From positions 248,001-312,000 of the forward strand of contig NZ_FOAG01000002.1 in assembly GCF_900109455.1 (NCBI RefSeq): a DNA stretch of 64,000 nt, in the 5' to 3' direction. The notes under the pieces were generated by a model. It made no database searches, was not told the origin of the DNA, and worked only from the letters and a program-made list of their open reading frames with translations. Of this stretch, positions 1 to 64,000 are shown piece by piece. The position numbers and the translations under genes were made by a program. Position 1 is the stretch's first letter. Each line of letters begins with the position of its first letter. The DNA is from Roseovarius azorensis (GTDB lineage: Bacteria; Pseudomonadota; Alphaproteobacteria; Rhodobacterales; Rhodobacteraceae).

Positions 1-2
1 TC

Positions 3-860
3 TGTTTCTATGCCCAGGGCGTTGCAAGCGCCGGTCGCCTGCCGGGACAGGGCCACCTGCGGCTGGCGCGCTGGCGCGAGACCGGGGCGCTCATCGGGAT
101 CTGCGCGGCGGCGGTGGCGCCTATCGTTCTGGGCGGGCATGGCGGGTTCGCGGTGGCCTTCGTTCTGCTGGCCGGGGCGGCGATGCTGGCCATGACCGGG
201 CAATGGCAGGCGGCGGATGTGCCCGAGGGCACCGGGTTTGGCCCGGTGCTGCGCGATGCGGTGGCGCGACGGCTGCTGATCGTGGCGCTGTTCAATGCGA
301 CCCCGGTTGCGGTGAGTTCGACCCTGTTCCTGTTCTTTGTCGAAAGCCGCCTGCAGGCGCCGGGATGGGAGGGGGCCTATCTGCTGCTCTTCTTCCTGTC
401 GGCGGCGGTCGCGGCACCGGTCTGGGGGCAGTTGGCCGAAACCCATGGCGCCAAACGGGTGCTGCTGGCGGGCATGGTGCTGTCGATTGCGGCCTTTGCC
501 GGGGCGGTGACGCTGGGCGCGGGCGATCTCTGGGCCTTTGGCGTGATCTGTGTCGCCTCGGGCGCGGCGCTGGGGGCGGACATGACGCTGCTGCCCGCAC
601 TTTTCGCGCGGCGCATGGCGCAGGTCTCGCCGGGGGCGGCAGAGGGGTTTGGTCTCTGGTCCTTTGTGTCGAAACTGACACTGGCGCTGGCGGCGGTGGC
701 GCTCCTGCCGCTGCTTGAGGCGGGTGGTTTCAGGGCGGGGCAGGACAATGACGCAGAGGCGCTGCGCCTGCTGAGCCTGCTTTATGGCGGGCTGCCCTGC
801 GCGCTGAAACTCATCGCCATCGCGCTCCTGGCCCGGACACCGATCAAGGAAAGGATCTGA
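3..860 (+). CDS. MFS transporter, C-terminal part (5' end outside window)
   Basis: The reading frame is open from the left window edge, so the N-terminal part of the gene is missing; 285 residues are visible. The visible part has alternating hydrophobic helices (AAAVAPIVLGGHG, VAFVLLAGAAMLAM, YLLLFFLSAAVAAPVWGQLAETHGAKRVLLAG). The last of these contains the G-x-L-A-E-x-x-G-x-K-R loop typical between helices of Major Facilitator Superfamily proteins. It is therefore an inner-membrane secondary transporter. The early context (FYAQG near the left edge) resembles the sugar:cation symporter-like branch, but the substrate cannot be told. The stop is followed 4 bp later by a DUF3833 gene and then an SDR gene, so it is probably one operon. 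Confidence 0.8.
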   Translation, partial: CFYAQGVASAGRLPGQGHLRLARWRETGALIGICAAAVAPIVLGGHGGFAVAFVLLAGAAMLAMTGQWQAADVPEGTGFGPVLRDAVARRLLIVALFNATPVAVSSTLFLFFVESRLQAPGWEGAYLLLFFLSAAVAAPVWGQLAETHGAKRVLLAGMVLSIAAFAGAVTLGAGDLWAFGVICVASGAALGADMTLLPALFARRMAQVSPGAAEGFGLWSFVSKLTLALAAVALLPLLEAGGFRAGQDNDAEALRLLSLLYGGLPCALKLIAIALLARTPIKERI

Positions 861-864
861 CCCG

Positions 865-1425
865 ATGGACGCCTTGGGATATATGCTGACTGGCGCTCTG
901 GCGATGCTGGCGCTGGCGTGGCTCTGGCAACGGCTGGCGGGCTTTGACGCGCAGAGGCCGCAGGATTATGCCGCAGGCGCGCCGCAGTTCGACCTGCGCG
1001 AGCATCTCGACGGTCCGATTCGATGCGAGGGCGTGATCTACGGCCCGCTCGGGCGCGTCGTCTCGCGCTTTACCGGCGATTTCGAGGCCCACTGGCACGG
1101 CAATCGGGGCGTCATGAGCGAGCATTTCGACTATGACAGCGGCAACAGCCAGGATCGCGAATGGCGGCTGGAGCTGGGCAATGACGGGTCCATCCGCGCC
1201 GAGGCGGCGGATCTGGTTGGGCCGGGTCATGGCCGGCAGATGGGCTCGGCGGCACGGCTGTGCTATCGCATCCGCCTGCCGAAAGAGGCGGGCGGGCATG
1301 TCCTGAGCGTGACCGACTGGATGTATCTGACCCCGGGCGGCGTGATCGTCAATCGCAGCCAGTTCCGCAAGTTCGGCATCAAGGTGGCCGAGTTGGTCGC
1401 CACCATGCACCGGGTGGGGGCATGA
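865..1425 (+). CDS. DUF3833 family protein
   Basis: 186 residues with one N-terminal membrane segment (about residues 5-22, MLTGALAMLALAWLWQ) followed by a soluble domain rich in paired strands (RCEGVIYGPLGRVVSRFTGDFEAHW, DWMYLTPGGVIVNRSQFRKFGIKVAE). This pattern matches DUF3833, whose biochemical role is unknown. In alpha- and gammaproteobacteria the family is usually found with SDR, cyclopropane-fatty-acid-synthase-like and FAD oxidoreductase genes linked to an ECF sigma/anti-sigma pair. Here it sits between an MFS gene and an SDR gene. Its stop TGA overlaps the ATG of the SDR gene (ATGATG at 1422-1427), so translational coupling is likely. Confidence 0.75.
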   Translation: MDALGYMLTGALAMLALAWLWQRLAGFDAQRPQDYAAGAPQFDLREHLDGPIRCEGVIYGPLGRVVSRFTGDFEAHWHGNRGVMSEHFDYDSGNSQDREWRLELGNDGSIRAEAADLVGPGHGRQMGSAARLCYRIRLPKEAGGHVLSVTDWMYLTPGGVIVNRSQFRKFGIKVAELVATMHRVGA

Positions 1426-2156
1426 TGGACTGGCGCGGCAAACGCTATTGGCTGGTGGGCGCGAGCGAGGGGCTGGGCGCGGCGCTGGCGCACAAGATCA
1501 GCGCGGCGGGGGCCGAGGTGATCGTATCGGCGCGCAACGAGGCGCGGCTGGCCGAGGTGGCAGCGGGCCTGCCGGGACGCGCCCGCGCGGTGCCGGTGGA
1601 TGTGAGCAATGATGCCAGCGTGACCAAGGCGGCCGAGGCGGTGGGCGAAATCGACGGCATGATCTGGCTGGCGGGCGTCTACTGGCCGATGCCCGCAACC
1701 GAATGGAATGCAGGGCAGGCCACCGCCATGGCGGATATCAATTTCACCGGCGCGGTACGGGTCATCGGCGCGGTGCTGCCGCAGATGGTGGCGCGCGATG
1801 CGGGGCATGTGGTGCTGACCGGCTCGCTCTCGGGGTTTCGGGGGCTGCCGGGGGCCATCGGCTATGCCGCGTCCAAGGCAGGGGTGATGAGCCTTGCCGA
1901 ATCGATGCGCGCCGATCTGTGGCGCACCGGGGTGCGGGTGCAACTGGCCAATCCCGGTTTCATCAGGACGCGGCTCACGGACAAGAACAGCTTTCACATG
2001 CCGTTCATCATGACGCCGGAACAGGCGGCGCAGGAGATGTTCGAACTGATGTGCGACGAGCGCAGATTCGCCCGGCATTTTCCGCGATTGTTCAGCTATG
2101 TCTTCCGGCTCAGCCGATTTTTGCCGGACTGGGCCTATTACCGGTTGTTTGCGTAA
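1422..2156 (+). CDS. SDR family NAD(P)-dependent oxidoreductase
   Basis: 244 residues when started at the ATG overlapping the DUF3833 stop; a second in-frame ATG follows immediately at 1425. The Rossmann motif is near the N-terminus (WLVGASEGLGAALAHKI, TGxxxGxG-type with S for T). The catalytic YxxxK lies in GYAASKAGVMSLAES, preceded by a Ser in LTGSLSGFRG. Length and motifs are those of a classical short-chain dehydrogenase/reductase. The substrate is not inferable from sequence. Position after MFS and DUF3833 genes suggests a lipid or small-molecule modification cassette. A longer in-frame extension exists upstream, but it lies inside DUF3833 coding sequence and is not credible. Confidence 0.85.
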   Translation: MMDWRGKRYWLVGASEGLGAALAHKISAAGAEVIVSARNEARLAEVAAGLPGRARAVPVDVSNDASVTKAAEAVGEIDGMIWLAGVYWPMPATEWNAGQATAMADINFTGAVRVIGAVLPQMVARDAGHVVLTGSLSGFRGLPGAIGYAASKAGVMSLAESMRADLWRTGVRVQLANPGFIRTRLTDKNSFHMPFIMTPEQAAQEMFELMCDERRFARHFPRLFSYVFRLSRFLPDWAYYRLFA

Positions 2157-2222
2157 GATCAAAGACCTATGAGGACGCGCCCCCCATTGCTATGCTAGAC
2201 TTGTTTGGCAGGAGGGCAAAAC

Positions 2223-2549
2223 ATGCTGGACATCACGGTTCACAAGATCGCGCAGGTCGTCCTGATGGCGCGCGAACTGGATCGGGCCGAGGCCGAACTG
2301 CGCGCCTTCATCGACCGGCTGAGCGAGGATGAACAGGCGAGCCTTGTGGCCGTGATGTGGATCGGGCGCGGCAGTTTCGAACCCGAAGAGCTGGAAGAGG
2401 CGACGCGCACCGCCTTTGAAGAGGCGACGACGCCCTGCGCCGATTACCTGCTGGGCACGCCGCATCTGTCGGACCATCTGGAAAACGGGCTTGAGGCGCT
2501 CGGCCTCTCGGCGGCGGATGACGAGGACGAACTGATCCGTGGTGGCTGA
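2223..2549 (+). CDS. DUF3775 domain-containing protein
   Basis: 108 residues. The sequence is helical and acidic (HKIAQVVLMARELDRAEAELRAFIDRLSEDEQASLVAVMWIGRG, then EEATRTAFEEA, then YLLGTPHLSDHLENGLEALG), which matches the small DUF3775 family of alphaproteobacteria; function unknown. The ATG at 2223 was chosen because GGAGG lies at 2211-2215. An upstream TTG at 2205 would start before that ribosome-binding site. The gene overlaps the 5' end of the next gene by 11 bp, implying coupled expression with the HbpS-like protein. Confidence 0.75.
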   Translation: MLDITVHKIAQVVLMARELDRAEAELRAFIDRLSEDEQASLVAVMWIGRGSFEPEELEEATRTAFEEATTPCADYLLGTPHLSDHLENGLEALGLSAADDEDELIRGG

Positions 2550-2988
2550 TGCGCTGACACTGGCGCAGGCGCAGGCGATCGTCACGGCGGCACTGGCCGG
2601 GGCGCGCTCGGAACCGGGACGGTTCATCGCGGTCTGCGTGGTGGATGCGGGCGGGCATCCGCTGGCGATGCTGCGCGAGGAAGGGGCGGCGCCGCTTCTG
2701 GCCCATATCGCCGAGGCCAAGGCCCGGACCTGCGTGATCTATGGCAAACCGACACGGGTTCTGCGCGACTGGGCCGACGCCACGCCCAACTGGTTTCACG
2801 GCGTGCGCGACGTGGCGAGCGCACGCACCGGCCTGCCGCTGATTGCCAGCCTTGGCGGCGTGATCATCCGCGCGCCGGGCGGCGCGCTGCTGGGCGCCTG
2901 CGGCATTGCCGGTGAGGCGGGGGAATACGACGAGGCGCTGGGCGTGCAGGGCATCGAGGCGGCGAGGCTGGTGGCGGAGGCGGGGTGA
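2539..2988 (+). CDS. GlcG/HbpS family heme-binding-like protein
   Basis: 149 residues of the HbpS/GlcG (DUF336) fold: N-terminal helix LTLAQAQAIVTAALAGAR, then strand CVVDAGGHPLAMLREEGA and the C-terminal glycine-rich segment LGGVIIRAPGGALLGACGIAGEAGEYDEALG. Family members include extracellular heme-binding HbpS and GlcG/PduO C-terminal domains; no signal peptide is visible here, so a cytoplasmic location is expected. The start is one of two adjacent GTG codons (2539 or 2542) inside the end of the DUF3775 gene. The gene ends 22 bp before a convergent gene. Confidence 0.75.
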   Translation: MVADALTLAQAQAIVTAALAGARSEPGRFIAVCVVDAGGHPLAMLREEGAAPLLAHIAEAKARTCVIYGKPTRVLRDWADATPNWFHGVRDVASARTGLPLIASLGGVIIRAPGGALLGACGIAGEAGEYDEALGVQGIEAARLVAEAG

Positions 2989-3010
2989 GGATTCACCTGC
3001 CGCCGCCCCC

Positions 3011-4150
3011 TCACAAACGATCCACCACCTGCATGTGCTGCGCCAGCCGGTCCACCTCGGACAGGTAGCGCGCGACCAGTTTCGGGTCGTGGGGCGCTGC
3101 GGTGACGCCGGCGGGAATTTCGCGGTTCAGCACCGATTCAACCGCCAGTGACACCGGCACCGACACGAGGCGCGCCATGGCCGTGCCGCGCGCATCGCCC
3201 CAGGCGTCCATCACCCAGGTCTTGTGCCAGACGGGTTTGCCGTCGCGCTCTGCCTTGAGATCGACACAGAGCACGACGCGGTCCGGGTCGTCCTCGGCAT
3301 AGGCGTTCTCTTGCCAGAACCGATCCGACATTTCCTTGAGTCGTGCCTCGCCCGCAGGTCCGGTCAGCGTCTCGATCTCGGCGAACACGTCCTTCCACGC
3401 CTCGGACCAGCCATTGAGGCGCAGCGTGCCGCGCACGAAGTCGCGCACCCGCCAGTCGGGGTCGAACCGGTAATCGGCGATGAAGGGGATCGAGTCTCGG
3501 TTCGGATAGACCTCGAAGGTTTCGGGCGTGGGCAGGGGGGCCGCGTAGCTGGAAATCGCGTCCCATGGCCGGGCGACGTTCAGTTCCGAATATTCGCGGA
3601 TCGAGCGCGAGGGCGAGCGCAGCGCCTTGAGCACGCCCAGCGGCGACCAGCTGAACTTGTAGCGGAACGGGTTGGGATGTTTGGGGATGCCGCCGCAATA
3701 GGACAGGAACGACAGGTCATTGGCCGCGTCGCAGGCCCCCGAGGCGCGGTAATCCGCCACCAGATGATGCGCCATCAGGTGATCGATGCCGGGATCAAGG
3801 CCGATCTCGTTGACGAAACAGAGGCCCTTGTCGCGCGCCGCCCCGTCCAGCGCACGCATCTCGGGCGCGATATAGGAGGAAGAGACGAAATGCGCGCCCC
3901 GCTCCAGGCAGAGCGTCGCCAGCGGCACATGCCAGTCGCCGGGCAGCATGGAAACCACCACTTCGCCGGGCGCGAGCACCGCGCCAAGCGCGTCCTTGTC
4001 AAAGGCGTTGATCTTGTCGGTCAAATCACCGACCGCCGCCTGCGCCTTCTCTGTCGAGCGGTTCCAGACGGTCACGTCATGCCCCGCCCCGATCAGCCGC
4101 CGCAGGCCCGGAATGGCCGACAGGCCGGTGCCGCACCAGTGGATTGTCAT
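3011..4150 (-). CDS. saccharopine dehydrogenase (L-glutamate-forming type)
   Basis: 379 residues. The N-terminus has a Rossmann-like stretch (HWCGTGLSAIPGLRRLIGAGHDVTVWNRS). NEIGLDPGIDHLMAH, SYCGGIPKHPNPFRYKFSWSP and GVLKALRSPSRSI are diagnostic of saccharopine dehydrogenases that cleave saccharopine to glutamate and 2-aminoadipate 6-semialdehyde. Start at 4150 (MTIHW) is favoured by an AGGGAG site about 8 nt upstream; an ATG at 4168 overlaps the upstream gene's stop as ATGA and is the alternative. It is last in a run with a SemiSWEET gene and a LYS1-type dehydrogenase, which together give a saccharopine-route lysine degradation unit. Confidence 0.85.
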   Translation of the reverse strand: MTIHWCGTGLSAIPGLRRLIGAGHDVTVWNRSTEKAQAAVGDLTDKINAFDKDALGAVLAPGEVVVSMLPGDWHVPLATLCLERGAHFVSSSYIAPEMRALDGAARDKGLCFVNEIGLDPGIDHLMAHHLVADYRASGACDAANDLSFLSYCGGIPKHPNPFRYKFSWSPLGVLKALRSPSRSIREYSELNVARPWDAISSYAAPLPTPETFEVYPNRDSIPFIADYRFDPDWRVRDFVRGTLRLNGWSEAWKDVFAEIETLTGPAGEARLKEMSDRFWQENAYAEDDPDRVVLCVDLKAERDGKPVWHKTWVMDAWGDARGTAMARLVSVPVSLAVESVLNREIPAGVTAAPHDPKLVARYLSEVDRLAQHMQVVDRL

Positions 4151-4164
4151 GTCGTCGTCTCCCT

Positions 4165-4413
4165 TCATTTATAGCGCAGTTTTGCCGCGACGATGCAGAG
4201 CATGGCGGCGACGGCGCAGATATTGGCCAGTATCAGAGGCCAGTCGCCGATCATCAACCCATAGGCCAGCCACAGCGAAACGGTGGTCAGGAACATCAGG
4301 TTCGACGACAGTGACAGGCCGGATGTGTCGCGCGTGGCCCAGGCCTTCCACGCCTGCGGAATCCAGCAGACGGTGCCGATAAAGGCCGCCAGATACCCCA
4401 CGTAGAGCGCCAT
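4165..4413 (-). CDS. SemiSWEET / PQ-loop family small transporter
   Basis: 82 residues with three predicted membrane helices (VGYLAAFIGTVCWIPQAWKAW, SNLMFLTTVSLWLAYGLM, WPLILANICAVAAMLCIVAAKL). The PQ motif is in WIPQAWK at the end of helix 1, as in SemiSWEETs, which dimerise to form a pore. Known bacterial SemiSWEETs move sugars, while eukaryotic PQ-loop relatives also move cystine or cationic amino acids. The gene abuts the LYS1-type gene (its ATG directly follows that stop) and its stop overlaps a possible upstream start of the glutamate-forming saccharopine dehydrogenase. The context therefore points to an amino-acid-related role, which is inference. Confidence 0.85.
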   Translation of the reverse strand: MALYVGYLAAFIGTVCWIPQAWKAWATRDTSGLSLSSNLMFLTTVSLWLAYGLMIGDWPLILANICAVAAMLCIVAAKLRYK

Positions 4414-5469
4414 TCAGATGTCTTTCATATGGCTGCGAAAGGTATCCGCCGCCCGCGCCCATACGCCTGCGTCCGGATCGCCCAGCGTCAGCAGCGACGG
4501 CAAGAGCTGCGCCGCGTAATCCTGCGAGGATTCGACCGGCAACAGCGAGGGCAGGTTGTCGATGGCCATGACATCGAGTGGCGGCGCATCATGCACCCGC
4601 ACGACCGGCGCGGCCCATGTCGTTGCCGCGTCATAGACCGGGACCGGGTTGTAATCGCTGTCCGGGTCGCAGGCCACGTCGCCGATCACGCTCAGGCGGC
4701 GGGGTTGGCCGAGCGCCGCGCGCGGCACGAAAACCGGCGTGCCAGGACGCGCGAAAATGCAGTTGAGGAAAATGTCATGCCCGAGGATTTCGGGGAACGG
4801 CCCGCCCGATGCGGTCTCGGCCATGTCCCAGCGGGTAACGGTCACGCCCATCGCCTCGCACAGATCCGCCGCGCCGGTGCCCACGCGCCCGAGCGCGCCG
4901 ATGACGATGGCGTCGGGGCGGTTCGCGCCGGTGGCGTCAAGGCGTGCGCCCAGATCGGCCAGCAGCGCATCGCGGCCAGAGAAGGTGCCCACCGGCGGGC
5001 AGATCCTGCCCTGTTGCTGCGCCGCCCAGGCCATCAGCGACACCGCCGCCCCCGCATAGCCCGCCCAATAGCCAAAGGCGGCGACGCGGCGGCCGCCCTC
5101 GTCCACCAGATATTCGAGATCATAAAGCGTGCCGCCCCCGGACGCGAACCGCGCGAGCAGCCGCCGCCCGGCGTGCTGCCCCTTGAAGGCATGGCCGAAC
5201 ATGATGTGGCGATGCGGCAGCGGCGTGCCGTCCTCGGGCAGTTCCTTGAGGCCAAAGATGATGGCATCGGCGGGGGCCTGGGGCCATGAATTTTCCGCCG
5301 CTATGGCGCAGCCCGCATCGCGGTATCCGTCAATCGGAATGGCGCGATTGCGGCTTTTCTCGACCGTGACGCGAATACCCCTGGCGATCAATGCCGCCGC
5401 CCCCTCGGGCGTCAGCCCCGTGCGTTCCTCGTTCGGCCGCTGTTCGGCCCGGACCCAGAGATGTGTCAT
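4414..5469 (-). CDS. LYS1-type saccharopine dehydrogenase / lysine-ketoglutarate reductase
   Basis: 351 residues with an alanine dehydrogenase/PNT-like N-terminal domain (LWVRAEQRPNEERTGLTPEGAAALIARGIRVTVEKSRNRAIPIDGY), HIMFGHAFKGQHAG, and a Rossmann segment IVIGALGRVGTGAADLCEAMG. This is the family of lysine-forming saccharopine dehydrogenase (LYS1), which in a catabolic setting runs as lysine plus 2-oxoglutarate to saccharopine. It is 9 bp downstream of a GST gene and directly followed by SemiSWEET and the second saccharopine dehydrogenase. Having both half-reactions in one transcription unit supports degradation; no other lysine-biosynthetic gene is nearby. Confidence 0.85.
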   Translation of the reverse strand: MTHLWVRAEQRPNEERTGLTPEGAAALIARGIRVTVEKSRNRAIPIDGYRDAGCAIAAENSWPQAPADAIIFGLKELPEDGTPLPHRHIMFGHAFKGQHAGRRLLARFASGGGTLYDLEYLVDEGGRRVAAFGYWAGYAGAAVSLMAWAAQQQGRICPPVGTFSGRDALLADLGARLDATGANRPDAIVIGALGRVGTGAADLCEAMGVTVTRWDMAETASGGPFPEILGHDIFLNCIFARPGTPVFVPRAALGQPRRLSVIGDVACDPDSDYNPVPVYDAATTWAAPVVRVHDAPPLDVMAIDNLPSLLPVESSQDYAAQLLPSLLTLGDPDAGVWARAADTFRSHMKDI

Positions 5470-5478
5470 GCTCTACCT

Positions 5479-6093
5479 TCAGATCATGTCGTCGGCGATG
5501 ACCTGCGCCACCGAGGCGCGGTTGCGCATGGTTTCGAGGAAGGCGGCGATCCTTGGAAACTCGCTCACCCGCACCCCGTCGCCCCTGAGCCAGTTGCAGG
5601 CGACAAAGAGATAGGCGTCAGCCAGGGAAAACGCCTCTCCCAGAACGTAGGGGCCTGTCAGGACATGGTTTTCCACATGGGCGGCGCTGTCGGTCATGGT
5701 CTGCACCGATTTGGCCTTCATGTCGGCGAAAGAGCTTTCCTGATCCGCCCAGCGATGGCCGCGCATCTTGTGGGCGTGGTTCACATGCATGGTGGAGGCG
5801 AGGTAATACATCGCCTCGCGCATCTTTGCCGCCTGAAAGGGATCGGATGGGCGCAGCCCGGCCTGCGGCGCGATATCGGCGATGTAATCCAGCAATGCGC
5901 CGGTCTCGGTCAGGATGCCCTGATCGGTGATCAGAGCGGGCACCCGCCCCTTGGGGTTGATCGCCTGATAGTCGGGGCTGTTCTGATCACCCGCGCTGAA
6001 ATCGAGGCGCACCGGCTCGAACTGTAATCCTGCCTCGTGCAGCGCGATGGCCACCGCGATAGAGATCGTGCCCTTGGCGTAATAGAGTTTCAT
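5479..6093 (-). CDS. glutathione S-transferase family protein
   Basis: 204 residues, the usual GST length. The N-terminal thioredoxin-like domain begins MKLYYAKGTISIAVAIALHEAGL and has the cis-Pro/ETGALLDYIAD glutathione-binding region (NPKGRVPALITDQGILTETGALLDYIA). The C-terminal helical domain carries FSLADAYLFVACNWL, the N-capping box/hydrophobic staple region. There is no Cys at the beta-class catalytic position. The gene is 18 bp after a histidine phosphatase gene and 9 bp before the saccharopine genes, so it is probably co-transcribed, but its substrate is unknown. Confidence 0.85.
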   Translation of the reverse strand: MKLYYAKGTISIAVAIALHEAGLQFEPVRLDFSAGDQNSPDYQAINPKGRVPALITDQGILTETGALLDYIADIAPQAGLRPSDPFQAAKMREAMYYLASTMHVNHAHKMRGHRWADQESSFADMKAKSVQTMTDSAAHVENHVLTGPYVLGEAFSLADAYLFVACNWLRGDGVRVSEFPRIAAFLETMRNRASVAQVIADDMI

Positions 6094-6111
6094 TCCTGCG
6101 TCCTCTTTCAG

Positions 6112-6762
6112 TCAGATGAAGGTGCGGGCATGCGCCCGGTCGGGTGTGTCGAGATGCGGCGTGGCGTTGAATGTGCCCACCATCAGCATGTCATGGACAT
6201 GCTCAAGCCGGTGCAGCGAAGAGTTCATCACCTGCAACATGACCCTCGACATGCCCGGAATGTCCAGCCCGAGCGCGTGGCGCATCACCATGCCGATCAC
6301 CCCGCCCGAGGTGACGATCAGGATGCGCCCGCGCTGCTGGCAGATGTCGTCGATCAGGCCGGTGATCCGGGTGGTGAAATGCTCGAACGTCTCGGGCACG
6401 TCCGCGAGGTCGCCGCGCGCCCAATGTTCGATCACCTGCGGCAGGTAACGGGCGAATTCGGTGGCGTCGGCGGGTGCGGGGATGCCGTGCTGCGCCTCGA
6501 TCGCCTGGGCGAGGGCGAAATAGCTGAGTTCGTCCAGACGCGCATCCTGTTCGGTTATTTCGTATCCCATCGCCCGCGCGGTGCCGGTCTGACGGTTGAG
6601 CGTGCCGGTGATGACATGGTCGAAATGCGGATTGGTCTGCGCCAGATGCGCGCCCAGCCATTGCGCCTGCTGCACGCCAAGGGGCGACAGGCGGTCATAG
6701 CCCGCCTCGTCCGTGGCATGGCTGTTGGCCTGCCCGTGCCGCACCAGAATGAGCTCTGCCAA
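6112..6762 (-). CDS. histidine phosphatase family protein
   Basis: 216 residues of the branch-1 phosphoglycerate-mutase-like fold. The catalytic RHG is at the N-terminus (LILVRHGQANSHATDEAGYDRLSPLGVQQAQWLG). The second conserved block reads ILIVTSGGVIGMVMRH, where the classical second histidine (VxHGG) is a serine. I have the impression that several proteobacterial subfamilies show this SGG variant. It probably acts on a small phosphate ester or phosphoprotein, but specificity is not readable. First gene of the minus-strand run that continues into the GST and lysine genes. Confidence 0.8.
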   Translation of the reverse strand: MAELILVRHGQANSHATDEAGYDRLSPLGVQQAQWLGAHLAQTNPHFDHVITGTLNRQTGTARAMGYEITEQDARLDELSYFALAQAIEAQHGIPAPADATEFARYLPQVIEHWARGDLADVPETFEHFTTRITGLIDDICQQRGRILIVTSGGVIGMVMRHALGLDIPGMSRVMLQVMNSSLHRLEHVHDMLMVGTFNATPHLDTPDRAHARTFI

Positions 6763-6881
6763 ATCGCGTGTCCCCCTTTGCGGCGCGACGTTAGCGCCGG
6801 TTGCGACGGGGTTAAAGATGGCGCGCGAGAAATATTGGCGACAACGCCCGGCAGCGGGCCGCGACAGGGTGCGCTGCCCCC

Positions 6882-6902
6882 GTCCCGGATGAAATCCGGG
6901 AC
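6882..6902. repeat. 9-bp perfect inverted repeat (hairpin)
   Basis: GTCCCGGAT, a 3-nt GAA loop, then ATCCGGGAC. It lies in the divergent region upstream of fdhF, immediately beside the C/G-rich TCCCCCGGGGGG of the dispersed repeat. No T-run follows on either strand, so it is a structural palindrome and not a typical intrinsic terminator. Confidence 0.7.
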
Positions 6903-6903
6903 T

Positions 6904-6935
6904 CCCCCGGGGGGTATTTCCGCCAAGAAGAAGCC
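6904..6935 (-). repeat. dispersed intergenic repeat, copy 1
   Basis: Read on the minus strand it gives GGCTTCTTCTTGGCGGAAA followed by TACCCCCCGGGGGA. It resembles the elements at 35134-35162, 23101-23122 and 17631-17663, which share a TTCATC-type start, then GGCC/TTCC, then AAATACTC. Purely a sequence-similarity call. Confidence 0.5.
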
Positions 6936-7085
6936 GCGGGCGTGACTCTGCGGATCGGCTGCGCGACGCCTATGCGAAACACGCGCGGGTCTGCGTGGCG
7001 TAAAAATGCGGTGAGGTGTCGGGATTGATGGACTGCACTTCTGGCGGGCATGGTCTAAGATCGCCTGAGACAAGGAGACGCGCGC

Positions 7086-9860
7086 ATGTCTGATACGATC
7101 AAGTTCACGCTCGATGGCCGCGAGGTCGAGGCAGAGGCCGGGCAGACCATCTGGGAGGTGGCCAATGGCCGGGGTCTGGTGATCCCGCATCTGTGCCACA
7201 AGCCCGCGCCCGGATATCGCCCCGATGGCAACTGCCGCGCCTGCATGGTCGAGGTCGAGGGCGAGCGCACGCTGGTGGCATCCTGCATCCGCGAGGCCAG
7301 GGACGGCATGGTCGTCACCACCAATTCCAGCCGTGCGGAAACCGCGCGCAGGATGGTGGTCGAGATGCTGCTGGCCGATCAGCCCGAGCGCGAGGCCGCG
7401 CATGACAAGTCGAGCCACCTGTGGGACATGGCCGAGATGCAGGGCGTCACCGGCAGCCGCTTTCCCGGGCTGGAAGAGGGGCGCATCCCGCTCCTGGATG
7501 ACAGCCATGTGGCGATGCGGGTCAATCTCGATGCCTGCATATCCTGCGGCCTTTGCGTGCGCGCCTGCCGTGAGGTGCAGGTCAATGACGTGATCGGCAT
7601 GGCCGGACGCGGGCATGATGCCTATCCGGTTTTCGATTTCGATGATCCGATGGGGGCAAGCACCTGCGTCGCCTGCGGCGAATGCGTGCAGGCCTGCCCC
7701 ACCGGCGCGCTGATGCCCGCCACGGTTCTGGACGATGCGCAGCACGGCGACAGCGCCGATTACGACGATGAGGTCAAGAGCATCTGCCCGTTCTGCGGCG
7801 TGGGCTGTCAGGTCAGCCTCAAGGTCAAGGATGGCCGCGTCAAGTATGTCGAGGGCATCAATGGCCCCGCCAATGAGGGGCGGCTATGCGTCAAGGGGCG
7901 CTTTGGCTTTGACTATATCCACCACCCGCACCGCCTGACCAAGCCGCTGGTCCGGCGCGAGGATGCGCCAGAGAAGGGGCTGAACGTCGATCCCGGCAAC
8001 TGGCGCGAATTCTTCCGCGAGGCGGATTGGGACGAGGCGCTGGATATCGCCGCCGGGGGGCTAAAGCGGCTCAAGGATACGCATGGGGGCGCGTCGGTTG
8101 CGGGTTTCGGCAGCGCCAAATGCACCAATGAAGAGGCCTATCTGTTTCAGAAATTCATCCGGCAGGGATTTGGCCACAACAATGTCGATCACTGCACGCG
8201 GCTTTGCCATGCCTCGTCCGTGGCGGCGCTGATCGAGAATGTCGGCTCTGGCGCGGTGACCGCCACGTTCAACGAGATCGAGAATGCCGATGTGGCGATC
8301 ATTATCGGCGCCAACCCGATCGAGAATCACCCGGTCGCGGCCACCTATTTCAAGCAGTTCACCAAGCGCGGCGGCAAGCTGATCGTCATGGACCCGCGCG
8401 GCGTGGGCATGCGGCGGTTCGCCACCCACATGCTTCAGTTCCGCCCCGGCGCGGATGTCTCGATGCTGAACGCGATCATGAACGTGATCGTCGAGGAAGG
8501 GCTGTACGACCGGCAGTATATCGAGGCCTTCACCGAAAACTGGGAGGCGGAAAAGGAGCATCTGGCGCAATTCCCGCCCGAGAAGATGGAAGCAATCTGC
8601 GGCATCCCCGCCGACACGCTGCGCGCCGTCGCACGCGAGTTTGCCACCGCCAAGGCCGCCATGATCTTTTGGGGGATGGGGATTTCCCAGCATATCCACG
8701 GCACGGATAACTCGCGCTGCCTGATTTCCCTTGCGCTGATGTGCGGCCATGTCGGGCGACCGGGCACGGGCCTGCATCCGCTCAGAGGGCAGAACAACGT
8801 GCAAGGCGCGTCCGATGCGGGTCTCATCCCGATGTTCCTGCCGGATTACCAGACGGTGACGGACGACGGCGTGCGCCGCGCCTTTACCGAGGTCTGGCAG
8901 TCGGGGGATTTCTCCGCCGAGAAGGGCCTGACCGTGACCGAGATCATGGATGCGGTGCATGAGGACAAGATCAAGGGCATGTATATCCTGGGTGAGAACC
9001 CGGCGATGTCGGACCCGGATGTGGAACACGCGCGCGACGCGCTGGCCAGGCTGGAGCACCTGGTGGTGCAGGACATCTTTATCACCGAGACGGCGAACTA
9101 TGCCGATGTGATCCTGCCTGCCTCGGCGTTCTATGAAAAGTCCGGCACCGTCACCAACACCAACCGGCAGGTGCAGATCGGCCGCCCCGCCGTCAACCCG
9201 CCGGGCGAGGCGCGCGAGGACTGGCGCATCACCGTCGATCTGGCCAACCGGATGGGCCTGCAATGGCGCTATGACAGCCCGGCGGATGTCTTTGCCGAGA
9301 TGAAGATCAACATGCGCTCGCTCGACAATATCACCTGGGAGCGGCTGGAGCGCGAGAATGCGGTCACCTATCCCTGCAAGACGCCCGATGGTCCGGGCGA
9401 GGCGGTGGTGTTCGGCGACGGATTCCCACGCCCCGAGGGGCGCGCGCGGTTCACACCTGCGTCGATCGTCCCGCCCGACGATGTGCCCGATGCCGATTAT
9501 CCGATGATCCTGACCACGGGTCGGCAGCTTGAGCACTGGCATACCGGCTCGATGACACGGCGCAGCCGCGTGCTCGACGCGGTGGAACCCGAGGCGAATT
9601 GTTCCATGCATCCCTCGACGCTGCGCAAGATGGGGGTTGAACCGGGCGGGATGGTGCGATTGACGACCAAACGCGGCTCGATCCGGGTGATGGCGCGGGC
9701 GGATCGCGCGATTGCGCCTGACATGGTGTTCCTGCCCTTCGCCTATGTCGAGGCGGCGGCGAATATCCTGACCAACCCGGCGCTGGATCCCTACGGCAAG
9801 ATCCCCGAATTCAAGTTCTCGGCGGTGCGGGTCGAGGCGGCGGACATGGCGGCGGAGTAG
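7086..9860 (+). CDS. fdhF: formate dehydrogenase subunit alpha (Mo-bisMGD, ferredoxin-like N-terminus)
   Basis: 924 residues. Order of modules: [2Fe-2S] ferredoxin domain (Cys37, 50, 53, 67); two [4Fe-4S] clusters (Cys151/154/157/161 and 194/197/200/204); the molybdopterin oxidoreductase cluster (Cys234/237/241/268, CPFCGVGC); then the bis-MGD catalytic domains. RLCHASSV places Cys374-His375 at the position of the Sec/Cys-His pair of formate dehydrogenases, so this is a Cys enzyme oxidising formate to CO2. It is slightly shorter than FdsA-type subunits; a His/Cys FeS ligand region between residues 100 and 145 lacks cysteines. No NAD-reducing beta/gamma subunit, FdhD or chaperone gene adjoins it, so the electron acceptor is unclear. 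Confidence 0.9.
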   Translation: MSDTIKFTLDGREVEAEAGQTIWEVANGRGLVIPHLCHKPAPGYRPDGNCRACMVEVEGERTLVASCIREARDGMVVTTNSSRAETARRMVVEMLLADQPEREAAHDKSSHLWDMAEMQGVTGSRFPGLEEGRIPLLDDSHVAMRVNLDACISCGLCVRACREVQVNDVIGMAGRGHDAYPVFDFDDPMGASTCVACGECVQACPTGALMPATVLDDAQHGDSADYDDEVKSICPFCGVGCQVSLKVKDGRVKYVEGINGPANEGRLCVKGRFGFDYIHHPHRLTKPLVRREDAPEKGLNVDPGNWREFFREADWDEALDIAAGGLKRLKDTHGGASVAGFGSAKCTNEEAYLFQKFIRQGFGHNNVDHCTRLCHASSVAALIENVGSGAVTATFNEIENADVAIIIGANPIENHPVAATYFKQFTKRGGKLIVMDPRGVGMRRFATHMLQFRPGADVSMLNAIMNVIVEEGLYDRQYIEAFTENWEAEKEHLAQFPPEKMEAICGIPADTLRAVAREFATAKAAMIFWGMGISQHIHGTDNSRCLISLALMCGHVGRPGTGLHPLRGQNNVQGASDAGLIPMFLPDYQTVTDDGVRRAFTEVWQSGDFSAEKGLTVTEIMDAVHEDKIKGMYILGENPAMSDPDVEHARDALARLEHLVVQDIFITETANYADVILPASAFYEKSGTVTNTNRQVQIGRPAVNPPGEAREDWRITVDLANRMGLQWRYDSPADVFAEMKINMRSLDNITWERLERENAVTYPCKTPDGPGEAVVFGDGFPRPEGRARFTPASIVPPDDVPDADYPMILTTGRQLEHWHTGSMTRRSRVLDAVEPEANCSMHPSTLRKMGVEPGGMVRLTTKRGSIRVMARADRAIAPDMVFLPFAYVEAAANILTNPALDPYGKIPEFKFSAVRVEAADMAAE

Positions 9861-9879
9861 GTTTGCCCGTTCAGGGCAC

Positions 9880-10368
9880 CTATTCCGCCTTTCTTCCTTT
9901 CAGAGAAACGAAGTATGCGAAGCGTACACGCTCAATCGGGTCGGCAAGATTGAAGTTCTCCAGAACCGATGTGACAACCTGAACATCGTTTTCAATCCCC
10001 GAGATCACAAATGTTGCCAGCGGATCATAATCCGCCAGTTCCCGCTTGTTCTTCATCACGGCGATTTGGTTTGCGAAGGCGCTTATCGCGTCCGAAAAGC
10101 TGTGACCTTTAACTTCTTTGCATCGCTTTTCCAGAAACCCATGATCAGGGATACGATACAGGGTCCTGTACATTTCCTTGAAAGGATTGCTATCAAATAC
10201 AACGCCGATCGGTTCGATCAGGGCCTCGCAGACGCGGTGGAAAAGCGCGTAATACAAATCACTTGTCGCGCGTCGCAGATCCGACTCCGTCCGCCCCGGA
10301 ATCGCGGAAACACGTTTCTTTGCGGTTTCAAGAAACTCGGTGCTAAGCAGCGCGGTATTCCTCGGCAT
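9880..10368 (-). CDS. HEPN-like protein, possible toxin/RNase of a two-gene module
   Basis: 162 residues, all-helical in appearance. Two features recall HEPN proteins: YYALFH (residues 39-44) after a conserved-looking Arg-rich turn, and NKRELADYDP near the C-terminus, like the R-x-x-ADYD tail of UPF0332/HEPN families. R82-CKEVKG-H89 fits the R-X4-6-H ribonuclease motif of active HEPN toxins. The ATG overlaps the end of the upstream 88-aa gene by 26 bp, so the two are co-translated. Base and codon usage are visibly less GC-rich than in flanking genes, suggesting acquisition. The family call is from motifs only. Confidence 0.55.
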   Translation of the reverse strand: MPRNTALLSTEFLETAKKRVSAIPGRTESDLRRATSDLYYALFHRVCEALIEPIGVVFDSNPFKEMYRTLYRIPDHGFLEKRCKEVKGHSFSDAISAFANQIAVMKNKRELADYDPLATFVISGIENDVQVVTSVLENFNLADPIERVRFAYFVSLKGRKAE

Positions 10369-10609
10369 CTGCGGAAGAAACGAAACTCGTGACAGGAAAA
10401 GCCTTGTCCTCCTCCGATGACATCAGTTCCCAGAGCTTCTCCGTAACCGCGGAGATGTCCTGAGGTCTCAGTGAACCCATCGCTTCGTCATAAACAACGG
10501 TAATACGAAAAATTCGCTCGCCATCAAAGTTTGTATCGGCGTCAATCTTGACATCTCGCACGAAATGTTCGCCCAAAAGCGTTCTGATCAACGTCTTTGC
10601 GCGTTCCAT
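10343..10609 (-). CDS. hypothetical 88-aa protein, partner of HEPN-like gene
   Basis: 88 residues with an alternating-strand look (FVRDVKIDADTNFDGERIFRITVVYDEAM) and a helical C-terminal half ending VTSFVSSADAEEYRAA. I do not recognise a named domain. It starts at an ATG with GGAGA about 10 nt upstream and ends inside the following HEPN-like gene (26-bp overlap). First gene of the pair, lower GC than neighbours, small and charged: this fits the antitoxin position in toxin-antitoxin modules, but there is no DNA-binding motif I can name. Confidence 0.6.
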   Translation of the reverse strand: MERAKTLIRTLLGEHFVRDVKIDADTNFDGERIFRITVVYDEAMGSLRPQDISAVTEKLWELMSSEEDKAFPVTSFVSSADAEEYRAA

Positions 10610-10698
10610 GGCTCTTCTCCAAATCCGGTGGTCATCAGTGAATCATATTTTTGGACTCACGTGAATCCCCAATTGGACTTATGGCGATTTATTTTATG

Positions 10699-11889
10699 TC
10701 AACCCGGACTCATCCCCCGCAGCCGCTCGGACCGTCGCCGCAGCAGTTCCAGCGTTGTCAGCAGGGCGATCGAGATCACCACCAGGATCGTCGCCACCGC
10801 CAGGATCGTCGGGCTGATCTGTTCGCGCAGGCCGGTGAACATCCGCCAGGGCAGGGTCTGCTGATTGGCAGAGCCGACAAAGAGCACAACGACCACCTCG
10901 TCGAACGAGGTGATGAAGGCAAAAAGCCCGCCCGAGATCACGCCCGGCAGGATGAGCGGCATCTGCACGCGGAAGAAGGTGGTCACCGGGTCGGCCCCCA
11001 TGTTCGCCGCCGCGCGCGTCAGCGAGCGGTCGAACCCCACCAGCGTCGCCGTCACCGTGATGATGACGAACGGAATGCCCAGCGCCGCATGCGCGAGCAC
11101 GACGCCGAAATAGGTGCCCTGCAGGCCGATGCGGCTGTAAAAGAAATACATGCCCGCCGCCGAGATGATCAGCGGCACGATCATCGGCGAAATCAGAATC
11201 GCCATGATCGCCCGGCGAAACGGCACATGTTCCGAACTCAGGCCGATCGCCGCCAGCGTGCCAAAGCTGACCGACAAGAGCGTCGCCAGCGGCGCGATGG
11301 CCAGCGAATTGCGCAGCGCCTGCTGCCAGCCGCTTGAGGTGAAGAAATCCCGGTAATGCTTGAGACTGTAGCCCGCGGGATCAAACCGCAGCATTTCCGG
11401 CGTGAAGGTAAAGAAGTTTTGCGCGTTGAAGCTGAGCGGTATCACCACCAGAATCGGCGTGATCAGAAAGACAAAGATCGCGCCACAAAGGATCCAGAAC
11501 GCATAATGCCACAGCACCTGACCGCCGGTCAGATAGGGCGGCAGGCTGGCGCGATAGCGCCCCTCGCCGATCCAGAAGATGAACCACGAGAAGAACCAGC
11601 CGAAAAGCCCGCCCAGAATGAAACCGGGCAGACCGGCAAGCAGAACGCCCGCCGCCACGAACAGTGCGATGATGCCCCAGCGGGTGGCCTTTTCCATCCC
11701 GAGGCCCAGCACCCTGAGCGCGACAAATCCCAGCGCCATCAGCAGCACCGCCCCGGCGATCACGCCCATCAGGCCCGAACCATGCGCCGTGCCCACGAAA
11801 AGCCCGGCCACGCCCCCTGCCGCGCCGATCACCGGAAGCGCGAAGGAGAGCGGTTTTTTCTCAACCGGTGTCAGAGTGAATCCATTCAT
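10699..11889 (-). CDS. ABC transporter permease (PotC-type) with extra N-terminal helices
   Basis: 396 residues, against about 260-290 for typical PotC/PotI. The C-terminal two thirds is a standard binding-protein-dependent permease with the EAA-like loop RAAANMGADPVTTFFRVQMPLILPG. The first about 130 residues hold roughly four additional hydrophobic segments (FALPVIGAAGGVAGLFVG, IAGAVLLMALGFVALRVLGL, GIIALFVAAGVLLAGLPGFILGGLFGWFFSWFIFWIGEG) before the usual first helix (FWILCGAIFVFLITPILVVIPLSFN). It lies 6 bp after the other permease and is last in a four-gene minus-strand ABC operon. The substrate class is polyamine-like by family; see the adjoining ectoine genes for an alternative. Confidence 0.85.
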   Translation of the reverse strand: MNGFTLTPVEKKPLSFALPVIGAAGGVAGLFVGTAHGSGLMGVIAGAVLLMALGFVALRVLGLGMEKATRWGIIALFVAAGVLLAGLPGFILGGLFGWFFSWFIFWIGEGRYRASLPPYLTGGQVLWHYAFWILCGAIFVFLITPILVVIPLSFNAQNFFTFTPEMLRFDPAGYSLKHYRDFFTSSGWQQALRNSLAIAPLATLLSVSFGTLAAIGLSSEHVPFRRAIMAILISPMIVPLIISAAGMYFFYSRIGLQGTYFGVVLAHAALGIPFVIITVTATLVGFDRSLTRAAANMGADPVTTFFRVQMPLILPGVISGGLFAFITSFDEVVVVLFVGSANQQTLPWRMFTGLREQISPTILAVATILVVISIALLTTLELLRRRSERLRGMSPG

Positions 11890-11895
11890 CAGACG

Positions 11896-13563
11896 TCAGC
11901 CCCCCAGCTTCACATTGTCGATGCCGACGATCTTGTCATAGGCCCAGTAGAGGATCAGAACCACCGCCAGCAGGATCGAGCCAAGCGCCGCCGCCAGGCC
12001 CCAGTTGAGCGAGGTCGAGATGTGATAGGCGATCCGGTTCGAGATGAACGTGCCGGTGGTGCCACCCACGATCTCGGGCGTGATGTAATAGCCGATGGCG
12101 AGGATGAAGACGAGGATCGAGCCCGCCCCGATACCCGGTACCGATTGCGGGAAATAGACCCGCCAGAATGCCGTCCAGTTGGTCGCGCCAAGGCTCTTGG
12201 CGGCGCGCAGGTAAGAGGGCGGAATGGTCTGCATCACCGAATACATCGGCAGGATCATGAAGGGCAGCAGGATATGCGTCATCGCCACGATGGTGCCGAA
12301 CTGGTTGTTGATCATCACCAGACGACTCTCGTTGGCCACAAGGCCCAGCCACACCAGCGTGTCGTTGATCACGCCCTGTTGCTGCAACATCACCTTCCAC
12401 GCGCTGGTGCGCACCAGCAGCGATGTCCAGAACGGCAGCAGCACCAGGATCATCAACAGGTTCGCCTTGCGTGCGGGCAGGTTGGCCATGATCCACGCCA
12501 CCGGATAGCCCAGCAGGATGCAGCTGAACGTGATCATCAGCGACATGAACATGGTGCGTTGAAACAGAATACCGTAGATCCGCTGATCCGCGCTGCGCAG
12601 GGCGATGCCCTCGGCCGTTTTCTCCATGTCCACGGCATTGAGGAAATAGCCGGTGGTGTAGGGGGGCGAATAGGTCTTGATCACCTTCCAGAAGCCCACG
12701 CGCTGCCAGTCCTTGTTCGAATCTATAAAAGCGGCCTTCATGTCCACCGGCGGCAGCGGCGCGTCGGCGGCGCGGCGCAGAACATCCGCGCCCGGACCGT
12801 CATACCCGGCCAGCGCGGCCCTGGTGGCTGGATCCTCCAGATCAATGGCAAGGGCCGCGTAGACCGCTTCCCACGGCTCTTCCTCGGCAACGACATCCTC
12901 GTCCACGAAATGCGTGAAAGCGGCAAAGACGGCATAGGCGCGGGCGGTGTTGGGCAGGATGTCGGAAATCGCGGCGCCGGGCACAAAATCCACGTCGCCG
13001 CTGAAATTGGTGGCTTCCAGCACCTCCAGCCGGCCGATCTGATTGGACAGCAGACGCTCGTTGCCTTCGGCTTCGGCGCCGCCCGACATCATGTCATACC
13101 AGAACCGCGCCTCGTCGAAGGCCGGGTCGATCTCTGTCAGCGCGTCCTGAAACACCTCGCCGATATCGCCCACATCCCGCCCCGAGGTGCGGAACAACGA
13201 GGAAATACCGCTTTGCTCATAGTTCAGGCGGCTGCCCAGCTTGGTATGTTCCTTGGCCTCCGCCGCCAGAAAGAGATCGAAAAAGAGCGCCCGGAACACC
13301 TGTTCGTCCGGCACCTCGGTCCCGTCCCAGTCGCGCAGTTCCTCGACCGTCATCGGCAGGGTGTTGCCAACGATCTGGTTCTCGACCGACCTGAACAGCA
13401 TGTCCGCGATCGGCGCGATAAAGGCCACGAGGACGAAAATCAGCAGCGGCGCGATCAGCGCCAGCGCGCGCATCTTCTGCGCCCTGAGCGCGCGGCGCAG
13501 GCTGCGTTTCAGCGGCGTGCCATCCGCCGCAAGAACCGGGCCGGTCTGGGTGGTATCGCTCAT
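11896..13563 (-). CDS. ABC transporter permease (PotB-type) with large internal insertion
   Basis: 555 residues, nearly twice the usual PotB length. The first membrane segment (about residues 32-58, LALIAPLLIFVLVAFIAPIADMLF) is followed by some 250 residues of acidic, soluble-looking sequence (to about residue 315). The standard permease core follows (MSLMITFSCILLGYPVAWIMA, LMILVLLPFWTSLLVRTSAW) with the EAA loop RAAKSLGATNWTAFWRVYFPQSVPG. By topology the insertion should be periplasmic, between TM1 and TM2. Partner of the PotC-type permease 6 bp downstream and of the solute-binding protein upstream. Confidence 0.85.
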   Translation of the reverse strand: MSDTTQTGPVLAADGTPLKRSLRRALRAQKMRALALIAPLLIFVLVAFIAPIADMLFRSVENQIVGNTLPMTVEELRDWDGTEVPDEQVFRALFFDLFLAAEAKEHTKLGSRLNYEQSGISSLFRTSGRDVGDIGEVFQDALTEIDPAFDEARFWYDMMSGGAEAEGNERLLSNQIGRLEVLEATNFSGDVDFVPGAAISDILPNTARAYAVFAAFTHFVDEDVVAEEEPWEAVYAALAIDLEDPATRAALAGYDGPGADVLRRAADAPLPPVDMKAAFIDSNKDWQRVGFWKVIKTYSPPYTTGYFLNAVDMEKTAEGIALRSADQRIYGILFQRTMFMSLMITFSCILLGYPVAWIMANLPARKANLLMILVLLPFWTSLLVRTSAWKVMLQQQGVINDTLVWLGLVANESRLVMINNQFGTIVAMTHILLPFMILPMYSVMQTIPPSYLRAAKSLGATNWTAFWRVYFPQSVPGIGAGSILVFILAIGYYITPEIVGGTTGTFISNRIAYHISTSLNWGLAAALGSILLAVVLILYWAYDKIVGIDNVKLGG

Positions 13564-13622
13564 GTCATCCCCGTCGGACAGTTTTGTTCATCATGGCCGG
13601 GTCTTGCGCCCGGTCTGGGTCA

Positions 13623-13646
13623 GAGGGGGCCCATGCGGGCCCCCTC
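13623..13646 (-). terminator. 10-bp GC hairpin between solute-binding protein and permease genes
   Basis: GAGGGGGCCC, loop ATGC, GGGCCCCCTC: a perfect 10-bp stem, 19 bp downstream of the solute-binding protein stop (minus strand). No T-run follows. It is more likely a transcript-stabilising or attenuating hairpin, which would leave more binding-protein than permease message, than a full terminator. Confidence 0.6.
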
Positions 13647-13664
13647 CGGTTCCGTCAGCCGCGC

Positions 13665-14780
13665 TTATTGCGCCAGCCATGCCTGGAATTTTGCGTCCAG
13701 ATCGTCACGGTTGTCGGCCCACCACTCATAGTCATAGATATGCGTGTTGGACGCGTTGGCGGGATCGGTCGGCATGTGCGGCGCCATCTCGATGCCAAGA
13801 TCGGCATGTTTGCCCACCAGCGGCGCCGAGGATGCGCGCGCCGGACCGTAGGAGATATAGGCCGCCTGATCGGCCAGACGCTGCGTATCGGTGGCGAACT
13901 TGAGGAAGTCCATCACCCGCGCCAGACGGTCCGCCGGAAGCCCGGCGGGAACGATCCAGCCGTCAAGATCGAACGACTGCATGTCCCACATCATGCCGAT
14001 CGGCTGATTCTGCTCTGCGATCGCCGAGAAAAGACGCCCGTTGTAGGTCGAGCCCATAAAGACCTCGCCATCCGCCAGAAGCTGCGGGGTTTCCGCACCA
14101 GCCGACCACCAGACGACCTGATCCTTGATCGTGTCCAGCTTGGCCAGCGCACGATTGACGCCCTCGTCGGTGCCCAGAACGTCATAGATCTCGTCCTTGG
14201 CGACGCCATCGCAATAGAGCGCCCATTCCATGTTGTCGATCGGGCGCTTCTGCAACGAGCGCTTGCCGGGATACTTGGCCAGGTCGAAAACGTCGCAGAC
14301 ACTGGTCGGCGGCTCGACCCCGGCAGGCACCATGTCCGTGCGATAGCCGAAGGTGGTGGAATAAACGATCTGCGGCACAAAGCAGTCGCTGACGATCAGA
14401 TCGCCAAAGTCTTCGCTGGCAGGGGTGCCATCAGGTGCCGCTGCCAGAACCTCGTCATGATCCAGCTCCATCGCCAGGCCTTCGTCACACAGACGCATCG
14501 CGTCGGACGCCACCACATCGACCAGATCCCAGGTCACGTTGCCTGCCTCGTTCATGGCGCGCAGCTTGGCCACAGCCTCGGCCGAGCTTTCGTCCCATGT
14601 CGCGGTCACGCCGGGATTCGCGGCCAGGTAGGGTTTGACATAGGCCTTGTCCTGACTGTCCTGATAGGCACCACCCCAGCTGACCAGCGTCATGCTGTTG
14701 GCCATATCCTGAGCGGTCAGAGCCGTGCCCGCCACCACGGTCAGCGCCGTTGTTGCGAACAGTGTTTTCGTGAGTTTCAT
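13665..14780 (-). CDS. extracellular solute-binding protein, spermidine/putrescine (PotD) type
   Basis: 371 residues. Signal peptide at residues 1-23 (MKLTKTLFATTALTVVAGTALTAQ), then the family start MTLVSWGGAYQDSQDKAYVKPYL. Periplasmic binding-protein family 8/PotD-like features include YSTTFGYRTDMV, SVCDVFDLAKYPGKRSLQKRP and GWIVPAG. The start is supported by GGGAG about 10 nt upstream. It lies between the ATPase gene and the two permease genes of the same operon. Compared with the other PotF-like protein in this window it lacks the N-terminal YNWSDYI signature, so the two bind different ligands; the ligand is unproven. Confidence 0.85.
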   Translation of the reverse strand: MKLTKTLFATTALTVVAGTALTAQDMANSMTLVSWGGAYQDSQDKAYVKPYLAANPGVTATWDESSAEAVAKLRAMNEAGNVTWDLVDVVASDAMRLCDEGLAMELDHDEVLAAAPDGTPASEDFGDLIVSDCFVPQIVYSTTFGYRTDMVPAGVEPPTSVCDVFDLAKYPGKRSLQKRPIDNMEWALYCDGVAKDEIYDVLGTDEGVNRALAKLDTIKDQVVWWSAGAETPQLLADGEVFMGSTYNGRLFSAIAEQNQPIGMMWDMQSFDLDGWIVPAGLPADRLARVMDFLKFATDTQRLADQAAYISYGPARASSAPLVGKHADLGIEMAPHMPTDPANASNTHIYDYEWWADNRDDLDAKFQAWLAQ

Positions 14781-14860
14781 ATGCGTACTCCCAGTTTAGT
14801 CCCGTTTTGGGTGGATGGGCCCCGCGCTACGGGAAGAACGTCCGGGGCCTTGCTCAACCC

Positions 14861-14884
14861 GTGCTGCCCGTCACCGGGCCGCAC
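14861..14884 (-). repeat. imperfect hairpin between ATPase and solute-binding protein genes
   Basis: GTGCTGCCCG, loop TCAC, CGGGCCGCAC: nine of ten base pairs match. It is located in the 117-bp gap after the ATPase stop. A second, looser 7-bp stem (GGCCCCG/CGGGGCC, 14818-14849) lies beside it. No T-run; possibly an intercistronic processing or stability element. Confidence 0.4.
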
Positions 14885-14897
14885 GAATACCTTATAC

Positions 14898-16001
14898 CTA
14901 TGGCGCGTCCAGCGCACGGCAATCTTCGGGCAGCCAGCCGATCTCGATCTGTTCGCCCGGTTGCAGGCGGCGCTGATCGGGCGCGTTGCGGGTCTTGATG
15001 ATGAAATCGTCGCGCCCCGCCACCTTGAGCCGGGTGCGGAAAATATCGCCCATGTAGATGAACTCGGCCACCTCGGCCTTGAGCGTATGCGCGCCCGGTC
15101 TCAGCCGGTCGCAGTTGAACTCCACCCGCTCGGGACGGATCGAGATCAGCGTGCGGTCGCCTGCCTTTTCCACGTTCACCGGCTTGGCGTCGATCAATCC
15201 GCCATCGTCAAGCTGCACCACCGCGAGACCGTCCTTGATCTCCTTGACCGTGCCCTCCATCGTGTTGTTCTCACCGATGAACTGCGCGACAAAACTGTTC
15301 TGCGGGCTCTCGTATAGCTCGTCCGGCGGCGCGATCTGCTGGATCTTGCCATCATTGAACACCGCCACGCGGTCCGACATGGTCAGCGCCTCGGTCTGGT
15401 CATGGGTCACATAGACCGTGGTGATGCCCAGCTCATGCGCCAGATGGGTGATCTCGAACTGCATCTTCTCGCGCAGTTGCTTGTCCAGCGCGCCCAGCGG
15501 CTCGTCCATCAGAACCAGCTCCGGCTCGAACACCAGCGCGCGGGCCAGCGCCACGCGCTGCTGCTGGCCACCCGACAGCTGCGCCGGACGCCGCCCGCCA
15601 AAGCCGCCCATCTCGACCATCTCCAGCGCCCGCCTGACCTTGGCCTCGCGGTCCGATCTGCCGATCTTGCGCACCTCCAGCGGAAAGCTGAGATTCTCGG
15701 CAATCGTCATATGCGGAAACAGCGCGTAGTTCTGGAACACCATGCCGATGCCGCGCTTGTGCGGCGGAATGTTGTTGATGCTCACACCGTCCAGCTTGAT
15801 CTCGCCATGTGTCGCGGTCTCGAACCCGGCCAGCATCATCAGGCAGGTTGTCTTGCCCGAACCGGACGGCCCCAGCATGGTCAGAAATTCGCCCTTGGGC
15901 ATGGTCAGGTTCAGATCCTTGACGACCAGAGTCTCGCCGTCATAGCTCTTTTGCACGCGCTCAAATGCAACGAACGCATCGTTGTTCCCGGTATCGGCCA
16001 A
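14898..16001 (-). CDS. ABC transporter ATP-binding protein, PotA type
   Basis: 367 residues: nucleotide-binding domain with Walker A (GPSGSGKTT, residues 44-52), Q-loop VFQNYALFPHM, signature LSGGQQQR, Walker B LVLMDEP and H-loop YVTHDQTEA. A C-terminal TOBE-like regulatory domain follows (TLISIRPERVEF ... AEFIYMGDIFRTRLKV). It energises the adjoining two permeases. The start is a TTG at 16001 with AGGGAG about 8 nt upstream; no in-frame ATG precedes the fold. First gene of the ABC operon. The 225 bp upstream (16002-16226) contain its promoter and no ORF I can support. Confidence 0.9.
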   Translation of the reverse strand: MADTGNNDAFVAFERVQKSYDGETLVVKDLNLTMPKGEFLTMLGPSGSGKTTCLMMLAGFETATHGEIKLDGVSINNIPPHKRGIGMVFQNYALFPHMTIAENLSFPLEVRKIGRSDREAKVRRALEMVEMGGFGGRRPAQLSGGQQQRVALARALVFEPELVLMDEPLGALDKQLREKMQFEITHLAHELGITTVYVTHDQTEALTMSDRVAVFNDGKIQQIAPPDELYESPQNSFVAQFIGENNTMEGTVKEIKDGLAVVQLDDGGLIDAKPVNVEKAGDRTLISIRPERVEFNCDRLRPGAHTLKAEVAEFIYMGDIFRTRLKVAGRDDFIIKTRNAPDQRRLQPGEQIEIGWLPEDCRALDAP

Positions 16002-16226
16002 GTTCGGCTCCCTGTTTATTTCTGTCGCGGCGTCCCCCGCGTTCGGTAAAAACTAAAACGTCAAACCCCCGATCATGCAAGCGGATTGCGGCAGTTTTTT
16101 CCCGAAACCGACCCGCGCAGGTCAAATCGCCTGCATGTCAAGCGATTTAAGACGATTTTCCTGCCAAAACTCGGGGCACGCGCACTCATGACGTGTGCAT
16201 CGGCAGCATTCTTGCGGTCCGCCATC

Positions 16227-17597
16227 CTATCCCAGCACCGATTTCACAGCCTTTGCAGTCTTGTGAATCACCTCGTCCGCCTCGTCCTGTGTCAGACAGA
16301 ACGGGGGTGCAAAGCCCAGAATATCGCCCTGCGGCATGGCGCGCGCGATCACACCCAGCCCACCCAGCGCGGTCGCCACCTGCGGCCCCACCTTGTCGGC
16401 GGCATCAAAGAACGTGCGGCTGTCGCGATCCCTGACGAATTCCACGGCGCAAAGCATCCCCTCGCCGCGCACCTCGCCGACATGCGGATGATCGCCCAGC
16501 GCCTCGGCCATGCCCCGGTTGAGATAGCCGCCGACATTGCGGTTGTTGGCGATCAGATCCAGCTCGTCCAGAAGCTTGAGATTGGCCACGCCCGCCGCCG
16601 CCCCGATGGGATGCGCGGAATAGGTCCAGCCGTGGCCGATGGGGCCGTTCTCGTCCGTCCCCTGCTCCAGCACCTTCCACATCCGGTCGCTCACGATGCT
16701 GCCCGACAGCGGCGCATAGGCGCTGGTCAGCCCCTTGGCGATGGTGATCAGATCCGGCGTCATCCCGTAGTGATCCGAGCCGAACATCGTGCCCAGACGG
16801 CCAAAGCCGGTGACCACCTCATCGGCAATGAGCAGGATGTCATGCTTTTGCAGCACTTCCTGGATCGCCGGCCAGTATCCGGCAGGCGGCGGCACGATGC
16901 CGCCTGTGCCCAGCACCGGCTCGCCGATGAAGGCGGCGATGGTATCCGCGCCCTCGCGTTCGATCAGCGCCTCAAGCTCTGCCACGCAATGCGCGACGAA
17001 CTGCGCCTCGGTCTGGTCCGGATTGGCGCGGCGGAAATAATAGGGCGCCTCGGTATGGATCACCTGCGCCAGCGGCAGGTCGAATTTCTTGTGAAACAAC
17101 TCCAGCCCGGTCAGCGAGCCGGTCATCAGCCCCGATCCGTGATAGCCGCGCCACCGGCTGATGATCTTTTTCTTCTCGGGCCGCCCGAGGATGTTGTTGT
17201 AATACCAGATCAGCTTGATGTTGGTCTCGTTGGCATCCGAACCCGACAGGCCGAAATAGACCTTGCTCATGCCCTTGGGCGCGCGGTCCATGATCATCTT
17301 GGCAAGGGTGATGGACGCCTCTGTCCCATGCCCCACATAGGCGTGGTAATAGGCCAGTTCACGCGCCTGCGTGGCAATCGCCTCGGCGATGTCCTGACGG
17401 CCATAGCCCACGTTGACGCAATACAGCCCGGCGAAGGCGTCGAGCAGGCGATTGCCGTCGCGGTCCTCGATATGGCTGCCGCTGCCGCCGGTGATCACCC
17501 GGTTCGGCGCCTCGCCGCGCGCGAACTGCGCCAGATGCGTCGAAGGGTGGAAAAAGTTTTCGCGATCCCATTGATCAAGTTGGTCGTTGCGCAGCAT
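16227..17597 (-). CDS. class III aminotransferase (Atf; ectoine-catabolic diaminobutyrate transaminase candidate)
   Basis: 456 residues, PLP-dependent class III (omega) aminotransferase. Landmarks: [47 protein letters not shown], the Asp of [13 protein letters not shown], and the Schiff-base lysine in [13 protein letters not shown]. Enzymes of this type use putrescine, beta-alanine, taurine or diaminobutyrate. The order eutB-eutC-asnC-ssd-atf is the known end of the Ruegeria-type ectoine-utilisation cluster, in which Atf converts 2,4-diaminobutyrate to aspartate semialdehyde. I favour that role; the sequence alone would also allow a putrescine-pyruvate aminotransferase. RBS AGAGGA upstream. 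Confidence 0.8.
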
Positions 17598-17630
17598 CGT
17601 CTGATCCTCTCATCGGGGTGCGTCCCCCTG

Positions 17631-17663
17631 TTTCATCGTTCCTGAAATACTCGCGCCGCAGGC
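17631..17663. repeat. dispersed intergenic repeat, copy 2
   Basis: TTTCATCGTTCCTGAAATAC followed by TCGCGCCGCAGGC, in the 83-bp gap between the ssd and atf genes. It matches the copy at 23101-23122 closely (TTCATCGTTCC, 2 nt, AAATACTC). Confidence 0.55.
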
Positions 17664-17680
17664 ATCCGCGCCCACCACGT

Positions 17681-19156
17681 TCACGCCCAGTCGCGGCAGA
17701 CGTATTTGATTTCCATGAATTCCTCCATGCCCCGGCGCGCCCCCTCGCGGCCCAGCCCCGACTGTTTGACCCCGCCAAAGGGGATCGGCGCGCCCGTGAC
17801 CTTGGTGCGGTTCACGGCCACCATGCCGAATTGCAGCGCCCGCGTCATGCGGTAGATGCGGCGCGGATCGTGGCTGTGCAGATAGGCGATAAGGCCATAT
17901 TCGGTGGCATTGGCGCGGCGCACCACCTCTTCCTCGGTGTCGAACGGCGTGATCGCGGCGACCGGGCCAAAGGTCTCGTCGCACATGATCGCCGCCTGAT
18001 CCGGCACATCGGTCAGCACCGTGGGCTGATAGAACAGCGGCCCGAGCGCGTCGCGCTTGCCGCCGCAGGCAAGTTTCGCGCCGTGTCTGAGCGCATCGGC
18101 CACATGTTCCTCCTGCTTGCGCACCGCACTCTCGTTCATCAGCGGGCCGATGTCGGGATCGTCCATGCCACGTCCAAGGCTCAGCTTCTGCGTCGCCTCG
18201 GTAAAGCGGCGGCAGAATTCGTCATAAACCGGCCGCTCCACGTAAATCCGGTTCGCACCCAGGCAATCCTGCCCCGAGGTGGCGAATTTGGCCTTGATAG
18301 ACTCTTCGACCGCCGTGTCCATGTCGGCATTGCGGAACACGATCACCGGCGCGTGCCCGCCCAGTTCCATCACCAGTTTCTTGACCGTCCCGGCGCATTG
18401 ACGATACAGAAGCTGCCCGATTTTCGTGGACCCGGTAAAGCTCAGCACACGCACGCGGGCATCCTCGGTCCAGGGTTCGACCACAGTTGCCGCGCGGCCC
18501 GTGACCACGTTGAACACGCCCGCCGGAATGCCCGCGCGCTCGGCCAGTTCCGCCAGCGCCAGCGCCGAATAAGGCGTCTCGCCCGAGGGGTGCGCGACCA
18601 CGGTGCAGCCCGCCGCCATCGCCGCCGCCGCCTTGCGCGTGAGCATGGCCGAGGGGAAATTCCACGGTGTGATGAGGGCGGCCACGCCCACCGGTTCCAG
18701 CCATAATTCCACCTCGGCATCGGGCAGATGACTGGTCACGCCCTCGATATTGGGGCGCTTGGCCTCTTCGGCGTAATATTCCACGAAACTCGCGGCATAG
18801 TCGATCTCGCCGCGCGCCTCTGACAGCGGCTTGCCCTGTTCCAGCACCATGATCCGCGCCAGATCCTCGCGGTGCTCCAACATCAGGTCGAACCACCGGC
18901 GCAGGATGGCAGAGCGATCCTGCGGCAGGGTCATCGACCAGCCGTCAAACGCCGCCTGCGCCGCATCGACCGCCGCGCGCGCCTGCCCGGCGCTGAGGCT
19001 TGCCACATCGCCCAGCGCGCTGCCATCCGCCGGATCGGTGACGGCAAGCGTCGCATTGTCATCGCCGCCCACCCATTTTCCGTTCACATAGGCAAAGCTG
19101 CGCACGAGGCGCGCATCGGTGATCCCGTTGCGGGTCCAGATTGCAGAGTCAGACAT
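17681..19156 (-). CDS. NAD(P)-dependent semialdehyde dehydrogenase (Ssd/GabD-like)
   Basis: 491 residues of the aldehyde dehydrogenase superfamily: WNFPSAMLTRKAAAAMAAGC (cofactor pocket), FTGSTKIGQLL, the general base Glu in VMELGGHAPVIV, and the catalytic Cys in SGQDCLGANRIYVE. It is most like succinate-semialdehyde dehydrogenases. In ectoine clusters the same enzyme class oxidises aspartate semialdehyde to aspartate. The start at 19156 (MSDSAIW) has AAGGGAG about 9 nt upstream; the longer frame lacks one. Next to asnC upstream and atf downstream. Confidence 0.85.
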   Translation of the reverse strand: MSDSAIWTRNGITDARLVRSFAYVNGKWVGGDDNATLAVTDPADGSALGDVASLSAGQARAAVDAAQAAFDGWSMTLPQDRSAILRRWFDLMLEHREDLARIMVLEQGKPLSEARGEIDYAASFVEYYAEEAKRPNIEGVTSHLPDAEVELWLEPVGVAALITPWNFPSAMLTRKAAAAMAAGCTVVAHPSGETPYSALALAELAERAGIPAGVFNVVTGRAATVVEPWTEDARVRVLSFTGSTKIGQLLYRQCAGTVKKLVMELGGHAPVIVFRNADMDTAVEESIKAKFATSGQDCLGANRIYVERPVYDEFCRRFTEATQKLSLGRGMDDPDIGPLMNESAVRKQEEHVADALRHGAKLACGGKRDALGPLFYQPTVLTDVPDQAAIMCDETFGPVAAITPFDTEEEVVRRANATEYGLIAYLHSHDPRRIYRMTRALQFGMVAVNRTKVTGAPIPFGGVKQSGLGREGARRGMEEFMEIKYVCRDWA

Positions 19157-19265
19157 GGTGGCGCTCCCTTCGCGCCGAAGAATGCACTGCACAGACCAGA
19201 AAGCGAGGCTGAAGATGTCATCGATTGCAGATTATTCGTCTGAAAAGCATCATACAAAAGACGAT

Positions 19266-19739
19266 TCACCCGAAAAACATCTCCAGCGGCGGCAGGCGTG
19301 GGGATTTCACAGGCTTGGTGACGATATAGGTGAAATAGCGCGCCAACCCGATCCGCGCCTCCAGCATCTCGTCGATCAGCCGCTGATAGGCGTCGATGTC
19401 GCGGGTCACGATCTGCATCAGGTAATCGAACCCGCCGCCCAGCGCCCAACAGGCCGTGACCTCACCATAGCGCTGCACGCTGTCCTCGAAGGCGCGGAAA
19501 CTCGCGGGCGTATGATCGGCCAGTTCGACGGCGACAAAGACCGTCACATGCGGCCCCAGTTTCCTGAGGCTGATGCGCGCATGATAACCCTCGATCAGCC
19601 CCGCCTCTTCCAGCCGCCGCAGCCGCTCCCAGCAGGGGCTGGCCGACAGACCGACGCGCGCCGCCAGATCGGCCTTGGTGATGCGCCCCTCATCGGCCAG
19701 TACCCGCAGGATATCCAGATCGCGTGCGTCGAGTTTCAT
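19266..19739 (-). CDS. asnC: Lrp/AsnC family transcriptional regulator
   Basis: 157 residues. N-terminal winged helix-turn-helix (LDARDLDILRVLADEGRITKADLAARVGLSASPCWERLRRLEEAGLIEGYHA) and a C-terminal RAM ligand-binding domain (VTVFVAVELADH ... VTACWALGGGFDYLMQIVTRDIDAYQRLIDEML). The ATG overlaps the eutC stop as ATGA, so it is translated with the ectoine genes. In ectoine-catabolic clusters this position is held by an AsnC/DoeX-type regulator that senses pathway intermediates (N-acetyl-diaminobutyrate, diaminobutyrate). No EnuR (MocR-type) regulator is in the window. Confidence 0.88.
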   Translation of the reverse strand: MKLDARDLDILRVLADEGRITKADLAARVGLSASPCWERLRRLEEAGLIEGYHARISLRKLGPHVTVFVAVELADHTPASFRAFEDSVQRYGEVTACWALGGGFDYLMQIVTRDIDAYQRLIDEMLEARIGLARYFTYIVTKPVKSPRLPPLEMFFG

Positions 19740-20725
19740 GCGGTGATCACCGTGCCCACGTCGCCGCCCGCCAGACGCTGCATCACATGGGTGGCAATCG
19801 CCGTATCCTGCAAACCCGTCCCGGTGAGGTCGCAGATCGTGATCTGTGCATCGTCACGCCGCCCCTGCGCCCGGCCCCGGATCACGTCGCCCAACTCGGT
19901 TGGCGTGCCCTTGTCCCAGATCCCCGCCGCGATCGCGCTGCGCAACTCGCCCAGCGTTTCCACCTGCGCCGCCCGGTCGGCGACATAAAGATCGGCACGC
20001 ACCAGCGCCTGCGGATCAATTTCGTTCTTGCCCGCCTGATCCGATCCCATGGCGGTGATGTGCAGTCCGGGATGCAGCCAGGCGGCCTCGATCACCGGCT
20101 GGCGCGCGGGCGTCGTGGTGATGACAAGCTGGCTGTCGCGGACCAGATCGGCGGCATCGTCTGTCACCCGCACCTCGCCGCCCAGATCCACTAGGTCGCG
20201 TGCGCAGGCCTGCGCCTTGTCGGCATCGCGGCCCCAGATCAGCAGCCGCTCACAGGGCCGCACCAGATGCGCCGCCCGCGCCTGCAACCGCGCCTGCACG
20301 CCGGTGCCGATGATGCCCGCCGTATGGATCACTTCTGGCGCCAGATGTTGCGCCGCGACCGCCCCCGCGGCTGCGGTCCGCAGATCGGTCAGATAGCCAT
20401 TGTCGAGGAACACCGCCTGAACCAGCCCGGTTCTGGCCGAAAACAGGATCATCAGGCCATTCAGACTGGGCAGGCCCAGCTTGGGATTGTCAAAGAAACC
20501 GGGGCTGACCTTGATCGCGAATCCGTCAAAGCCGGGGATATAGGCGGTTTTCACATCCACCTCGCCATGCGCCTCGGCCAGTTCCATCGACAGGACCGGC
20601 GGCATCACCACGCCGCCATCCGACAGCGCGCCGAACGCCCGTTCGATCACACCCACCGTGTCGCGGTCCAGCCCCACCACGGCGCGCAGTTCCGCCTCTG
20701 TCACGATCCGTATGTCATGCGCCAT
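19736..20725 (-). CDS. eutC: ornithine cyclodeaminase/mu-crystallin family protein, EutC
   Basis: 329 residues of the OCD/mu-crystallin fold: VKVSPGFFDNPKLGLPSLNGLMILFSARTGLVQAVFLDNGYLTDLRTAAAGAVAAQHLA, then a Rossmann motif AGIIGTGVQARLQARA and TTTPARQPVIEAAWLHPGLHITAMGSDQAGKNEI. Sandwiched between EutB (11-bp overlap) and AsnC (4-bp overlap), it fits EutC of the hydroxyectoine branch, which together with EutA/EutB is thought to convert 5-hydroxyectoine to ectoine. No eutA lies in the window. Genuine ornithine cyclodeaminase is the alternative, less likely from context. Confidence 0.8.
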   Translation of the reverse strand: MAHDIRIVTEAELRAVVGLDRDTVGVIERAFGALSDGGVVMPPVLSMELAEAHGEVDVKTAYIPGFDGFAIKVSPGFFDNPKLGLPSLNGLMILFSARTGLVQAVFLDNGYLTDLRTAAAGAVAAQHLAPEVIHTAGIIGTGVQARLQARAAHLVRPCERLLIWGRDADKAQACARDLVDLGGEVRVTDDAADLVRDSQLVITTTPARQPVIEAAWLHPGLHITAMGSDQAGKNEIDPQALVRADLYVADRAAQVETLGELRSAIAAGIWDKGTPTELGDVIRGRAQGRRDDAQITICDLTGTGLQDTAIATHVMQRLAGGDVGTVITA

Positions 20726-21716
20726 ATCGCTTGCCCTCGATCACCTTGTCGCCCAGAACCACATCCTGCCCGGTCACCACACGGGTAAACATCGCCATAT
20801 CCAGGTTGCGCCCGGTGACGATGGTGGCGGTCGGGCCGGTTATGTTCACCTTGCCGTTCAGCACCGCCGCCAGGCCGACGACACAGGCCCCCTCGGCCAC
20901 GATGCGATCCTCGTAATAAAGCACCTGCATCGCGTGATAAATCTCTTCCTCACTCACCAGAACCGCGTCATCCAGCAGATCGCGGCACATGGGATAGCTG
21001 AGCCGGTTCGCCATGCCGATGCCGCCGCCCAGCGAATCGGCCAGGCTCGGCACCTCTTCCACTTCTACGGGATGACCGGCGCGAATGCTCTCATACATCG
21101 CCGCCCCCCGGTCCATGCTGATGCCGATGACGCGGATCGACGGCTTGATCGCCTTGGCGGCCATCGCCACGCCAGCGGCCAGACCGCCGCCCGACAGGGG
21201 CACCAGAATCGTCTCTAACTCGGGGCAACTTGCCATGATCTCCAGCCCGATGGTTCCCTGCCCGGCGATCACCAGCGGATCGTCGAAGGGCGAGATTTCG
21301 GTCAGCCCCTCCTCGGCCACCAACCGCTCGGCCTCGGCCTGTGCCGCGTCTTGCGAGCGGCCCGCGATCCGCACCTCGGCACCCAGCGCGCGGATGCCAT
21401 CGACCTTGGCCTGCGGCACCAGTTCCGACATGCAGATGACGGCGCGGATACCCCGCGCCCGCGCCGCCCAGGCCACGCCGCGCCCGTGATTGCCGGTCGA
21501 ACAGCAGGTCACCCCCGCCGCCGCCTGCACCCCTGCCACCGCATTCAGCGCACCCCTCAGCTTGAACGCGCCGATGGGTTGCATGTTCTCCAGCTTGAGC
21601 AGGAATTCATGCCCGCAAACCCCGCTCATATAGGGCGAGGGCACCAGCGGCGTGCGATCCGCCACACCCGCGATCACCTTGGCAGCAGCGTAGACATCGG
21701 CCAGCACAGGGCGCAT
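20715..21716 (-). CDS. eutB: hydroxyectoine utilization dehydratase EutB (threonine dehydratase-like)
   Basis: 333 residues, PLP fold type II. The lysine is in LENMQPIGAFKLRGALNAV, the substrate loop is CCSTGNHGRGVAWAARARG, and the phosphate-binding glycines are in VPLSGGGLAAGVAMAAK. There is no C-terminal ACT regulatory domain, unlike biosynthetic IlvA. Such proteins include serine/threonine dehydratases and EutB. The downstream overlap with EutC and the doeA gene on the other side of the divergent promoter support EutB. First gene of the minus-strand ectoine operon. Confidence 0.82.
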   Translation of the reverse strand: MRPVLADVYAAAKVIAGVADRTPLVPSPYMSGVCGHEFLLKLENMQPIGAFKLRGALNAVAGVQAAAGVTCCSTGNHGRGVAWAARARGIRAVICMSELVPQAKVDGIRALGAEVRIAGRSQDAAQAEAERLVAEEGLTEISPFDDPLVIAGQGTIGLEIMASCPELETILVPLSGGGLAAGVAMAAKAIKPSIRVIGISMDRGAAMYESIRAGHPVEVEEVPSLADSLGGGIGMANRLSYPMCRDLLDDAVLVSEEEIYHAMQVLYYEDRIVAEGACVVGLAAVLNGKVNITGPTATIVTGRNLDMAMFTRVVTGQDVVLGDKVIEGKRYGA

Positions 21717-21881
21717 CGTTCTCTCCGTTTTCAGGTCGGGCGCAGCTTGCGTCGCGGTGAACCTATCGTCAACTCCGCGTCACCGGATGGTCTGAAAGCG
21801 ACATGAAGGGGCGTATTTCTTGGGGCAGGCCCCCGACAAACCCCCAGTATGGCCGGGAATTTCAAACGACGGACCCCTGAC

Positions 21882-23066
21882 ATGATCGAAAAAGACCTGC
21901 CCTTTTCGGCACAGGAATACCAGCGCCGACTGGACAAGACCCGCGCCGCGATGGCCAAACTGGACCTTGACGCGCTCTTTGTGACCGACCCCTCGAACCA
22001 GCACTGGATCACCGGCTATGACGGCTGGTCGTTCTACGTGCACCAGGGCGTGATCGTGCTGCCAGAGGCCGATCCGATCTGGTGGGGCCGCAATCAGGAC
22101 GCCAATGGCGGCGTGCGCACCTGCTGGATGACCGATGACCGGGTGATCGGCTATGCCGACAACTACGTGCAATCCACCGAACGCCACCCGATGCAGGATC
22201 TGGCCGAACGCCTGACCGGCATGGGCCTCGCCGACAAGCGCATCGGCGTGGAGATGGACAACTATTACTTTTCCGCCAAGGCGATGCAGGTGCTGCGAGA
22301 GGAACTGCCCGAGGCGACATTCCTCGACGCCACGGCACTGGTCAATTGGCAACGCGCGGTGAAATCCGAAGAGGAACTCGGATTCATGCGCAAGGCCGCC
22401 CTGATCTCGGAAAAGATCACCGACGGGCTGATGGAACGGGTCGAGCCGGGCATCCCCAAGAACGAGATCGTGGCCGAGATCTTTCGCGACGCGATCCGCG
22501 GCGTTGACGGCGCCTGGGGCGATTACCCTGCCATCGTGCCGCTCTTGCCGTCAGGATCAGACGCCGCCGCGCCGCACCTGACGTGGAACGGCCGCGAATT
22601 CGCCACCGGCGAGGCCACGTTCTTCGAGATTTCCGGCTGCTACCGCCGCTATCACGCGCCGTTCTGCCGGACGCTGTTCCTGGGCAAGCCGCCGCAATTC
22701 CTGCTCGACGCCGAAAAGGCGCTGGTCGAGGGGTTGGAGGCGGGGCTGGAGGCCGCGCAGGCGGGCAACCGCGCCTGCGATATCGCCGCCGCACTGGCCG
22801 CCCCGCTGGAGCGCGCCGGGATCGAGCGCGGCGCGCGCTGCGGCTATCCCATCGGGCTCAGCTATCCGCCCGACTGGGGCGAGCGCACGATTTCACTACG
22901 CGCCGAGGATGAGACCGTGCTGGAACCCGGCATGACATTCCATTTCATGCCGGGCCTGTGGATGTCCGACTGGGGGCTGGAAATCACCGAATCGATCCTG
23001 ATCAAGGAAACCGGCCCGGCGGAAACCTTCTGCAACCGCCCACGCAAGATGTTCGTCAAGGACTGA
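21882..23066 (+). CDS. doeA: ectoine hydrolase DoeA (EutD), M24 peptidase-like
   Basis: 394 residues of the creatinase/M24 (pita-bread) fold. DPSNQHWITGYDGWSFYVHQGVIV, WWGRNQDANGG and DNYVQSTERHPM are hallmark segments of ectoine hydrolase, which opens ectoine to N-acetyl-2,4-diaminobutyrate. The C-terminal domain has FFEISGCYRRYHAPFCRTLFLG and ends RKMFVKD. The start at 21882 gives the usual family N-terminus; an in-frame ATG at 21849 would add 11 residues. It is divergent from eutB across 165 bp. The deacetylase gene that should follow (doeB/eutE) is absent; a convergent aminotransferase gene comes next. Confidence 0.85.
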   Translation: MIEKDLPFSAQEYQRRLDKTRAAMAKLDLDALFVTDPSNQHWITGYDGWSFYVHQGVIVLPEADPIWWGRNQDANGGVRTCWMTDDRVIGYADNYVQSTERHPMQDLAERLTGMGLADKRIGVEMDNYYFSAKAMQVLREELPEATFLDATALVNWQRAVKSEEELGFMRKAALISEKITDGLMERVEPGIPKNEIVAEIFRDAIRGVDGAWGDYPAIVPLLPSGSDAAAPHLTWNGREFATGEATFFEISGCYRRYHAPFCRTLFLGKPPQFLLDAEKALVEGLEAGLEAAQAGNRACDIAAALAAPLERAGIERGARCGYPIGLSYPPDWGERTISLRAEDETVLEPGMTFHFMPGLWMSDWGLEITESILIKETGPAETFCNRPRKMFVKD

Positions 23067-23100
23067 ACCGGACCCGCGAGAGGGCAGGCGCCACACCTTG

Positions 23101-23122
23101 CTTCATCGTTCCGCAAATACTC
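23101..23122. repeat. dispersed intergenic repeat, copy 3
   Basis: CTTCATCGTTCCGCAAATAC then TC, between the convergent doeA and aminotransferase genes. Nearly the same as the copy at 17631-17652. It sits directly next to a strong hairpin (23129-23153). Confidence 0.55.
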
Positions 23123-23128
23123 CGTGGA

Positions 23129-23153
23129 GCGTGAGGGGCAGCGCCCCTCACGC
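23129..23153. terminator. bidirectional hairpin between convergent genes
   Basis: GCGTGAGGGGC, loop AGC, GCCCCTCACGC: a perfect 11-bp stem that overlaps the last codons of the minus-strand aminotransferase and lies 62 bp beyond the doeA stop. No poly-T on either side, but the placement between two convergent ends makes a shared terminator plausible. Confidence 0.6.
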
Positions 23154-24545
23154 CGCCGCCTTCATCAGCCCCTCGTCGCGGATCTGTTTTTCCGCCTGAT
23201 CCAGCGATTGCCATGCCCGCTCGATCAGCGTGTCGATCTCGGATTTCGAGATGACCAGCGGCGGCGAGATGATCATGCGATCGCCCACATGCCGCATCAC
23301 CAGGTTGTTGGCAAAACACCGCTCGCGGCAGATATAGCCCGCCGTGCCCGGATCGGCGGCGAATTTGGCGCGGCTGGCCTTGTGCGGGGTCAGCGCCAGC
23401 GATCCCATCATGCCGATGATCCGGGTCTCGCCGACCAGAGGATGCGCGAACAGCGATTCCCATTTCTCCCTCAGATAGGGCGCGGTTTCCTGCGCGACGC
23501 GCTCGACGATCTTCTCTTCTTCTAGGATGCGCAGGTTTTCCAGCGCCACGGCGCAACTGACCGGATGGCCCGAATAGGTGTAACCGTGGTTGAACTCGCA
23601 ATCGTTCATCACCTCGGCCACGCGATCCGAAACGATAGAGCCGCCGATCGGCGCATAGCCCGAGGACAGCCCCTTGGCCACCGTCATGATGTCGGGGCGG
23701 ATGTTCAGTGTCTGGGAACCGAACCATTCGCCGGTCCGGCCAAAGCCGCAGATCACCTCGTCGGCGATCAGCAGGATGCCGTATTTGTCACAAATCCGCT
23801 GGATTTCCGGCCAGTAGCTGTCGGGCGGGATGATCACGCCGCCCGCACCCTGCACCGGCTCGCCGATAAAGGCGGCCACGCGGTGCGGACCCAGTTCCTC
23901 GATCTTTTCCTCGAGCTGCCGGGCGCGCGCCAGACCGAATGCCTCGGGGTCCATGTCGCCGCCCTCGGCATACCAGTGCGGCTGGTCGATGTGGTGGATG
24001 TCGGGAATAGGCATCCCGCCCTGCGCGTGCATCCCCGACATGCCGCCCAGGCTGCCGCTGCCCACGGATGACCCGTGATAGGCATTCCTGCGGCTGATGA
24101 TGATGTTGCGTTCGGGCTGACCCATCTGCGCCCAGTAGGTGCGCACCATTCGGATATTGGTATCGTTCGCCTCGGACCCGGACCCGGCATAGAACACATG
24201 GTTCAGATCGCCCGGCGCCAGTTCCGCCAGTTTGGCGGCCAGCGCGATGGCGGGCACATGGCTGGTCTGGAAGAACGTGTTGTAGAACGGCAGTTCGCGC
24301 ATCTGCCGCGCGGCGACCTCGGCAAGCTCATCACGGCCATAGCCGATATTCACGCACCACAACCCGCCCATGGCGTCGAGGATCTCGTTGCCCTCGCTGT
24401 CGGTCAGGGTGACGCCCTGCGCGCGGGTGATGATCCGCGCGCCCTTGGTCTCGAGCTGATTGCCGTGGGTAAAGGGGTGCATGTGATGCGCGGCATCGAG
24501 CGCCTGCAATTCCGCGGTGGGCATGTGGTTGGTGATCATGGTCAT
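23148..24545 (-). CDS. class III aminotransferase, putrescine-pyruvate (SpuC) type
   Basis: 465 residues, class III PLP aminotransferase. GLWCVNIGYGRDELAEVAARQM, FYAGSGSEANDTNIRMVRTYW, SRRNAYHGSS, LLIADEVICGFGRTGEWFGS and the lysine of TVAKGLSSGYAPIGG are all present. Adjacent GntR regulator, PotFGHI-like transporter and PuuB-like oxidase point to putrescine or another polyamine as amino donor. It is a paralogue of the atf product at 16227-17597. The start has AAAGG about 9 nt upstream, and a 17-bp palindrome lies 56 bp upstream of the ATG, a likely repressor site. Confidence 0.85.
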   Translation of the reverse strand: MTMITNHMPTAELQALDAAHHMHPFTHGNQLETKGARIITRAQGVTLTDSEGNEILDAMGGLWCVNIGYGRDELAEVAARQMRELPFYNTFFQTSHVPAIALAAKLAELAPGDLNHVFYAGSGSEANDTNIRMVRTYWAQMGQPERNIIISRRNAYHGSSVGSGSLGGMSGMHAQGGMPIPDIHHIDQPHWYAEGGDMDPEAFGLARARQLEEKIEELGPHRVAAFIGEPVQGAGGVIIPPDSYWPEIQRICDKYGILLIADEVICGFGRTGEWFGSQTLNIRPDIMTVAKGLSSGYAPIGGSIVSDRVAEVMNDCEFNHGYTYSGHPVSCAVALENLRILEEEKIVERVAQETAPYLREKWESLFAHPLVGETRIIGMMGSLALTPHKASRAKFAADPGTAGYICRERCFANNLVMRHVGDRMIISPPLVISKSEIDTLIERAWQSLDQAEKQIRDEGLMKAAA

Positions 24546-24600
24546 GGGAATACCTTTCGACAGACAGACCGGGCGGCACAGCCGCCGTGTTTCCCCCAGA

Positions 24601-24617
24601 ATATGATCAAATCATAT
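24601..24617. promoter_or_regulatory. palindromic operator candidate for the GntR regulator
   Basis: ATATGAT-CAA-ATCATAT, a perfect 7-bp inverted repeat with a 3-nt centre, between the GntR stop and the aminotransferase start. It contains TGATCAAAT (24604-24612), which recurs upstream of potF at 25421-25429. Binding by the adjacent GntR protein is inference from position and the shared core. Confidence 0.6.
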
Positions 24618-24630
24618 GCTGTCAATCGAA

Positions 24631-25326
24631 TCAGCGCAAGACGCGCGATTGTTCCAGAGAGTGACGCACCTGCTCCATTCCCTGGATCACATCCTCCCGA
24701 ATGGCGCGCGCGGCGGCTTCTGCATCACGGGCGTGCATCGCCTCCAGCATCGCCTTGTGCTTGTCCGGCAGGCTCTGCGTGCCCATCCGTCCGCAGACCA
24801 CCCGGAGCGATGGCCCGAACCGCAACCACAGCCCATCGGCGAGATCCGCCAGAATCGGCGCATCGGCGATCTCGTAGAGGCGTTTGTGAAAGCGATAGTT
24901 GAGTTCCAGATAGGCCCGCAGATCGCCGCGCGTGATCGCCCGGTCCAGATCGTCATCCAGCGCCGCCAGGCAGTCTAGATCCCCAAGGCTCGCACGCTCT
25001 GTCGCGCGCAGCGTCAGGTATGGGTCAAGCCATTGGCGTGCATATATTAATTCGCTTATGTTATCCGCCGTCAACAGCGGCACGCTAACCCGTCTGTTGC
25101 CCTGGAATTCCAGCGCCCCCTCGGCGATCAGCCGCCGGATCGCCTCGCGCACCGGGGTCATGCCCGCACCCAGCCGCTCTGACAGGCCCTGGATGGTCAC
25201 CGCCTGCCCCGGCGCCAGATCGCCGAACAGCACCTGATCCCGCAGCTGGCGATAGATCACCTCATGCGCCGGCAACCCGGCGGCATCCACCCCTGGGGTG
25301 CTCAATTTCTGTGCGGCCTTGTTCAT
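24631..25326 (-). CDS. GntR family transcriptional regulator (FCD domain)
   Basis: 231 residues. N-terminal winged helix (AHEVIYRQLRDQVLFGDLAPGQAVTIQGLSERLGAGMTPVREAIRRLIAEGALEF) with the typical GMTPVREA recognition helix, followed by an FCD all-helical effector domain (residues about 95-220; Asp, His and RFHKRLYEIA, where metal-binding FCD ligands usually lie). It lies between the aminotransferase (same strand, 85 bp) and the divergent PotF gene, so it probably represses the polyamine locus and itself. Confidence 0.88.
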   Translation of the reverse strand: MNKAAQKLSTPGVDAAGLPAHEVIYRQLRDQVLFGDLAPGQAVTIQGLSERLGAGMTPVREAIRRLIAEGALEFQGNRRVSVPLLTADNISELIYARQWLDPYLTLRATERASLGDLDCLAALDDDLDRAITRGDLRAYLELNYRFHKRLYEIADAPILADLADGLWLRFGPSLRVVCGRMGTQSLPDKHKAMLEAMHARDAEAAARAIREDVIQGMEQVRHSLEQSRVLR

Positions 25327-25407
25327 CTGCGGGGCGCCTCAACCGTAGCTCTCAATGTCTGGTCTTGCGAGTTTAGCGCCTGCATGAAAACATTACCATA
25401 TTGCGTT

Positions 25408-25436
25408 GTGCGGATTTTTTTGATCAAATTCCGCAC
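25408..25436. promoter_or_regulatory. operator candidate in the GntR/potF divergent promoter
   Basis: Inverted arms GTGCGGA and TCCGCAC separated by 15 nt. The spacer holds the palindrome TTGATCAA and the 9-mer TGATCAAAT (25421-25429) also present in the operator candidate at 24601-24617. It lies 45 bp before the PotF-like ATG and about 80 bp before the GntR start. Confidence 0.5.
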
Positions 25437-25480
25437 GGGGCGAGAAACAACAGACCACAGCAGACCAACGGGAGATCATT

Positions 25481-26566
25481 ATGCGAAATCTTATACTGAC
25501 CACCACCGCCGCACTGGCGCTCGGCGCATTTGCCGCGCAGGCGCAGGAGGTGCGGGTCTACAACTGGTCCGATTACATTGATGAGGACCTGCTGACCAAA
25601 TTCGAAGAGGAAACCGGGCTAAAGCTGGTCTATGACGTCTTTGACAGCAACGAGGTTCTGGAAACCAAGATGCTGGCGGGCGGCTCTGGCTATGACGTGG
25701 TTGTGCCGTCGGGCACCTTCCTGCAACGTCAGATTCAGGCGGGGGCATTTCAGAAACTCGACATGTCCAAGCTGCCCAATCACGAGAACATGTGGGACGT
25801 GGTCAGCAGCCGGACCGCGCAGTACGACCCGGACAACGCCTATTCGATCAACTACATGTGGGGCACCACCGGCATCGGCGTGAATGTGGGCAAGGTCACC
25901 GAGATCCTTGGCGAGGATGCGCCGATCGACAGTCTGGAGCTGGTGCTCAACCCGTCCAACATGGCGAAGCTGGCCGAATGTGGCGTGCATTTCCTGGATG
26001 CGCCCGCCGAGATGATCCCGATGGCGTTGAAATACATCAACGAGGATCCCAACAGCCACGACCCGGACGTGATTGGCAGGACCGAAGAGGTGTTGATGGC
26101 CGTGCGTCCCTATATCCAGAAATTCCACAGTTCGGAATATATCAACGCGCTGGCCAATGGCGACATCTGCGTCGCGGTTGGCTGGTCGGGCGATATCCTG
26201 CAGGCGCGTGATCGCGCGGCAGAGGCCGGCAATGACGTCGAAATCGCCTATAACGCGCCCAAGGAAGGCGCGCAGATGTGGTTCGACCAGATGGCGATTC
26301 CGGTCGATGCGCCCAATCCCGACGGCGCGCATGCATTCCTGAATTTCATCATGGATGCCGAAAACATGGCCGCCGCGTCGAACTATGTCTATTACGCCAA
26401 CGGGAACCTCGCCTCTCAGGAATACCTGGCCGAGGACGTGATCGGCGATCCGGCGATCTACCCCTCGGCAGAGGCGATCGACAACCTGTTCACCACCACG
26501 CCCTACGACGCCCAGGTGCAGCGGGTGGTGACCCGGCTCTGGACCAAGATCAAGTCTGGCACCTGA
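25481..26566 (+). CDS. polyamine ABC transporter substrate-binding protein, PotF-like
   Basis: 361 residues. Signal peptide MRNLILTTTAALALGAFAAQAQ, mature start EVRVYNWSDYIDEDLLTKFEEETGLKLVYDVFDSNEVLETKMLAGGSGYDVVVPSG. The YNWSDYI and DSNEVLE/KMLAGGSGYD blocks are characteristic of putrescine-binding PotF, and WSGDILQARDRA is the equivalent of its ligand-binding tryptophan-aspartate region. Periplasmic. RBS GGGAG precedes the ATG. First gene of a plus-strand operon (SBP, ATPase, two permeases, FAD oxidase). Confidence 0.9.
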   Translation: MRNLILTTTAALALGAFAAQAQEVRVYNWSDYIDEDLLTKFEEETGLKLVYDVFDSNEVLETKMLAGGSGYDVVVPSGTFLQRQIQAGAFQKLDMSKLPNHENMWDVVSSRTAQYDPDNAYSINYMWGTTGIGVNVGKVTEILGEDAPIDSLELVLNPSNMAKLAECGVHFLDAPAEMIPMALKYINEDPNSHDPDVIGRTEEVLMAVRPYIQKFHSSEYINALANGDICVAVGWSGDILQARDRAAEAGNDVEIAYNAPKEGAQMWFDQMAIPVDAPNPDGAHAFLNFIMDAENMAAASNYVYYANGNLASQEYLAEDVIGDPAIYPSAEAIDNLFTTTPYDAQVQRVVTRLWTKIKSGT

Positions 26567-26581
26567 CCGCACAGGACGCCC

Positions 26582-26614
26582 GCCCGCGCAGGACATCGCC
26601 TGCGCGGGCTTTTT
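26582..26614 (+). terminator. intrinsic terminator/attenuator between potF- and potG-like genes
   Basis: GCCCGCGCAGG, loop ACATCG, CCTGCGCGGGC, then TTTTT: a perfect 11-bp stem with a T-run, 15 bp after the binding-protein stop and 22 bp before the ATPase start. Because the operon clearly continues, it should act as a partial terminator that raises the binding protein to transporter ratio. Confidence 0.85.
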
Positions 26615-26635
26615 CAGATATGGCCGGGAACTGGT

Positions 26636-27760
26636 ATGGCACAGACTGTTTTTGAACCCTGGAACGATCCAGAGGCAAAGCCGCTCATTCAATTCAAGGG
26701 TGTAACCAAGCGTTTCGGTGATTTTACCGCAATCGACAACCAGACCTTCGACATTTACGAACGCGAATTCTTTGCCCTTCTCGGTCCTTCGGGCTGTGGC
26801 AAGACCACGATGATGCGCATGCTCGCCGGGTTCGAGAAACCGACCGAGGGCACGATCCTTCTGGGCGGTCAGGACATGGCCCCGATCCCGCCCAACAAGC
26901 GCGCGGTCAACATGATGTTCCAGTCCTACGCGCTGTTTCCGCACCTGTCGGTCTGGGAAAACATCGCCTTTGGTCTCAAGCGCGACGGCAAGCCAAAGGA
27001 CGTGATCGCCGCCCGTGTCGACGAGATGCTCAAACTGACGCGCCTGCAACAGTTCGCCAGGCGCAAGCCGCACCAGATTTCCGGCGGCCAGCGTCAGCGC
27101 GTCGCGCTCGCCCGCAGTCTGGCCAAGGCGCCAAAGCTGCTCTTGCTGGACGAACCGATGGGCGCGCTCGACGCCAAGCTGCGGCAGGCCACGCAATTCG
27201 AGCTGATGGACATACAGGAAAAGACCGGCACCACATTCGTTATCGTCACCCACGATCAGGAAGAGGCGATGACCGTGGCAAGCCGCGTCGCGGTGATGGA
27301 TCACGGCCGCATCATTCAGGCCGACACCCCTGCCAATATCTACGAGATGCCCAATTCGGTCTATGTGGCCGATTTCATCGGCGAGGTGACGATCATCCCC
27401 GGCAAGGCACACAAGCGCGGCAATGGCTATGACATCGCCTTTGCCGAGGGCCAGCCCACCCTCCATTCCGAGACCGACGCGGCACTTGACAACGGTCAGA
27501 CCTGCTATCTGGCGCTGCGCCCCGAGAAAGTCTCTATTTCAGCGGAAAAGCCCGCCGATCGCACCAATACCGTGCAGGGCAGGATCATCGACATCGCCTA
27601 TCTGGGCAATCTCTCGACCTATCATGTGCAATTGCCCAACGGCCAGATGATCAAGGCGCAGGCGGCCAATACCCGCCGCCTCTCGCGCCGCGACTTCAGC
27701 TGGGAAGACACGGTCTGGCTGTCGTGGACCGACACCGCCGCCGTGCTGCTGAAAGGGTGA
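26636..27760 (+). CDS. polyamine ABC transporter ATP-binding protein, PotG-like
   Basis: 374 residues: Walker A GPSGCGKTT, Q-loop MFQSYALFPHL, signature ISGGQRQR, Walker B LLLLDEP, and H-loop IVTHDQEEAMT. A C-terminal TOBE domain follows (CYLALRPEKVSIS ... GRIIDIAYLGNLSTYHVQLPNGQ). An N-terminal extension of about 20 residues (FEPWNDPEAKPLIQFKGV) is typical of PotG over PotA. It follows the attenuator and precedes the two permeases. Confidence 0.9.
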   Translation: MAQTVFEPWNDPEAKPLIQFKGVTKRFGDFTAIDNQTFDIYEREFFALLGPSGCGKTTMMRMLAGFEKPTEGTILLGGQDMAPIPPNKRAVNMMFQSYALFPHLSVWENIAFGLKRDGKPKDVIAARVDEMLKLTRLQQFARRKPHQISGGQRQRVALARSLAKAPKLLLLDEPMGALDAKLRQATQFELMDIQEKTGTTFVIVTHDQEEAMTVASRVAVMDHGRIIQADTPANIYEMPNSVYVADFIGEVTIIPGKAHKRGNGYDIAFAEGQPTLHSETDAALDNGQTCYLALRPEKVSISAEKPADRTNTVQGRIIDIAYLGNLSTYHVQLPNGQMIKAQAANTRRLSRRDFSWEDTVWLSWTDTAAVLLKG

Positions 27761-27764
27761 CGTG

Positions 27765-28655
27765 ATGCGCCGCTTTGCCCTGATCGCCCTGCCCTGCGCC
27801 TGGCTTCTGGCGCTGTTTCTGGTGCCGTTCCTGATCGTCCTGAAAATCAGCCTCAGTGACATCGCACTTGCGATTCCACCCTATACGCCGACGCTTGATC
27901 TTTCAGCGGGCTGGCAGGGGATCAGGGCATTCTTCAGCGCACTGGACTTTGACAATTTCCGCTTTCTCGCCACCGACGATCTCTATTGGAAATCCTACAT
28001 TTCCTCGCTTCAGATCGCCTTTCTTGCCACGTTGATGACGCTTTTCGTGGGCTATCCCATCGCTTACGGCATGGCCAATGCGCCCGATCACTGGCGCCCG
28101 ACCCTGATGATGCTGGTGATCCTGCCGTTCTGGACCTCGTTCCTGATCCGGGTCTATTCGTGGATGGGGATCCTCTCGACCGAGGGCTATCTCAATCAGC
28201 TTCTGCTCTGGCTCGGGGTGATTTCCACACCATTGACCATCCTCAACACGCCAACGGCGGTCTATATCGGCATCGTCTATACCTACCTGCCCTTCATGGT
28301 CCTGCCGATCTATTCGGCGCTGGAACGGATGGACGGATCGCTGCTTGAGGCGGCCGAGGATCTGGGCTGTTCGCGGGTCAAGGCATTCTGGCTCATCACC
28401 GTGCCGTTGTCGAAAACCGGCATCATCGCGGGGTGTTTCCTGGTGTTCATCCCGGTGATCGGCGAATTCGTCATCCCCTCACTTCTGGGCGGTTCGCAGA
28501 CGCTGATGATCGGCAAGGTGCTTTGGGAGGAATTCTTCAACAACCGCGACTGGCCCGTCGCCTCTGCGGTCGCCGTGGTGCTGCTGCTGATCCTGATCGT
28601 GCCCATCGTGCTCTTTCAGATGAACGAGCAGAAAAGCCGGGAGGCCGACCAATGA
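27765..28655 (+). CDS. polyamine ABC transporter permease, PotH-like
   Basis: 296 residues, about six membrane helices (LIALPCAWLLALFLVPFLIVLKISL; LQIAFLATLMTLFVGYPIAYGMA; LMMLVILPFWTSFLIRVYSWMGIL) and EAA loop EAAEDLGCSRVKAFWLITVPLSKTG. Starts at ATG 27765; a GTG three bases earlier is in frame. Four base pairs separate it from the ATPase stop. Its stop overlaps the next permease start as ATGA. Confidence 0.9.
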   Translation: MRRFALIALPCAWLLALFLVPFLIVLKISLSDIALAIPPYTPTLDLSAGWQGIRAFFSALDFDNFRFLATDDLYWKSYISSLQIAFLATLMTLFVGYPIAYGMANAPDHWRPTLMMLVILPFWTSFLIRVYSWMGILSTEGYLNQLLLWLGVISTPLTILNTPTAVYIGIVYTYLPFMVLPIYSALERMDGSLLEAAEDLGCSRVKAFWLITVPLSKTGIIAGCFLVFIPVIGEFVIPSLLGGSQTLMIGKVLWEEFFNNRDWPVASAVAVVLLLILIVPIVLFQMNEQKSREADQ

Positions 28656-29467
28656 GACGTCTCACATGGTTCAACACCACCTCGCTGACGCTGGGATTCG
28701 CATTCCTCTACCTGCCGATGATCATCCTCATCGTCTACAGTTTCAACGAATCGAAACTGGTGACGGTCTGGGCCGGATTCTCGACAAAATGGTATGGCAC
28801 GCTTGTGCAGAACCAGGCCTTTCTCGATGCGGCCTGGGTCACGCTCAAGGTGGCGCTGGCCTCGTCGACCATCGCCACGATCCTTGGCACCATGGCTGCC
28901 CTCGTGCTGGTGCGCGCCGGGCGGTTCTACGGGCGGACGCTGTTTTCCGGCATGATCTACGCGCCGCTGGTGATGCCAGAGGTGATCACCGGCCTTTCGC
29001 TGCTGCTCTTGTTCATCGGCATCGGGCTGGACCGGGGAATTTTCACCATCATCCTCGCGCATACGACATTCTCGATGTGCTTCGTCTCGGTCGTCGTGTC
29101 CTCGCGTCTGGTCACCTTCGACCGCTCGCTGGAAGAGGCGGCGCTTGATCTGGGCTGTTCGCATTTCGACGCCTTCCGCCTCGTCACCCTGCCGATCATC
29201 GCGCCTGCGGTGATCTCGGGCTGGCTTCTGGCCTTCACGCTCTCGCTGGACGATCTGGTGATCGCCAGCTTTACCGCCGGGCCCTCGGCCACCACGCTGC
29301 CGATCAAGATCTGGTCGTCGATCCGGCTGGGTGTCAGTCCCGAGATCAACGCGCTCTCCACCATCATGATCGGCATCGTGGCGGTGGGCGTGATCACCGC
29401 CTCGCTGATCACCAAACGCGCCAGCCTGCGCCAGCAGGCCGACGAACGCGCCGCCGTGCACGCATGA
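28652..29467 (+). CDS. polyamine ABC transporter permease, PotI-like
   Basis: 271 residues with six membrane helices (LGFAFLYLPMIILIVYSFNES near the N-terminus) and EAA loop EAALDLGCSHFDAFRLVTLPIIAPAV. Start ATG 28652 overlaps the PotH-like stop. Its stop overlaps the ATG of the FAD oxidoreductase (29464), so the four genes after potF are translationally chained. Confidence 0.9.
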   Translation: MRRLTWFNTTSLTLGFAFLYLPMIILIVYSFNESKLVTVWAGFSTKWYGTLVQNQAFLDAAWVTLKVALASSTIATILGTMAALVLVRAGRFYGRTLFSGMIYAPLVMPEVITGLSLLLLFIGIGLDRGIFTIILAHTTFSMCFVSVVVSSRLVTFDRSLEEAALDLGCSHFDAFRLVTLPIIAPAVISGWLLAFTLSLDDLVIASFTAGPSATTLPIKIWSSIRLGVSPEINALSTIMIGIVAVGVITASLITKRASLRQQADERAAVHA

Positions 29468-30789
29468 GGCGGGTCTTTCCGGCCCATACCTACGGGAACG
29501 GCCCACGCGCGCGGTGTTACTGGAACGATACCGCGCCGCTGCCCGACCACCCTGCCGCCGAGGGGCAGATAACCTGCGACGTGGCGGTGATCGGCGCGGG
29601 CTATACCGGGTTGTCCGCCGCGCTGCATCTGGCCGAGGCAGGTCAGGATGTGCGCGTATTCGAGGCCGAGACACCCGGTTGGGGCGCCTCCGGGCGCAAT
29701 GGCGGCTTTTGCTGCCTGGGCGGCTCTGCCGCCTCTGACGCGATGCTGCGCAGGATGCATGGCGAAGACGCCCGCCGCGCCTACCGCCGCGCCGAGATCG
29801 AGGCGGTCACCACGGTGAAATCCCTGATCGCGGATCACGCGATCAGCGCCGATACCCATTCCGAGGGCGAAACCGTGCTGGCGCATACGTCAAGGGCGGC
29901 CGAGGGTTTCCCGGACCGCGCCGCGCGCATCAAATCCGACTACGGCGTGACACCAACCCTGATTTCAGGCTCTGAACTGGCCCGGATGGGCATGCGTGGC
30001 CCGTTCCACGCCGCCCTCACCACGCCCATCGGCATCGCCCTCAACCCGCTGAAATACACCCTTGGCCTTGCACAGGCCGCCACCCGTGCGGGCGCGTGCA
30101 TCCATGCCAATTCGCCTGTCATCGCGATCCGGCAGGACGGGTGGTTCCACCTCACCACGCCACAGGCGCGGATCATCGCCCGCCGCCTGATCGTCGCCAC
30201 CAACGGCTATTCCTCGGACGATCTGCCCGACTGGATGCGCGCACGGTATATCCCGACCCAATCCAACGTGATCGTCACCCGCCCGCTGACCGATGACGAG
30301 CTTGCCGCGCAGGGCTGGACCAGCCGCCAGATGTGCTATGACCACCGCTTTTTCCTGCATTATTTCCGGCTGATGCCCGACAACCGGCTGCTCTTTGGCA
30401 TGCGCGGCGGGCTGTTCAGCTCGCCCCGGTTCGATGCCCGGATGCACCGCACCATCCGGCGGCATTTCGAGGCAATGTTCCCGGCATGGGCGCATGTCGA
30501 GACGCCGCACAGCTGGAATGGCCTCTTGTCGCTGGCCCCGGATCTCACGCCCTATGCCGGGCCGATCCCCGACATGCCGGGGGCCTTTACGGGGCTGTCC
30601 TACCACGGCAACGGCGTGTCGATGGGCACCTATGCCGGTGCCCTTCTCGCCGATCTGGCGATGGACCGCACGCCGCGCCATCCCTATCCCGAAATCCTGC
30701 GCAAGCCGCCCCGCCGCTGGCCCCTGGGCCGGTTGCGGCGCGCGATGCTCTGGCCACCCTACGCGATTGCAACGCTGACCGGGGGGTGA
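29464..30789 (+). CDS. FAD-dependent oxidoreductase, PuuB/DadA-like (gamma-glutamylputrescine oxidase candidate)
   Basis: 441 residues of the D-amino-acid-oxidase/DAO superfamily. FAD-binding GxGxxG in CDVAVIGAGYTGLSAALHLAEAGQDVRVFEAE; GWGASGRNGGFCCLGG is the FAD-ribityl region; C-terminal GLSYHGNGVSMGTYAGALLADL closes the FAD fold. Enzymes with a CYW start and this layout (PuuB/OrdL) oxidise gamma-glutamylated putrescine or related amines. Operon position after the PotFGHI-like transporter supports polyamine oxidation. No PuuA-like glutamylation ligase is in the window, so free amines are also possible substrates. Confidence 0.85.
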   Translation: MRRVFPAHTYGNGPRARCYWNDTAPLPDHPAAEGQITCDVAVIGAGYTGLSAALHLAEAGQDVRVFEAETPGWGASGRNGGFCCLGGSAASDAMLRRMHGEDARRAYRRAEIEAVTTVKSLIADHAISADTHSEGETVLAHTSRAAEGFPDRAARIKSDYGVTPTLISGSELARMGMRGPFHAALTTPIGIALNPLKYTLGLAQAATRAGACIHANSPVIAIRQDGWFHLTTPQARIIARRLIVATNGYSSDDLPDWMRARYIPTQSNVIVTRPLTDDELAAQGWTSRQMCYDHRFFLHYFRLMPDNRLLFGMRGGLFSSPRFDARMHRTIRRHFEAMFPAWAHVETPHSWNGLLSLAPDLTPYAGPIPDMPGAFTGLSYHGNGVSMGTYAGALLADLAMDRTPRHPYPEILRKPPRRWPLGRLRRAMLWPPYAIATLTGG

Positions 30790-30835
30790 CGAGAGGTGCG
30801 GCAGAATTGCTGCGAAGGTTGAGTTTGCCACACGC

Positions 30836-30925
30836 GCGCAACAAGGCGCGTAGCGCCCTCACCCTCCACAGCACGCGAATACCCCGCCCTATTCCGGCGT
30901 CCGTGCCGCACGCGCCTTGTTGCGC
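30836..30925. repeat. 16-bp perfect inverted repeat flanking two convergent gene ends
   Basis: GCGCAACAAGGCGCGT (30836-30851) and its exact reverse complement (30910-30925) are separated by 58 bp. The left arm is intergenic after the FAD oxidase; the right arm encodes the Lys-Ala-Arg-rich tail of the convergent EamA transporter. It could form a large bidirectional stem. Confidence 0.6.
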
Positions 30926-31809
30926 CGGATGCCCAGCTGCCGCTCGCGCAGGATGATGATGATGCCCGCCACGATCACCAGCGCCGCCCCCGACAGCATC
31001 GCGCCGGTCGGCACCTCGTCAAAGATGAAATAGCCGATACCCAGCGCAAACAGGATCGAGGCATAATCGAACGGCGCCACCACGCTGGCATCGGCAAAGC
31101 GATAGGATGAGGTCAGGAAAATCTGCCCCAGCCCGCCCAGCAGCCCGGCCAGAACCAGCAGCCCGAATTCCGGCCCCGAGGGCATGACCCAGCCAAACGG
31201 GATGGTCAGCAACGACAACAGCGTCGCGGTGACCGAGAAATAGAACACGATGGCGCTCGTCTCCTCGGACTGCACCAGTTTGCGCACATAGATCTGCGCC
31301 AGCGCCGCGCAGATCGCGCCGGTCAGCGCCAGCATCGCGCCCACCGCCTGCATGGTCTCGACCACAGCCCCGCTCAGCGCCGTCAGGCGCGGGGCCAGCA
31401 CGATCAGCACCCCGATCAGACCCAGCGCCACCGCGCCGATGCGGAATGCGCCGACCTGCTCGTTCAGGAACATCGCCGCAAAGATCACCACCAATAGCGG
31501 CGCGGCATAGCTCAGCGCCGTTACCTCGGGCAGCGGCAAGAGCCCCAGCGCGGCAAACCCCATCCCCATCGCCGCCGTGCCCACGAAACCGCGCCAGAAA
31601 TGGCTCATCGGCGAGCGCACCCTCAGCCCGGTGCGCAGATCGCCGCGCAGCGCCAGCCAGACCAGGATCACCGGAATCGCAAAGAACGACCGGAAGAATA
31701 CCGATTCCCCCGGCGGCACATGATCCGCCACCGCCTTGATCAGCGAGGACATGGTGATGAACAGCATCACCGAGATGAGCTTGAGCGCGATGCCGGTCAG
31801 GGGGCGCAT
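30889..31809 (-). CDS. DMT/EamA family transporter
   Basis: 306 residues with about ten membrane helices in two EamA repeats (KLISVMLFITMSSLIKAVAD; FRSFFAIPVILVWLALRGD; PEVTALSYAAPLLVVIFAAMFLNEQ; and second-half counterparts ending FDYASILFALGIGYFIFDEVPTGAMLSGAALVIVAGIIIILRE). The duplicated EamA architecture marks it as a drug/metabolite exporter of the inner membrane; substrate unknown. The tail is basic (RRNKARAARTPE). Convergent to the polyamine operon. Confidence 0.88.
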   Translation of the reverse strand: MRPLTGIALKLISVMLFITMSSLIKAVADHVPPGESVFFRSFFAIPVILVWLALRGDLRTGLRVRSPMSHFWRGFVGTAAMGMGFAALGLLPLPEVTALSYAAPLLVVIFAAMFLNEQVGAFRIGAVALGLIGVLIVLAPRLTALSGAVVETMQAVGAMLALTGAICAALAQIYVRKLVQSEETSAIVFYFSVTATLLSLLTIPFGWVMPSGPEFGLLVLAGLLGGLGQIFLTSSYRFADASVVAPFDYASILFALGIGYFIFDEVPTGAMLSGAALVIVAGIIIILRERQLGIRRNKARAARTPE

Positions 31810-31859
31810 TCTATCGGGTCCTTTGCCCCTCTGGCTGTCAATTCAGTCTCTGTTCCGGC

Positions 31860-32372
31860 TCAGGCGTCGGTTTCTGCCTCCTTGCGCGGCAATACCCAGT
31901 CGGCCCTCGGGAAATGACAGGTATAGCCCTGCGGAAACCGTTTCAGATAGTCCTGATGCTCCGGCTCCGCCTCCCAGAAATCGCCCGCCGGCTCGACCTC
32001 GGTCACCACCTTGCCGGGCCACAATCCGCTTGCCTCGACATCGGCGATGGTGCGCAGCGCCTCGGCCTTTTGTGCCTCATCGACGTAATAGATCGCCGAG
32101 CGATAGCTGATGCCGATATCATTGCCCTGCCGGTTCACCGTGGTCGGGTCGTGGATCTGAAAGAAGAATTCCAGCAACCGCCGATAGCTGATCCTGGCCG
32201 GATCGAACATGATCTCGATGCCTTCGGCATGGGTGCCGTGGTTGCGATAGGTCGCATTCGGCACGTCGCCACCCGTATAGCCCACACGGGTCGAGATCAC
32301 GCCCGGCAGCTTGCGGATCAGATCCTGCATGCCCCAGAAACAGCCCCCCGCCAATACCGCCCGTTCGGTCAT
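31860..32372 (-). CDS. msrA: peptide-methionine (S)-S-oxide reductase MsrA
   Basis: 170 residues. The catalytic GCFWG motif is at residues 10-14 (Cys11), followed by [29 protein letters not shown] and [27 protein letters not shown], all MsrA signatures. It reduces methionine-S-sulfoxide in proteins. The ATG overlaps the stop of msrB as ATGA, giving a two-gene msrB-msrA unit. A longer upstream frame exists only inside msrB. Confidence 0.95.
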
Positions 32373-32842
32373 CTCACGTCCTCCACCTGATCGAGATACG
32401 CGCCGTATCCCTGTGCTTCCATGTCGTCGCGATGAATGAATCGCAGGCTTGCCGAGTTGATGCAATAGCGCAGGCCACCCCGGTCGCGCGGCCCGTCGGG
32501 AAAGACATGGCCCAGATGGCTGTCACCATCGCGGCTGCGCACCTCGGTGCGGATCATGCCCATGGTGAAATCGTTGATTTCTTTCACATGCGCGGGCTCG
32601 ATCGGCTTCGTGAAACTCGGCCAGCCGCAACCCGATTCATACTTGTCGGAACTGGCAAACAGCGGCTCGCCGCTCACCACGTCCACGTAAATCCCCGGCT
32701 CGTGATTGTGCAGATACTTGCCGGTGCCGGGGCGTTCGGTGCCGTTCTTCTGCGTCACCCGGTATTCCTCGGGCGAGAGTGCTGCTATTCTGTCGGGGTC
32801 TTTGCGATATGCGGTCACGCTGCATGTCTCCTGTTGCGTCAT
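32369..32842 (-). CDS. msrB: peptide-methionine (R)-S-oxide reductase MsrB
   Basis: 157 residues. Family blocks: [71 protein letters not shown] and the catalytic Cys in [11 protein letters not shown]. The CxxC zinc-site pairs of zinc-type MsrB are missing. Start at ATG 32842 chosen over a TTG at 32878. It reduces methionine-R-sulfoxide and complements MsrA in the same operon. Confidence 0.93.
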
Positions 32843-32894
32843 CCATGCTATCAGATGGGACGAGTCGCAGAAAATCAAATACGCGCGCCGAGCC

Positions 32895-33929
32895 TTACCA
32901 GTCCATCACCACCTTGCCCGAATCCCCCGAGATCATCGCGGCAAACCCTTTCTCGAAATCGTCGATCCCGATCCGGTGGGTGACAAGGCCCGATACATCC
33001 AGCCCCGATTGCACCAACGCGATCATCTTGTACCAGGTCTCGTACATCTCGCGACCATAGATGCCCTTGATATGCAGCATCTTGAAAATGACCGCGTTCC
33101 AGTCCACCGCAAATTCCGTCGGCGCAATCCCCAGCAGCGCGAGTTTCCCGCCATTGTTCATCCGTGCGATCATCTGCTGCATCGCGGGCGCGGCCCCGGA
33201 CATTTCAAGCCCCACGTCGAACCCCTCGGTCATCCCGATCGCGGCCATCACATCGCGCAACTGCTCGGTGCCCACATCGACCACATGCTGCACGCCCATC
33301 CGGCGCGCCAGATCCAGACGGTAAGGGTTGATATCGGTGATCACCACCTTGCGCGCGCCCGCCTTCTGCGCCACCAGCGCCCCCATGATCCCGATCGGCC
33401 CGGCGCCGGTGACCAGCACATCCTCGCCCACCAGATCGAAACTCAGCGCGGTATGCACGGCATTGCCCAAGGGATCGAAAATCGCCGCGATCTCGTCGGG
33501 AATATCCGCCGGTATCGGCACCACGTTGCTCTCGGGGATGCACAGATACTCGGCAAAGCTGCCGGGGCGGTTGACCCCGACGCCCCTGGTGTTGCGGCAC
33601 AGGTGCCCGCGCCCGGCGCGGCAGTTGCGGCAGGTGCCGCAGACGATATGCCCCTCGCCGCTGACCCGCTGCCCGATGCGGTATTTCACCGCCGCAGGCC
33701 CGCAATCGACGATCTCGCCCACGAATTCATGCCCCACGACCATCGGCACCGGCACGGTTTTCGCGCTGAATTCGTCCCATTTCCAGATATGCACATCGGT
33801 GCCGCAGATCGCGGATTTCTTCACCTTGATCAGCACATCGCCCGGCCCCACCTCGGGCACCGGCACATAATCCATCCACAGCCCCGGCTCGGGTCGCAGT
33901 TTCACCAGCGCCTTCATCTCGTTCTGCAT
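32895..33929 (-). CDS. tdh: L-threonine 3-dehydrogenase
   Basis: 344 residues of the zinc medium-chain dehydrogenase family: catalytic zinc ligands in [16 protein letters not shown] and [11 protein letters not shown], the structural zinc loop [15 protein letters not shown], and the Rossmann motif [32 protein letters not shown] is typical of Tdh. It makes 2-amino-3-ketobutyrate from threonine, used by the adjacent Kbl. Its ATG overlaps the kbl stop as ATGA. Confidence 0.94.
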
Positions 33930-35122
33930 CAGATCACCCCCAACTCGCGCCCCACCGCGCCAAACGCCCCGATTGCCCGGTCCAGCATGTCGCGGCTCAG
34001 CGCGGCACTCATCTGCGTGCGGATCCGGTCCTGCCCCTTGGGCACCACCGGAAAACTGAACGCCGTTACATAGACACCCCGGTCATTCAACCTTGCCGCC
34101 ATCTCCTGCGCCAGTTTTGGATCGCGCAGCATCACCGGGATGATCGCGTGCTCTCCGGGCAACAGCTCGAACCCCAGCGCGCCCATCCCCTCGCGGAAAT
34201 AATCCGCATTCTCCCACAGCCGCGCCCGCCGCTCCGCCCCATCCTCCAGCATGTCGAACACCCTGAGCGATGCCCCCGCGATCACCGGCGCCAGCGTGTT
34301 CGAAAAGAGATAGGGCCGCGACCGCTGCCGCAGCCAGTCCACCACCCGCGCGCTCGCCGCCGTATACCCGCCCGAGGCACCGCCCAGCGCCTTGCCCAGC
34401 GTGCCGGTCAGGATATCGACCCGATCCATCACCCCGAACCGCTCGGGCGTGCCGCGCCCGGTCGGCCCGACAAACCCGGTGGCGTGACAGTCATCCACCA
34501 TCACCAGCGCATCGTAGCGCTCTGCCAGATCGCAGATCTCGTCGAGCGGTGCGTAATACCCATCCATCGAGAACACGCCGTCGGTGGCGATCAGCCGGTG
34601 CCGCGCGCCCGCCGCCTCCTTCAGGCACCGCTCCAGATCGGCCATGTCCCGGTTGGCATAGCGATACCGCTGCGCCTTGCACAGACGCACGCCGTCGATG
34701 ATGCTGGCATGGTTCAGCGCGTCAGAGATGATCGCATCCTCCGGCCCCAGGATCGTCTCGAACAGGCCCGTGTTCGCATCAAAGGCGGCGGCATAAAGGA
34801 TTGCATCCTGCTTGCCCAGAAACCCGGCGATCCGCGCCTCCAGCGCCTTGTGCTCTTCCTGCGTGCCGCAGATGAATCGCACGCTCGCCATGCCGAACCC
34901 GTAGCGATCCAGCGCCGCATGTGCCGCCGCGATGACCTGCGCGTTATCCGCCAGCCCGAGATAGTTGTTGGCGCAGAGGTTCACCACCTCGCGCCCGTCC
35001 GCCAGCCGGACCTCGCCCGCCTGCATCGAGGCGATCACCCGCTCGGACTTGTAAAGTCCCTCCTCGCGCAGACCCTCAAGCCACCCCGCCATGTCCGCGT
35101 CAAACCGATCCGCTGCCGTCAT
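33929..35122 (-). CDS. kbl: glycine C-acetyltransferase (2-amino-3-ketobutyrate CoA ligase)
   Basis: 397 residues, alpha-oxoamine synthase family (PLP fold type I). [43 protein letters not shown] and the PLP lysine in [15 protein letters not shown]. It splits 2-amino-3-ketobutyrate with CoA to glycine and acetyl-CoA. Start at 35122 has AGGGAGG 6-12 nt upstream. The kbl-tdh pair gives a complete threonine-to-glycine route. Confidence 0.94.
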
Positions 35123-35133
35123 GCCACCCTCCC

Positions 35134-35195
35134 TTTCATCTGGCCGAAAATACCTCGGGGGAGTCGCCGCTTGCGGCGACGGGGGCAGCGCCCCC
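35134..35195. repeat. dispersed intergenic repeat, copy 4, with two hairpins
   Basis: TTTCATCTGGCCGAAAATAC then CTCGGGGGA (35134-35162), followed by GTCGCCGC-TT-GCGGCGAC (35163-35180) and GGGGGC-AGC-GCCCCC (35181-35195). It lies between the hydantoinase-like gene stop and the kbl start. The upstream gene is on the same strand, so the hairpins may terminate it. Confidence 0.55.
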
Positions 35196-35202
35196 AAATC
35201 CC

Positions 35203-37203
35203 TTATACAGCGATCCGTGGCCGTCCACTCGCCTCTACCACGATTTCCGCCTCCAGAAACACCCGCCTTGCCTCGGCCTGCGCCTCCCTGACCTCGCGCC
35301 GCGCGGTCACATGAATATCAACCGCCCCTGCTGCCTCGGCTTCTCTGCGAGCCTCGGCGCTCAGGACATCCTCCAGCGCCGCCATCGCCACCTCGGACGC
35401 CGCATAATCCTCTGGTCCGGTCTCAAGATGCACGCGGTATCTGCCTTCTGACGGCGATGTCACCGTGCCGCCCCGCCGGATCGTCACCCGCCCGACCACC
35501 GCACCGATCGCATTGGCCACGCCCGCGTGTTCCGGCAGGATCATCCGCGCGCCCAGCCTTGCGCCCACCGCCGGATAATAGCTCGCCGCCGAGGCCCCCA
35601 GCCCGATCACCGGCACCGCCAGTCCGCTTTCGATCCGCACCAGACCGTGATGCCGGTCCAGCCCCTTCTGCATCAGGACATGCGCCGCCAATGCCGCGGG
35701 CGGCAGGCCGAAATCCACCTCTTCCTCGGCAAAAGCAGTCTCTGACAAGGCCAGACTCGTCTGATAGGTCAGCCGGTCCACGATCATCTGCGCCAGCGCC
35801 TCGGGTCCTTCGGCCACCCGGTTGCCCGATCCGGTGCGCTTGCGCGCCACCAGTTCCAGCGCCATGCGCGCCGCCTCGGTGTCCCAGGCATCGAGCCGCC
35901 CCAGAACATGCGCGGCATCCGAGGGCGTCACCCCCGCCACCTGCACCAATCCGCGCCGCACCAGCCGGGTCAGCGCCGCGCCATCCATGCGGGTGCGCAG
36001 CACCTGCCCCACCGGACAGACCGCCGCGCCGATCCGCTCCAGCAGCGCCGCCTCGCGCTCCGCCAGCCCCCCGGCCTCGATCCCCGGCACCGCGCGCACG
36101 AACCGCGCGTCATGTTCCCCCGGCGCGCTTGCGCGCAACGCCGCCTCCAGCGCCGCATGCACCACCTCGCCGGCCTCGGCTGCCATCAGGCTCACCGGCA
36201 CCACCCGGCGCGGACCCAGGCTGATACCGCCCTCCAGACCCTCGTCGCGCACATTCACCTCGCTGTCACCACCCAGACCAAAGGTGCGCATCGCCACCGC
36301 CTCGACCATGGTGCGCCACGGCCCGACCCGTGCGCCCTCGGGGTCGATCGCGGGCTTGCCTGCGCGCAGCACAGCGACATCGGTGGTCGTCCCGCCGATA
36401 TCCGACACCAGCGCATGATCCGCCCCGGTCAGCCAGCGCGCGCCGACGATGCTTGCCGCCGGACCGCTCAGGATCGTCTCGATCGGCCGCTCCCGCGCCT
36501 GATCCGCCGAAATCAGCGCGCCGTCACCGCGCACCACCATCAGCGGCGCGTCAATGCCCAGATCGCGCAGCTTGCCCTCGGCCTTGTCGATCAGCCGCGC
36601 GATCATCCCGATCAGCCGCGCATTGAGCAGCGCCGTCAGCGCCCGTTTCGGCCCGTTCAGTTTTGCCGACAGATGATGCGACAGGCTCACCGGCTTGCCC
36701 GTCACCGCGCGAATCATCTCTGCGGCCGCCAGTTCATGCCCCGGATTGCGCGTTGCGAACTGCGCCGCCACCGCATAGGCCGAGGCCCCGGTATCCGCCG
36801 CCAGCCAGGCCAGAAGCGCCTCTTTATCCAGCGCCGCCGCTTCACCGCCCGCATGATTGTGCCCGCCACCCAGCACGATCGCCGGATCGCCACCCAGCGC
36901 CTCGGCCAGGCCATTCGCCTGCAAATCCGCCCGGCCAAACCCGATATAGACCAGACCGGCGCGCCCACCCTGTCCCTCGACCAGCGCATTCGTGGCCAGC
37001 GTGGTCGACAGCGAGGCAAGTCCGATGTCCGCCACATCCGCCCCGCTTTTCGCCAGAACCGCGGCCACGGCCTCGCCAATACCCAGCGCCAGATCGTGCC
37101 GCGTGGTCAGCGCCTTGGCGCTTGCCACCACGTCGCGCTCGTCGCGGATCAGCACCGCATCCGTATAGGTGCCGCCCGTATCCACGCCCAACAACAACGC
37201 CAT
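35203..37203 (-). CDS. hydantoinase/oxoprolinase family protein
   Basis: 666 residues. Actin-like ATPase fold of HyuA/OplAH N-terminal subunits: [16 protein letters not shown] at the start, [37 protein letters not shown] and [15 protein letters not shown]. Such enzymes hydrolyse hydantoins, 5-oxoproline or N-methylhydantoin with ATP, usually with a HyuB partner; no hyuB gene adjoins. Start at 37203 (MALLLG) is chosen because the fold begins there; the frame stays open upstream without family sequence. 25 bp after queG. Confidence 0.88.
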
Positions 37204-37228
37204 GCGCCCGCCTTTCTCTCTGACCGCC

Positions 37229-38260
37229 TCAGGCCAGTCGGCCAACCGCCCAGCGCGCCGCATCCGCCACGGTCGCGTCCGGGTCGCCGCAATGCCGCTG
37301 CGCCACCTCCCGCAACGACATATCGCCCGAATTGCCGATCGCATAGAGCACATTTCGCAGAAATCGGTTCCGACCGATCCGCTTGATGGGCGATCCCGAA
37401 AACCGCGCCCGGAATGCCGCATCATCCAGCGCCGCCAGTTCCGCCAGCCGCGGCGCGATCAGATCCTCGCGTGCGTGATATTTCACCTCGCGCGCCGCGA
37501 CAGCAAACTTGTTCCAGGGACAGACCGCCAGGCAATCGTCGCAGCCATAGATCCGGTTGCCCAGCAGGGGGCGCAATGCCTCGTCCACCGGCCCGTCATG
37601 CTCGATCGTCAGATAGGAAATGCAGCGCCGCGCATCCAGTCGATAGGGCGCCGGAAAGGCATCGGTCGGGCAGATGTCCAGACAGGCCCGGCATGACCCG
37701 CAATGATCGCTTTCCGCCGGATCAGTCTCCAGTTCCAGCGTCGTGAACACCGACCCGATAAAGAACCAGCTGCCCAGATCGCGACTGACCAGATTGGTGT
37801 GCTTGCCCTGCCAACCCAGCCCCGCCGCCTGACCCAGCGGTTTTTCGGGCACGGGGGCTGTATCGACAAACACCTTCACCTCGCCGCCGCCTTCCGCGAT
37901 CAGCCACCGCGCCAGCCGCTTCAGCCGCTTCTTGACCGTGTCGTGATAATCCCGCCCCCGCGCATAGACAGAGATATTGCCGCGATCCTTCTGCCCCAGC
38001 ACGGCCAGCGGATCGTCCTCGGGCGTATAGCTCTCGCCCAGCACGATCACCGTGCGCGCCTCGGGCCACAGAACCTGCGGCGCGCCGCGCCAATGGCTGC
38101 GCTCCGCCAGCCATCCCATCTGCCCGTGATAGCCGTGCCCCAGGAACGCCGCCAGCCGCTCCGGCACATGCCCCACGTCCCAGGGACGGCACAGCCGGCA
38201 GGCATCGAATCCCTCTGCCCGCGCCTGTTCAACCAGTCTCTGTTTCAGCCCGTTTTCCAT
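37229..38260 (-). CDS. queG: epoxyqueuosine reductase
   Basis: 343 residues. Two 4Fe-4S motifs, [20 protein letters not shown] and [14 protein letters not shown], and family blocks [30 protein letters not shown] and [25 protein letters not shown]. It carries out the last step of queuosine synthesis in tRNA, reducing epoxyqueuosine with a cobalamin cofactor. The C-terminal HEAT-like region ([16 protein letters not shown]) contacts tRNA in known homologues. Confidence 0.95.
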
Positions 38261-38292
38261 CTCTCCCCATGCTCCGGGGGGTGCCGCCTGTC

Positions 38293-38958
38293 TCAGAAAT
38301 CCAGATCGGCATAATGCGCAGGCGGCGGGAATCCCGGCACCTGATCGGCCAGAATGCCGCGAAAGGCAGGGCGCGACTTGATCTTGGCATACCAGTCCTT
38401 GACCGCCTCGCTGCGGGTCCAGTCCACATCGCTGATGTAATCCAGCGCGCTCAGATGCGCGGCGGCGGCGAAATCCGCCAGCGTCATCACATCCCCCGCC
38501 AGCCAGCGGCGATGATCCAGCAGCCAGGCCATGTAATCAAGGTGATACTTGATCGCCTTTGCCCCGTCCTTGACGTTGCGGCTGTCGGGAAATCCCTGTT
38601 TCATTACCTTCTTGTTGACCCGCTCATAGAGCAGCTTGCCGGTCACCTCGTGATGAAACTTGTCGTCGAACCACGCCACCAGCCGACGCACCTCGTAGCG
38701 CGCATCGGCGGCTTTCGGCATCAGGGAAGGTTCCGGATATTTCTCCTCAAGGTATTCGCAGATTGCGGCGCTCTCGGCCATGGTCTTGCCGTCGATCTTG
38801 AGCACCGGCACCTTGCCCGCCGGATTGCGGCGCATGAAATCGGGATCCTGCTCCCAGTAGCGTTCCTCGACCAGTTCGCACTCGATCCGCTTTTCGGCAA
38901 GGCTCAGCCTCACCTTGCGGCAAAAGGGTGACAGTGGAACATGATAGAGCCTGGCCAT
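38293..38958 (-). CDS. glutathione S-transferase family protein
   Basis: 221 residues. Thioredoxin-like N-terminus [71 protein letters not shown] with SPFCRKVR (Cys13) and the glutathione-site [10 protein letters not shown] helical C-domain follows with [18 protein letters not shown]. Start at 38958 gives the canonical N-terminus. It lies 32 bp upstream of queG on the same strand; a second GST gene in the window is at 5479-6093. Confidence 0.88.
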
Positions 38959-39015
38959 CGGGCAATTTACCTTCGTCAGTGAATTGTCCCTCAATGCCCC
39001 CTTTGCGGGCGGTTT

Positions 39016-39735
39016 TCAATCCTCGAAACAGGCGGCGCGCCCGTCGCGGCGAATCGTGGCCGCGCCGTCGAGGATACCGGCCGCCCGCTTGCGCAGCGCG
39101 GCAGTGGGGTTGGCGGCCGAGCGGTCCTTGGGTCCCGGCAGGACCGCCGCCAGTCGCGCGGCCTGCACATCGCTCAGATCTCGTGCGCTGACACCGAAAT
39201 AGTGCCTTGCCGCGGCTTCTACACCGAAAACCCCCTCGTCGAATTCGGCCACGTTCAGATAGACCTCGATGATGCGCCGCTTGGGCCAGAACGTCTCGAC
39301 CACCGGCGTCATCACCGCCTCCAGCGCCTTGCGCGCCCAATTGCGGCCATGCCAGAGATAGACGTTCTTGACCACCTGCTGACTCAGGGTCGAGGCCCCG
39401 CGCCCCGATCCTTCGGAAATCGCGGTGCGAATGGCGGCCATGTCAAAGCCCCAATGCTGGCAGAAATTGGCATCCTCCGCCGCCACCAGCGACCGCGCCA
39501 TCACCGGCGCAATCCGCTCGGTCGGCACCCAGTCGTGCCTGATTCCGCCCAGACGCCGCGCCTCCTGCCCCATGTAGAAGGTGCGCGGCGGATCGATCTC
39601 GCGATGCGCGGCGATCACCCCCAGAACCACCAGAACCGATATGACCGACAGCCGCAACCCCCACCGCGCCAGCCACGCCAGCGGGTTGATTCGGGCCCTG
39701 CCCCGAGCGGATGAGGATTTGCGCGCGCGTGCCAT
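39016..39735 (-). CDS. mtgA: monofunctional biosynthetic peptidoglycan transglycosylase
   Basis: 239 residues: basic N-terminus, one membrane anchor (about residues 24-43, LAWLARWGLRLSVISVLVVLGVIA), then a GT51 domain with catalytic Glu in AAEDANFCQHWGFD and motifs RGASTLSQQVVKN, RKALEAVMTPVVETFWPKRRIIEVYLNVAEFDEGVFGVEAAARHYFG. It polymerises lipid II into glycan strands in the periplasm. No transpeptidase domain, as expected for MtgA. Confidence 0.93.
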   Translation of the reverse strand: MARARKSSSARGRARINPLAWLARWGLRLSVISVLVVLGVIAAHREIDPPRTFYMGQEARRLGGIRHDWVPTERIAPVMARSLVAAEDANFCQHWGFDMAAIRTAISEGSGRGASTLSQQVVKNVYLWHGRNWARKALEAVMTPVVETFWPKRRIIEVYLNVAEFDEGVFGVEAAARHYFGVSARDLSDVQAARLAAVLPGPKDRSAANPTAALRKRAAGILDGAATIRRDGRAACFED

Positions 39736-39825
39736 GGCCCAGCTATAGCGCCTGCGATTGGCGGGCAAAACCCGCCTTTCGCACGGCATTGCGGGCAGGC
39801 CAGGCAGATGCCCGGCCCGCATCCG

Positions 39826-42800
39826 TCATTCCGCCGGAATCGCCTTTGGCTCGGCACCCAGCGGATGCTCCAGCTTGTCCAGCATCTCCCTCGGGCAGAG
39901 CTGAATGAAGTTGCGCAGTTCCCGGTCCCAGTATTGCAGGATATCCTGCGCCTTGCGGCTGCCGGTCTCGGCCAGGTGCCGCTCGATCAGGCCTTTCAGC
40001 TCGGCCTCCCAATGCGGCTCTGTTACAGCGCAACGCACCAGTGTTTCGCCATTCACAAGCGTCGGCGCGCGACCCTCGGGATCGTGGACATAGGCCATGC
40101 CGCCGGTCATGCCCGCGCCGAAATTGGCCCCGATATCGCCCAGGATCACGGCGACCCCGCCGGTCATGTATTCGCAGCCGTTGCTGCCGCAGCCCTCGAT
40201 CACCACCTTGGCGCCCGAGTTGCGCACGGCAAAGCGCTCGCCTGCGCGCCCCGCGGCAAAGAGATAGCCGTCGGTCGCACCATAGAGCACCGTGTTGCCG
40301 ATGATCGTGTTCTCGGCGGCCACCAGCGGGCTGGCCATCGGCGGACGCACCACGACGATGCCGCCCGACAGGCCCTTGCCCACATAGTCATTGGCATCAC
40401 CCGAAACCTCGATCTTGAGGCCCGGCGCGGCGAACGCGCCCAACGATTGCCCCGCACTCCCTGTCAGCTTGACCGTCAGGTGATCGGGTTGCAGGCTGTT
40501 GCGCATCCCGAACTTGCGCACGATGTGAGAGGACACCCGCGTGCCCACGGTCCGGTGCGTGTTCTGCACCGCGTAATGCAACTGCATCTTCTCGCCGTCG
40601 TTCAGGAACCGTTGCGCGTCGCGCACAATCTCCGCGTCCAGCGTATCGGGCACCTCGTTGCGCGGTTTCAGCCGATCATAGCGCTGATCCTTGGCCCCAT
40701 CGACCGTGATCAGCATCGGGTTGAGATCGAGATCATCCAGATGCGCCGAACCACGCGACACCTGCGTCAGCAGGTCCGCGCGTCCGATCACGTCATCCAG
40801 AGACCGCGCCCCGATGCTGGCCAGAATCTCGCGCACCTCCTGCGCGTAGAAGGTGATGAGGTTCACCACCTTCTCGGCGCTGCCGGTGAACTTGGCGCGC
40901 AACGCCTCGTCCTGCGTGCAGACGCCCACGGGGCAGGTGTTCGACTGGCACTGACGCACCATGATACAGCCCATGGAAATCAGCGCGGCGGTGCCGATAC
41001 CGTATTCCTCGGCCCCCATCATCGCCGCCATGACAATGTCGCGCCCGGTGCGCAGCCCGCCATCGGTGCGCAGCGTGATCCGTTCGCGCAGGTTGTTCAT
41101 GCTCAGCACCTGATGCGCCTCGGTCAGGCCCATCTCCCACGGCAGACCGGCATACTTGATGGATGTCGCGGGCGACGCGCCCGTTCCGCCATTATGGCCA
41201 GAGATCAGGATCACATCCGCCCTGGCCTTGGCGACCCCGGCGGCAATCGTGCCCACGCCCGACTGCGCCACCAGCTTGACGCAGACCTTGACGGTCGGGT
41301 TGATCTGCTTGAGGTCATAGATGAGCTGCGCCAGATCCTCGATACTGTAGATATCGTGATGCGGCGGCGGGGAAATCAGCGTGACACCTTCAGTCGAATG
41401 CCGCAGCCGCGCGATCAGCTTGGTCACCTTCATCCCCGGCAACTGACCGCCCTCGCCGGGCTTGGCGCCCTGCGCGATCTTGATTTCCAGTTCCTCGCAG
41501 TTGTTGAGATATTCCGCCGTCACCCCGAACCGGCCAGAGGCCACCTGCTTGATCTTTGCCGACGGGTTGTCGCCATTCGGTTCAGGCGAGAAATGCGCCG
41601 GATCCTCGCCGCCCTCGCCGCTGTCAGAGCGCGCGCCGATCCGGTTCATCGCGATATTCAGCGTCTTGTGCGCCTCGGGGCTGAGCGCGCCAAGGCTCAT
41701 GCCGGGTGTGACGAACCGCTTGCGGATCGCCGTCACGCTCTCGACCTCCTCGATGGGGATTGCCTTGCCCAGCGGCTTGATCGCCATCAGATCGCGCAGA
41801 TGAATGGGCGGATTGGCTTGCATCGCCGCCGAATACCGCTTCCACAGCTCATAGCTTGCCTTGTTGCAGGCCATCTGCATCATGTGCATGGTCTGCGCGC
41901 CCCAGGCATGGGTCTCGCCGGATTTGCGCGCCTTGTAGAACCCGCCGATGGGCAGGATATCCTGCCCGCCGCGCCAGGCGCGGGCATGCACCTCTTCGGT
42001 CTTGGCCTGAATGCCGCTGACGCCGATGCCGCTGATCCGGCTGGTAAGGCCGGGGAAATATTCCGCACACATCGCGCGGCTCAGGCCCACGGCCTCGAAA
42101 TTCAGACCGCCGCGATAGCTGGAAATCACCGAGATCCCCATCTTGGACATGATCTTGAGCAAGCCCTGATCAATCGCCGCGCGATAGCGCGCCACCGCCT
42201 CGGTCAGGCTGCCGTCGATCAGCCCGCGCGCGATCCGGTCGGCGATGCTGTCCTCGGCCAGATAGGCGTTGACCACCGTGGCGCCTGCGCCGATCAGCAC
42301 CGCGAAATAATGCGCGTCGATACATTCGGCGGAACGGACGTTGAGACTGCAGAACGTGCGCAGCCCCTTGCGCGTCAGGTGGCTGTGCACCGCCGATGTT
42401 GCCAGAATCATCGGCATTCCGACACGGTTCTCGCCCTGATGCTGATCGGTCAGGACCAGATGCCCGGTGCCCGAACGCACCGCATCCTCCGCCTCGGCCC
42501 GGATCCGCTCCAGCCCCTCGTGCAGCGCGTTGGGACCGGGGACAAAACTACAGTCGATCTCGGTCACATCGACGTTGAACTGGCGGATCATCTCCTGCCA
42601 TTGCGCATTGCCCACAAAGGGGCTTTCCAGCACGAGGATCTCGGTCTGCGCGCTCGATTCATCCAGCACGTTCTTGAGGTTGCCGAACCGGGTTTTCAGG
42701 CTCATCACCCGGTATTCGCGCAAACTGTCGATCGGCGGATTGGTCACCTGGCTGAAATTCTGCCTGAAATAGTGACTGAGCGGGCGATACTGACGCGACA

Positions 42801-44358
42801 GAACCGCACTTGGCGTGTCGTCGCCCATGCTGGCAATCGCCTCCTTGCCATCCTCGGCCATCGGCGCCAGAACCTGCTCCAGCTCCTCGATGCTGTAGCC
42901 CGCGGCGATCTGCCGTCGGCGCAGCTCCGTGCCGGTAAAGATCGGCGCCTCGCTGACGACCGCCAGCTTTTCGTCCAGCTCGTTGATCTTGCCGACCCAT
43001 TCGCCGAACGGCTGGGCATTGGCCAGCTTGTCCTTGATTTCGGCGTCGTGATAGAGCCGCCCCTCGGCCATGTCCACGGCCAGCAGCTGACCGGGGCCAA
43101 GCGCGCCTTTTTCCTTGATCCTTGCTTCGTCGATCGGCACCATCCCGGCCTCGGACCCGGCAATCACCAGGCCATCGCCAGTGACCACATAGCGCATGGG
43201 CCTGAGCCCGTTGCGATCCAGCCCCGCACAGACCCAGCGCCCGTCGGTCATGGCCAATGCGGCAGGCCCGTCCCAGGGCTCCATCACCGAGTTGCAATAG
43301 GAATACATGTCGCGCCAGGCGACGGGCAGTTCCTCTGCCTGTTTCGACCAGCTTTCGGGGACCAGCATGGTTTTCGCCATCGGCGCGTTGCGCCCGGCGC
43401 GCACCAGCACCTCGAACACCGCGTCAAGCGCCGCGCTGTCGGATGACCCCTGCGGGATGATCGGTTTGATATCCTCGGCCAGATCGCCAAACGCGCCGCT
43501 TGCCATGCGGATTTCATGACTCTTCATCCAGTTGGTGTTGCCCTTGAGCGTGTTGATCTCGCCGTTATGCGCCAGCATGCGGAACGGCTGTGCCAGCCAC
43601 CATTGCGGGAATGTGTTGGTCGAATAGCGCTGATGATAGATCGCAAAGGCGCTCTTGAACCGCGGATCCATCAGATCGGGATAGAACACCGCCACCTGTT
43701 CGGCCAGCATCATCCCCTTGTAGATGATGCTGCGACAACTGAGGCTCGCCATGTAGAACCCGGCGATCCCGGCCGCTGCGACCGCTTTTTCGATGCGGCG
43801 GCGGATGACATACAGTTCGCGTTCGAATGTTTCCTCGTCGATGTCCTTGGCGTTGGAAATCAGGATCTGCTCGATCTCGGGCCGGGTCGCATTGGCCTTT
43901 TCACCCAGACAGGTCACATCGACCGGCACATGCCGCCAACCATAGATCGTATGCCCCATACGCAGCACTTCGGTTTCCACGATGGTGCGGCAGACCTCCT
44001 GCGCCCCGAAATTGGTGCGCGGCAGGAACACCTGTCCGACAGCGATCAGCCGATCCTCATACGGTTCATGCCCGGTGCGGCGGATCTGATCGTAAAAGAA
44101 CGGCACCGGGATCTGCACATGGATACCTGCGCCATCGCCGGTCTTGCCGTCGGCATCGACCGCGCCGCGATGCCAGATCGCCTTGAGCGCATCAATGCCC
44201 GCCTGCACCACCTTGCGGCTCGGCTTGCCGTTGACCGACACGACAAGGCCCACGCCGCAAGAGGAATGTTCCTCTTCCTCGGCATACATCCCGTTCTCGG
44301 CCAGCCACTTGCGCCTGGCCTCTTCCCGCGCGGCCCAGTCGGCATCATATGTCGTCAT
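39826..44358 (-). CDS. gltB: glutamate synthase large subunit
   Basis: 1510 residues, normal for bacterial GOGAT alpha. A short propeptide precedes the glutaminase nucleophile Cys34 (HSSCGVGLVVSVNGKPSRKVV). The FMN/synthase domain carries SPEAHKTLNIAMNRIGARSDSGEGGEDP and LISPPPHHDIYSIEDLAQLIYDLKQINP, and the 3Fe-4S loop is MGCIMVRQCQSNTCPVGVCTQ. A C-terminal GXGXG beta-helix ends the protein (GSNGCEYMTGGVAVILGDIGANFGAGMTGG). It makes two glutamates from glutamine and 2-oxoglutarate. Downstream of gltD on the same strand (137-bp gap). Confidence 0.96.
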   Translation of the reverse strand: MTTYDADWAAREEARRKWLAENGMYAEEEEHSSCGVGLVVSVNGKPSRKVVQAGIDALKAIWHRGAVDADGKTGDGAGIHVQIPVPFFYDQIRRTGHEPYEDRLIAVGQVFLPRTNFGAQEVCRTIVETEVLRMGHTIYGWRHVPVDVTCLGEKANATRPEIEQILISNAKDIDEETFERELYVIRRRIEKAVAAAGIAGFYMASLSCRSIIYKGMMLAEQVAVFYPDLMDPRFKSAFAIYHQRYSTNTFPQWWLAQPFRMLAHNGEINTLKGNTNWMKSHEIRMASGAFGDLAEDIKPIIPQGSSDSAALDAVFEVLVRAGRNAPMAKTMLVPESWSKQAEELPVAWRDMYSYCNSVMEPWDGPAALAMTDGRWVCAGLDRNGLRPMRYVVTGDGLVIAGSEAGMVPIDEARIKEKGALGPGQLLAVDMAEGRLYHDAEIKDKLANAQPFGEWVGKINELDEKLAVVSEAPIFTGTELRRRQIAAGYSIEELEQVLAPMAEDGKEAIASMGDDTPSAVLSRQYRPLSHYFRQNFSQVTNPPIDSLREYRVMSLKTRFGNLKNVLDESSAQTEILVLESPFVGNAQWQEMIRQFNVDVTEIDCSFVPGPNALHEGLERIRAEAEDAVRSGTGHLVLTDQHQGENRVGMPMILATSAVHSHLTRKGLRTFCSLNVRSAECIDAHYFAVLIGAGATVVNAYLAEDSIADRIARGLIDGSLTEAVARYRAAIDQGLLKIMSKMGISVISSYRGGLNFEAVGLSRAMCAEYFPGLTSRISGIGVSGIQAKTEEVHARAWRGGQDILPIGGFYKARKSGETHAWGAQTMHMMQMACNKASYELWKRYSAAMQANPPIHLRDLMAIKPLGKAIPIEEVESVTAIRKRFVTPGMSLGALSPEAHKTLNIAMNRIGARSDSGEGGEDPAHFSPEPNGDNPSAKIKQVASGRFGVTAEYLNNCEELEIKIAQGAKPGEGGQLPGMKVTKLIARLRHSTEGVTLISPPPHHDIYSIEDLAQLIYDLKQINPTVKVCVKLVAQSGVGTIAAGVAKARADVILISGHNGGTGASPATSIKYAGLPWEMGLTEAHQVLSMNNLRERITLRTDGGLRTGRDIVMAAMMGAEEYGIGTAALISMGCIMVRQCQSNTCPVGVCTQDEALRAKFTGSAEKVVNLITFYAQEVREILASIGARSLDDVIGRADLLTQVSRGSAHLDDLDLNPMLITVDGAKDQRYDRLKPRNEVPDTLDAEIVRDAQRFLNDGEKMQLHYAVQNTHRTVGTRVSSHIVRKFGMRNSLQPDHLTVKLTGSAGQSLGAFAAPGLKIEVSGDANDYVGKGLSGGIVVVRPPMASPLVAAENTIIGNTVLYGATDGYLFAAGRAGERFAVRNSGAKVVIEGCGSNGCEYMTGGVAVILGDIGANFGAGMTGGMAYVHDPEGRAPTLVNGETLVRCAVTEPHWEAELKGLIERHLAETGSRKAQDILQYWDRELRNFIQLCPREMLDKLEHPLGAEPKAIPAE

Positions 44359-44495
44359 CGGTGTTAACCCTTTCGTTACGATGAAGGTCAGTCATGGTGC
44401 CCTATCTCGGCATGACCCGGACCTTGTCGTCTTGTCGCCTCGCACGTCCCCTTGCGTACCAAACCCGCGTACACACTGAACATGCTGTCCACTTT

Positions 44496-45929
44496 TTACT
44501 CCGCGGCCACCGCCTGTGCGGCGTTCAGATAATCGAGGATCGCCGCGGCGGAATCGCGTCCGTCACGGATCGCCCAGACCACCAGCGAGGCCCCGCGCAC
44601 GATATCGCCCACGGCGAAAACCCCCTCCATCGCGGTCTGCCCGGTTGTGAACTCGGCCTTGATCGTGCCCCAGCGGGTGACCTCCAATTCCTTTTGATTC
44701 CAGAGGGTTGGTAGATCCTCCGGCTCGAATCCCAGCGCCTTGATCACCAGATCGGCGGGCGCGTCATATTCGGACCCTTCGATGGATTCCGGGCTCTGGC
44801 GGCCCGTCGCATCCGGCGCGCCAAGGCGCATCCTTTGTACCCTGACCGCGCTCACCGGATCACCAAGAAACCCCTTTGGCGCGCTAAGCCATTCGAATAC
44901 AACGCCTTCTTCCTCGGCATTGGCCACTTCGCGCTGACTGCCCGGCATGTTGTCCCGGTCCCTGCGATAGAGGCAGGTCACGGATTTCGCTCCCTGCCGG
45001 ATCGCCGTGCGCACACAATCCATAGCGGTGTCGCCGCCGCCAACCACAACAACCTGTTTGCCCTCGGCGCTCAGCGCGCCGCTCTCGAATTCCGGCACTT
45101 GGTCGCCAAATCCCACTCGATTGCTCGCCGTCAGATAGTCGATGGCCCGCACGATACCGTCCGCACCGGCCCCCGGACCCTCCAGATCACGGCTCTTGTA
45201 GACCCCGGTGGCGATCACTACTGCATTGTGTTTGTTACGAATTTCGTCAAAGCTGATATCCGTGCCGACATCGCAGTTCAGCACGAATTCAACCCCGCCC
45301 TGCTCCAGCTGCTCGACCCGGCGCATCACCACGTCCTTTTCCAGCTTGAAACCGGGAATCCCATAGGTCAGCAATCCGCCGCCCCGGTCATAGCGGTCAT
45401 AGACCGTGACCTGCACCCCGGCCCGCCGCAACACATCCGCCGCCGCGAGACCGCCGGGACCGGCACCGATTATCCCAACAGATTCAACACGTTCTCTGAC
45501 CGGCTTGATCGGTTCGACCCAGCCTTCGTCCCAGGCCGTGTCGGTAATGTATTTCTCGACCGCGCCAATCGTCACCGTGCCGTGACCCGATTGCTCGATC
45601 ACGCAGTTGCCCTCGCACAGCCTGTCCTGCGGACAGATACGCCCGCAGATCTCGGGGAAAGTATTGGTCATCTGACTGATTTCATACGCTTCCTTCAGCC
45701 GACCCTCTGCCGTCAGACGCAACCAGTCAGGGATGTTGTTGTGCAGCGGGCAATGGCTCTGGCAATACGGCACGCCGCACTGACTGCACCGCGCCGCCTG
45801 TTCCTTGGCCTTGGTATCGGCATACTCGGCATAGATCTCGTGAAAATCCCGCCGCCGCGCCTCTGCACTGCGCTTTTCGGGCATGTCCCGTCCCACGGTC
45901 ACGAATTTCAGCATGGGCTGTTTCGCCAC
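44496..45929 (-). CDS. gltD: glutamate synthase small subunit (NAD(P)H-dependent)
   Basis: 477 residues. N-terminal Fe-S ligand region (CSQCGVPYCQSHCPLHNNIPDWLRL), FAD motif VGIIGAGPGGLAAADVLRRAGVQVTVYDRYDRGGGLLTYGIPGFKLEKDVV and NAD(P) motif VVVVGGGDTAMDCVRTAIRQGAKSVTCLYRRD. It passes electrons from NAD(P)H to GltB. The start is a GTG at 45929 with GGGAGGG about 7 nt upstream; the frame extends further but without RBS or family sequence. A 15-bp palindrome lies about 60 bp upstream. Confidence 0.95.
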   Translation of the reverse strand: MAKQPMLKFVTVGRDMPEKRSAEARRRDFHEIYAEYADTKAKEQAARCSQCGVPYCQSHCPLHNNIPDWLRLTAEGRLKEAYEISQMTNTFPEICGRICPQDRLCEGNCVIEQSGHGTVTIGAVEKYITDTAWDEGWVEPIKPVRERVESVGIIGAGPGGLAAADVLRRAGVQVTVYDRYDRGGGLLTYGIPGFKLEKDVVMRRVEQLEQGGVEFVLNCDVGTDISFDEIRNKHNAVVIATGVYKSRDLEGPGAGADGIVRAIDYLTASNRVGFGDQVPEFESGALSAEGKQVVVVGGGDTAMDCVRTAIRQGAKSVTCLYRRDRDNMPGSQREVANAEEEGVVFEWLSAPKGFLGDPVSAVRVQRMRLGAPDATGRQSPESIEGSEYDAPADLVIKALGFEPEDLPTLWNQKELEVTRWGTIKAEFTTGQTAMEGVFAVGDIVRGASLVVWAIRDGRDSAAAILDYLNAAQAVAAE

Positions 45930-45990
45930 GGCATTCCCTCCCGAGTCAGTTCCGCAGCAACTGTTTATCGTATTCCCCCCCTCATTAAAA

Positions 45991-46005
45991 GTCATAAATT
46001 ATGAC
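45991..46005. promoter_or_regulatory. 15-bp perfect palindrome in the gltD/uppP divergent region
   Basis: GTCATAA-A-TTATGAC, 61 bp upstream of the gltD GTG in an AT-rich stretch between divergent genes. The symmetry and position suggest a dimeric repressor or activator site for gltDB. The protein is not identifiable from sequence; it does not match an FNR (TTGAT-N4-ATCAA) site. Confidence 0.5.
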
Positions 46006-46147
46006 CTATTGTCAAATAATTCTCTCCAGATCGCCCGGCTCGTTGATAAAATCGAAATATAATGGATCCGATTCGGATATATATTCAACTTTGCCATTGA
46101 AACACAATGGTTTATAGCTTCTGCAAAATGCAGGCAGGATTCATATT

Positions 46148-46951
46148 ATGGCACTTTTTCATATTTTCCTTGTGGCTATCGTACAGGGGATCACCGAGTT
46201 TTTGCCGATCTCCTCGTCCGGGCACCTGATTCTCCTGCCACACGTCGCCGGGTTCCAGGATCAGGGACAGTTGATCGACGTGGCCGTGCATGTCGGCACC
46301 CTGCTGGCGGTGTTGATCTATTTCTGGGGCGACATGCGCAGCGCGATCATGGGCCTGCCCCGCCTGATGACGGGACGCGCCGATACGCCTGGCTCACGCC
46401 TGGCGCTGCTCTTGCTGGTCGCGTCGATTCCGGCCGTTGCCTTTGGCCTTCTGCTGAAGCTCACCGGACTGGATGTCAGTCTGCGTTCAATGACCGTGAT
46501 CGGCTGGACAACGCTGATCTTCGGGGCTCTGCTCTACTGGGCGGATCAGGTCGGCGAAAACAGCAAGTCCAGCACAGACTGGAACATGACCGACGCGATG
46601 GTGATTGGTGTCTGGCAGGCGATCGCGCTCATTCCCGGCACGTCGCGTTCCGGCATCACGATCACCGGCGCACGATTCCTGGGCTATGCGCGCGAAGATG
46701 CGGCGCGGGTTTCCATGCTGATGTCAGTGCCCACGATCATCGCCAGCGCCGTGTTTCTTGGCGGCGAGGCCGCGCTGGAGGCCAATCTTGCGCTCCTGCG
46801 CGACGGTGCGATCGCGGCTGTCTTTGCATTCATTTCCGCCCTCCTGACACTGAGCGTGATGATGCGGCTGCTGCGAAGGGTCAGTTTCACGCCTTACGTG
46901 ATCTACCGCATGATCCTCGGCGTGACCCTTCTGGCGATTGCCTATGGCTGA
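46148..46951 (+). CDS. uppP: undecaprenyl-diphosphatase UppP (BacA family)
   Basis: 267 residues, highly hydrophobic, with both signatures: VQGITEFLPISSSGHLILLP near the N-terminus and ALIPGTSRSGITITGARFLGYAREDAARVSMLMSVP in the C-terminal half. It recycles undecaprenyl diphosphate to the monophosphate carrier for cell-wall synthesis. The upstream 218-bp AT-rich gap is shared with gltD. It ends 3 bp from a convergent gene, so the two transcripts must overlap or terminate within each other. Confidence 0.94.
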   Translation: MALFHIFLVAIVQGITEFLPISSSGHLILLPHVAGFQDQGQLIDVAVHVGTLLAVLIYFWGDMRSAIMGLPRLMTGRADTPGSRLALLLLVASIPAVAFGLLLKLTGLDVSLRSMTVIGWTTLIFGALLYWADQVGENSKSSTDWNMTDAMVIGVWQAIALIPGTSRSGITITGARFLGYAREDAARVSMLMSVPTIIASAVFLGGEAALEANLALLRDGAIAAVFAFISALLTLSVMMRLLRRVSFTPYVIYRMILGVTLLAIAYG

Positions 46952-46954
46952 CGG

Positions 46955-47938
46955 TCAGTGCGGGCGCAGTTTGCTCGCCGATTCCTTGATCGCCTCATAC
47001 TGGCCCGAAGGGCGGAAACGCCACAGATAGTCAGTCAGCACCGCCTCGGGCGCGACGGGCGTGATGCCCAGATCGGCAAATCCCTTGGCCCCGTCCGACA
47101 CGACATTGTCCACCCGCAGGCTACGGACCTGATCGACGGTGATCTGCGGCGGGATCAGGCCCAGGCTGATGGTCTGGATCAGTTCCATCCCCCAACCCAT
47201 GGCGGTAGCCATGCCAAAGGGAATGTTGACGATCAGCCGCCGCCTGCGGATCACCCGCAGCATCATCTGCATCAGATTGCGGAACGTTGCCACCTCGGGG
47301 CCGCCCAATTCATAGATGCCCGGCACAGCCTGCCCCATGACACCCATTGCCGCCGCCCGAGCCACGTCATCGACATAGACCGGCTGAAACCGCGTGTCGC
47401 CGCCCACCACGGGCAGGATCGGTCCCAGACGCGACATCCCGGCAAAGCGGTTGAAGAACTGATCCTCGGGCCCAAAGATCACCGAAGGCCGCAGGATCAT
47501 CGCATCGGGAAAATGGGCAAGGATACCGGCTTCGCCCTCGGCCTTGGAACGCGCATAGGCGCTGGCCGCATCGGCATCCGCGCCGATTGCCGACAGATGC
47601 ACCAGCCGTTCGACACCCTGCTCCGCCGCGATCCGCGCGATGCGGGTGGCACCCTGGTTCTGCACCGCCTGAAAATTGTTGCGCCCCTTGCGGTCGAAGG
47701 TGCCGACGCAATTGACCACTGCATCGGCCCCCTGCATCACGGCGCGCACGCTGGCGTCGTCACGGATGTTGCAGAACACCGGCTCGACCTGACCGACGAC
47801 ACCATAGGGTTTGACATGCATCGCCTCGTTCGGGCGACGCACCGCCACGCGCACCCGCCAGCCCGCCTTGGCCAGGCGCCGCGCGATGTAGCGCCCCACG
47901 AATCCCGATCCGCCGTAAATGGTGACAAGCTTGGACAT
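46955..47938 (-). CDS. complex I NDUFA9-like NAD(P)-binding protein
   Basis: 327 residues, extended-SDR fold. Nucleotide-binding [27 protein letters not shown] at the N-terminus, then [47 protein letters not shown] and [19 protein letters not shown]. This is the NDUFA9/39-kDa accessory subunit family common in Rhodobacterales. In alphaproteobacteria it may be linked to complex I assembly or act as a free nucleoside-sugar-type epimerase relative. No nuo genes are nearby. Confidence 0.85.
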
Positions 47939-48038
47939 GATGCTCTCCGGACTCTGCGCCTTCGCCGCCTTTCCTAGCGCTCCGGGACCGTCGGGACAAG
48001 ACGATATGGTGGTTGCATCACTTTGGCTGAAATCGGCG

Positions 48039-48067
48039 TTGACATGGCCGGGGCCGGGCGATAAACG
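48039..48067 (+). promoter_or_regulatory. sigma-70-type promoter of tRNA-Leu
   Basis: TTGACA at 48039-48044, a 17-bp spacer, then TAAACG at 48062-48067, 17 bp before the mature tRNA 5' end. The -35 is perfect and the -10 is weak, as is common in alphaproteobacteria. Confidence 0.6.
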
Positions 48068-48084
48068 CCTGCCTCACGACACCT

Positions 48085-48170
<86 letters not shown>

Positions 48171-48225
48171 TATTTTTATGGTAAGTGTTTGAATTATATT
48201 GGGAAATTAGGTTGGCACGTTGACC

Positions 48226-48235
48226 GTATCCCCCC
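48226..48235 (+). repeat. arm-type integrase site candidate, left end
   Basis: GTATCCCCCC, sharing GTATCCCCC with 54976-54984 and TATCCCCC with the inverted copy near 55059-55068. It is found only near the two ends of the element in my reading, as expected of integrase/excisionase arm sites. The surrounding 48171-48284 stretch is AT-rich without an ORF. Confidence 0.4.
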
Positions 48236-48284
48236 AATTATACACCCTATGTGCCGCGCTTAACCTGACACTCGAGCCGCGAAG

Positions 48285-48512
48285 TCAGCGCCCAGTTTCG
48301 GGCAAATGAAACGCCAGTGAAGCCCCAGCCGTTGCCCGCGCCATGAAGGCTTCGGCACATTCGCCAGCTTCACGGGTCAAGCCGCCACCGCCCATTAGCA
48401 GCGCCCCGCCGGGTTCGCCCGTCACAGCGTCGCAAATCAAAATGACGGAAGGTCCAGCGCCCGCCGCGCCCCGCTTGCCTTCCAGTCGGTCAAGTCGCTT
48501 GTGCAGGGTCAT
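48285..48512 (-). CDS. hypothetical 75-aa island protein
   Basis: 75 residues starting MTLHKRLDRLEGKRG, with a glycine-rich middle (SVILICDAVTGEPGGALLMGGGG). No known domain recognised. The N-terminal KRLDRLE heptad-like start resembles the neighbouring 66-aa protein's TIKTRIARLE, so both could be short coiled-coil proteins. The ATG overlaps the DUF5681 gene stop as ATGA. Last gene of the chain, next to attL. Confidence 0.6.
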   Translation of the reverse strand: MTLHKRLDRLEGKRGAAGAGPSVILICDAVTGEPGGALLMGGGGLTREAGECAEAFMARATAGASLAFHLPETGR

Positions 48513-48934
48513 GCAGCATCGCCTTCCAGCGCCGCCAAGCGGGCTTCCAGTTCGGTCGTTTCCAGCGTGCGCCGGTAGGTTTCCACCAGTGCCATAATGT
48601 GCGCGCCCTCTTGCGGGGTAAGGTCGCCATCCGCCACCGCCACCAGCACCGCTCCCGCCGCCTTGGCGGCATCGGCCGCCGATTGCATTTTGGGCAGGTC
48701 GAATTGCACCGGGGCGTCACGCCGGGACGGCGCGATGCGTTCAAGGCATAAGCGCAACGCAGCGCCATCGCCACCCAGCGCCAGTTCCACCGCCTTGCGG
48801 GTCAGGGATTCAGCTTCGCCATCCAGCAGCGCCAGCGCCGCCTGTGTGGCCTTGTGGCGGGTGCCCTTTGGCTTTCCGGGGTTGCCGGGGCCGAATGTGC
48901 CATCCGTATTTCGCCCGAATTTACGGCTGGTCAT
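48509..48934 (-). CDS. DUF5681-like island protein (possible terminase-small-subunit relative)
   Basis: 141 residues. The basic N-terminus TSRKFGRNTDGTFGPGNPGKPKGTRHKATQAALALLDGEAE matches the GxGNPGxPKG-type DUF5681 motif found in phage-linked proteins. The middle SLTRKAVELALGGDGAALRLCLERIAP and C-terminal helix LVETYRRTLETTELEARLAALEGDAA follow. Function unproven; in phages such proteins often sit at the packaging locus. Overlaps both neighbours by 4 bp. Confidence 0.65.
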   Translation of the reverse strand: MTSRKFGRNTDGTFGPGNPGKPKGTRHKATQAALALLDGEAESLTRKAVELALGGDGAALRLCLERIAPSRRDAPVQFDLPKMQSAADAAKAAGAVLVAVADGDLTPQEGAHIMALVETYRRTLETTELEARLAALEGDAA

Positions 48935-49131
48935 GGCTGCCCCCGTGCTGCGTCATGGGCGTTAAGGATTGCCAGAAGGTCAGCGTCGGGCAGGCTTTGC
49001 GGAAAGGTGCCCGCCGCTTGCGCAGCCGCGATGCGGGTGCATATGTCCGGGGGCAGATCGAGGTCCGGCATGCAAGACCCGCGCGCTGGGCGGGATTGTT
49101 CCAATCTGGCGATGCGTGTTTTAATGGTCAT
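48931..49131 (-). CDS. hypothetical 66-aa island protein
   Basis: 66 residues from MTIKTRIARLEQSRPARGS, ending LLAILNAHDAARGQP. A short amphipathic N-terminal helix, no recognised domain. The stop overlaps the DUF5681 start (ATGA). The start is placed at 49131 because the upstream extension falls in an AT-rich non-coding stretch. Confidence 0.55.
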   Translation of the reverse strand: MTIKTRIARLEQSRPARGSCMPDLDLPPDICTRIAAAQAAGTFPQSLPDADLLAILNAHDAARGQP

Positions 49132-49198
49132 AGATCTACAATATAGCAAAGTTATTGAAGAATAACGACGCTGAACAGGAAAACGCAATTTGCGTGTC

Positions 49199-49597
49199 TT
49201 ATTCCCAAATCCATTTAAGACATTCGCGAAGTGCCACTGGCACTAAGTCATAACCGGGTATCCCAGCGTGATATGCCTCAATATTCCAATGAACATCAAA
49301 AAACTTTTCAAATGCAACTTCCACGCTTTCTTCCTCTAGCGCCAAGTCCATGAAGTCGTCGTATATGTTAACTATTGCATCTTTCACACTACGCGCTCTT
49401 TTTCTTTCATTATCTAAAAACTCAAGATTATCTAAAAACTCAAAATCGATATCACCTGTGTAATTAATGCGGTCCGCCACAAGTTTCAGATATTCGTTTT
49501 GAAAGCATACAGAACTTGCCCGGCTCATAGTGCTTAGCCCTAAACTAATAGTAATGAATACAGCAACCGACATTACAATTTTTTGGTTATTTTTCAT
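49199..49597 (-). CDS. hypothetical secreted protein, AT-rich cargo gene
   Basis: 132 residues starting with a signal peptide (MKNNQKIVMSVAVFITISLGLSTMSRAS), followed by an acidic, helical mature part (FEFLDNLEFLDNERKRARSVKDAIVNIYDDFMDLALEEESVEVAFEKFFDVHW). No known domain. Base composition and codon use are strikingly AT-rich compared with every neighbour, and it is not chained by ATGA overlaps, so it looks like later-acquired cargo in the island. It is likely exported to the periplasm. Confidence 0.6.
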   Translation of the reverse strand: MKNNQKIVMSVAVFITISLGLSTMSRASSVCFQNEYLKLVADRINYTGDIDFEFLDNLEFLDNERKRARSVKDAIVNIYDDFMDLALEEESVEVAFEKFFDVHWNIEAYHAGIPGYDLVPVALRECLKWIWE

Positions 49598-49775
49598 ATC
49601 CAAACACCTAATGACGTCATGCACCACCGCCACCATTCGCGAGCAACGTTTAACACTCCCAATGTGCGCGCCATCCGTCAAGCGATATAACCGCCCCGTC
49701 TGGGTTAGCGCCTACCTATCCGCCGAGGCTTTCGCCGTAGGTTGCCAGAGCGGGTTTATCGGGCTTTGCGCTTGG

Positions 49776-49961
49776 CTAGGGCGTCGCCACAACCGCGACA
49801 TTTGCGACACGAAAAGTGGGTTTCCGGGCGTTAGAGGCTTGCGACACTTGCGACATTTGCGACACGGGGGCCGCAGCCTGAGCTTGTGTCGCAGTTGTCG
49901 CAGAAGTCGCAGGGGGTTGCCCCTCAATTTCCGCCAACTTGGCGCGTGCATCACACCACAT
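49776..49961 (-). CDS. small repeat-encoded ORF overlapping an iteron-like array
   Basis: 61 residues: MWCDARAKLAEIEGQPP, then tripeptide repeats ATSATTATQ and VSQMSQVSQ, ending FRVANVAVVATP. The ATG overlaps the end of the DUF3987 gene by 11 bp. The tripeptide repeats are produced by 9-bp DNA repeats in two orientations (49793-49912). It may be a real small protein, or the reading frame may be a by-product of a cis-acting repeat array. Confidence 0.45.
   Translation of the reverse strand: MWCDARAKLAEIEGQPPATSATTATQAQAAAPVSQMSQVSQASNARKPTFRVANVAVVATP
49793..49912. repeat. iteron-like 9-bp repeat arrays, possible replication origin
   Basis: TTGCGACAY occurs at 49802, 49839, 49848 and 49857, the last three exactly in tandem at 9-bp steps. 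A 17-mer, GCGACATTTGCGACACG, appears at 49795-49811 and 49850-49866. In opposite orientation TGTCGCAG occurs at 49887 and 49896, and AGTCGCAG at 49905, again at 9-bp steps. This lies just downstream of the DUF3987/primase genes, where satellite elements often carry their origin. Confidence 0.6.
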
Positions 49962-51456
49962 CGCCCGCCCCTTTCACGATGCGCCAGGCTTCGGCACGCG
50001 CTGCACCTCGCACCAAGGTTCCAGCTTCCAGCGACACAAGCCACCCATGCTTTTCGAGCATGCCCAGCGCTGCCCTTGCCTTCGGGCTTTCGCGTAAGGC
50101 GTTTGGCCCTAACCGCACTACATCGCGCACCGTGATTTCGGCTTCCGGCCAGCTTTCCAGCAGCCACCGCCGCAAGGCTTCGGCCCGATCGATTTCAGCC
50201 GATACACTAGCAGCTCTTGCCAGTCGTGAAGCTTCGGAAAGGTAGTATTGCGCAAGGTCGATTGCATCGGCCATGTCGCCCGCCTGCACCTTCACAGCGT
50301 CAAGGTTGCGCCAGAGCGTCAGCACACCAGAGATACGCGCAGCCTGTTCCGCCGCCTTGGAAGCCGTGCCCGTGATATGCACCAAGTCGCCACCGGGGGC
50401 TTGCGCAGCCTCGATAGCGTCGGAAAACGCCACCAGCAGCGCGCGGGCTTCCGGTGCCAGTTGCAGCGTTCGCGGTTCCAGTTCGCGGGTTTCCGGGTCC
50501 ATTGGCAGGGGAGTGTCGAGAATATTGCGCAGCCGCCCCGCGAAGCTTGCCAGCGCCATTTCATCGCACCGCGCGTTCGCCTGCATCCGGGTTCCGATTG
50601 CGCTGGGCGGTTCACATATCAGAAAGCGGGGCAGAAAGCCTGTATCCGCCGCCAGCGGGTCAGCCATGAAGCCCCGCGCCACAGTCGGTTGCACCATCAG
50701 ATGCACCGCCAGCCGCCGCCCGAATAGCGTCGCGTGCCCATCGCCCGAGCGCGTGCGCCTTATAGGGTTGCCTTGCCAAAGGTCATTGAAAGCGGCCAGC
50801 GTCTTTTGCCGGTTTTCCGAGTTCATGGCGTGCCCGCCCAGGAATTGCCCGCCTTCATCCGAGAAAAGCCCAAGGCTCGGTTGTCCGTGCGCGAAAAGCT
50901 TTGTCAGCCCTTCAAAGGTCGGTTCGGTCACGGTTCGGTCAGCGGAAGGCGGGGCTTCGGGTTCCGACCCGAGCGCTTCTAGGTCAGCTTGCGCCGCCGT
51001 GCGCTTTTCACCTTTGCCGGATTTGGCTTCGGCAAGTATCTTGTCGCGTGCCCCCTTCCAGAGCGCGTGTGCATTGCGCCAGCTTTCCATTGCTTCGCGC
51101 TGGGCTTTGGCTTGTTCGCGTTCATGGGCGCGCAGCGCAGTCATAAGGGGCGCGTCGCAAGCGCTTTTGCGTTCGCCGCTTCGCGCTATGGTCAGCGCAT
51201 AAAGTGACGTCGGGCGAGGCCCGCCAAGTGTTTCCACATCGGCAAAGCCTTGCACCGCCAGCGAAGCCACCGCCAGCGCAGATTGCGCCGGGATTGCTAC
51301 GGGGGCTTGTGTCACGCCTTGCACCGCTTCCACAGCCGGGCGCAGCGGCCCGAGCGCTTGCACCGGATAGGCTGCACCGGGGGCGATTTCGCGCACCAGA
51401 GGCTCCGGCCCTTCGGGCGCATATGCGGTTTCTTTCATATGGGGTTGCGCGTTCAT
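49951..51456 (-). CDS. DUF3987 domain-containing replication-associated protein
   Basis: 501 residues. The N-terminal half carries IPAQSALAVASLAVQGFADVETLGGPRPTSLYALTIARSGERKSACDAPLM, a Walker-A-like SGERKSA loop. LGLFSDEGGQFLGGHAMNSENRQKTLAAFNDLWQG and FLPRFLICEPPSAIGTR follow, as in DUF3987 (YfjI-like) proteins of integrated elements. These are thought to be helicase/ATPase partners of primases. The C-terminal region (LESWPEAEITVRDVVRLGPNALRESPKARAALGMLEKHGW) looks like a winged helix. The ATG overlaps the primase stop as ATGA. Confidence 0.8.
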   Translation of the reverse strand: MNAQPHMKETAYAPEGPEPLVREIAPGAAYPVQALGPLRPAVEAVQGVTQAPVAIPAQSALAVASLAVQGFADVETLGGPRPTSLYALTIARSGERKSACDAPLMTALRAHEREQAKAQREAMESWRNAHALWKGARDKILAEAKSGKGEKRTAAQADLEALGSEPEAPPSADRTVTEPTFEGLTKLFAHGQPSLGLFSDEGGQFLGGHAMNSENRQKTLAAFNDLWQGNPIRRTRSGDGHATLFGRRLAVHLMVQPTVARGFMADPLAADTGFLPRFLICEPPSAIGTRMQANARCDEMALASFAGRLRNILDTPLPMDPETRELEPRTLQLAPEARALLVAFSDAIEAAQAPGGDLVHITGTASKAAEQAARISGVLTLWRNLDAVKVQAGDMADAIDLAQYYLSEASRLARAASVSAEIDRAEALRRWLLESWPEAEITVRDVVRLGPNALRESPKARAALGMLEKHGWLVSLEAGTLVRGAARAEAWRIVKGAGDVV

Positions 51457-52334
51457 GCCGCCGCCCTTTCCTGCAAAATGTCGTTAAAGTCGCGCCCGGT
51501 TCCGGGGTCGAGAATTGAAACTTGCCAGCCCAAACCGTGCGCCCGATCTGCAAGAGCGTGCCCGGCTTCACGGCCCGGCCCATCGCCATCGGTTGCGATT
51601 GTCAGCCGCCCCGCTTGTGCCGGAAGGCGCAGCCCGCGCAGGCCAGCAGTTGAAAGGCCCGCCCATACCATTGCTGGGCCATTCAGAAGCCCGCACAGCA
51701 GCGACAACGCGCTTTCAATGCCTTCCGCTATCACCAGCCGCGAAGGCCCATCAGCAAGCCGCACAGCGCCGCCAGCGGTTGCCCCCAGCATCAGCTTGTC
51801 AGGTTCGATTGCAGCCTTGCCCGAGCCATCAGCGCGCAAGTAGGTGCGATGCACAGCGGCCATGCCCACGCCTTGCACTGCCGCCACCATTGCCGGGTAG
51901 CGCTTTGCAGTCGGCCCGTGCCAGCAGGCCGCATGAAAGCGCAGGGTCGGGGGCAATGGGCAGGTGATACCCCGCCCGCGCAAATAAGCTTCCGCCGCCG
52001 TGCCCCCTATCGGCTGGGCTTCCAGCCAAAGCCGCTTCGCTTGTTCCGCCCGCTTCACGGCTTCAGCCTTGGCTTCGCGTTCGCGCTGGGCAAGGATTGC
52101 AGCATCGGGGGGCGAATAATCCCCCGAGTGCAGCCCAGCCGCCGCCAGTATGTCGAGAAAGGCGCAAGCGCTTTTCTTGCAATCCAGCACCAGCCGCCCG
52201 TTGCGCCCATCAGCAAGGGTCAGGGCGTTTTGTGTGCGTTTGCGTTCCGGCTGGCAAATAGGGCAAGGCGCAGCGCCGTAGCGGCCATGCCAGCGCCCGC
52301 CCAGCGCTTGTGTTAGGTCGCGTGCATCAGTCAT
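51453..52334 (-). CDS. Toprim domain primase-like protein
   Basis: 293 residues. N-terminal zinc-ribbon-like segment (GRYGAAPCPICQPERKRTQNALTLADGRNGRLVLDCKKSACAFLDILAA), middle TAAEAYLRGRGITCPLPPTLRFHAACWH, and Toprim motif VIAEGIESALSLLCGL with the acidic ATDGDGPGREAG. P4-type primases share this order. Start at 52334 chosen by the 4-bp overlap with the 33-aa gene; the upstream extension is in another coding region. It should synthesise primers for replication of the excised element. Confidence 0.85.
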   Translation of the reverse strand: MTDARDLTQALGGRWHGRYGAAPCPICQPERKRTQNALTLADGRNGRLVLDCKKSACAFLDILAAAGLHSGDYSPPDAAILAQREREAKAEAVKRAEQAKRLWLEAQPIGGTAAEAYLRGRGITCPLPPTLRFHAACWHGPTAKRYPAMVAAVQGVGMAAVHRTYLRADGSGKAAIEPDKLMLGATAGGAVRLADGPSRLVIAEGIESALSLLCGLLNGPAMVWAGLSTAGLRGLRLPAQAGRLTIATDGDGPGREAGHALADRAHGLGWQVSILDPGTGRDFNDILQERAAA

Positions 52335-52432
52335 GCCAGCGCCCCCCAGATGCGCGCCCCTGCCAGCCCAAGCGCGGCCAGCGTTGCGGGGTCGAGGATT
52401 GCCGCGAAGGTTGCGAGGTGATGCCGGGTCAT
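52331..52432 (-). CDS. 33-aa island peptide, overlapping both neighbours
   Basis: 33 residues: MTRHHLATFAAILDPATLAA, then LGLAGARIWGALA. Its ATG overlaps the stop of the winged-helix gene (ATGA at 52429-52432) and its stop overlaps the ATG of the primase (52331-52334), which is strong positional evidence for translation. The sequence is one amphipathic to hydrophobic helix. No function known. It would be missed by length-filtered gene callers. Confidence 0.65.
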   Translation of the reverse strand: MTRHHLATFAAILDPATLAALGLAGARIWGALA

Positions 52433-52824
52433 ATAGCACCACCTTTCCGCACATCAGAGCGCAACATGTAGCGCCCATGCCAGCCTGAAAATTCGCCACC
52501 GTGCTTCTCGGTCAGGGTTTCAATTTCCACGCCCAATTCGCGCAGATTGAAAACATATGCAGACCACCTTGGCGCAGGTTCGCAAATTGGTGTGCATCCC
52601 TTCCAGCCCGCCGCCATAAGCCTTTCGAGTGCCCAAGCATCGCGGCCAGATACGACAATGTTAAAGGGTTCGCCCGCGCTGGGCGTGACGTGATACAGGC
52701 CAGCCCGCTTTGCGCGGCCCTTGCCTTGTGCTATATTCGGGGTGCCCGCCGCATTCGCTTGACGGCTTCCCCGGCCCGGTTCCTGTTGGCGCAGGTTCCG
52801 GGTCAATCCTTGCCCGCCGCCCAT
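52429..52824 (-). CDS. winged-helix-like island protein
   Basis: 131 residues beginning MGGGQGLTRNLRQQEPGRGS, a basic flexible tail. A compact domain follows: GLYHVTPSAGEPFNIVVSGRDAWALERLMAAGWKGCTPI, then YVFNLRELGVEIETLTEKHGGEFSGWHGRYML. The LRELGVEIETLTEKHGG segment looks like a winged-helix recognition region. I place it as a DNA-binding regulator or replication accessory by context. Start 52824 is 1 bp downstream of the AlpA-like stop. Confidence 0.65.
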   Translation of the reverse strand: MGGGQGLTRNLRQQEPGRGSRQANAAGTPNIAQGKGRAKRAGLYHVTPSAGEPFNIVVSGRDAWALERLMAAGWKGCTPICEPAPRWSAYVFNLRELGVEIETLTEKHGGEFSGWHGRYMLRSDVRKGGAI

Positions 52825-52825
52825 A

Positions 52826-53008
52826 TCAAGCGGCCTTGTCGCGCATATCGCGCAGATGGGCGTCAACGTCGCCCTCGGGCCAGTAAAGCCGCCCGCCCAA
52901 CTTGATCGGCTGGGGCAGTCGGCCCGCCGCGAGGTCGAGATAAATCGCAGAGCGTGAACGCCCGCCAAGCTTAGCGCGCAATTCGGTCAGGGTGAGATAG
53001 GTTTGCAT
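52826..53008 (-). CDS. AlpA-family helix-turn-helix regulator
   Basis: 60 residues, MerR-like small helix-turn-helix of the AlpA/DUF-excisionase type: YLTLTELRAKLGGRSRSAIYLDLAAGRLPQPIKLGGRLYWPEGDVDAHLRDM. SRSAIYLDLAAGRLPQPIKLGGRLYW is the typical recognition helix and wing. Such proteins control integrase expression or act as excisionases. A 7-bp inverted repeat lies just upstream of the start (53015-53039). Confidence 0.85.
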   Translation of the reverse strand: MQTYLTLTELRAKLGGRSRSAIYLDLAAGRLPQPIKLGGRLYWPEGDVDAHLRDMRDKAA

Positions 53009-53014
53009 TTTTGA

Positions 53015-53039
53015 ACCATCCTTTTTGGTCTTGGATGGT
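53015..53039. promoter_or_regulatory. inverted repeat upstream of the AlpA-like gene
   Basis: ACCATCC (53015-53021) and GGATGGT (53033-53039) with an 11-nt spacer, 7-31 bp upstream of the AlpA-like ATG. Possible auto-regulatory operator; inference from position and symmetry only. Confidence 0.4.
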
Positions 53040-53088
53040 GCAAAGGTGACGGTTTGTGTCTTGCTGGTCGTATCTGGAATTAACAGAG

Positions 53089-53712
53089 CTAATCCAAAGA
53101 ACGGTCATCCATTCTCTGATACTTGCGCCAGATGCTATAGACGGCGCTATAAGACATTGGATTTAAACCAAGTTTTTTCATTGCGGCTGCAACAGCATCG
53201 CAAGCGCTATGCGGTGCGCTCGCAGCGTTTCGGGTTGGGTACATTCCTTCTTCCACAAGGTCGCATACAGCGCTCCAAACATAGAAATCACGCCACCAAG
53301 TTTCTCCCTGAATCCCTTTTCTTTCATTCTTAGGCATTGGTGGCTTTTCCTTTCCACTAAGCGCTTCCATAGCCCAAACCCTCAAATCATCAGGCATAGT
53401 TTCTTGCCTCTTGAGAAACCGGGCCGCCAAAATCCCCGCCGCTTCGAAAGCCACTGGGTGCCATTCCGCTGCCTTGATAAGTTGCGGAATGTAATCAGCT
53501 TCTTCGCCCACCTTCATCCCAAAAAGGCTACGCGTTCCTAACTGCATGTCGTTCAAGGACCAACGTTCTGCTTGGCTTGCAAGGTTCAGAGTCATTAACG
53601 AACGTGTAAAATGCTTAACCTCTCCAATCCGGTTATTTTGTAGCCGGGTCAGCGATGCCGAGACAGCCTCCTGAAAGTTGGGTGGCGATCCGTCAGTTCT
53701 GTCCCGAGCCAT
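53089..53712 (-). CDS. hypothetical 207-aa island protein
   Basis: 207 residues from MARDRTDGSPPNF. Helical; the middle has EEADYIPQLIKAAEWHPVAFEAAGILAARFLKRQETMPDDLRVWAMEAL, and the C-terminus has ACDAVAAAMKKLGLNPMSYSAVYSIWRKYQRM, which reads like a helix-turn-helix. No known domain recognised. Less GC-rich than the integrase and primase genes. Its ATG lies in a 32-bp sequence duplicated from the end of the integrase gene, so the start overlaps a copy of the integrase stop (TGATG). A TTG at 53769 is the alternative start. Confidence 0.6.
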   Translation of the reverse strand: MARDRTDGSPPNFQEAVSASLTRLQNNRIGEVKHFTRSLMTLNLASQAERWSLNDMQLGTRSLFGMKVGEEADYIPQLIKAAEWHPVAFEAAGILAARFLKRQETMPDDLRVWAMEALSGKEKPPMPKNERKGIQGETWWRDFYVWSAVCDLVEEGMYPTRNAASAPHSACDAVAAAMKKLGLNPMSYSAVYSIWRKYQRMDDRSLD

Positions 53713-53736
53713 CAGCGCGCCCCTGCCAGCTTCACC
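53705..53736. repeat. 32-bp direct repeat, copy A (at hypothetical gene start)
   Basis: Identical over 32 bp to 53772-53803, offset 67 bp. Copy A includes the ATG of the 207-aa gene; copy B includes the real integrase stop. Read on the minus strand both hold GCGCGCTGATGGCTCG. Confidence 0.9.
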
Positions 53737-53771
53737 CATACTCAAGAAACGCCGCTGCTCTTGGCTCAAAT

Positions 53772-53803
53772 CGAGCCATCAGCGCGCCCCTGCCAGCTTC
53801 ACC
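53772..53803. repeat. 32-bp direct repeat, copy B (integrase 3' end)
   Basis: Second copy of the 53705-53736 sequence, spanning the last integrase codons (Leu-Ala-Gly-Ala-Arg-stop). The pair indicates a small tandem duplication between integrase and the next gene. Confidence 0.9.
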
Positions 53804-54972
53804 ACCTGCCCAGCGCCGCCGGTCACATGGTCGGCCCAGCGTTCAGCCAGCTTGCGCCGTTGTTCCAGAAAATCGGTTCTGCGATAGGCGCGCACCACGC
53901 CACCATCCACCACATGCGCCAGCATCGCCTCTGCGACTTCATGCGGGGCGTCGGTTGCTTCGGCCAGCCATGTGCGCAGGCTTGTGCGGAAGCCATGAGG
54001 GCGGGCTTCCAGCCCCCGCCGCTCCATGTGCCGCGAAAGCGTCATGTCGCTAATCACGCCTTGCTGATTGTTCGGAAACAGAAAGCCGTTGCGGGCGTGC
54101 GGGCGTGCAAGGTCGATGACGCGCAGGGCTTCACGCGACAGGGCCACGCGGAAAGCTTCGGTTGCGCCCTTGCGGCCCTTCATGGCGTCGGCTGGCACGG
54201 TCCACACGTCGCCTTCGATTTGGTCAAGCCGGATATGGCGCAGCGGGTTCGAGCGCACCCCGGTCAGGATTAGAAGCCGCAAGGCAAGATGCGTCGGGGT
54301 TGGTTCTTCAAGGCTGGCATAGAAGCCCGGCACATCAGCCCAAGCCATCGCGGGAATGTTCTTTGCCACATGCCGCGATTTCCCCAGCAGCGCCTTTGCC
54401 TTGTCGGTCGCTTGCAAATCCACATCAAGGCCCAGCGCCGCCGCATGTTTCAGCACGATTGAAAGCCGGTTCAATGCCTTCCGCGCCGTGTCGGCTTTGG
54501 TATGCCAGAGGGGGGCCAATGTGTCGCGAATGTCGCGTTGGTCAAGGTCAGTGACGGGCAACTTGCCCAGCTTTGGCAGAACGTGAAGGGTCAGGGGCGA
54601 AAGCCACCGCCCCGCCGTGCCATCGCCTTTCAATTCGGCTTTGCGGGCTTCGAAAGCATCAGCGGTCAGGATTGCCAGCGATATATCCTCGCGCCGCGCG
54701 GCCCGTTCCTCTTTCTCGCGTTCCTTCACCGGGTCACGGCCCGCCGCCGCCACATCGCGCCAGCGCCCGGCAATCTTGCGCGCTTCCGCCAGCCCGAGCG
54801 ATGGATAACCACCCAAGCCCATTTCGCGCCGCCGCCCGTGAACGGTCACGCGCAGCACCCATTGCGCCCCGCCATCTTCGCGCTGCACCAGCCACAGCCC
54901 GGCACCGTCGCAATGCTTGCCCACCGGAGGCGATTTCAGAAAGCCCGCCGTCAGTCTGTTTTTTGCCCGCAT
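53779..54972 (-). CDS. tyrosine-type site-specific integrase (DUF4102/P4-like)
   Basis: 397 residues. N-terminal DUF4102-type domain (GKHCDGAGLWLVQREDGGAQWVLRVTVHGRRREMGLGGYPSLGLAEARKIAGRWRDVAAAGRDPVKERE), a SAM-like core-binding domain, then the catalytic domain. Catalytic residues: Arg in LILTGVRSNPLRHIRLDQIE, the HGFRTSLRTW block (H-x-x-R), His of LAHVVDGG, and Tyr in RAYRRTDFLEQRRKL. It inserts the island into tRNA-Leu. It lies at the attR end, transcribed toward the island interior. Confidence 0.93.
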   Translation of the reverse strand: MRAKNRLTAGFLKSPPVGKHCDGAGLWLVQREDGGAQWVLRVTVHGRRREMGLGGYPSLGLAEARKIAGRWRDVAAAGRDPVKEREKEERAARREDISLAILTADAFEARKAELKGDGTAGRWLSPLTLHVLPKLGKLPVTDLDQRDIRDTLAPLWHTKADTARKALNRLSIVLKHAAALGLDVDLQATDKAKALLGKSRHVAKNIPAMAWADVPGFYASLEEPTPTHLALRLLILTGVRSNPLRHIRLDQIEGDVWTVPADAMKGRKGATEAFRVALSREALRVIDLARPHARNGFLFPNNQQGVISDMTLSRHMERRGLEARPHGFRTSLRTWLAEATDAPHEVAEAMLAHVVDGGVVRAYRRTDFLEQRRKLAERWADHVTGGAGQVVKLAGAR

Positions 54973-54975
54973 TTC

Positions 54976-55068
54976 GTATCCCCCTAAATATCCACCCTAA
55001 GCTAGTGGATAGGGCCGGACAAGGCAAGACACAGTTGGGCATGTTCACCCAAGTTTTAAGGGGGATAT
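54976..55068. repeat. arm-type site cluster at the right end
   Basis: GTATCCCCCT at 54976-54985 and, inverted, AAGGGGGATAT at 55058-55068. Between them TATCCAC/GTGGATA (54989-54995/55005-55011) forms a 7-bp inverted repeat. These lie between the integrase start and attR, where integrase arm sites and the int promoter are expected. Confidence 0.45.
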
Positions 55069-55114
55069 TGGCAAAAGCGGACAAATAAAAACACGTAAAA
55101 ACAATAGCTTGGTG

Positions 55115-55130
55115 CCTCTCCTGGGCACCA
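55115..55130 (+). repeat. attR core (16-bp direct repeat)
   Basis: Exact copy of the tRNA-Leu 3' end at 48155-48170. It marks the distal border of the island; flanking DNA from 55131 returns to chromosomal genes. Confidence 0.9.
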
Positions 55131-55229
55131 CCCCCCTTTCCTCAAGGGGCCGTGTTTCAATCCCGTCATGGTCCTTGCGCCCCGCCCGATGCACGAACGG
55201 GGCACATGCGATAGCGACGATCCGGCCCC

Positions 55230-56204
55230 TCAGAGCGTCAGGATCGTCGATCCGGTCGTCTGCCGCGCTTCCAGTGCGCGGTGCGCGTCGGCGATCCGTT
55301 CCAGAGGAAAGGTCTGCCCGATATTGACCTTGACCGCGCCGCTCTCGACCTTGTCGAAGAGATGGCGCGCCATGTCCTGACAGCGCGCGTGATCGGCGAG
55401 AAAGGTGAAAAGCGTGGTGCGCGTCAGCTTGAGCGATCCCTTGGCGGCCAGCGTCAGCAGGCTCACCGGCTCTACCGGGCCGGAGGCGTTGCCAAAGGAC
55501 ATCATCATCCCGAGCGGCTTGAGGCAATCCAGCGACGCCGTGAACGTGTCCTTGCCGACACCGTCCATCACCACATCGACGCCCGCACCGTTGGTCAGCG
55601 CCTTGACCTCGGCCACGAAATCCCTGTCACGATAGTTGATGCAGGCCGACGCGCCATTCTCCAGCGCAAGCCGACACTTTTCATCCGTCCCCGCCGTGCC
55701 GATCAGCGTGATCCCCTCGGACCGCGCCCATTGACAGGCCAGCAAACCGACCCCACCGGCGGCGGCATGAAAGAGCACCGTCTGACCCGCCTCCAGCGGC
55801 CAGACGCGGTGAAAGAGATATTCCACCGTCATCCCCTGCAACATGATCGAGGCCGCATCCTCGAACGAGATGTCATCCGGCAGGGGGCAGACCTGCGCGG
55901 CGGGCATGACGCGCGCCTCGCAATAGGCGCCCGGCGGTGTCGCGGCATAGGCGGCCCGGTCACCGGGTCTGAGATGCGTCACCCCCTCGCCCACGGCCTC
56001 GACGATGCCTGACGCCTCCATGCCAAGCGCATGCGGAAGCGACAGCGGATAAAGGCCGCTGCGTTGATATACGTCGATGAAATTCAGGCCGCAGGCCTTG
56101 TGTCGGATGCGGATCTCACCGGGGCCCGGTTCGCCCACGTCCAGATCAACCAGCTTCAACTCCTCAGGACCGCCTGCCTTTTCGATGATAACCGTGCGTG
56201 CCAT
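55230..56204 (-). CDS. NADPH:quinone oxidoreductase (QOR/zeta-crystallin family)
   Basis: 324 residues, zinc-free medium-chain reductase. HKACGLNFIDVYQRSGLYPLSLPHALGMEASGIVEAVGEGV at the N-terminus, the NADPH motif FHAAAGGVGLLACQWA, and the C-terminal IGQTFPLERIADAHRALEARQTTGSTILTL. It reduces quinones or other activated alkenes with NADPH. It was probably the native neighbour of tRNA-Leu before the island inserted. Confidence 0.9.
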   Translation of the reverse strand: MARTVIIEKAGGPEELKLVDLDVGEPGPGEIRIRHKACGLNFIDVYQRSGLYPLSLPHALGMEASGIVEAVGEGVTHLRPGDRAAYAATPPGAYCEARVMPAAQVCPLPDDISFEDAASIMLQGMTVEYLFHRVWPLEAGQTVLFHAAAGGVGLLACQWARSEGITLIGTAGTDEKCRLALENGASACINYRDRDFVAEVKALTNGAGVDVVMDGVGKDTFTASLDCLKPLGMMMSFGNASGPVEPVSLLTLAAKGSLKLTRTTLFTFLADHARCQDMARHLFDKVESGAVKVNIGQTFPLERIADAHRALEARQTTGSTILTL

Positions 56205-56637
56205 TTTCCTGCTCCCTGCGTTTCCGATGATACGGCTGTTGCCGACAAACTGTGCCGGAGGGGACTTAAATGCACAATCTCACGGAAGGCAATGCCGGGT
56301 CAGATCTGAGTGACGCTCAACCGTACCCCGTAACGTGCGGTCCGTCCCGTCCCTTGTGTTCGGGCGCGGAACCGCCTCTACCGCAAATTCCCTTATATTC
56401 GGTTGATGTCGTGTGACAGTTTGGATCACAAGTGACGAACTCTGGCGAAATCGGTCCTGCCACAGAGAATTCGCCCAAGGTGGTCAATCTTTCTTACCAA
56501 ATTGCTTGTCTTTGGTGCCGGAACGATTAACATCCGGTGGCATGGCGCATTGCATGGCTTCGAATCGCCTATGCGGCTATTCTCGGCACGCCATCCGAGT
56601 GTGACCTGACACTGAAATAAGGAATTGGGAGGAAATT
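56205..56637. other. intergenic region upstream of the TRAP operon
   Basis: 433 bp between divergent genes, presumably holding both promoters. The AAGGAATTGGGAGG stretch before 56638 is the dctP ribosome-binding site. A short plus-strand frame (56413-56604) has no RBS or family sequence and is not called. I see no riboswitch fold. A sigma-54-like TGGCA/TTGCA pair at 56538-56554 has the wrong spacing. Confidence 0.6.
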
Positions 56638-57768
56638 ATGACAGACAAGGCAAAACTGGACCGGCGGTCATTTTTGCGGCGTGCGGCGATTGCCGGCCCC
56701 GTTGCAGCAGCAGGCACGCTGGCCGCCCCGGCGGTGTTGGCGCAATCGCCAATCGTTGTGAAAATGCAGACATCCTGGCCTGCCTCGGATATCTGGATGG
56801 ACTTTGCACGCGAATACATCGACCGTGTTGAGCAGATGTCGGGTGGACGCATTCGTGTGGACCTGCTGCCGGCAGGTGCCGTCGTGGCAGCGTTCCAGGT
56901 GATGGATGCGGTCAATGACGGTGTGCTTGATGCCGCCCATACAGTTCCGGTCTACTGGTACGGCAAGCACAAGGGTGCATCGTTCTTTGGCACCGGACCC
57001 GTGTGGGGCGGCAATGCCAACACCATGCTGGGCTGGTTCTATCAGGGTGGCGGCGCGGAGCTCTATCGCGAACTGACTCAGGACATTCTCGGGCTCGATG
57101 TCTATGGCTTCATGGGCTTTCCGATGCCCGCGCAGCCCTTTGGCTGGTTCAAGAACGAGGTGAACACGGCTGCCGATCTGAACGGTTTCAAGTATCGCAC
57201 CGTTGGTCTTGCGGCCGACCTGCTGCAGGCGATGGGCATGTCGGTGGCCCAGCTTCCGGGCGGTGAAATCGTGCCCGCGATGGAACGCGGCGTGATTGAC
57301 GCCTTCGAGTTCAACAACCCCTCGTCGGACCTGCGCTTTGGCTCGCCCGACGTGGCGAAACACTACTACCTGTCGTCCTACCATCAGGCATCTGAGAGCT
57401 TCGAGTTTCTCTTCAATAAGGATTTCTTCGACGATCTCGACGAAGACCTGCAGGCAATCCTGAAGTATGGCGTCGAGGCCGCCTCGACGTCGAACACAGC
57501 GCTCTCGATGAAGGAATATTCCAACGACCTCGAGCGCATCGAGACAGAGTTCGGCGTCACCGTGCACCGCACCTCGCAGGATATCCTGTCGGCACAGCTC
57601 AAGGCCTGGGATCAGCTGATCGAAGATCTGAGCCAAGATGAATTCATGAAACGTGTCATGGACAGCCAGCGCGACTGGATCGAGAAAGTCGGTTACTATG
57701 AACTGATGAACTCGCCCGATCTGGCGCTGGCCTACAATCACTTCTTCCCCGGCAAGCTGAAGATGTAA
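56638..57768 (+). CDS. TRAP transporter substrate-binding protein (DctP family)
   Basis: 376 residues. Tat-type signal (DRRSFLRRAAIAGPVAAAGTLAAPAVLAQ). The mature part is of the DctP/TakP class: VVKMQTSWPASDIWMDFAREYIDRVEQMSGGRIRVDLLPAGAVV, then LGLDVYGFMGFPMPAQPFGWF and GVIDAFEFNNPSSDLRFGSPDVAKHYYLS. The Arg in FKYRTVGL sits where TRAP proteins bind the ligand carboxylate. Close relatives bind 2-oxo acids or aromatic/amide-bearing acids; the ligand here is unproven. First gene of the operon. Confidence 0.9.
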   Translation: MTDKAKLDRRSFLRRAAIAGPVAAAGTLAAPAVLAQSPIVVKMQTSWPASDIWMDFAREYIDRVEQMSGGRIRVDLLPAGAVVAAFQVMDAVNDGVLDAAHTVPVYWYGKHKGASFFGTGPVWGGNANTMLGWFYQGGGAELYRELTQDILGLDVYGFMGFPMPAQPFGWFKNEVNTAADLNGFKYRTVGLAADLLQAMGMSVAQLPGGEIVPAMERGVIDAFEFNNPSSDLRFGSPDVAKHYYLSSYHQASESFEFLFNKDFFDDLDEDLQAILKYGVEAASTSNTALSMKEYSNDLERIETEFGVTVHRTSQDILSAQLKAWDQLIEDLSQDEFMKRVMDSQRDWIEKVGYYELMNSPDLALAYNHFFPGKLKM

Positions 57769-57794
57769 AGGCGATCTGATCCAGACCGAACGAA

Positions 57795-57821
57795 GGCCCC
57801 GGCGCGAGTGTCGCCGGGGCC
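57795..57821 (+). terminator. 10-bp hairpin between dctP- and dctQ-like genes
   Basis: GGCCCCGGCG, loop CGAGTGT, CGCCGGGGCC; perfect stem 26 bp after the dctP stop and 25 bp before the dctQ start. No T-run. Likely an intercistronic stabilising/attenuating hairpin, as in the two Pot operons of this window. Confidence 0.65.
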
Positions 57822-57846
57822 GATTTCCAACTAATAGGGGGCTAGA

Positions 57847-58431
57847 TTGATTGGGTTCATTCGCTTTGCCGACAACCTGTCGGCGTGGTTCGGCAAGGGC
57901 TTTGCCTGGCTGATCGTCCTGATGGCGGTGGGCACCGGGTATGAGGTGGTCGTGCGCTATGTCTTCAACAGCCCGACCGCATGGGCGCTGGATGTGTCAT
58001 TCATCATGTACGGCACGCTGTTCATGATGGGCGGCGCCTACACCCTGTCACGCGGCGGGCATGTGCGGGGCGACTTTCTCTATCGTCTGTGGCAGCCGCG
58101 TAATCAGGCCAAGGTCGATCTCGCGCTATATATCCTGTTCTTCTTTCCCGGCGTGACCGCGCTGATTTTCACAGGCTGGAAGTATGCCGCGCGGTCCTGG
58201 TCCTATGGAGAAGTATCGGTCAACAGCCCAGCCGGTGTGCCGATCTACCAGTTCAAGACCGTGCTTGTGGCCGCCGGGCTATTGCTGTTCATTCAGGGCA
58301 TGGCCCAGGTTTGCCGCTGCCTTCTGGCGATGCGCACCAATGAATGGCTGCCCGCCGATGAAGACGTGTTCGAGACAGAAGATCTTCTGATGAAAAAGGC
58401 CGCAGAGGCCGAAAAGGACGCCCATCCATGA
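57847..58431 (+). CDS. TRAP transporter small permease (DctQ)
   Basis: 194 residues, four membrane helices (FAWLIVLMAVGTGYEVVVRYVF; VSFIMYGTLFMMGGAYTLSRGGHVRGDF; VDLALYILFFFPGVTALIFTGWKYA; FKTVLVAAGLLLFIQGMAQVCRCLLA) with the DctQ motif GGAYTLSRGGHVRGDFLY. The start is a TTG at 57847 with AGGGGG about 6 nt upstream. It links the binding protein to DctM. Stop overlaps the dctM ATG. Confidence 0.88.
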   Translation: MIGFIRFADNLSAWFGKGFAWLIVLMAVGTGYEVVVRYVFNSPTAWALDVSFIMYGTLFMMGGAYTLSRGGHVRGDFLYRLWQPRNQAKVDLALYILFFFPGVTALIFTGWKYAARSWSYGEVSVNSPAGVPIYQFKTVLVAAGLLLFIQGMAQVCRCLLAMRTNEWLPADEDVFETEDLLMKKAAEAEKDAHP

Positions 58432-59846
58432 CCGATCCTCAAGTCGCCCTGATGATGCTGGGCCTGTTCCTGATTTTTGTCTTTCTTGGCTTTCCGATTG
58501 CATTCACGCTCATGGCGATGGGGATCGGTTTCGGCTATTATGCCTATTTCGATGCGCGCCGCATGTGGCGCAGCTTTGACCGGCTGGCGGAGGAGGCCGG
58601 TTCCTGGGATCAGATCAGCCTCTGGCTTCAGGGGTTTTTCAACAATCGAATATTCGATCTCTTCATAAACCAGACCTATACGGTGATGTCGAACGAGGTT
58701 CTGACCGCCGTTCCGCTGTTTCTCTTCATGGGCTATATCGTAGAACGCGCCAATATCGTGGACCGTCTGTTCTCGACGCTGAATGTTGCGGCCAAGAACA
58801 TGCCGGGATCCATGGGCGTCGCGGCGCTGATCACCTGCGCGCTCTTTGCCACGGCCACGGGCATCGTGGGTGCGGTGGTGACGCTGATGGGACTTCTCGC
58901 GCTGCCTGCGATGCTCAAGGCGCGGTATAACCCTTCGTTTGCCAGCGGCATCATTTGCGCGGGCGGCACGCTGGGCATTCTGATCCCACCGTCGATCATG
59001 CTGATCGTCTATGCGGCGGCCTCGGGTGTGTCCATCGTACGGCTTTATGCGGCGGCGCTCCTGCCCGGCCTGACGCTTGTGGGGCTTTATCTGGTTTACG
59101 TGATCGGGAGGTCGATCCTGCAGCCTTCGGTTGCGCCACGGCCCTCGAAGGAAGAGGTGCCGGATGTGCCTGCGCTCAGGCTTCTGTTCATGATCTTCAC
59201 ATCCTTCGTGCCTCTGGCCTTTCTGATCCTCGCGGTTCTGGGTTCGATCCTCTTTGGTCTTGCAACCCCCACCGAAGCGGCCTCGATCGGGGCGCTTGGC
59301 GGGATTTTCCTGGCCTTCGTCTATCGCGCGATGACATGGCAGCGGATGCGTGAGAGCGTCTATCTGACGGTGCGGACGACGGCGATGGTGTGCTGGCTCT
59401 TCGTTGGTTCCTATACCTTCTCGGCGGTGTTCTCGTACCTGGGTGGCGAACACGTGATTTCCGAGTTCGTCCAGAGCCTCAATCTCAGCCCGCTGATGTT
59501 CCTCCTGCTGGCACAGCTGATCATCTTCCTGCTGGGCTGGCCGCTGGAATGGTCCGAGATCATCATCATCTTCGTGCCGATCTTTCTGCCGCTCCTACAG
59601 TTCTTCCAGATCGACCCGTTGTTCTTTGGTATCCTGGTGGCGCTCAACCTGCAGACCAGTTTCCTGACGCCACCAATGGCAATGTCGGCCTATTATCTCA
59701 AGGGAATCGCGCCGCCAGAAATCAAGCTGACGCAGATATTCTCAGGCGTGATGCCGTTCCTGCTCTGCGTCTTCATCTCGATGGCGCTGATGTACATCTA
59801 CCCGCAGATCGTGTTCTATCTGCCAGAGTTGATGTATGGCAGGTAA
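58428..59846 (+). CDS. TRAP transporter large permease (DctM)
   Basis: 472 residues, about twelve membrane helices. DctM landmarks: LFLFMGYIVERANIVDRLF, ALITCALFATATGIVGAVVTLMGLLALPAMLKARYNPSFASGIICAGGTLGILIPPSIMLIVYA and FGLATPTEAASIGALGG. It forms the ion-coupled channel of the transporter. ATGA overlap with dctQ; its last 11 bp overlap the amidase start. Confidence 0.92.
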   Translation: MTDPQVALMMLGLFLIFVFLGFPIAFTLMAMGIGFGYYAYFDARRMWRSFDRLAEEAGSWDQISLWLQGFFNNRIFDLFINQTYTVMSNEVLTAVPLFLFMGYIVERANIVDRLFSTLNVAAKNMPGSMGVAALITCALFATATGIVGAVVTLMGLLALPAMLKARYNPSFASGIICAGGTLGILIPPSIMLIVYAAASGVSIVRLYAAALLPGLTLVGLYLVYVIGRSILQPSVAPRPSKEEVPDVPALRLLFMIFTSFVPLAFLILAVLGSILFGLATPTEAASIGALGGIFLAFVYRAMTWQRMRESVYLTVRTTAMVCWLFVGSYTFSAVFSYLGGEHVISEFVQSLNLSPLMFLLLAQLIIFLLGWPLEWSEIIIIFVPIFLPLLQFFQIDPLFFGILVALNLQTSFLTPPMAMSAYYLKGIAPPEIKLTQIFSGVMPFLLCVFISMALMYIYPQIVFYLPELMYGR

Positions 59847-61179
59847 GGTCGACATCCTGACGCTGGACGCCTGCGCGCTGCGTGAGCGTCTGGCAAACGG
59901 CGCGCTCACCGCGCTTGAACTGGCCGAGGCCTGTATCGCGCGCATAGCGGCGCGCGATCCGGAAATCCGGGCGTGGGCATGGTTCGACGCCGATTTCGCC
60001 CGACAACAGGCCCGGGCGCTGGATGCGCACCGGCAGGCCGGACGCGCCATCGGACCGCTGCATGGCCTGCCCGTGGCGTTGAAGGACGTCATAGATACCG
60101 CCAAGATCCCGACCGAGAACGGCTGTCCGCTGGATCAGGGTCGCGTGCCGGTCAAGGATGCGGCAATCGTGTCAAGGCTCAAGGCGGCGGGCGCCGTGAT
60201 CATGGGCAAGACCGTCACGACAGAACTGGCCTATATGCAGGCCGGCGAGACGCGCAACCCCCACAATCCGGCGCATACGCCCGGCGGCTCGTCGTCCGGC
60301 TCTGCGGCGGCGGTGGCTGACGGTATGGTGCCGCTCGCAGTGGGCACGCAGACGGGAGGATCGGTGATCCGGCCCGCGTCCTATTGTGGCGTCGCCGGGT
60401 TCAAGCCCAGCTTTGGCGCGATTCCGCGCTCGGGTGTCCTGATGCAGTCACCGACGCTGGACACGGTCGGGGTCTTTGCCCGCACCGCTGCCGATGCCGC
60501 GCTGCTGGCAGAGGTGCTTTTTGGCCACGATGCCGGCGATCCGGCGACATCGCCGGAACCTGTACCGCCGCTCTTGCGGCTGGCCACCTCCGCGCCGCCG
60601 CTCAGGCCGGTCTTTGCCTTTGTCAGGCCCCCCGGATGGGATGCTGCCGATCCGCAACTGCACGCCGCATTCGACGAACTCGTCGAAGCGCTGGGCGATC
60701 AGGTATTCGAGGTTCCGCTGCCGAACGCCTTTGATCAGGCGGCCGAGATTCGCGAGCGGATCAATTTCGCGGAAATGGCGCGGTATTATTATCGCTACGC
60801 ACGGGAATTGGATGCGCTCGGGACCCGCACGCAAGAGGCGCTGACCAAGGGCAACGCTATCCTGGCGCGCGATTATCTGGCGGCGCTTGACTGGCCCGAT
60901 GTGCTCTATGCCGGGCTGGGCGAGATATTCGAGCGCTGCGATGCAATCCTCTGCCCCGCCGCCACCGGACCCGCGCCCGAGGGGCTGGAATTTACCGGCA
61001 ACGCCATCTTCAACGGGCTCTGGACGTTGACCGGCACGCCTGCGGTGACGGTGCCCGCGTTTACCGCTGAGAACGGACTACCGATGGGCGTGCAGATGGT
61101 CGCCGCGCGCGGCAATGACGCGCGGCTTCTTCGGACTGCAAACTGGTTTCAGAACTGGCTGGCTGAGGCCGGGAATTGA
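59836..61179 (+). CDS. amidase (amidase signature family)
   Basis: 447 residues with the Ser-cisSer-Lys triad region: Lys in GLPVALKDVIDTAKIPTENG, GGSSSGSAAAVADGMVPLAVGTQTGGSVIRPASYCG. It hydrolyses an amide to acid plus ammonia. The 11-bp overlap with dctM implies the imported compound, or a derivative, is the substrate. GatA is unlikely because gatB/gatC are absent and the length is short. Confidence 0.9.
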   Translation: MAGKVDILTLDACALRERLANGALTALELAEACIARIAARDPEIRAWAWFDADFARQQARALDAHRQAGRAIGPLHGLPVALKDVIDTAKIPTENGCPLDQGRVPVKDAAIVSRLKAAGAVIMGKTVTTELAYMQAGETRNPHNPAHTPGGSSSGSAAAVADGMVPLAVGTQTGGSVIRPASYCGVAGFKPSFGAIPRSGVLMQSPTLDTVGVFARTAADAALLAEVLFGHDAGDPATSPEPVPPLLRLATSAPPLRPVFAFVRPPGWDAADPQLHAAFDELVEALGDQVFEVPLPNAFDQAAEIRERINFAEMARYYYRYARELDALGTRTQEALTKGNAILARDYLAALDWPDVLYAGLGEIFERCDAILCPAATGPAPEGLEFTGNAIFNGLWTLTGTPAVTVPAFTAENGLPMGVQMVAARGNDARLLRTANWFQNWLAEAGN

Positions 61180-61194
61180 GAAAAGGATGATGAC

Positions 61195-61353
61195 ATGAAC
61201 AGGCTCCTGGCAGTTTTCGCATTCGCGGTCCTCGCCGCGTTCCTTTATATACTTGCCAACAAGATCGGATCGCTTGATCTGTGGGTTGTGGTCCTGTTCA
61301 CGGCATCTCTGGCGGGTTATGATTTCGTGACCTCCAGCAAGAACAAGGACTGA
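61195..61353 (+). CDS. 52-aa small membrane protein in TRAP/amidase operon
   Basis: 52 residues starting MNRLLAVFAFAVLAAFLYIL, two predicted membrane helices (residues about 3-20 and 27-43) separated by ANKIGSLD, ending TSSKNKD. AAAGGA lies 9-14 nt upstream of the ATG, and it is 15 bp after the amidase and 1 bp before the dehydrogenase. Spacing and composition support a real gene. Function unknown; a small accessory of the transporter is possible. Confidence 0.65.
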   Translation: MNRLLAVFAFAVLAAFLYILANKIGSLDLWVVVLFTASLAGYDFVTSSKNKD

Positions 61354-61354
61354 T

Positions 61355-62320
61355 ATGCCGGATCGGCCCGTTATCTGGATTCCCCGCCGTCTGTCGGACG
61401 CGACACTCGAACGGGCGCGACGTGATTATGATGTCATCCTGAACGAGAACGACACCCCCGGCAGCGCCGATGAGATCGTGGCGATGAGTGCAAAGGTGGA
61501 CGGGATGATCCCCTGTCACTCGGAGCATTTCAGCGCTGACGTCGTTGCGCGGCTGGATCCCCGCCTCAGGATCGTGGCCAACCATTCGGTCGGAGTGGAT
61601 CATTGTGATCTGGCGGCGCTCAGGAAGACCGGGATCGTCGTCACCAACACGCCGGATGTTCTGTCGGATGCCACGGCAGAGATCGCGATGCTCCTGATGC
61701 TGGGCGCGGCGCGACATGCGGTGCGTGGTGACAGGATTGTTCGACAGGGACAGTGGGACAGCTGGTCGCCTTCCTTCATGGTGGGCAAACAAGTGACCGG
61801 GGCGCGTCTGGGCATTGTCGGGATGGGCCGGGTGGGCCGGGCCTTCGCCGCCAAGGCGCGGGGGTTCGATATGGAGATCCACTATCACAACCGCAGCCGC
61901 CTGCGCCCCGAGGATGAGGCAGGCGCCGTGTTTCACGAGGATGTGGACAGCCTACTGGAAATCTCGGATTTCCTGTCGCTGCATTGTCCCGCCACGCCCG
62001 AGACGCGGCAGTTCCTGAATGCCGACCGCATCGCACGCCTGCCGAGGGGCGCGGTTGTGGTCAACACGGCACGCGGCGCGCTGGTCGATGAACCCGCACT
62101 TCTGGCGGGAATAGAGTCAGGCCATCTGGCGGCGGCGGGCCTTGATTGCTTTGCGGTCGAACCGGGCGGCAATCCCGCCTTTGCCAGCCACGAAAACATC
62201 TTCATGCTGCCGCATATCGGCAGTGCCACCCGCACCACCCGTGATGCCATGGGATTTCGCGCGCTCGACAATCTCGATGCGTTCTTTGCCGGGAAAGATC
62301 CCCACGACCGGCTGGTCTGA
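61355..62320 (+). CDS. D-2-hydroxyacid dehydrogenase (glyoxylate/hydroxypyruvate reductase-like)
   Basis: 321 residues. NAD(P) motif GIVGMGRVGRAFAAKARGFDMEIHYHNRS, catalytic Arg in VVNTARGALVDEPAL, Glu/His in MLPHIGSATRTTRDAMG, and N-terminal LRIVANHSVGVDHCDLAALRKTGIVVTNTPDVLSDATAE. HYHNRS (Arg after the beta-2 strand) favours NADPH. It interconverts 2-oxo and D-2-hydroxy acids such as glyoxylate/glycolate. Last gene of the TRAP operon; convergent with mdoH. Confidence 0.88.
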   Translation: MPDRPVIWIPRRLSDATLERARRDYDVILNENDTPGSADEIVAMSAKVDGMIPCHSEHFSADVVARLDPRLRIVANHSVGVDHCDLAALRKTGIVVTNTPDVLSDATAEIAMLLMLGAARHAVRGDRIVRQGQWDSWSPSFMVGKQVTGARLGIVGMGRVGRAFAAKARGFDMEIHYHNRSRLRPEDEAGAVFHEDVDSLLEISDFLSLHCPATPETRQFLNADRIARLPRGAVVVNTARGALVDEPALLAGIESGHLAAAGLDCFAVEPGGNPAFASHENIFMLPHIGSATRTTRDAMGFRALDNLDAFFAGKDPHDRLV

Positions 62321-62336
62321 ACAAGCGTCGTCGCGC

Positions 62337-64000
62337 CTATTCCGCCGCGATCAGCGGGTGTTCTGTAGCGCGGAAAAGAACACGGTGCGAACGCGCCAGT
62401 TGCAGGATTGGCGGGGTGGCCACCATGTCCGGCGTCGCCATGATATACTGCAGACCCGGCCAGTCGTTCAGGCGCAGACCCGAAAGCATCGACAACGGCA
62501 CGGCAGCGATCAGGCTGGTGGCGATGGGCAACAGCCAGAGCGAGACCACGCCCCCCGCCATGCCCGCCATCAGCAGAACGCCGCTCACGGTTTCCAGCGC
62601 GTGAAATTTCAGCACCGTCAGCGGGCTGTAATCGCCCCCCTTGCGCGCCTGCGGGGACCAGATCGGGCGAATACCGATCATGGTGCGCAGCACCGCGACC
62701 ACCTGTTGCACCATCATGATGGGCGCAAACAGAATCGACAGCAGGATTTCCACGACGAGCGACAGCACAAAGCGCAGGCCGCCCCCGAACCGCTCGATGC
62801 GCACATCCGTCAGGCCAAGCGCCACGGCCCCCATCAGCTTGGGCGCAAGCAGCATGCCATACATGAACAGCAGGATCAGAACGGAACTCACCCGGCTCAT
62901 TTCCGGCCAGACCGGATAGAGCGGATTTTCGTCCGAGAAATAGGTGATCACGCTGTCAGGCCCGTTGCCGAGAAGGGCCCAGATCACCAGAAGGCCGAAC
63001 CAGGCAGGCGACAGCAGATAGCTCATCGCGCCATGAAACAGGTGAAAGCGCGAGACGGCGTGAAAACCGCGCGTGGTGAGCAGGCTCAGATGCTGCAGGT
63101 TGCCGTGACACCAGCGGCGGTCGCGCAGCGCATAGTCGATCAGGGTCGCGGGCGGTTCCTCGTAGCTGCCGGTGATCGCGGGCATGAAACGCACGGCCCA
63201 CCCGGCACGCCGCAACAGGCCCGCCTCGACAAAATCGTGGCTCAGGATCAGACCGCCCTCACCGGTCAGCGACGGCATGCGCGGCAGCCCGGCGCAATCC
63301 GCAAATGCGCGGGTGCGCAGGATGGCGTTGTGGCCCCAGTAATTGCCCTCGGAGCCGGTCCACCCGGCCAACCCCTCGGACAGGAGCCTGCCGTAAACCG
63401 CGGCTGAAAACTGCTGCATCCGGCCAAAGAGCGTGTCGGACCCGATCACCATCGGCGCGGATTGGATAAGGCCGGCGGTGGGATCGGCGGCCATTTCATC
63501 GGTCAGGGCAATCAGCGCCTCGGCGCTCATCAGGCTATCGGCGTCGAGCACGATCATCGCCTCATACGCCGCGCCCCAGTTTTCCAGCCATTGACCGATA
63601 TTGCCCACCTTGCGCCCGGTGTTCTGAACACGTCTGCGATACCACACGGCCGTATCAAGCGGCAGGGCCGCGCGCAGCGTGGCAAAGGCACGGCTCTCGG
63701 CCATGGCGATACCGGCATCCTGCGTATCGGACAGGATGAACAGTTCGAAATGATGCGCGGTTCCGGCGCTGCGCAACGCCGTCATCATCGCACAGGCATT
63801 GCCAAAAACCTCGGCGGTATCCTCGTTGTAGATCGGCACCAGCAGCGCCACCCGCGTCGGTGCGAAAATGCGAAGATGGCGGCGCTTGCGCATCATGTAA
63901 CAGGCCAGGCCCAGTGTCGCCGTGCCGACAGACAGCGCGATCCAGAAGAAGGTGACCACCACCAGCGCCAGCAGCCCCCATTCCAGCCACCACATGCCTC
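62337..64000 (-). CDS. mdoH: glucans biosynthesis glucosyltransferase OpgH/MdoH (5' end outside window)
   Basis: About 554 residues visible; the frame remains open at the right edge, and an ATG at 63995 would begin in a membrane helix, so the N-terminus is missing. GT2 family: VALLVPIYNEDTAEVFGNACAMM, Asp in MIVLDADSLMSAEALI, GHNAILRTRAFADCAGLP, and the acceptor/Q-x-x-RW-type block YALRDRRWCHGNLQHL. Several membrane helices follow in the C-terminal half. It polymerises periplasmic glucans from UDP-glucose at the inner membrane. No opgG is visible. Confidence 0.88.
   Translation of the reverse strand, partial: GMWWLEWGLLALVVVTFFWIALSVGTATLGLACYMMRKRRHLRIFAPTRVALLVPIYNEDTAEVFGNACAMMTALRSAGTAHHFELFILSDTQDAGIAMAESRAFATLRAALPLDTAVWYRRRVQNTGRKVGNIGQWLENWGAAYEAMIVLDADSLMSAEALIALTDEMAADPTAGLIQSAPMVIGSDTLFGRMQQFSAAVYGRLLSEGLAGWTGSEGNYWGHNAILRTRAFADCAGLPRMPSLTGEGGLILSHDFVEAGLLRRAGWAVRFMPAITGSYEEPPATLIDYALRDRRWCHGNLQHLSLLTTRGFHAVSRFHLFHGAMSYLLSPAWFGLLVIWALLGNGPDSVITYFSDENPLYPVWPEMSRVSSVLILLFMYGMLLAPKLMGAVALGLTDVRIERFGGGLRFVLSLVVEILLSILFAPIMMVQQVVAVLRTMIGIRPIWSPQARKGGDYSPLTVLKFHALETVSGVLLMAGMAGGVVSLWLLPIATSLIAAVPLSMLSGLRLNDWPGLQYIMATPDMVATPPILQLARSHRVLFRATEHPLIAAE

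Follow-up and report, generated by a model that had tools for sequence, protein, structure and literature searches.

What kind of element occupies a leucine tRNA gene of Roseovarius azorensis, a member of the Rhodobacteraceae, and what carries it between cells? Within the 64,000-nucleotide stretch of DNA analyzed here (the window), CCTCTCCTGGGCACCA occurs as two exact + strand copies, at 48155-48170 and 55115-55130, and the island between these 16-bp repeats measures 6,960 bp (48155-55130). As a preliminary description of this DNA had claimed, exact copies of the tRNA 3' end are present at both ends of the roughly 7 kb.

Borders and gene content

The features of the island are as follows.

48085-48170, + strand: tRNA-Leu(CAG), the intact target gene (ARAGORN), whose 3' end doubles as one of the two attachment copies
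48155-48170: attachment (att) copy 1, exact 16-bp repeat formed by the final 16 bases of tRNA-Leu(CAG)
48285-48512, - strand: orf75, small protein; relatives (e.g., in L109, 64%) adjoin DUF5681
48509-48934, - strand: DUF5681 protein of 141 aa, predicted to be helical and to have a disordered N-terminus (PF18932 4e-5, under cut-off; AF2 pLDDT 70)
48931-49131, - strand: orf66, ATGA overlap with DUF5681; relatives in L021, L082, and L109
49199-49681, - strand: orf160 (ORF list), AT-rich singleton, hydrophobic signal-like N-terminus (by eye)
49776-49961, - strand: small ORF over the iteron region, 61 aa (117-143 aa in most relatives)
49794-49911: candidate origin, [CT]GCGACA units plus inverted units
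49951-51456, - strand: DUF3987 protein of 501 aa whose predicted fold is that of an MCM-like AAA+ helicase (Pfam 8e-94; AF2 pLDDT 82)
51453-52334, - strand: primase, 293 aa, with a CPxC...CxxxxC zinc ribbon (by eye), DUF7146, and Toprim_3 (Pfam)
52331-52432, - strand: orf33, with an ATGA overlap at each end; 85% match in L021
52429-52824, - strand: HTH_91 winged-helix protein (PF22324 4e-35), candidate regulator or origin binder
52826-53008, - strand: AlpA-type regulator/excisionase (Phage_AlpA, HTH_17; phrog_66 excisionase and regulator)
53089-53712, - strand: orf226 (ORF list), gene after the integrase
53779-54972, - strand: tyrosine integrase with N-terminal arm domain (Pfam Arm-DNA-bind_3/Phage_integrase)
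55115-55130: att copy 2 (exact repeat)

All genes named in the preliminary description (integrase, AlpA, winged-helix protein, Toprim primase, DUF3987, and DUF5681) were recovered by Pfam, with DUF5681 (24.5 bits, cut-off 27.5) and HTH_17 under their cut-offs and Phage_AlpA just over its own. The description left orf226 and orf160 unnamed; orf226 matched no family, and orf160, which had no relative among the loci searched, is probably cargo. A 32-bp duplication lies at the int/orf226 junction and may have separated orf226 from int. Calling the genes nearly all ATGA-coupled was too strong, as ATGA overlaps make up 5 of the 11 gene junctions. The island was rightly described as having its own replication genes and no recognized structural or transfer genes: Pfam and PHROGs scans of 10 window proteins recognized no TerS, Bro-type, capsid, or capsid-remodeling gene, and no window protein was named as a relaxase.

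No tRNA-derived repeat of 17-20 bp is present in the window. In all 30 loci fetched from the genus, that of R. azorensis included, the tRNA-Leu gene has the left-hand NAD-binding gene as its neighbor. A check for empty attachment sites found none with both flanks, and in one congener (G015) all that the 16.5 kb searched at the same tRNA held of the island was a scar of its DUF5681/orf75 end.

A family of tRNA-bordered relatives

The comparison set comprised 87 distinct loci that encode this primase, most of them from Rhodobacteraceae. In 41 of these, counting the window, a tRNA 3' end lies on one side of the primase and an exact copy of it, 13 bp or longer, on the other, with the same orientation throughout; the same test returned 1 locus with reversed decoys, 1 with complemented decoys, and 8 with tRNA 5' ends. 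Because relatives have tRNA 3' end borders too, a chance origin of the repeats is excluded. The bordered elements (n = 41) have repeats of 13-54 bp, are 5.6-13.0 kb in size, and use nine tRNA identities, which require 21 changes on the primase tree. An integrase is present in 41/41 and AlpA in 40/41, and the order int, alpA, primase is found in 40 of the 41 (window included), so that the search for relatives with matching borders and core order yielded many alphaproteobacterial ones. A close primase relative (E ≤ 1e-50) was found in 45 of 394 sampled family genomes, including that of the host.

The island had also been called unusually small, which holds within the family (fifth smallest of 41) but not against the Vibrionaceae phage-inducible chromosomal minimalist islands (PICMIs), for which an average of 6.7 kb is given (PMC10803314). 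Accessory genes include MmeI-type restriction-modification in five bordered elements, with type III restriction-modification also among relatives. The 150 accessory proteins taken from 37 relatives matched 84 Pfam families, of which the 25 most frequent included no relaxase.

Replication genes and a candidate origin

The predicted model of the DUF3987 protein gave its best VIA-align Z score, 17.7, to MCM (rmsd 3.7-3.8 over 265-268 residues), and all 50 listed matches were MCM or replisome/CMG entries. Residues K97, D200, and R277, which we take to be MCM motifs, are invariant in 15 sequences. DUF3987 has been called a primase in satellite work; the model instead points to an MCM-like helicase, and DUF3987 was predicted earlier as a helicase of mobile genetic elements (PMC5862659). 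DUF927 replaces it in one relative checked. PDB sequence searches with DUF3987 and with the primase returned no matches, and a DUF3987 scan of viral contigs returned no relative.

The candidate origin contains [CT]GCGACA units at 49794 and 49803 and at 49840, 49849, and 49858, 9 bp apart within each group, followed by inverted units at 49887, 49896, and 49905. Most tested relatives have a 9-bp iteron array after the gene in the DUF3987 position, as detected by a lag-9 test that was picked after the repeats had been seen; by a simple 8-mer count, only 10 of 24 elements scored above every one of 30 shuffles. In seven relatives, and more weakly in two others, the element's own iteron is repeated inside its own integrase gene. 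A phage (L116) considered as sharing the iteron was rejected: it has five scattered copies of TGTCGCA, but 332 7-mers, TGTCGCA included, are equally common.

Packaging and a possible helper

The position of the DUF5681 protein had suggested a factor that redirects packaging. This assignment, as a terminase or other packaging factor, is not supported: the gene occurs in only 3 of the 41 bordered elements, and no solved fold fits it (PDB profile searches gave nothing up to E 1, and PDB fold searches nothing at E ≤ 0.001). Its best viral fold match is weak (E 1.1e-3, TM about 0.4), and of the weak phage matches the first three are unnamed, one is a DUF5681 protein, and one is of homeodomain type. 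One relative (L021) carries DUF5681 and a genuine Terminase_4 on the same contig. Relatives of DUF5681 also occur on Methylobacterium and Waddlia plasmids, in Waddlia next to genes for a primase and a helicase, and a phage contig (L110) holds a 30% relative adjoining a P22-type coat protein. This last neighbor and the weak fold matches to phage proteins are points for the packaging idea.

Most bordered relatives have no recognized terminase or capsid gene. An HK97 capsid gene is present in three of the 41 (L086, L104, and L203), accompanied by a prohead protease in L086; a small terminase occurs in L104 and L203 and in the unbordered L021 and L022. Profile searches of the three capsid-bearing elements found no portal or large terminase. 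A metagenomic relative (L109) is inserted in an HK97-gp10-like tailed-phage gene, with the junction at an att-like sequence, GGTGCCC; this junction was seen in three IMG/VR contigs, and it is the only one seen, the left junction not having been found. A packaging site common to the satellite part of L109 and phage L116 was sought and rejected: they have no 16-mer in common, and the two 14-mers that they share are on one strand.

In the host genome, the sole Phage_capsid and Phage_portal matches belong to its gene transfer agent (GTA), and neither a Terminase_4 nor an HK97-type helper prophage was found. The helper of the window island would be a virulent phage or a phage of another type.

Comparison with known satellites

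P4-like satellites combine tRNA integration, an AlpA-type regulator, and their own primase and helicase functions. The window island has all of these, but its primase and helicase are separate proteins, and general Pfam and PHROGs scans of the window proteins named none of the P4 head-size, polarity-suppression, or late-activator families. Capsid-forming PICIs (cf-PICIs) have their own capsid morphogenesis genes. An HK97 major capsid gene likewise occurs in three bordered relatives, two of them also with a small terminase, but these three lack a detected portal or large terminase, and no capsid morphogenesis gene was recognized in the window.

The closest known family is that of the PICMIs, minimalist satellites shown by experiment in Vibrionaceae, defined by int, alpA, and a DUF3987 "primase" (or a DUF5906 gene), located together, activated by a virulent helper, and packaged as concatemers, as outlined in PMC10803314. 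Apart from the fis site, this mandatory core is present in the window island (Pfam), which shares with PICMIs an integrase, a neighboring unassigned gene, alpA, in most cases a further gene separating alpA from the DUF3987-type gene, a size of about 6-7 kb, small cargo, and, in the window copy, the absence of capsid-remodeling, TerS, and capsid genes. It differs in that (i) the target is tRNA-Leu(CAG) rather than a site next to fis, the 41 relatives being defined by tRNA borders; (ii) the hosts are alphaproteobacterial; (iii) a separate Toprim primase precedes DUF3987; (iv) int does not overlap the next gene; (v) some relatives have terminase or capsid genes; and (vi) iterons are present, a word absent from the main text of PMC10803314. 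Gram-negative PICIs and helper-embedded PICIs (HE-PICIs) of Enterobacterales, as described in PMC10111431, are similar too: they are divided into an integration zone (int and AlpA), a replication zone, and a late zone that can acquire genes from the helper; the window island has their order of int, alpA, and replication genes but no recognized packaging-interference, TerS, or Bro-type gene. HE-PICIs are integrated within late genes of helper prophages, as L109 is within a phage late gene, whereas the window copy is in a tRNA gene. The suggested new alphaproteobacterial satellite family has many alphaproteobacterial relatives but is probably of a kind already known.

How the island may move

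We consider the island probably an integrated phage satellite. Upon entry or induction of a helper phage, the integrase and AlpA would excise it at the 16-bp tRNA-Leu repeats. Replication of the circle would then start at the iteron origin (49794-49911) and use the island's Toprim primase and MCM-like helicase; the winged-helix protein might act as a regulator or bind the origin. The DNA would be packaged in helper-made particles, probably passively as in PICMIs, because the window copy has no recognized terminase or capsid gene; spread between cells inside such particles is most likely for the family. Points for a satellite are the phage head and packaging genes, the restriction-modification cargo, the phage insertion of L109, the 21 tRNA changes, the shared borders, orientation, and core order, and the match to the PICMI core; points against it are the host genome without a matching helper, the plasmid relatives of the primase and its weak partial TraI match, the short ORF over the origin, and the many bordered relatives with no recognized terminase or capsid gene.

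Several of the latter bear on other explanations. The view that the island is what remains of a satellite or prophage in decay, no longer mobile, would agree with the short ORF after DUF3987, the 32-bp duplication, the lack of an HK97-type helper prophage, and the scar in the congener; we consider it unlikely, as the integrase, AlpA, primase, and helicase frames are open, the att repeats are exact, and the core order is common to elements in many genera. A plasmid-like integrative element or IME, excising and replicating by itself and spreading with a conjugating resident plasmid or ICE rather than by phage, is quite unlikely. Primase relatives do occur on 38 plasmid records (E ≤ 1e-20; 22 typed conjugative), the 20 listed ones at 35-58% identity, and the primase has a weak partial match to the TraI relaxase model (41.5 bits, cut-off 929.85). 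The combination of primase, helicase, and iterons also resembles a plasmid, as do the plasmid relatives of DUF5681, but no relaxase was named among the window proteins or the 25 most frequent accessory Pfam families, and captured capsid and terminase genes and insertion in a phage gene indicate phage. Movement by the host's own GTA, whose cluster is present (GTA_megatron equivalog), is highly improbable: each GTA head takes about 4 kb of random host DNA, a capacity below the island size, and the analysis found no link between the island and GTA genes.

Beyond the phage satellite itself, a broader picture is possible, which we offer tentatively. The Rhodobacteraceae elements may form one large satellite family with a single replicon, consisting of Toprim primase, MCM-like helicase (DUF3987/DUF927), and element-specific 9-bp iterons. 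In those members that also have the iteron in the integrase gene, the replication initiator might gate integration or excision as well. The replicon may move from one tRNA gene to another and into phage late genes, and it may switch packaging strategy, having none, using a captured small terminase, or relying on a single captured capsid gene that would reshape the helper head.

If the satellite reading is true, minimalist satellites extend from Vibrionaceae to Rhodobacteraceae, and an MCM-like DUF3987 bears on PICMI replication. The new details are the MCM-like model of DUF3987, the DUF927 swap, the iteron array, and the iteron inside the integrase gene. The candidate origin is testable with a natural control, as the iterons differ between relatives and some are repeated in the integrase gene.

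Borders of the island and its relatives

We consider it quite likely that the 7-kb island in tRNA-Leu(CAG) is a phage satellite, a confidence that takes into account, on the other side, the match of its primase to a TraI model and the closer plasmid relatives of that primase. The features on which the comparison is built are as follows (window coordinates).

48085-48170, intact tRNA-Leu(cag), whose 3' end is the left repeat copy
48155-48170 and 55115-55130, the two copies of the 16-bp repeat CCTCTCCTGGGCACCA
Between the copies, assigned genes (minus strand throughout), given in reading order: integrase, orf226, AlpA, HTH_91 winged helix, orf33, zinc-ribbon/DUF7146/Toprim_3 primase, DUF3987, short ORF, orf160, orf66, DUF5681, orf75
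49951-51456, minus strand, DUF3987 gene
49794-49911, iteron region

ATGA overlaps occur at 5 of the 11 gene junctions, and the GC content is 59.9% in the island versus 63.4% outside. A 32-bp direct repeat (53705-53736 and 53772-53803) at the integrase/orf226 junction is perhaps a recent duplication that split two overlapping genes apart.

The primase was found in 45 of 394 same-family genomes at E<=1e-50 and in 21 of 60 relatives at E<=0.001 (own genome included in both), at 36 loci on GTDB contigs and in two IMG/VR contigs. Named records are mostly Rhodobacteraceae, with exceptions on GTDB contigs that include a Hyphomonadaceae, a Paracaedibacter and metagenome-assembled genomes labelled Planctomycetaceae and Proteobacteria. 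After removal of 5 duplicates from 92 compared loci, 87 remained, the weaker E<=0.001 matches among the 60 relatives being left out. The preliminary description had proposed a search for relatives with matching borders and the same gene order, and both exist: in 41 of the 87 loci, among them the window, the primase is bracketed by a tRNA 3' end and a perfect 13-54 bp repeat of it (the longest repeats may exceed this, the search segment being 57 bp), and 40 of these 41 elements share the order integrase, alpA, primase. Border spacing is 5,625-13,041 bp (median, 9,486), the window element being the fifth smallest. Among the 46 unbordered loci, 32 are without any tRNA and 28 have <4 kb before or <5 kb after the primase. 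Across 61 tRNA genes, real 3' ends gave 41 such cases, reversed and complemented decoys 1 each, and 5' ends 8. A tRNA-Cys repeat in locus L071 was dropped as a chance match; its tRNA-Arg repeat was retained.

The tRNA has the same orientation in all 41 elements, at the end opposite the integrase, and its identity varies (Ser 16, Arg 5, Thr 5, Leu 4, Lys 4, Glu 2, Ala 2, His 2, Phe 1). On the primase tree, which has good support for only 11 of its 38 inner branches, tRNA identity requires 21 changes (minimum, 8; shuffled mean, 23.7); tRNA target and replicon are clearly reshuffled among elements.

Host genome and target site

The host genome holds one match to the island primase, one DUF3987 and no Terminase_4. 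Its sole Phage_capsid and Phage_portal matches both fall within the gene transfer agent cluster, so that no resident HK97-type helper was seen. That cluster (L199 5335-19627, G000:C21) carries a GTA_megatron equivalog. tRNA-Leu adjoins its left neighbour in all 30 fetched genus loci; the right flank is absent from the stretch seen in the other 29, one of which stops at the tRNA, and the empty attB site anticipated in the preliminary description was not found in clean form in any of those 29. At the same tRNA-Leu, congener G015 retains 92 bp matching the DUF5681 end, which indicates that such islands come and go at that site. This scar of a DUF5681/orf75 island end lies at L236 14612-14757.

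Replication module

Modelling gives the DUF3987 protein, a primase in the terms of satellite work, the fold of an MCM-like AAA+ helicase. To a model built from 15 relatives (pLDDT 82, pTM 0.77), 997 Foldseek candidates were aligned, and the 50 structural matches listed are either MCM helicases or entries for replisome/CMG assemblies with chain names fitting MCM subunits; the best listed Z is 17.7 (rmsd 3.7-3.8, 265-268 of 501 residues aligned), and some alignments extend into the C-terminal part, to residue 495. Foldseek agrees on MCM, with low whole-chain TM scores. Conserved are the Walker A lysine (SGERKS in the window group, a fuller GxxxxGKS in L054 and L072), the Walker B aspartate, a Gln-Pro at the place of the MCM sensor-1 Asn-Pro and an Arg-Phe at that of the arginine finger, which we take to be the corresponding MCM motifs.

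In one DUF3987-less element that was looked at (L086), DUF927 (2e-80) occupies the same place, which fits the helicase prediction for both families. A helicase role in mobile elements was predicted for both DUF3987 and DUF927 by Kazlauskas and colleagues, who also point to one DUF927 protein with proven helicase activity, citing work under the title "an active MCM-like helicase"; the passages in question contain no statement on MCM likeness of DUF3987 (PMC5862659).

Iterons

Behind the DUF3987 gene, the window carries two groups of [CT]GCGACA units, five in all and spaced 9 bp apart within a group, together with three inverted units. Of the 29 bordered DUF3987 elements, counting the window, 19 have their strongest 9-bp-periodic array in this place behind the gene (combined p about 2e-19, for related elements and a test chosen after the observation and run first on 18 elements, then on 29); in L210 and L212 the place ranks close to the bottom. 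Motifs vary by element (TGTCGCAAG, GTGTAGCGG, ATTCGCAGA, GTTTTGTCG and others). The scoring picked up an inverted partner array in L062, L093, L099 and L104, and one is visible by eye in the window and in L109.

In 7 of the 29 elements (L054, L055, L057, L058, L089, L096 and L100; <=3 mismatches in 18 bp), the integrase gene carries an inverted array of the element's own motif at about codons 255-270, which suggests that one protein may read both arrays. Weak arrays (4 mismatches) occur in L105 and in L210, which has none at the origin place. The arrays of L055, in which the integrase gene is split, L057 and L058 are fitted equally by iterons of 8-10 of the 28 other elements, which is to be expected inside a single motif class. 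The window integrase gene has no iteron array.

Relation to known satellites

The island is probably a phage satellite of the PICMI/PICI kind, its family absent from the literature searched and its packaging probably passive in this copy. It likely works like a PICMI; it is not one by definition, because its site is not fis and its helper and packaging features are putative. It also differs in having a separate zinc-ribbon Toprim primase ahead of DUF3987, the protein that passages of the PICMI paper name a primase (PMC10803314). Searches returned no paper linking PICMI satellites with Alphaproteobacteria or phage satellites with Rhodobacteraceae; Rhodobacter gave a Pseudomonas phage paper only, Roseobacter with phage satellites a preprint on another element, and DUF3987 with satellite and integrase the PICMI paper only. 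Novelty extends no further than this literature, since the PICMI authors report, in the same passages, 135 model hits, 67 of them in Vibrionaceae, and the remaining 68 may include elements like the island.

Phage genes in the elements and a junction with a phage

By our own profiles, the 41 bordered elements contain integrase (41), primase (41), AlpA (40), DUF3987 (29), HTH_91 (15), MmeI-type restriction-modification (5), DUF5681 (3), prohead protease (1) and Terminase_4 (1). Three (L086, L104, L203) hold an HK97 major capsid, and all are among the seven with 45-54 bp repeats. Pfam or PHROGs confirmed these capsids (L104 at 3e-67), the L086 protease and the L104 small terminase; PHROGs found a small terminase in L203 that our profile had missed. 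Alongside its single capsid gene, each of the three carries a protease or small-terminase gene, and its att repeats are 48-54 bp long. No portal, large terminase or tape-measure protein was matched within the 41 borders by our profiles, which could miss divergent ones. For 150 of 164 accessory proteins from 37 elements, all encoded after the primase, the 25 commonest families in each library include HTH regulators, Rap1a-like proteins, nucleases, Panacea antitoxins, transposases and type III restriction-modification.

In IMG/VR contigs L109, L108/L118 (a single contig) and L114, an island relative stops at ATTTAAATGGTGCCCGAGG (positions 5935 in L109, 1697 in L108 and 270 in L114; tRNA-Leu-like att core GGTGCCC), and the sequence continues at 99.96-100% identity within a tailed-phage gene of the HK97-gp10-like type (PF04883). 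This gene is uninterrupted in L116 (intact site at 4449) and L136, with CGGTGCCCGAGG at the junction place; the window att is TGGTGCCCAGGAGAGG. L116 encodes portal, S78 protease, HK97 capsid and TerL (Pfam). The satellite part of L109 comprises the DUF3987 end (83%), DUF5681 (85%), orf75 (64%) and an MmeI enzyme. The three contigs may represent one strain, because their satellite ends are 99.9% identical. An assembly error is unlikely. Contig L115 starts exactly at the junction, and a search for the left satellite-phage junction found none. Passages on helper-embedded PICIs of Enterobacterales describe integration inside phage genes (PMC10111431), and by analogy we read these contigs as the same behaviour, which would proceed via a tRNA-Leu-type integrase whose gene lies off the contigs.

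Two further IMG/VR contigs carry Terminase_4. L021 (7,722 bp) has primase (82%), DUF5681 (91%), a Terminase_4 protein and an MmeI enzyme, which puts DUF5681 on the same contig as a true small terminase; L022 has a broken primase (44%) adjoining a Terminase_4 protein, with portal, protease, capsid and TerL by our own profiles only. The DUF5681 model (pLDDT 70) fitted no solved structure. On a Waddlia plasmid DUF5681 adjoins primase and helicase genes, and at 7998-9730 of the 38-kb phage contig L110 a distant relative (30%) lies directly ahead of a P22-type coat protein gene.
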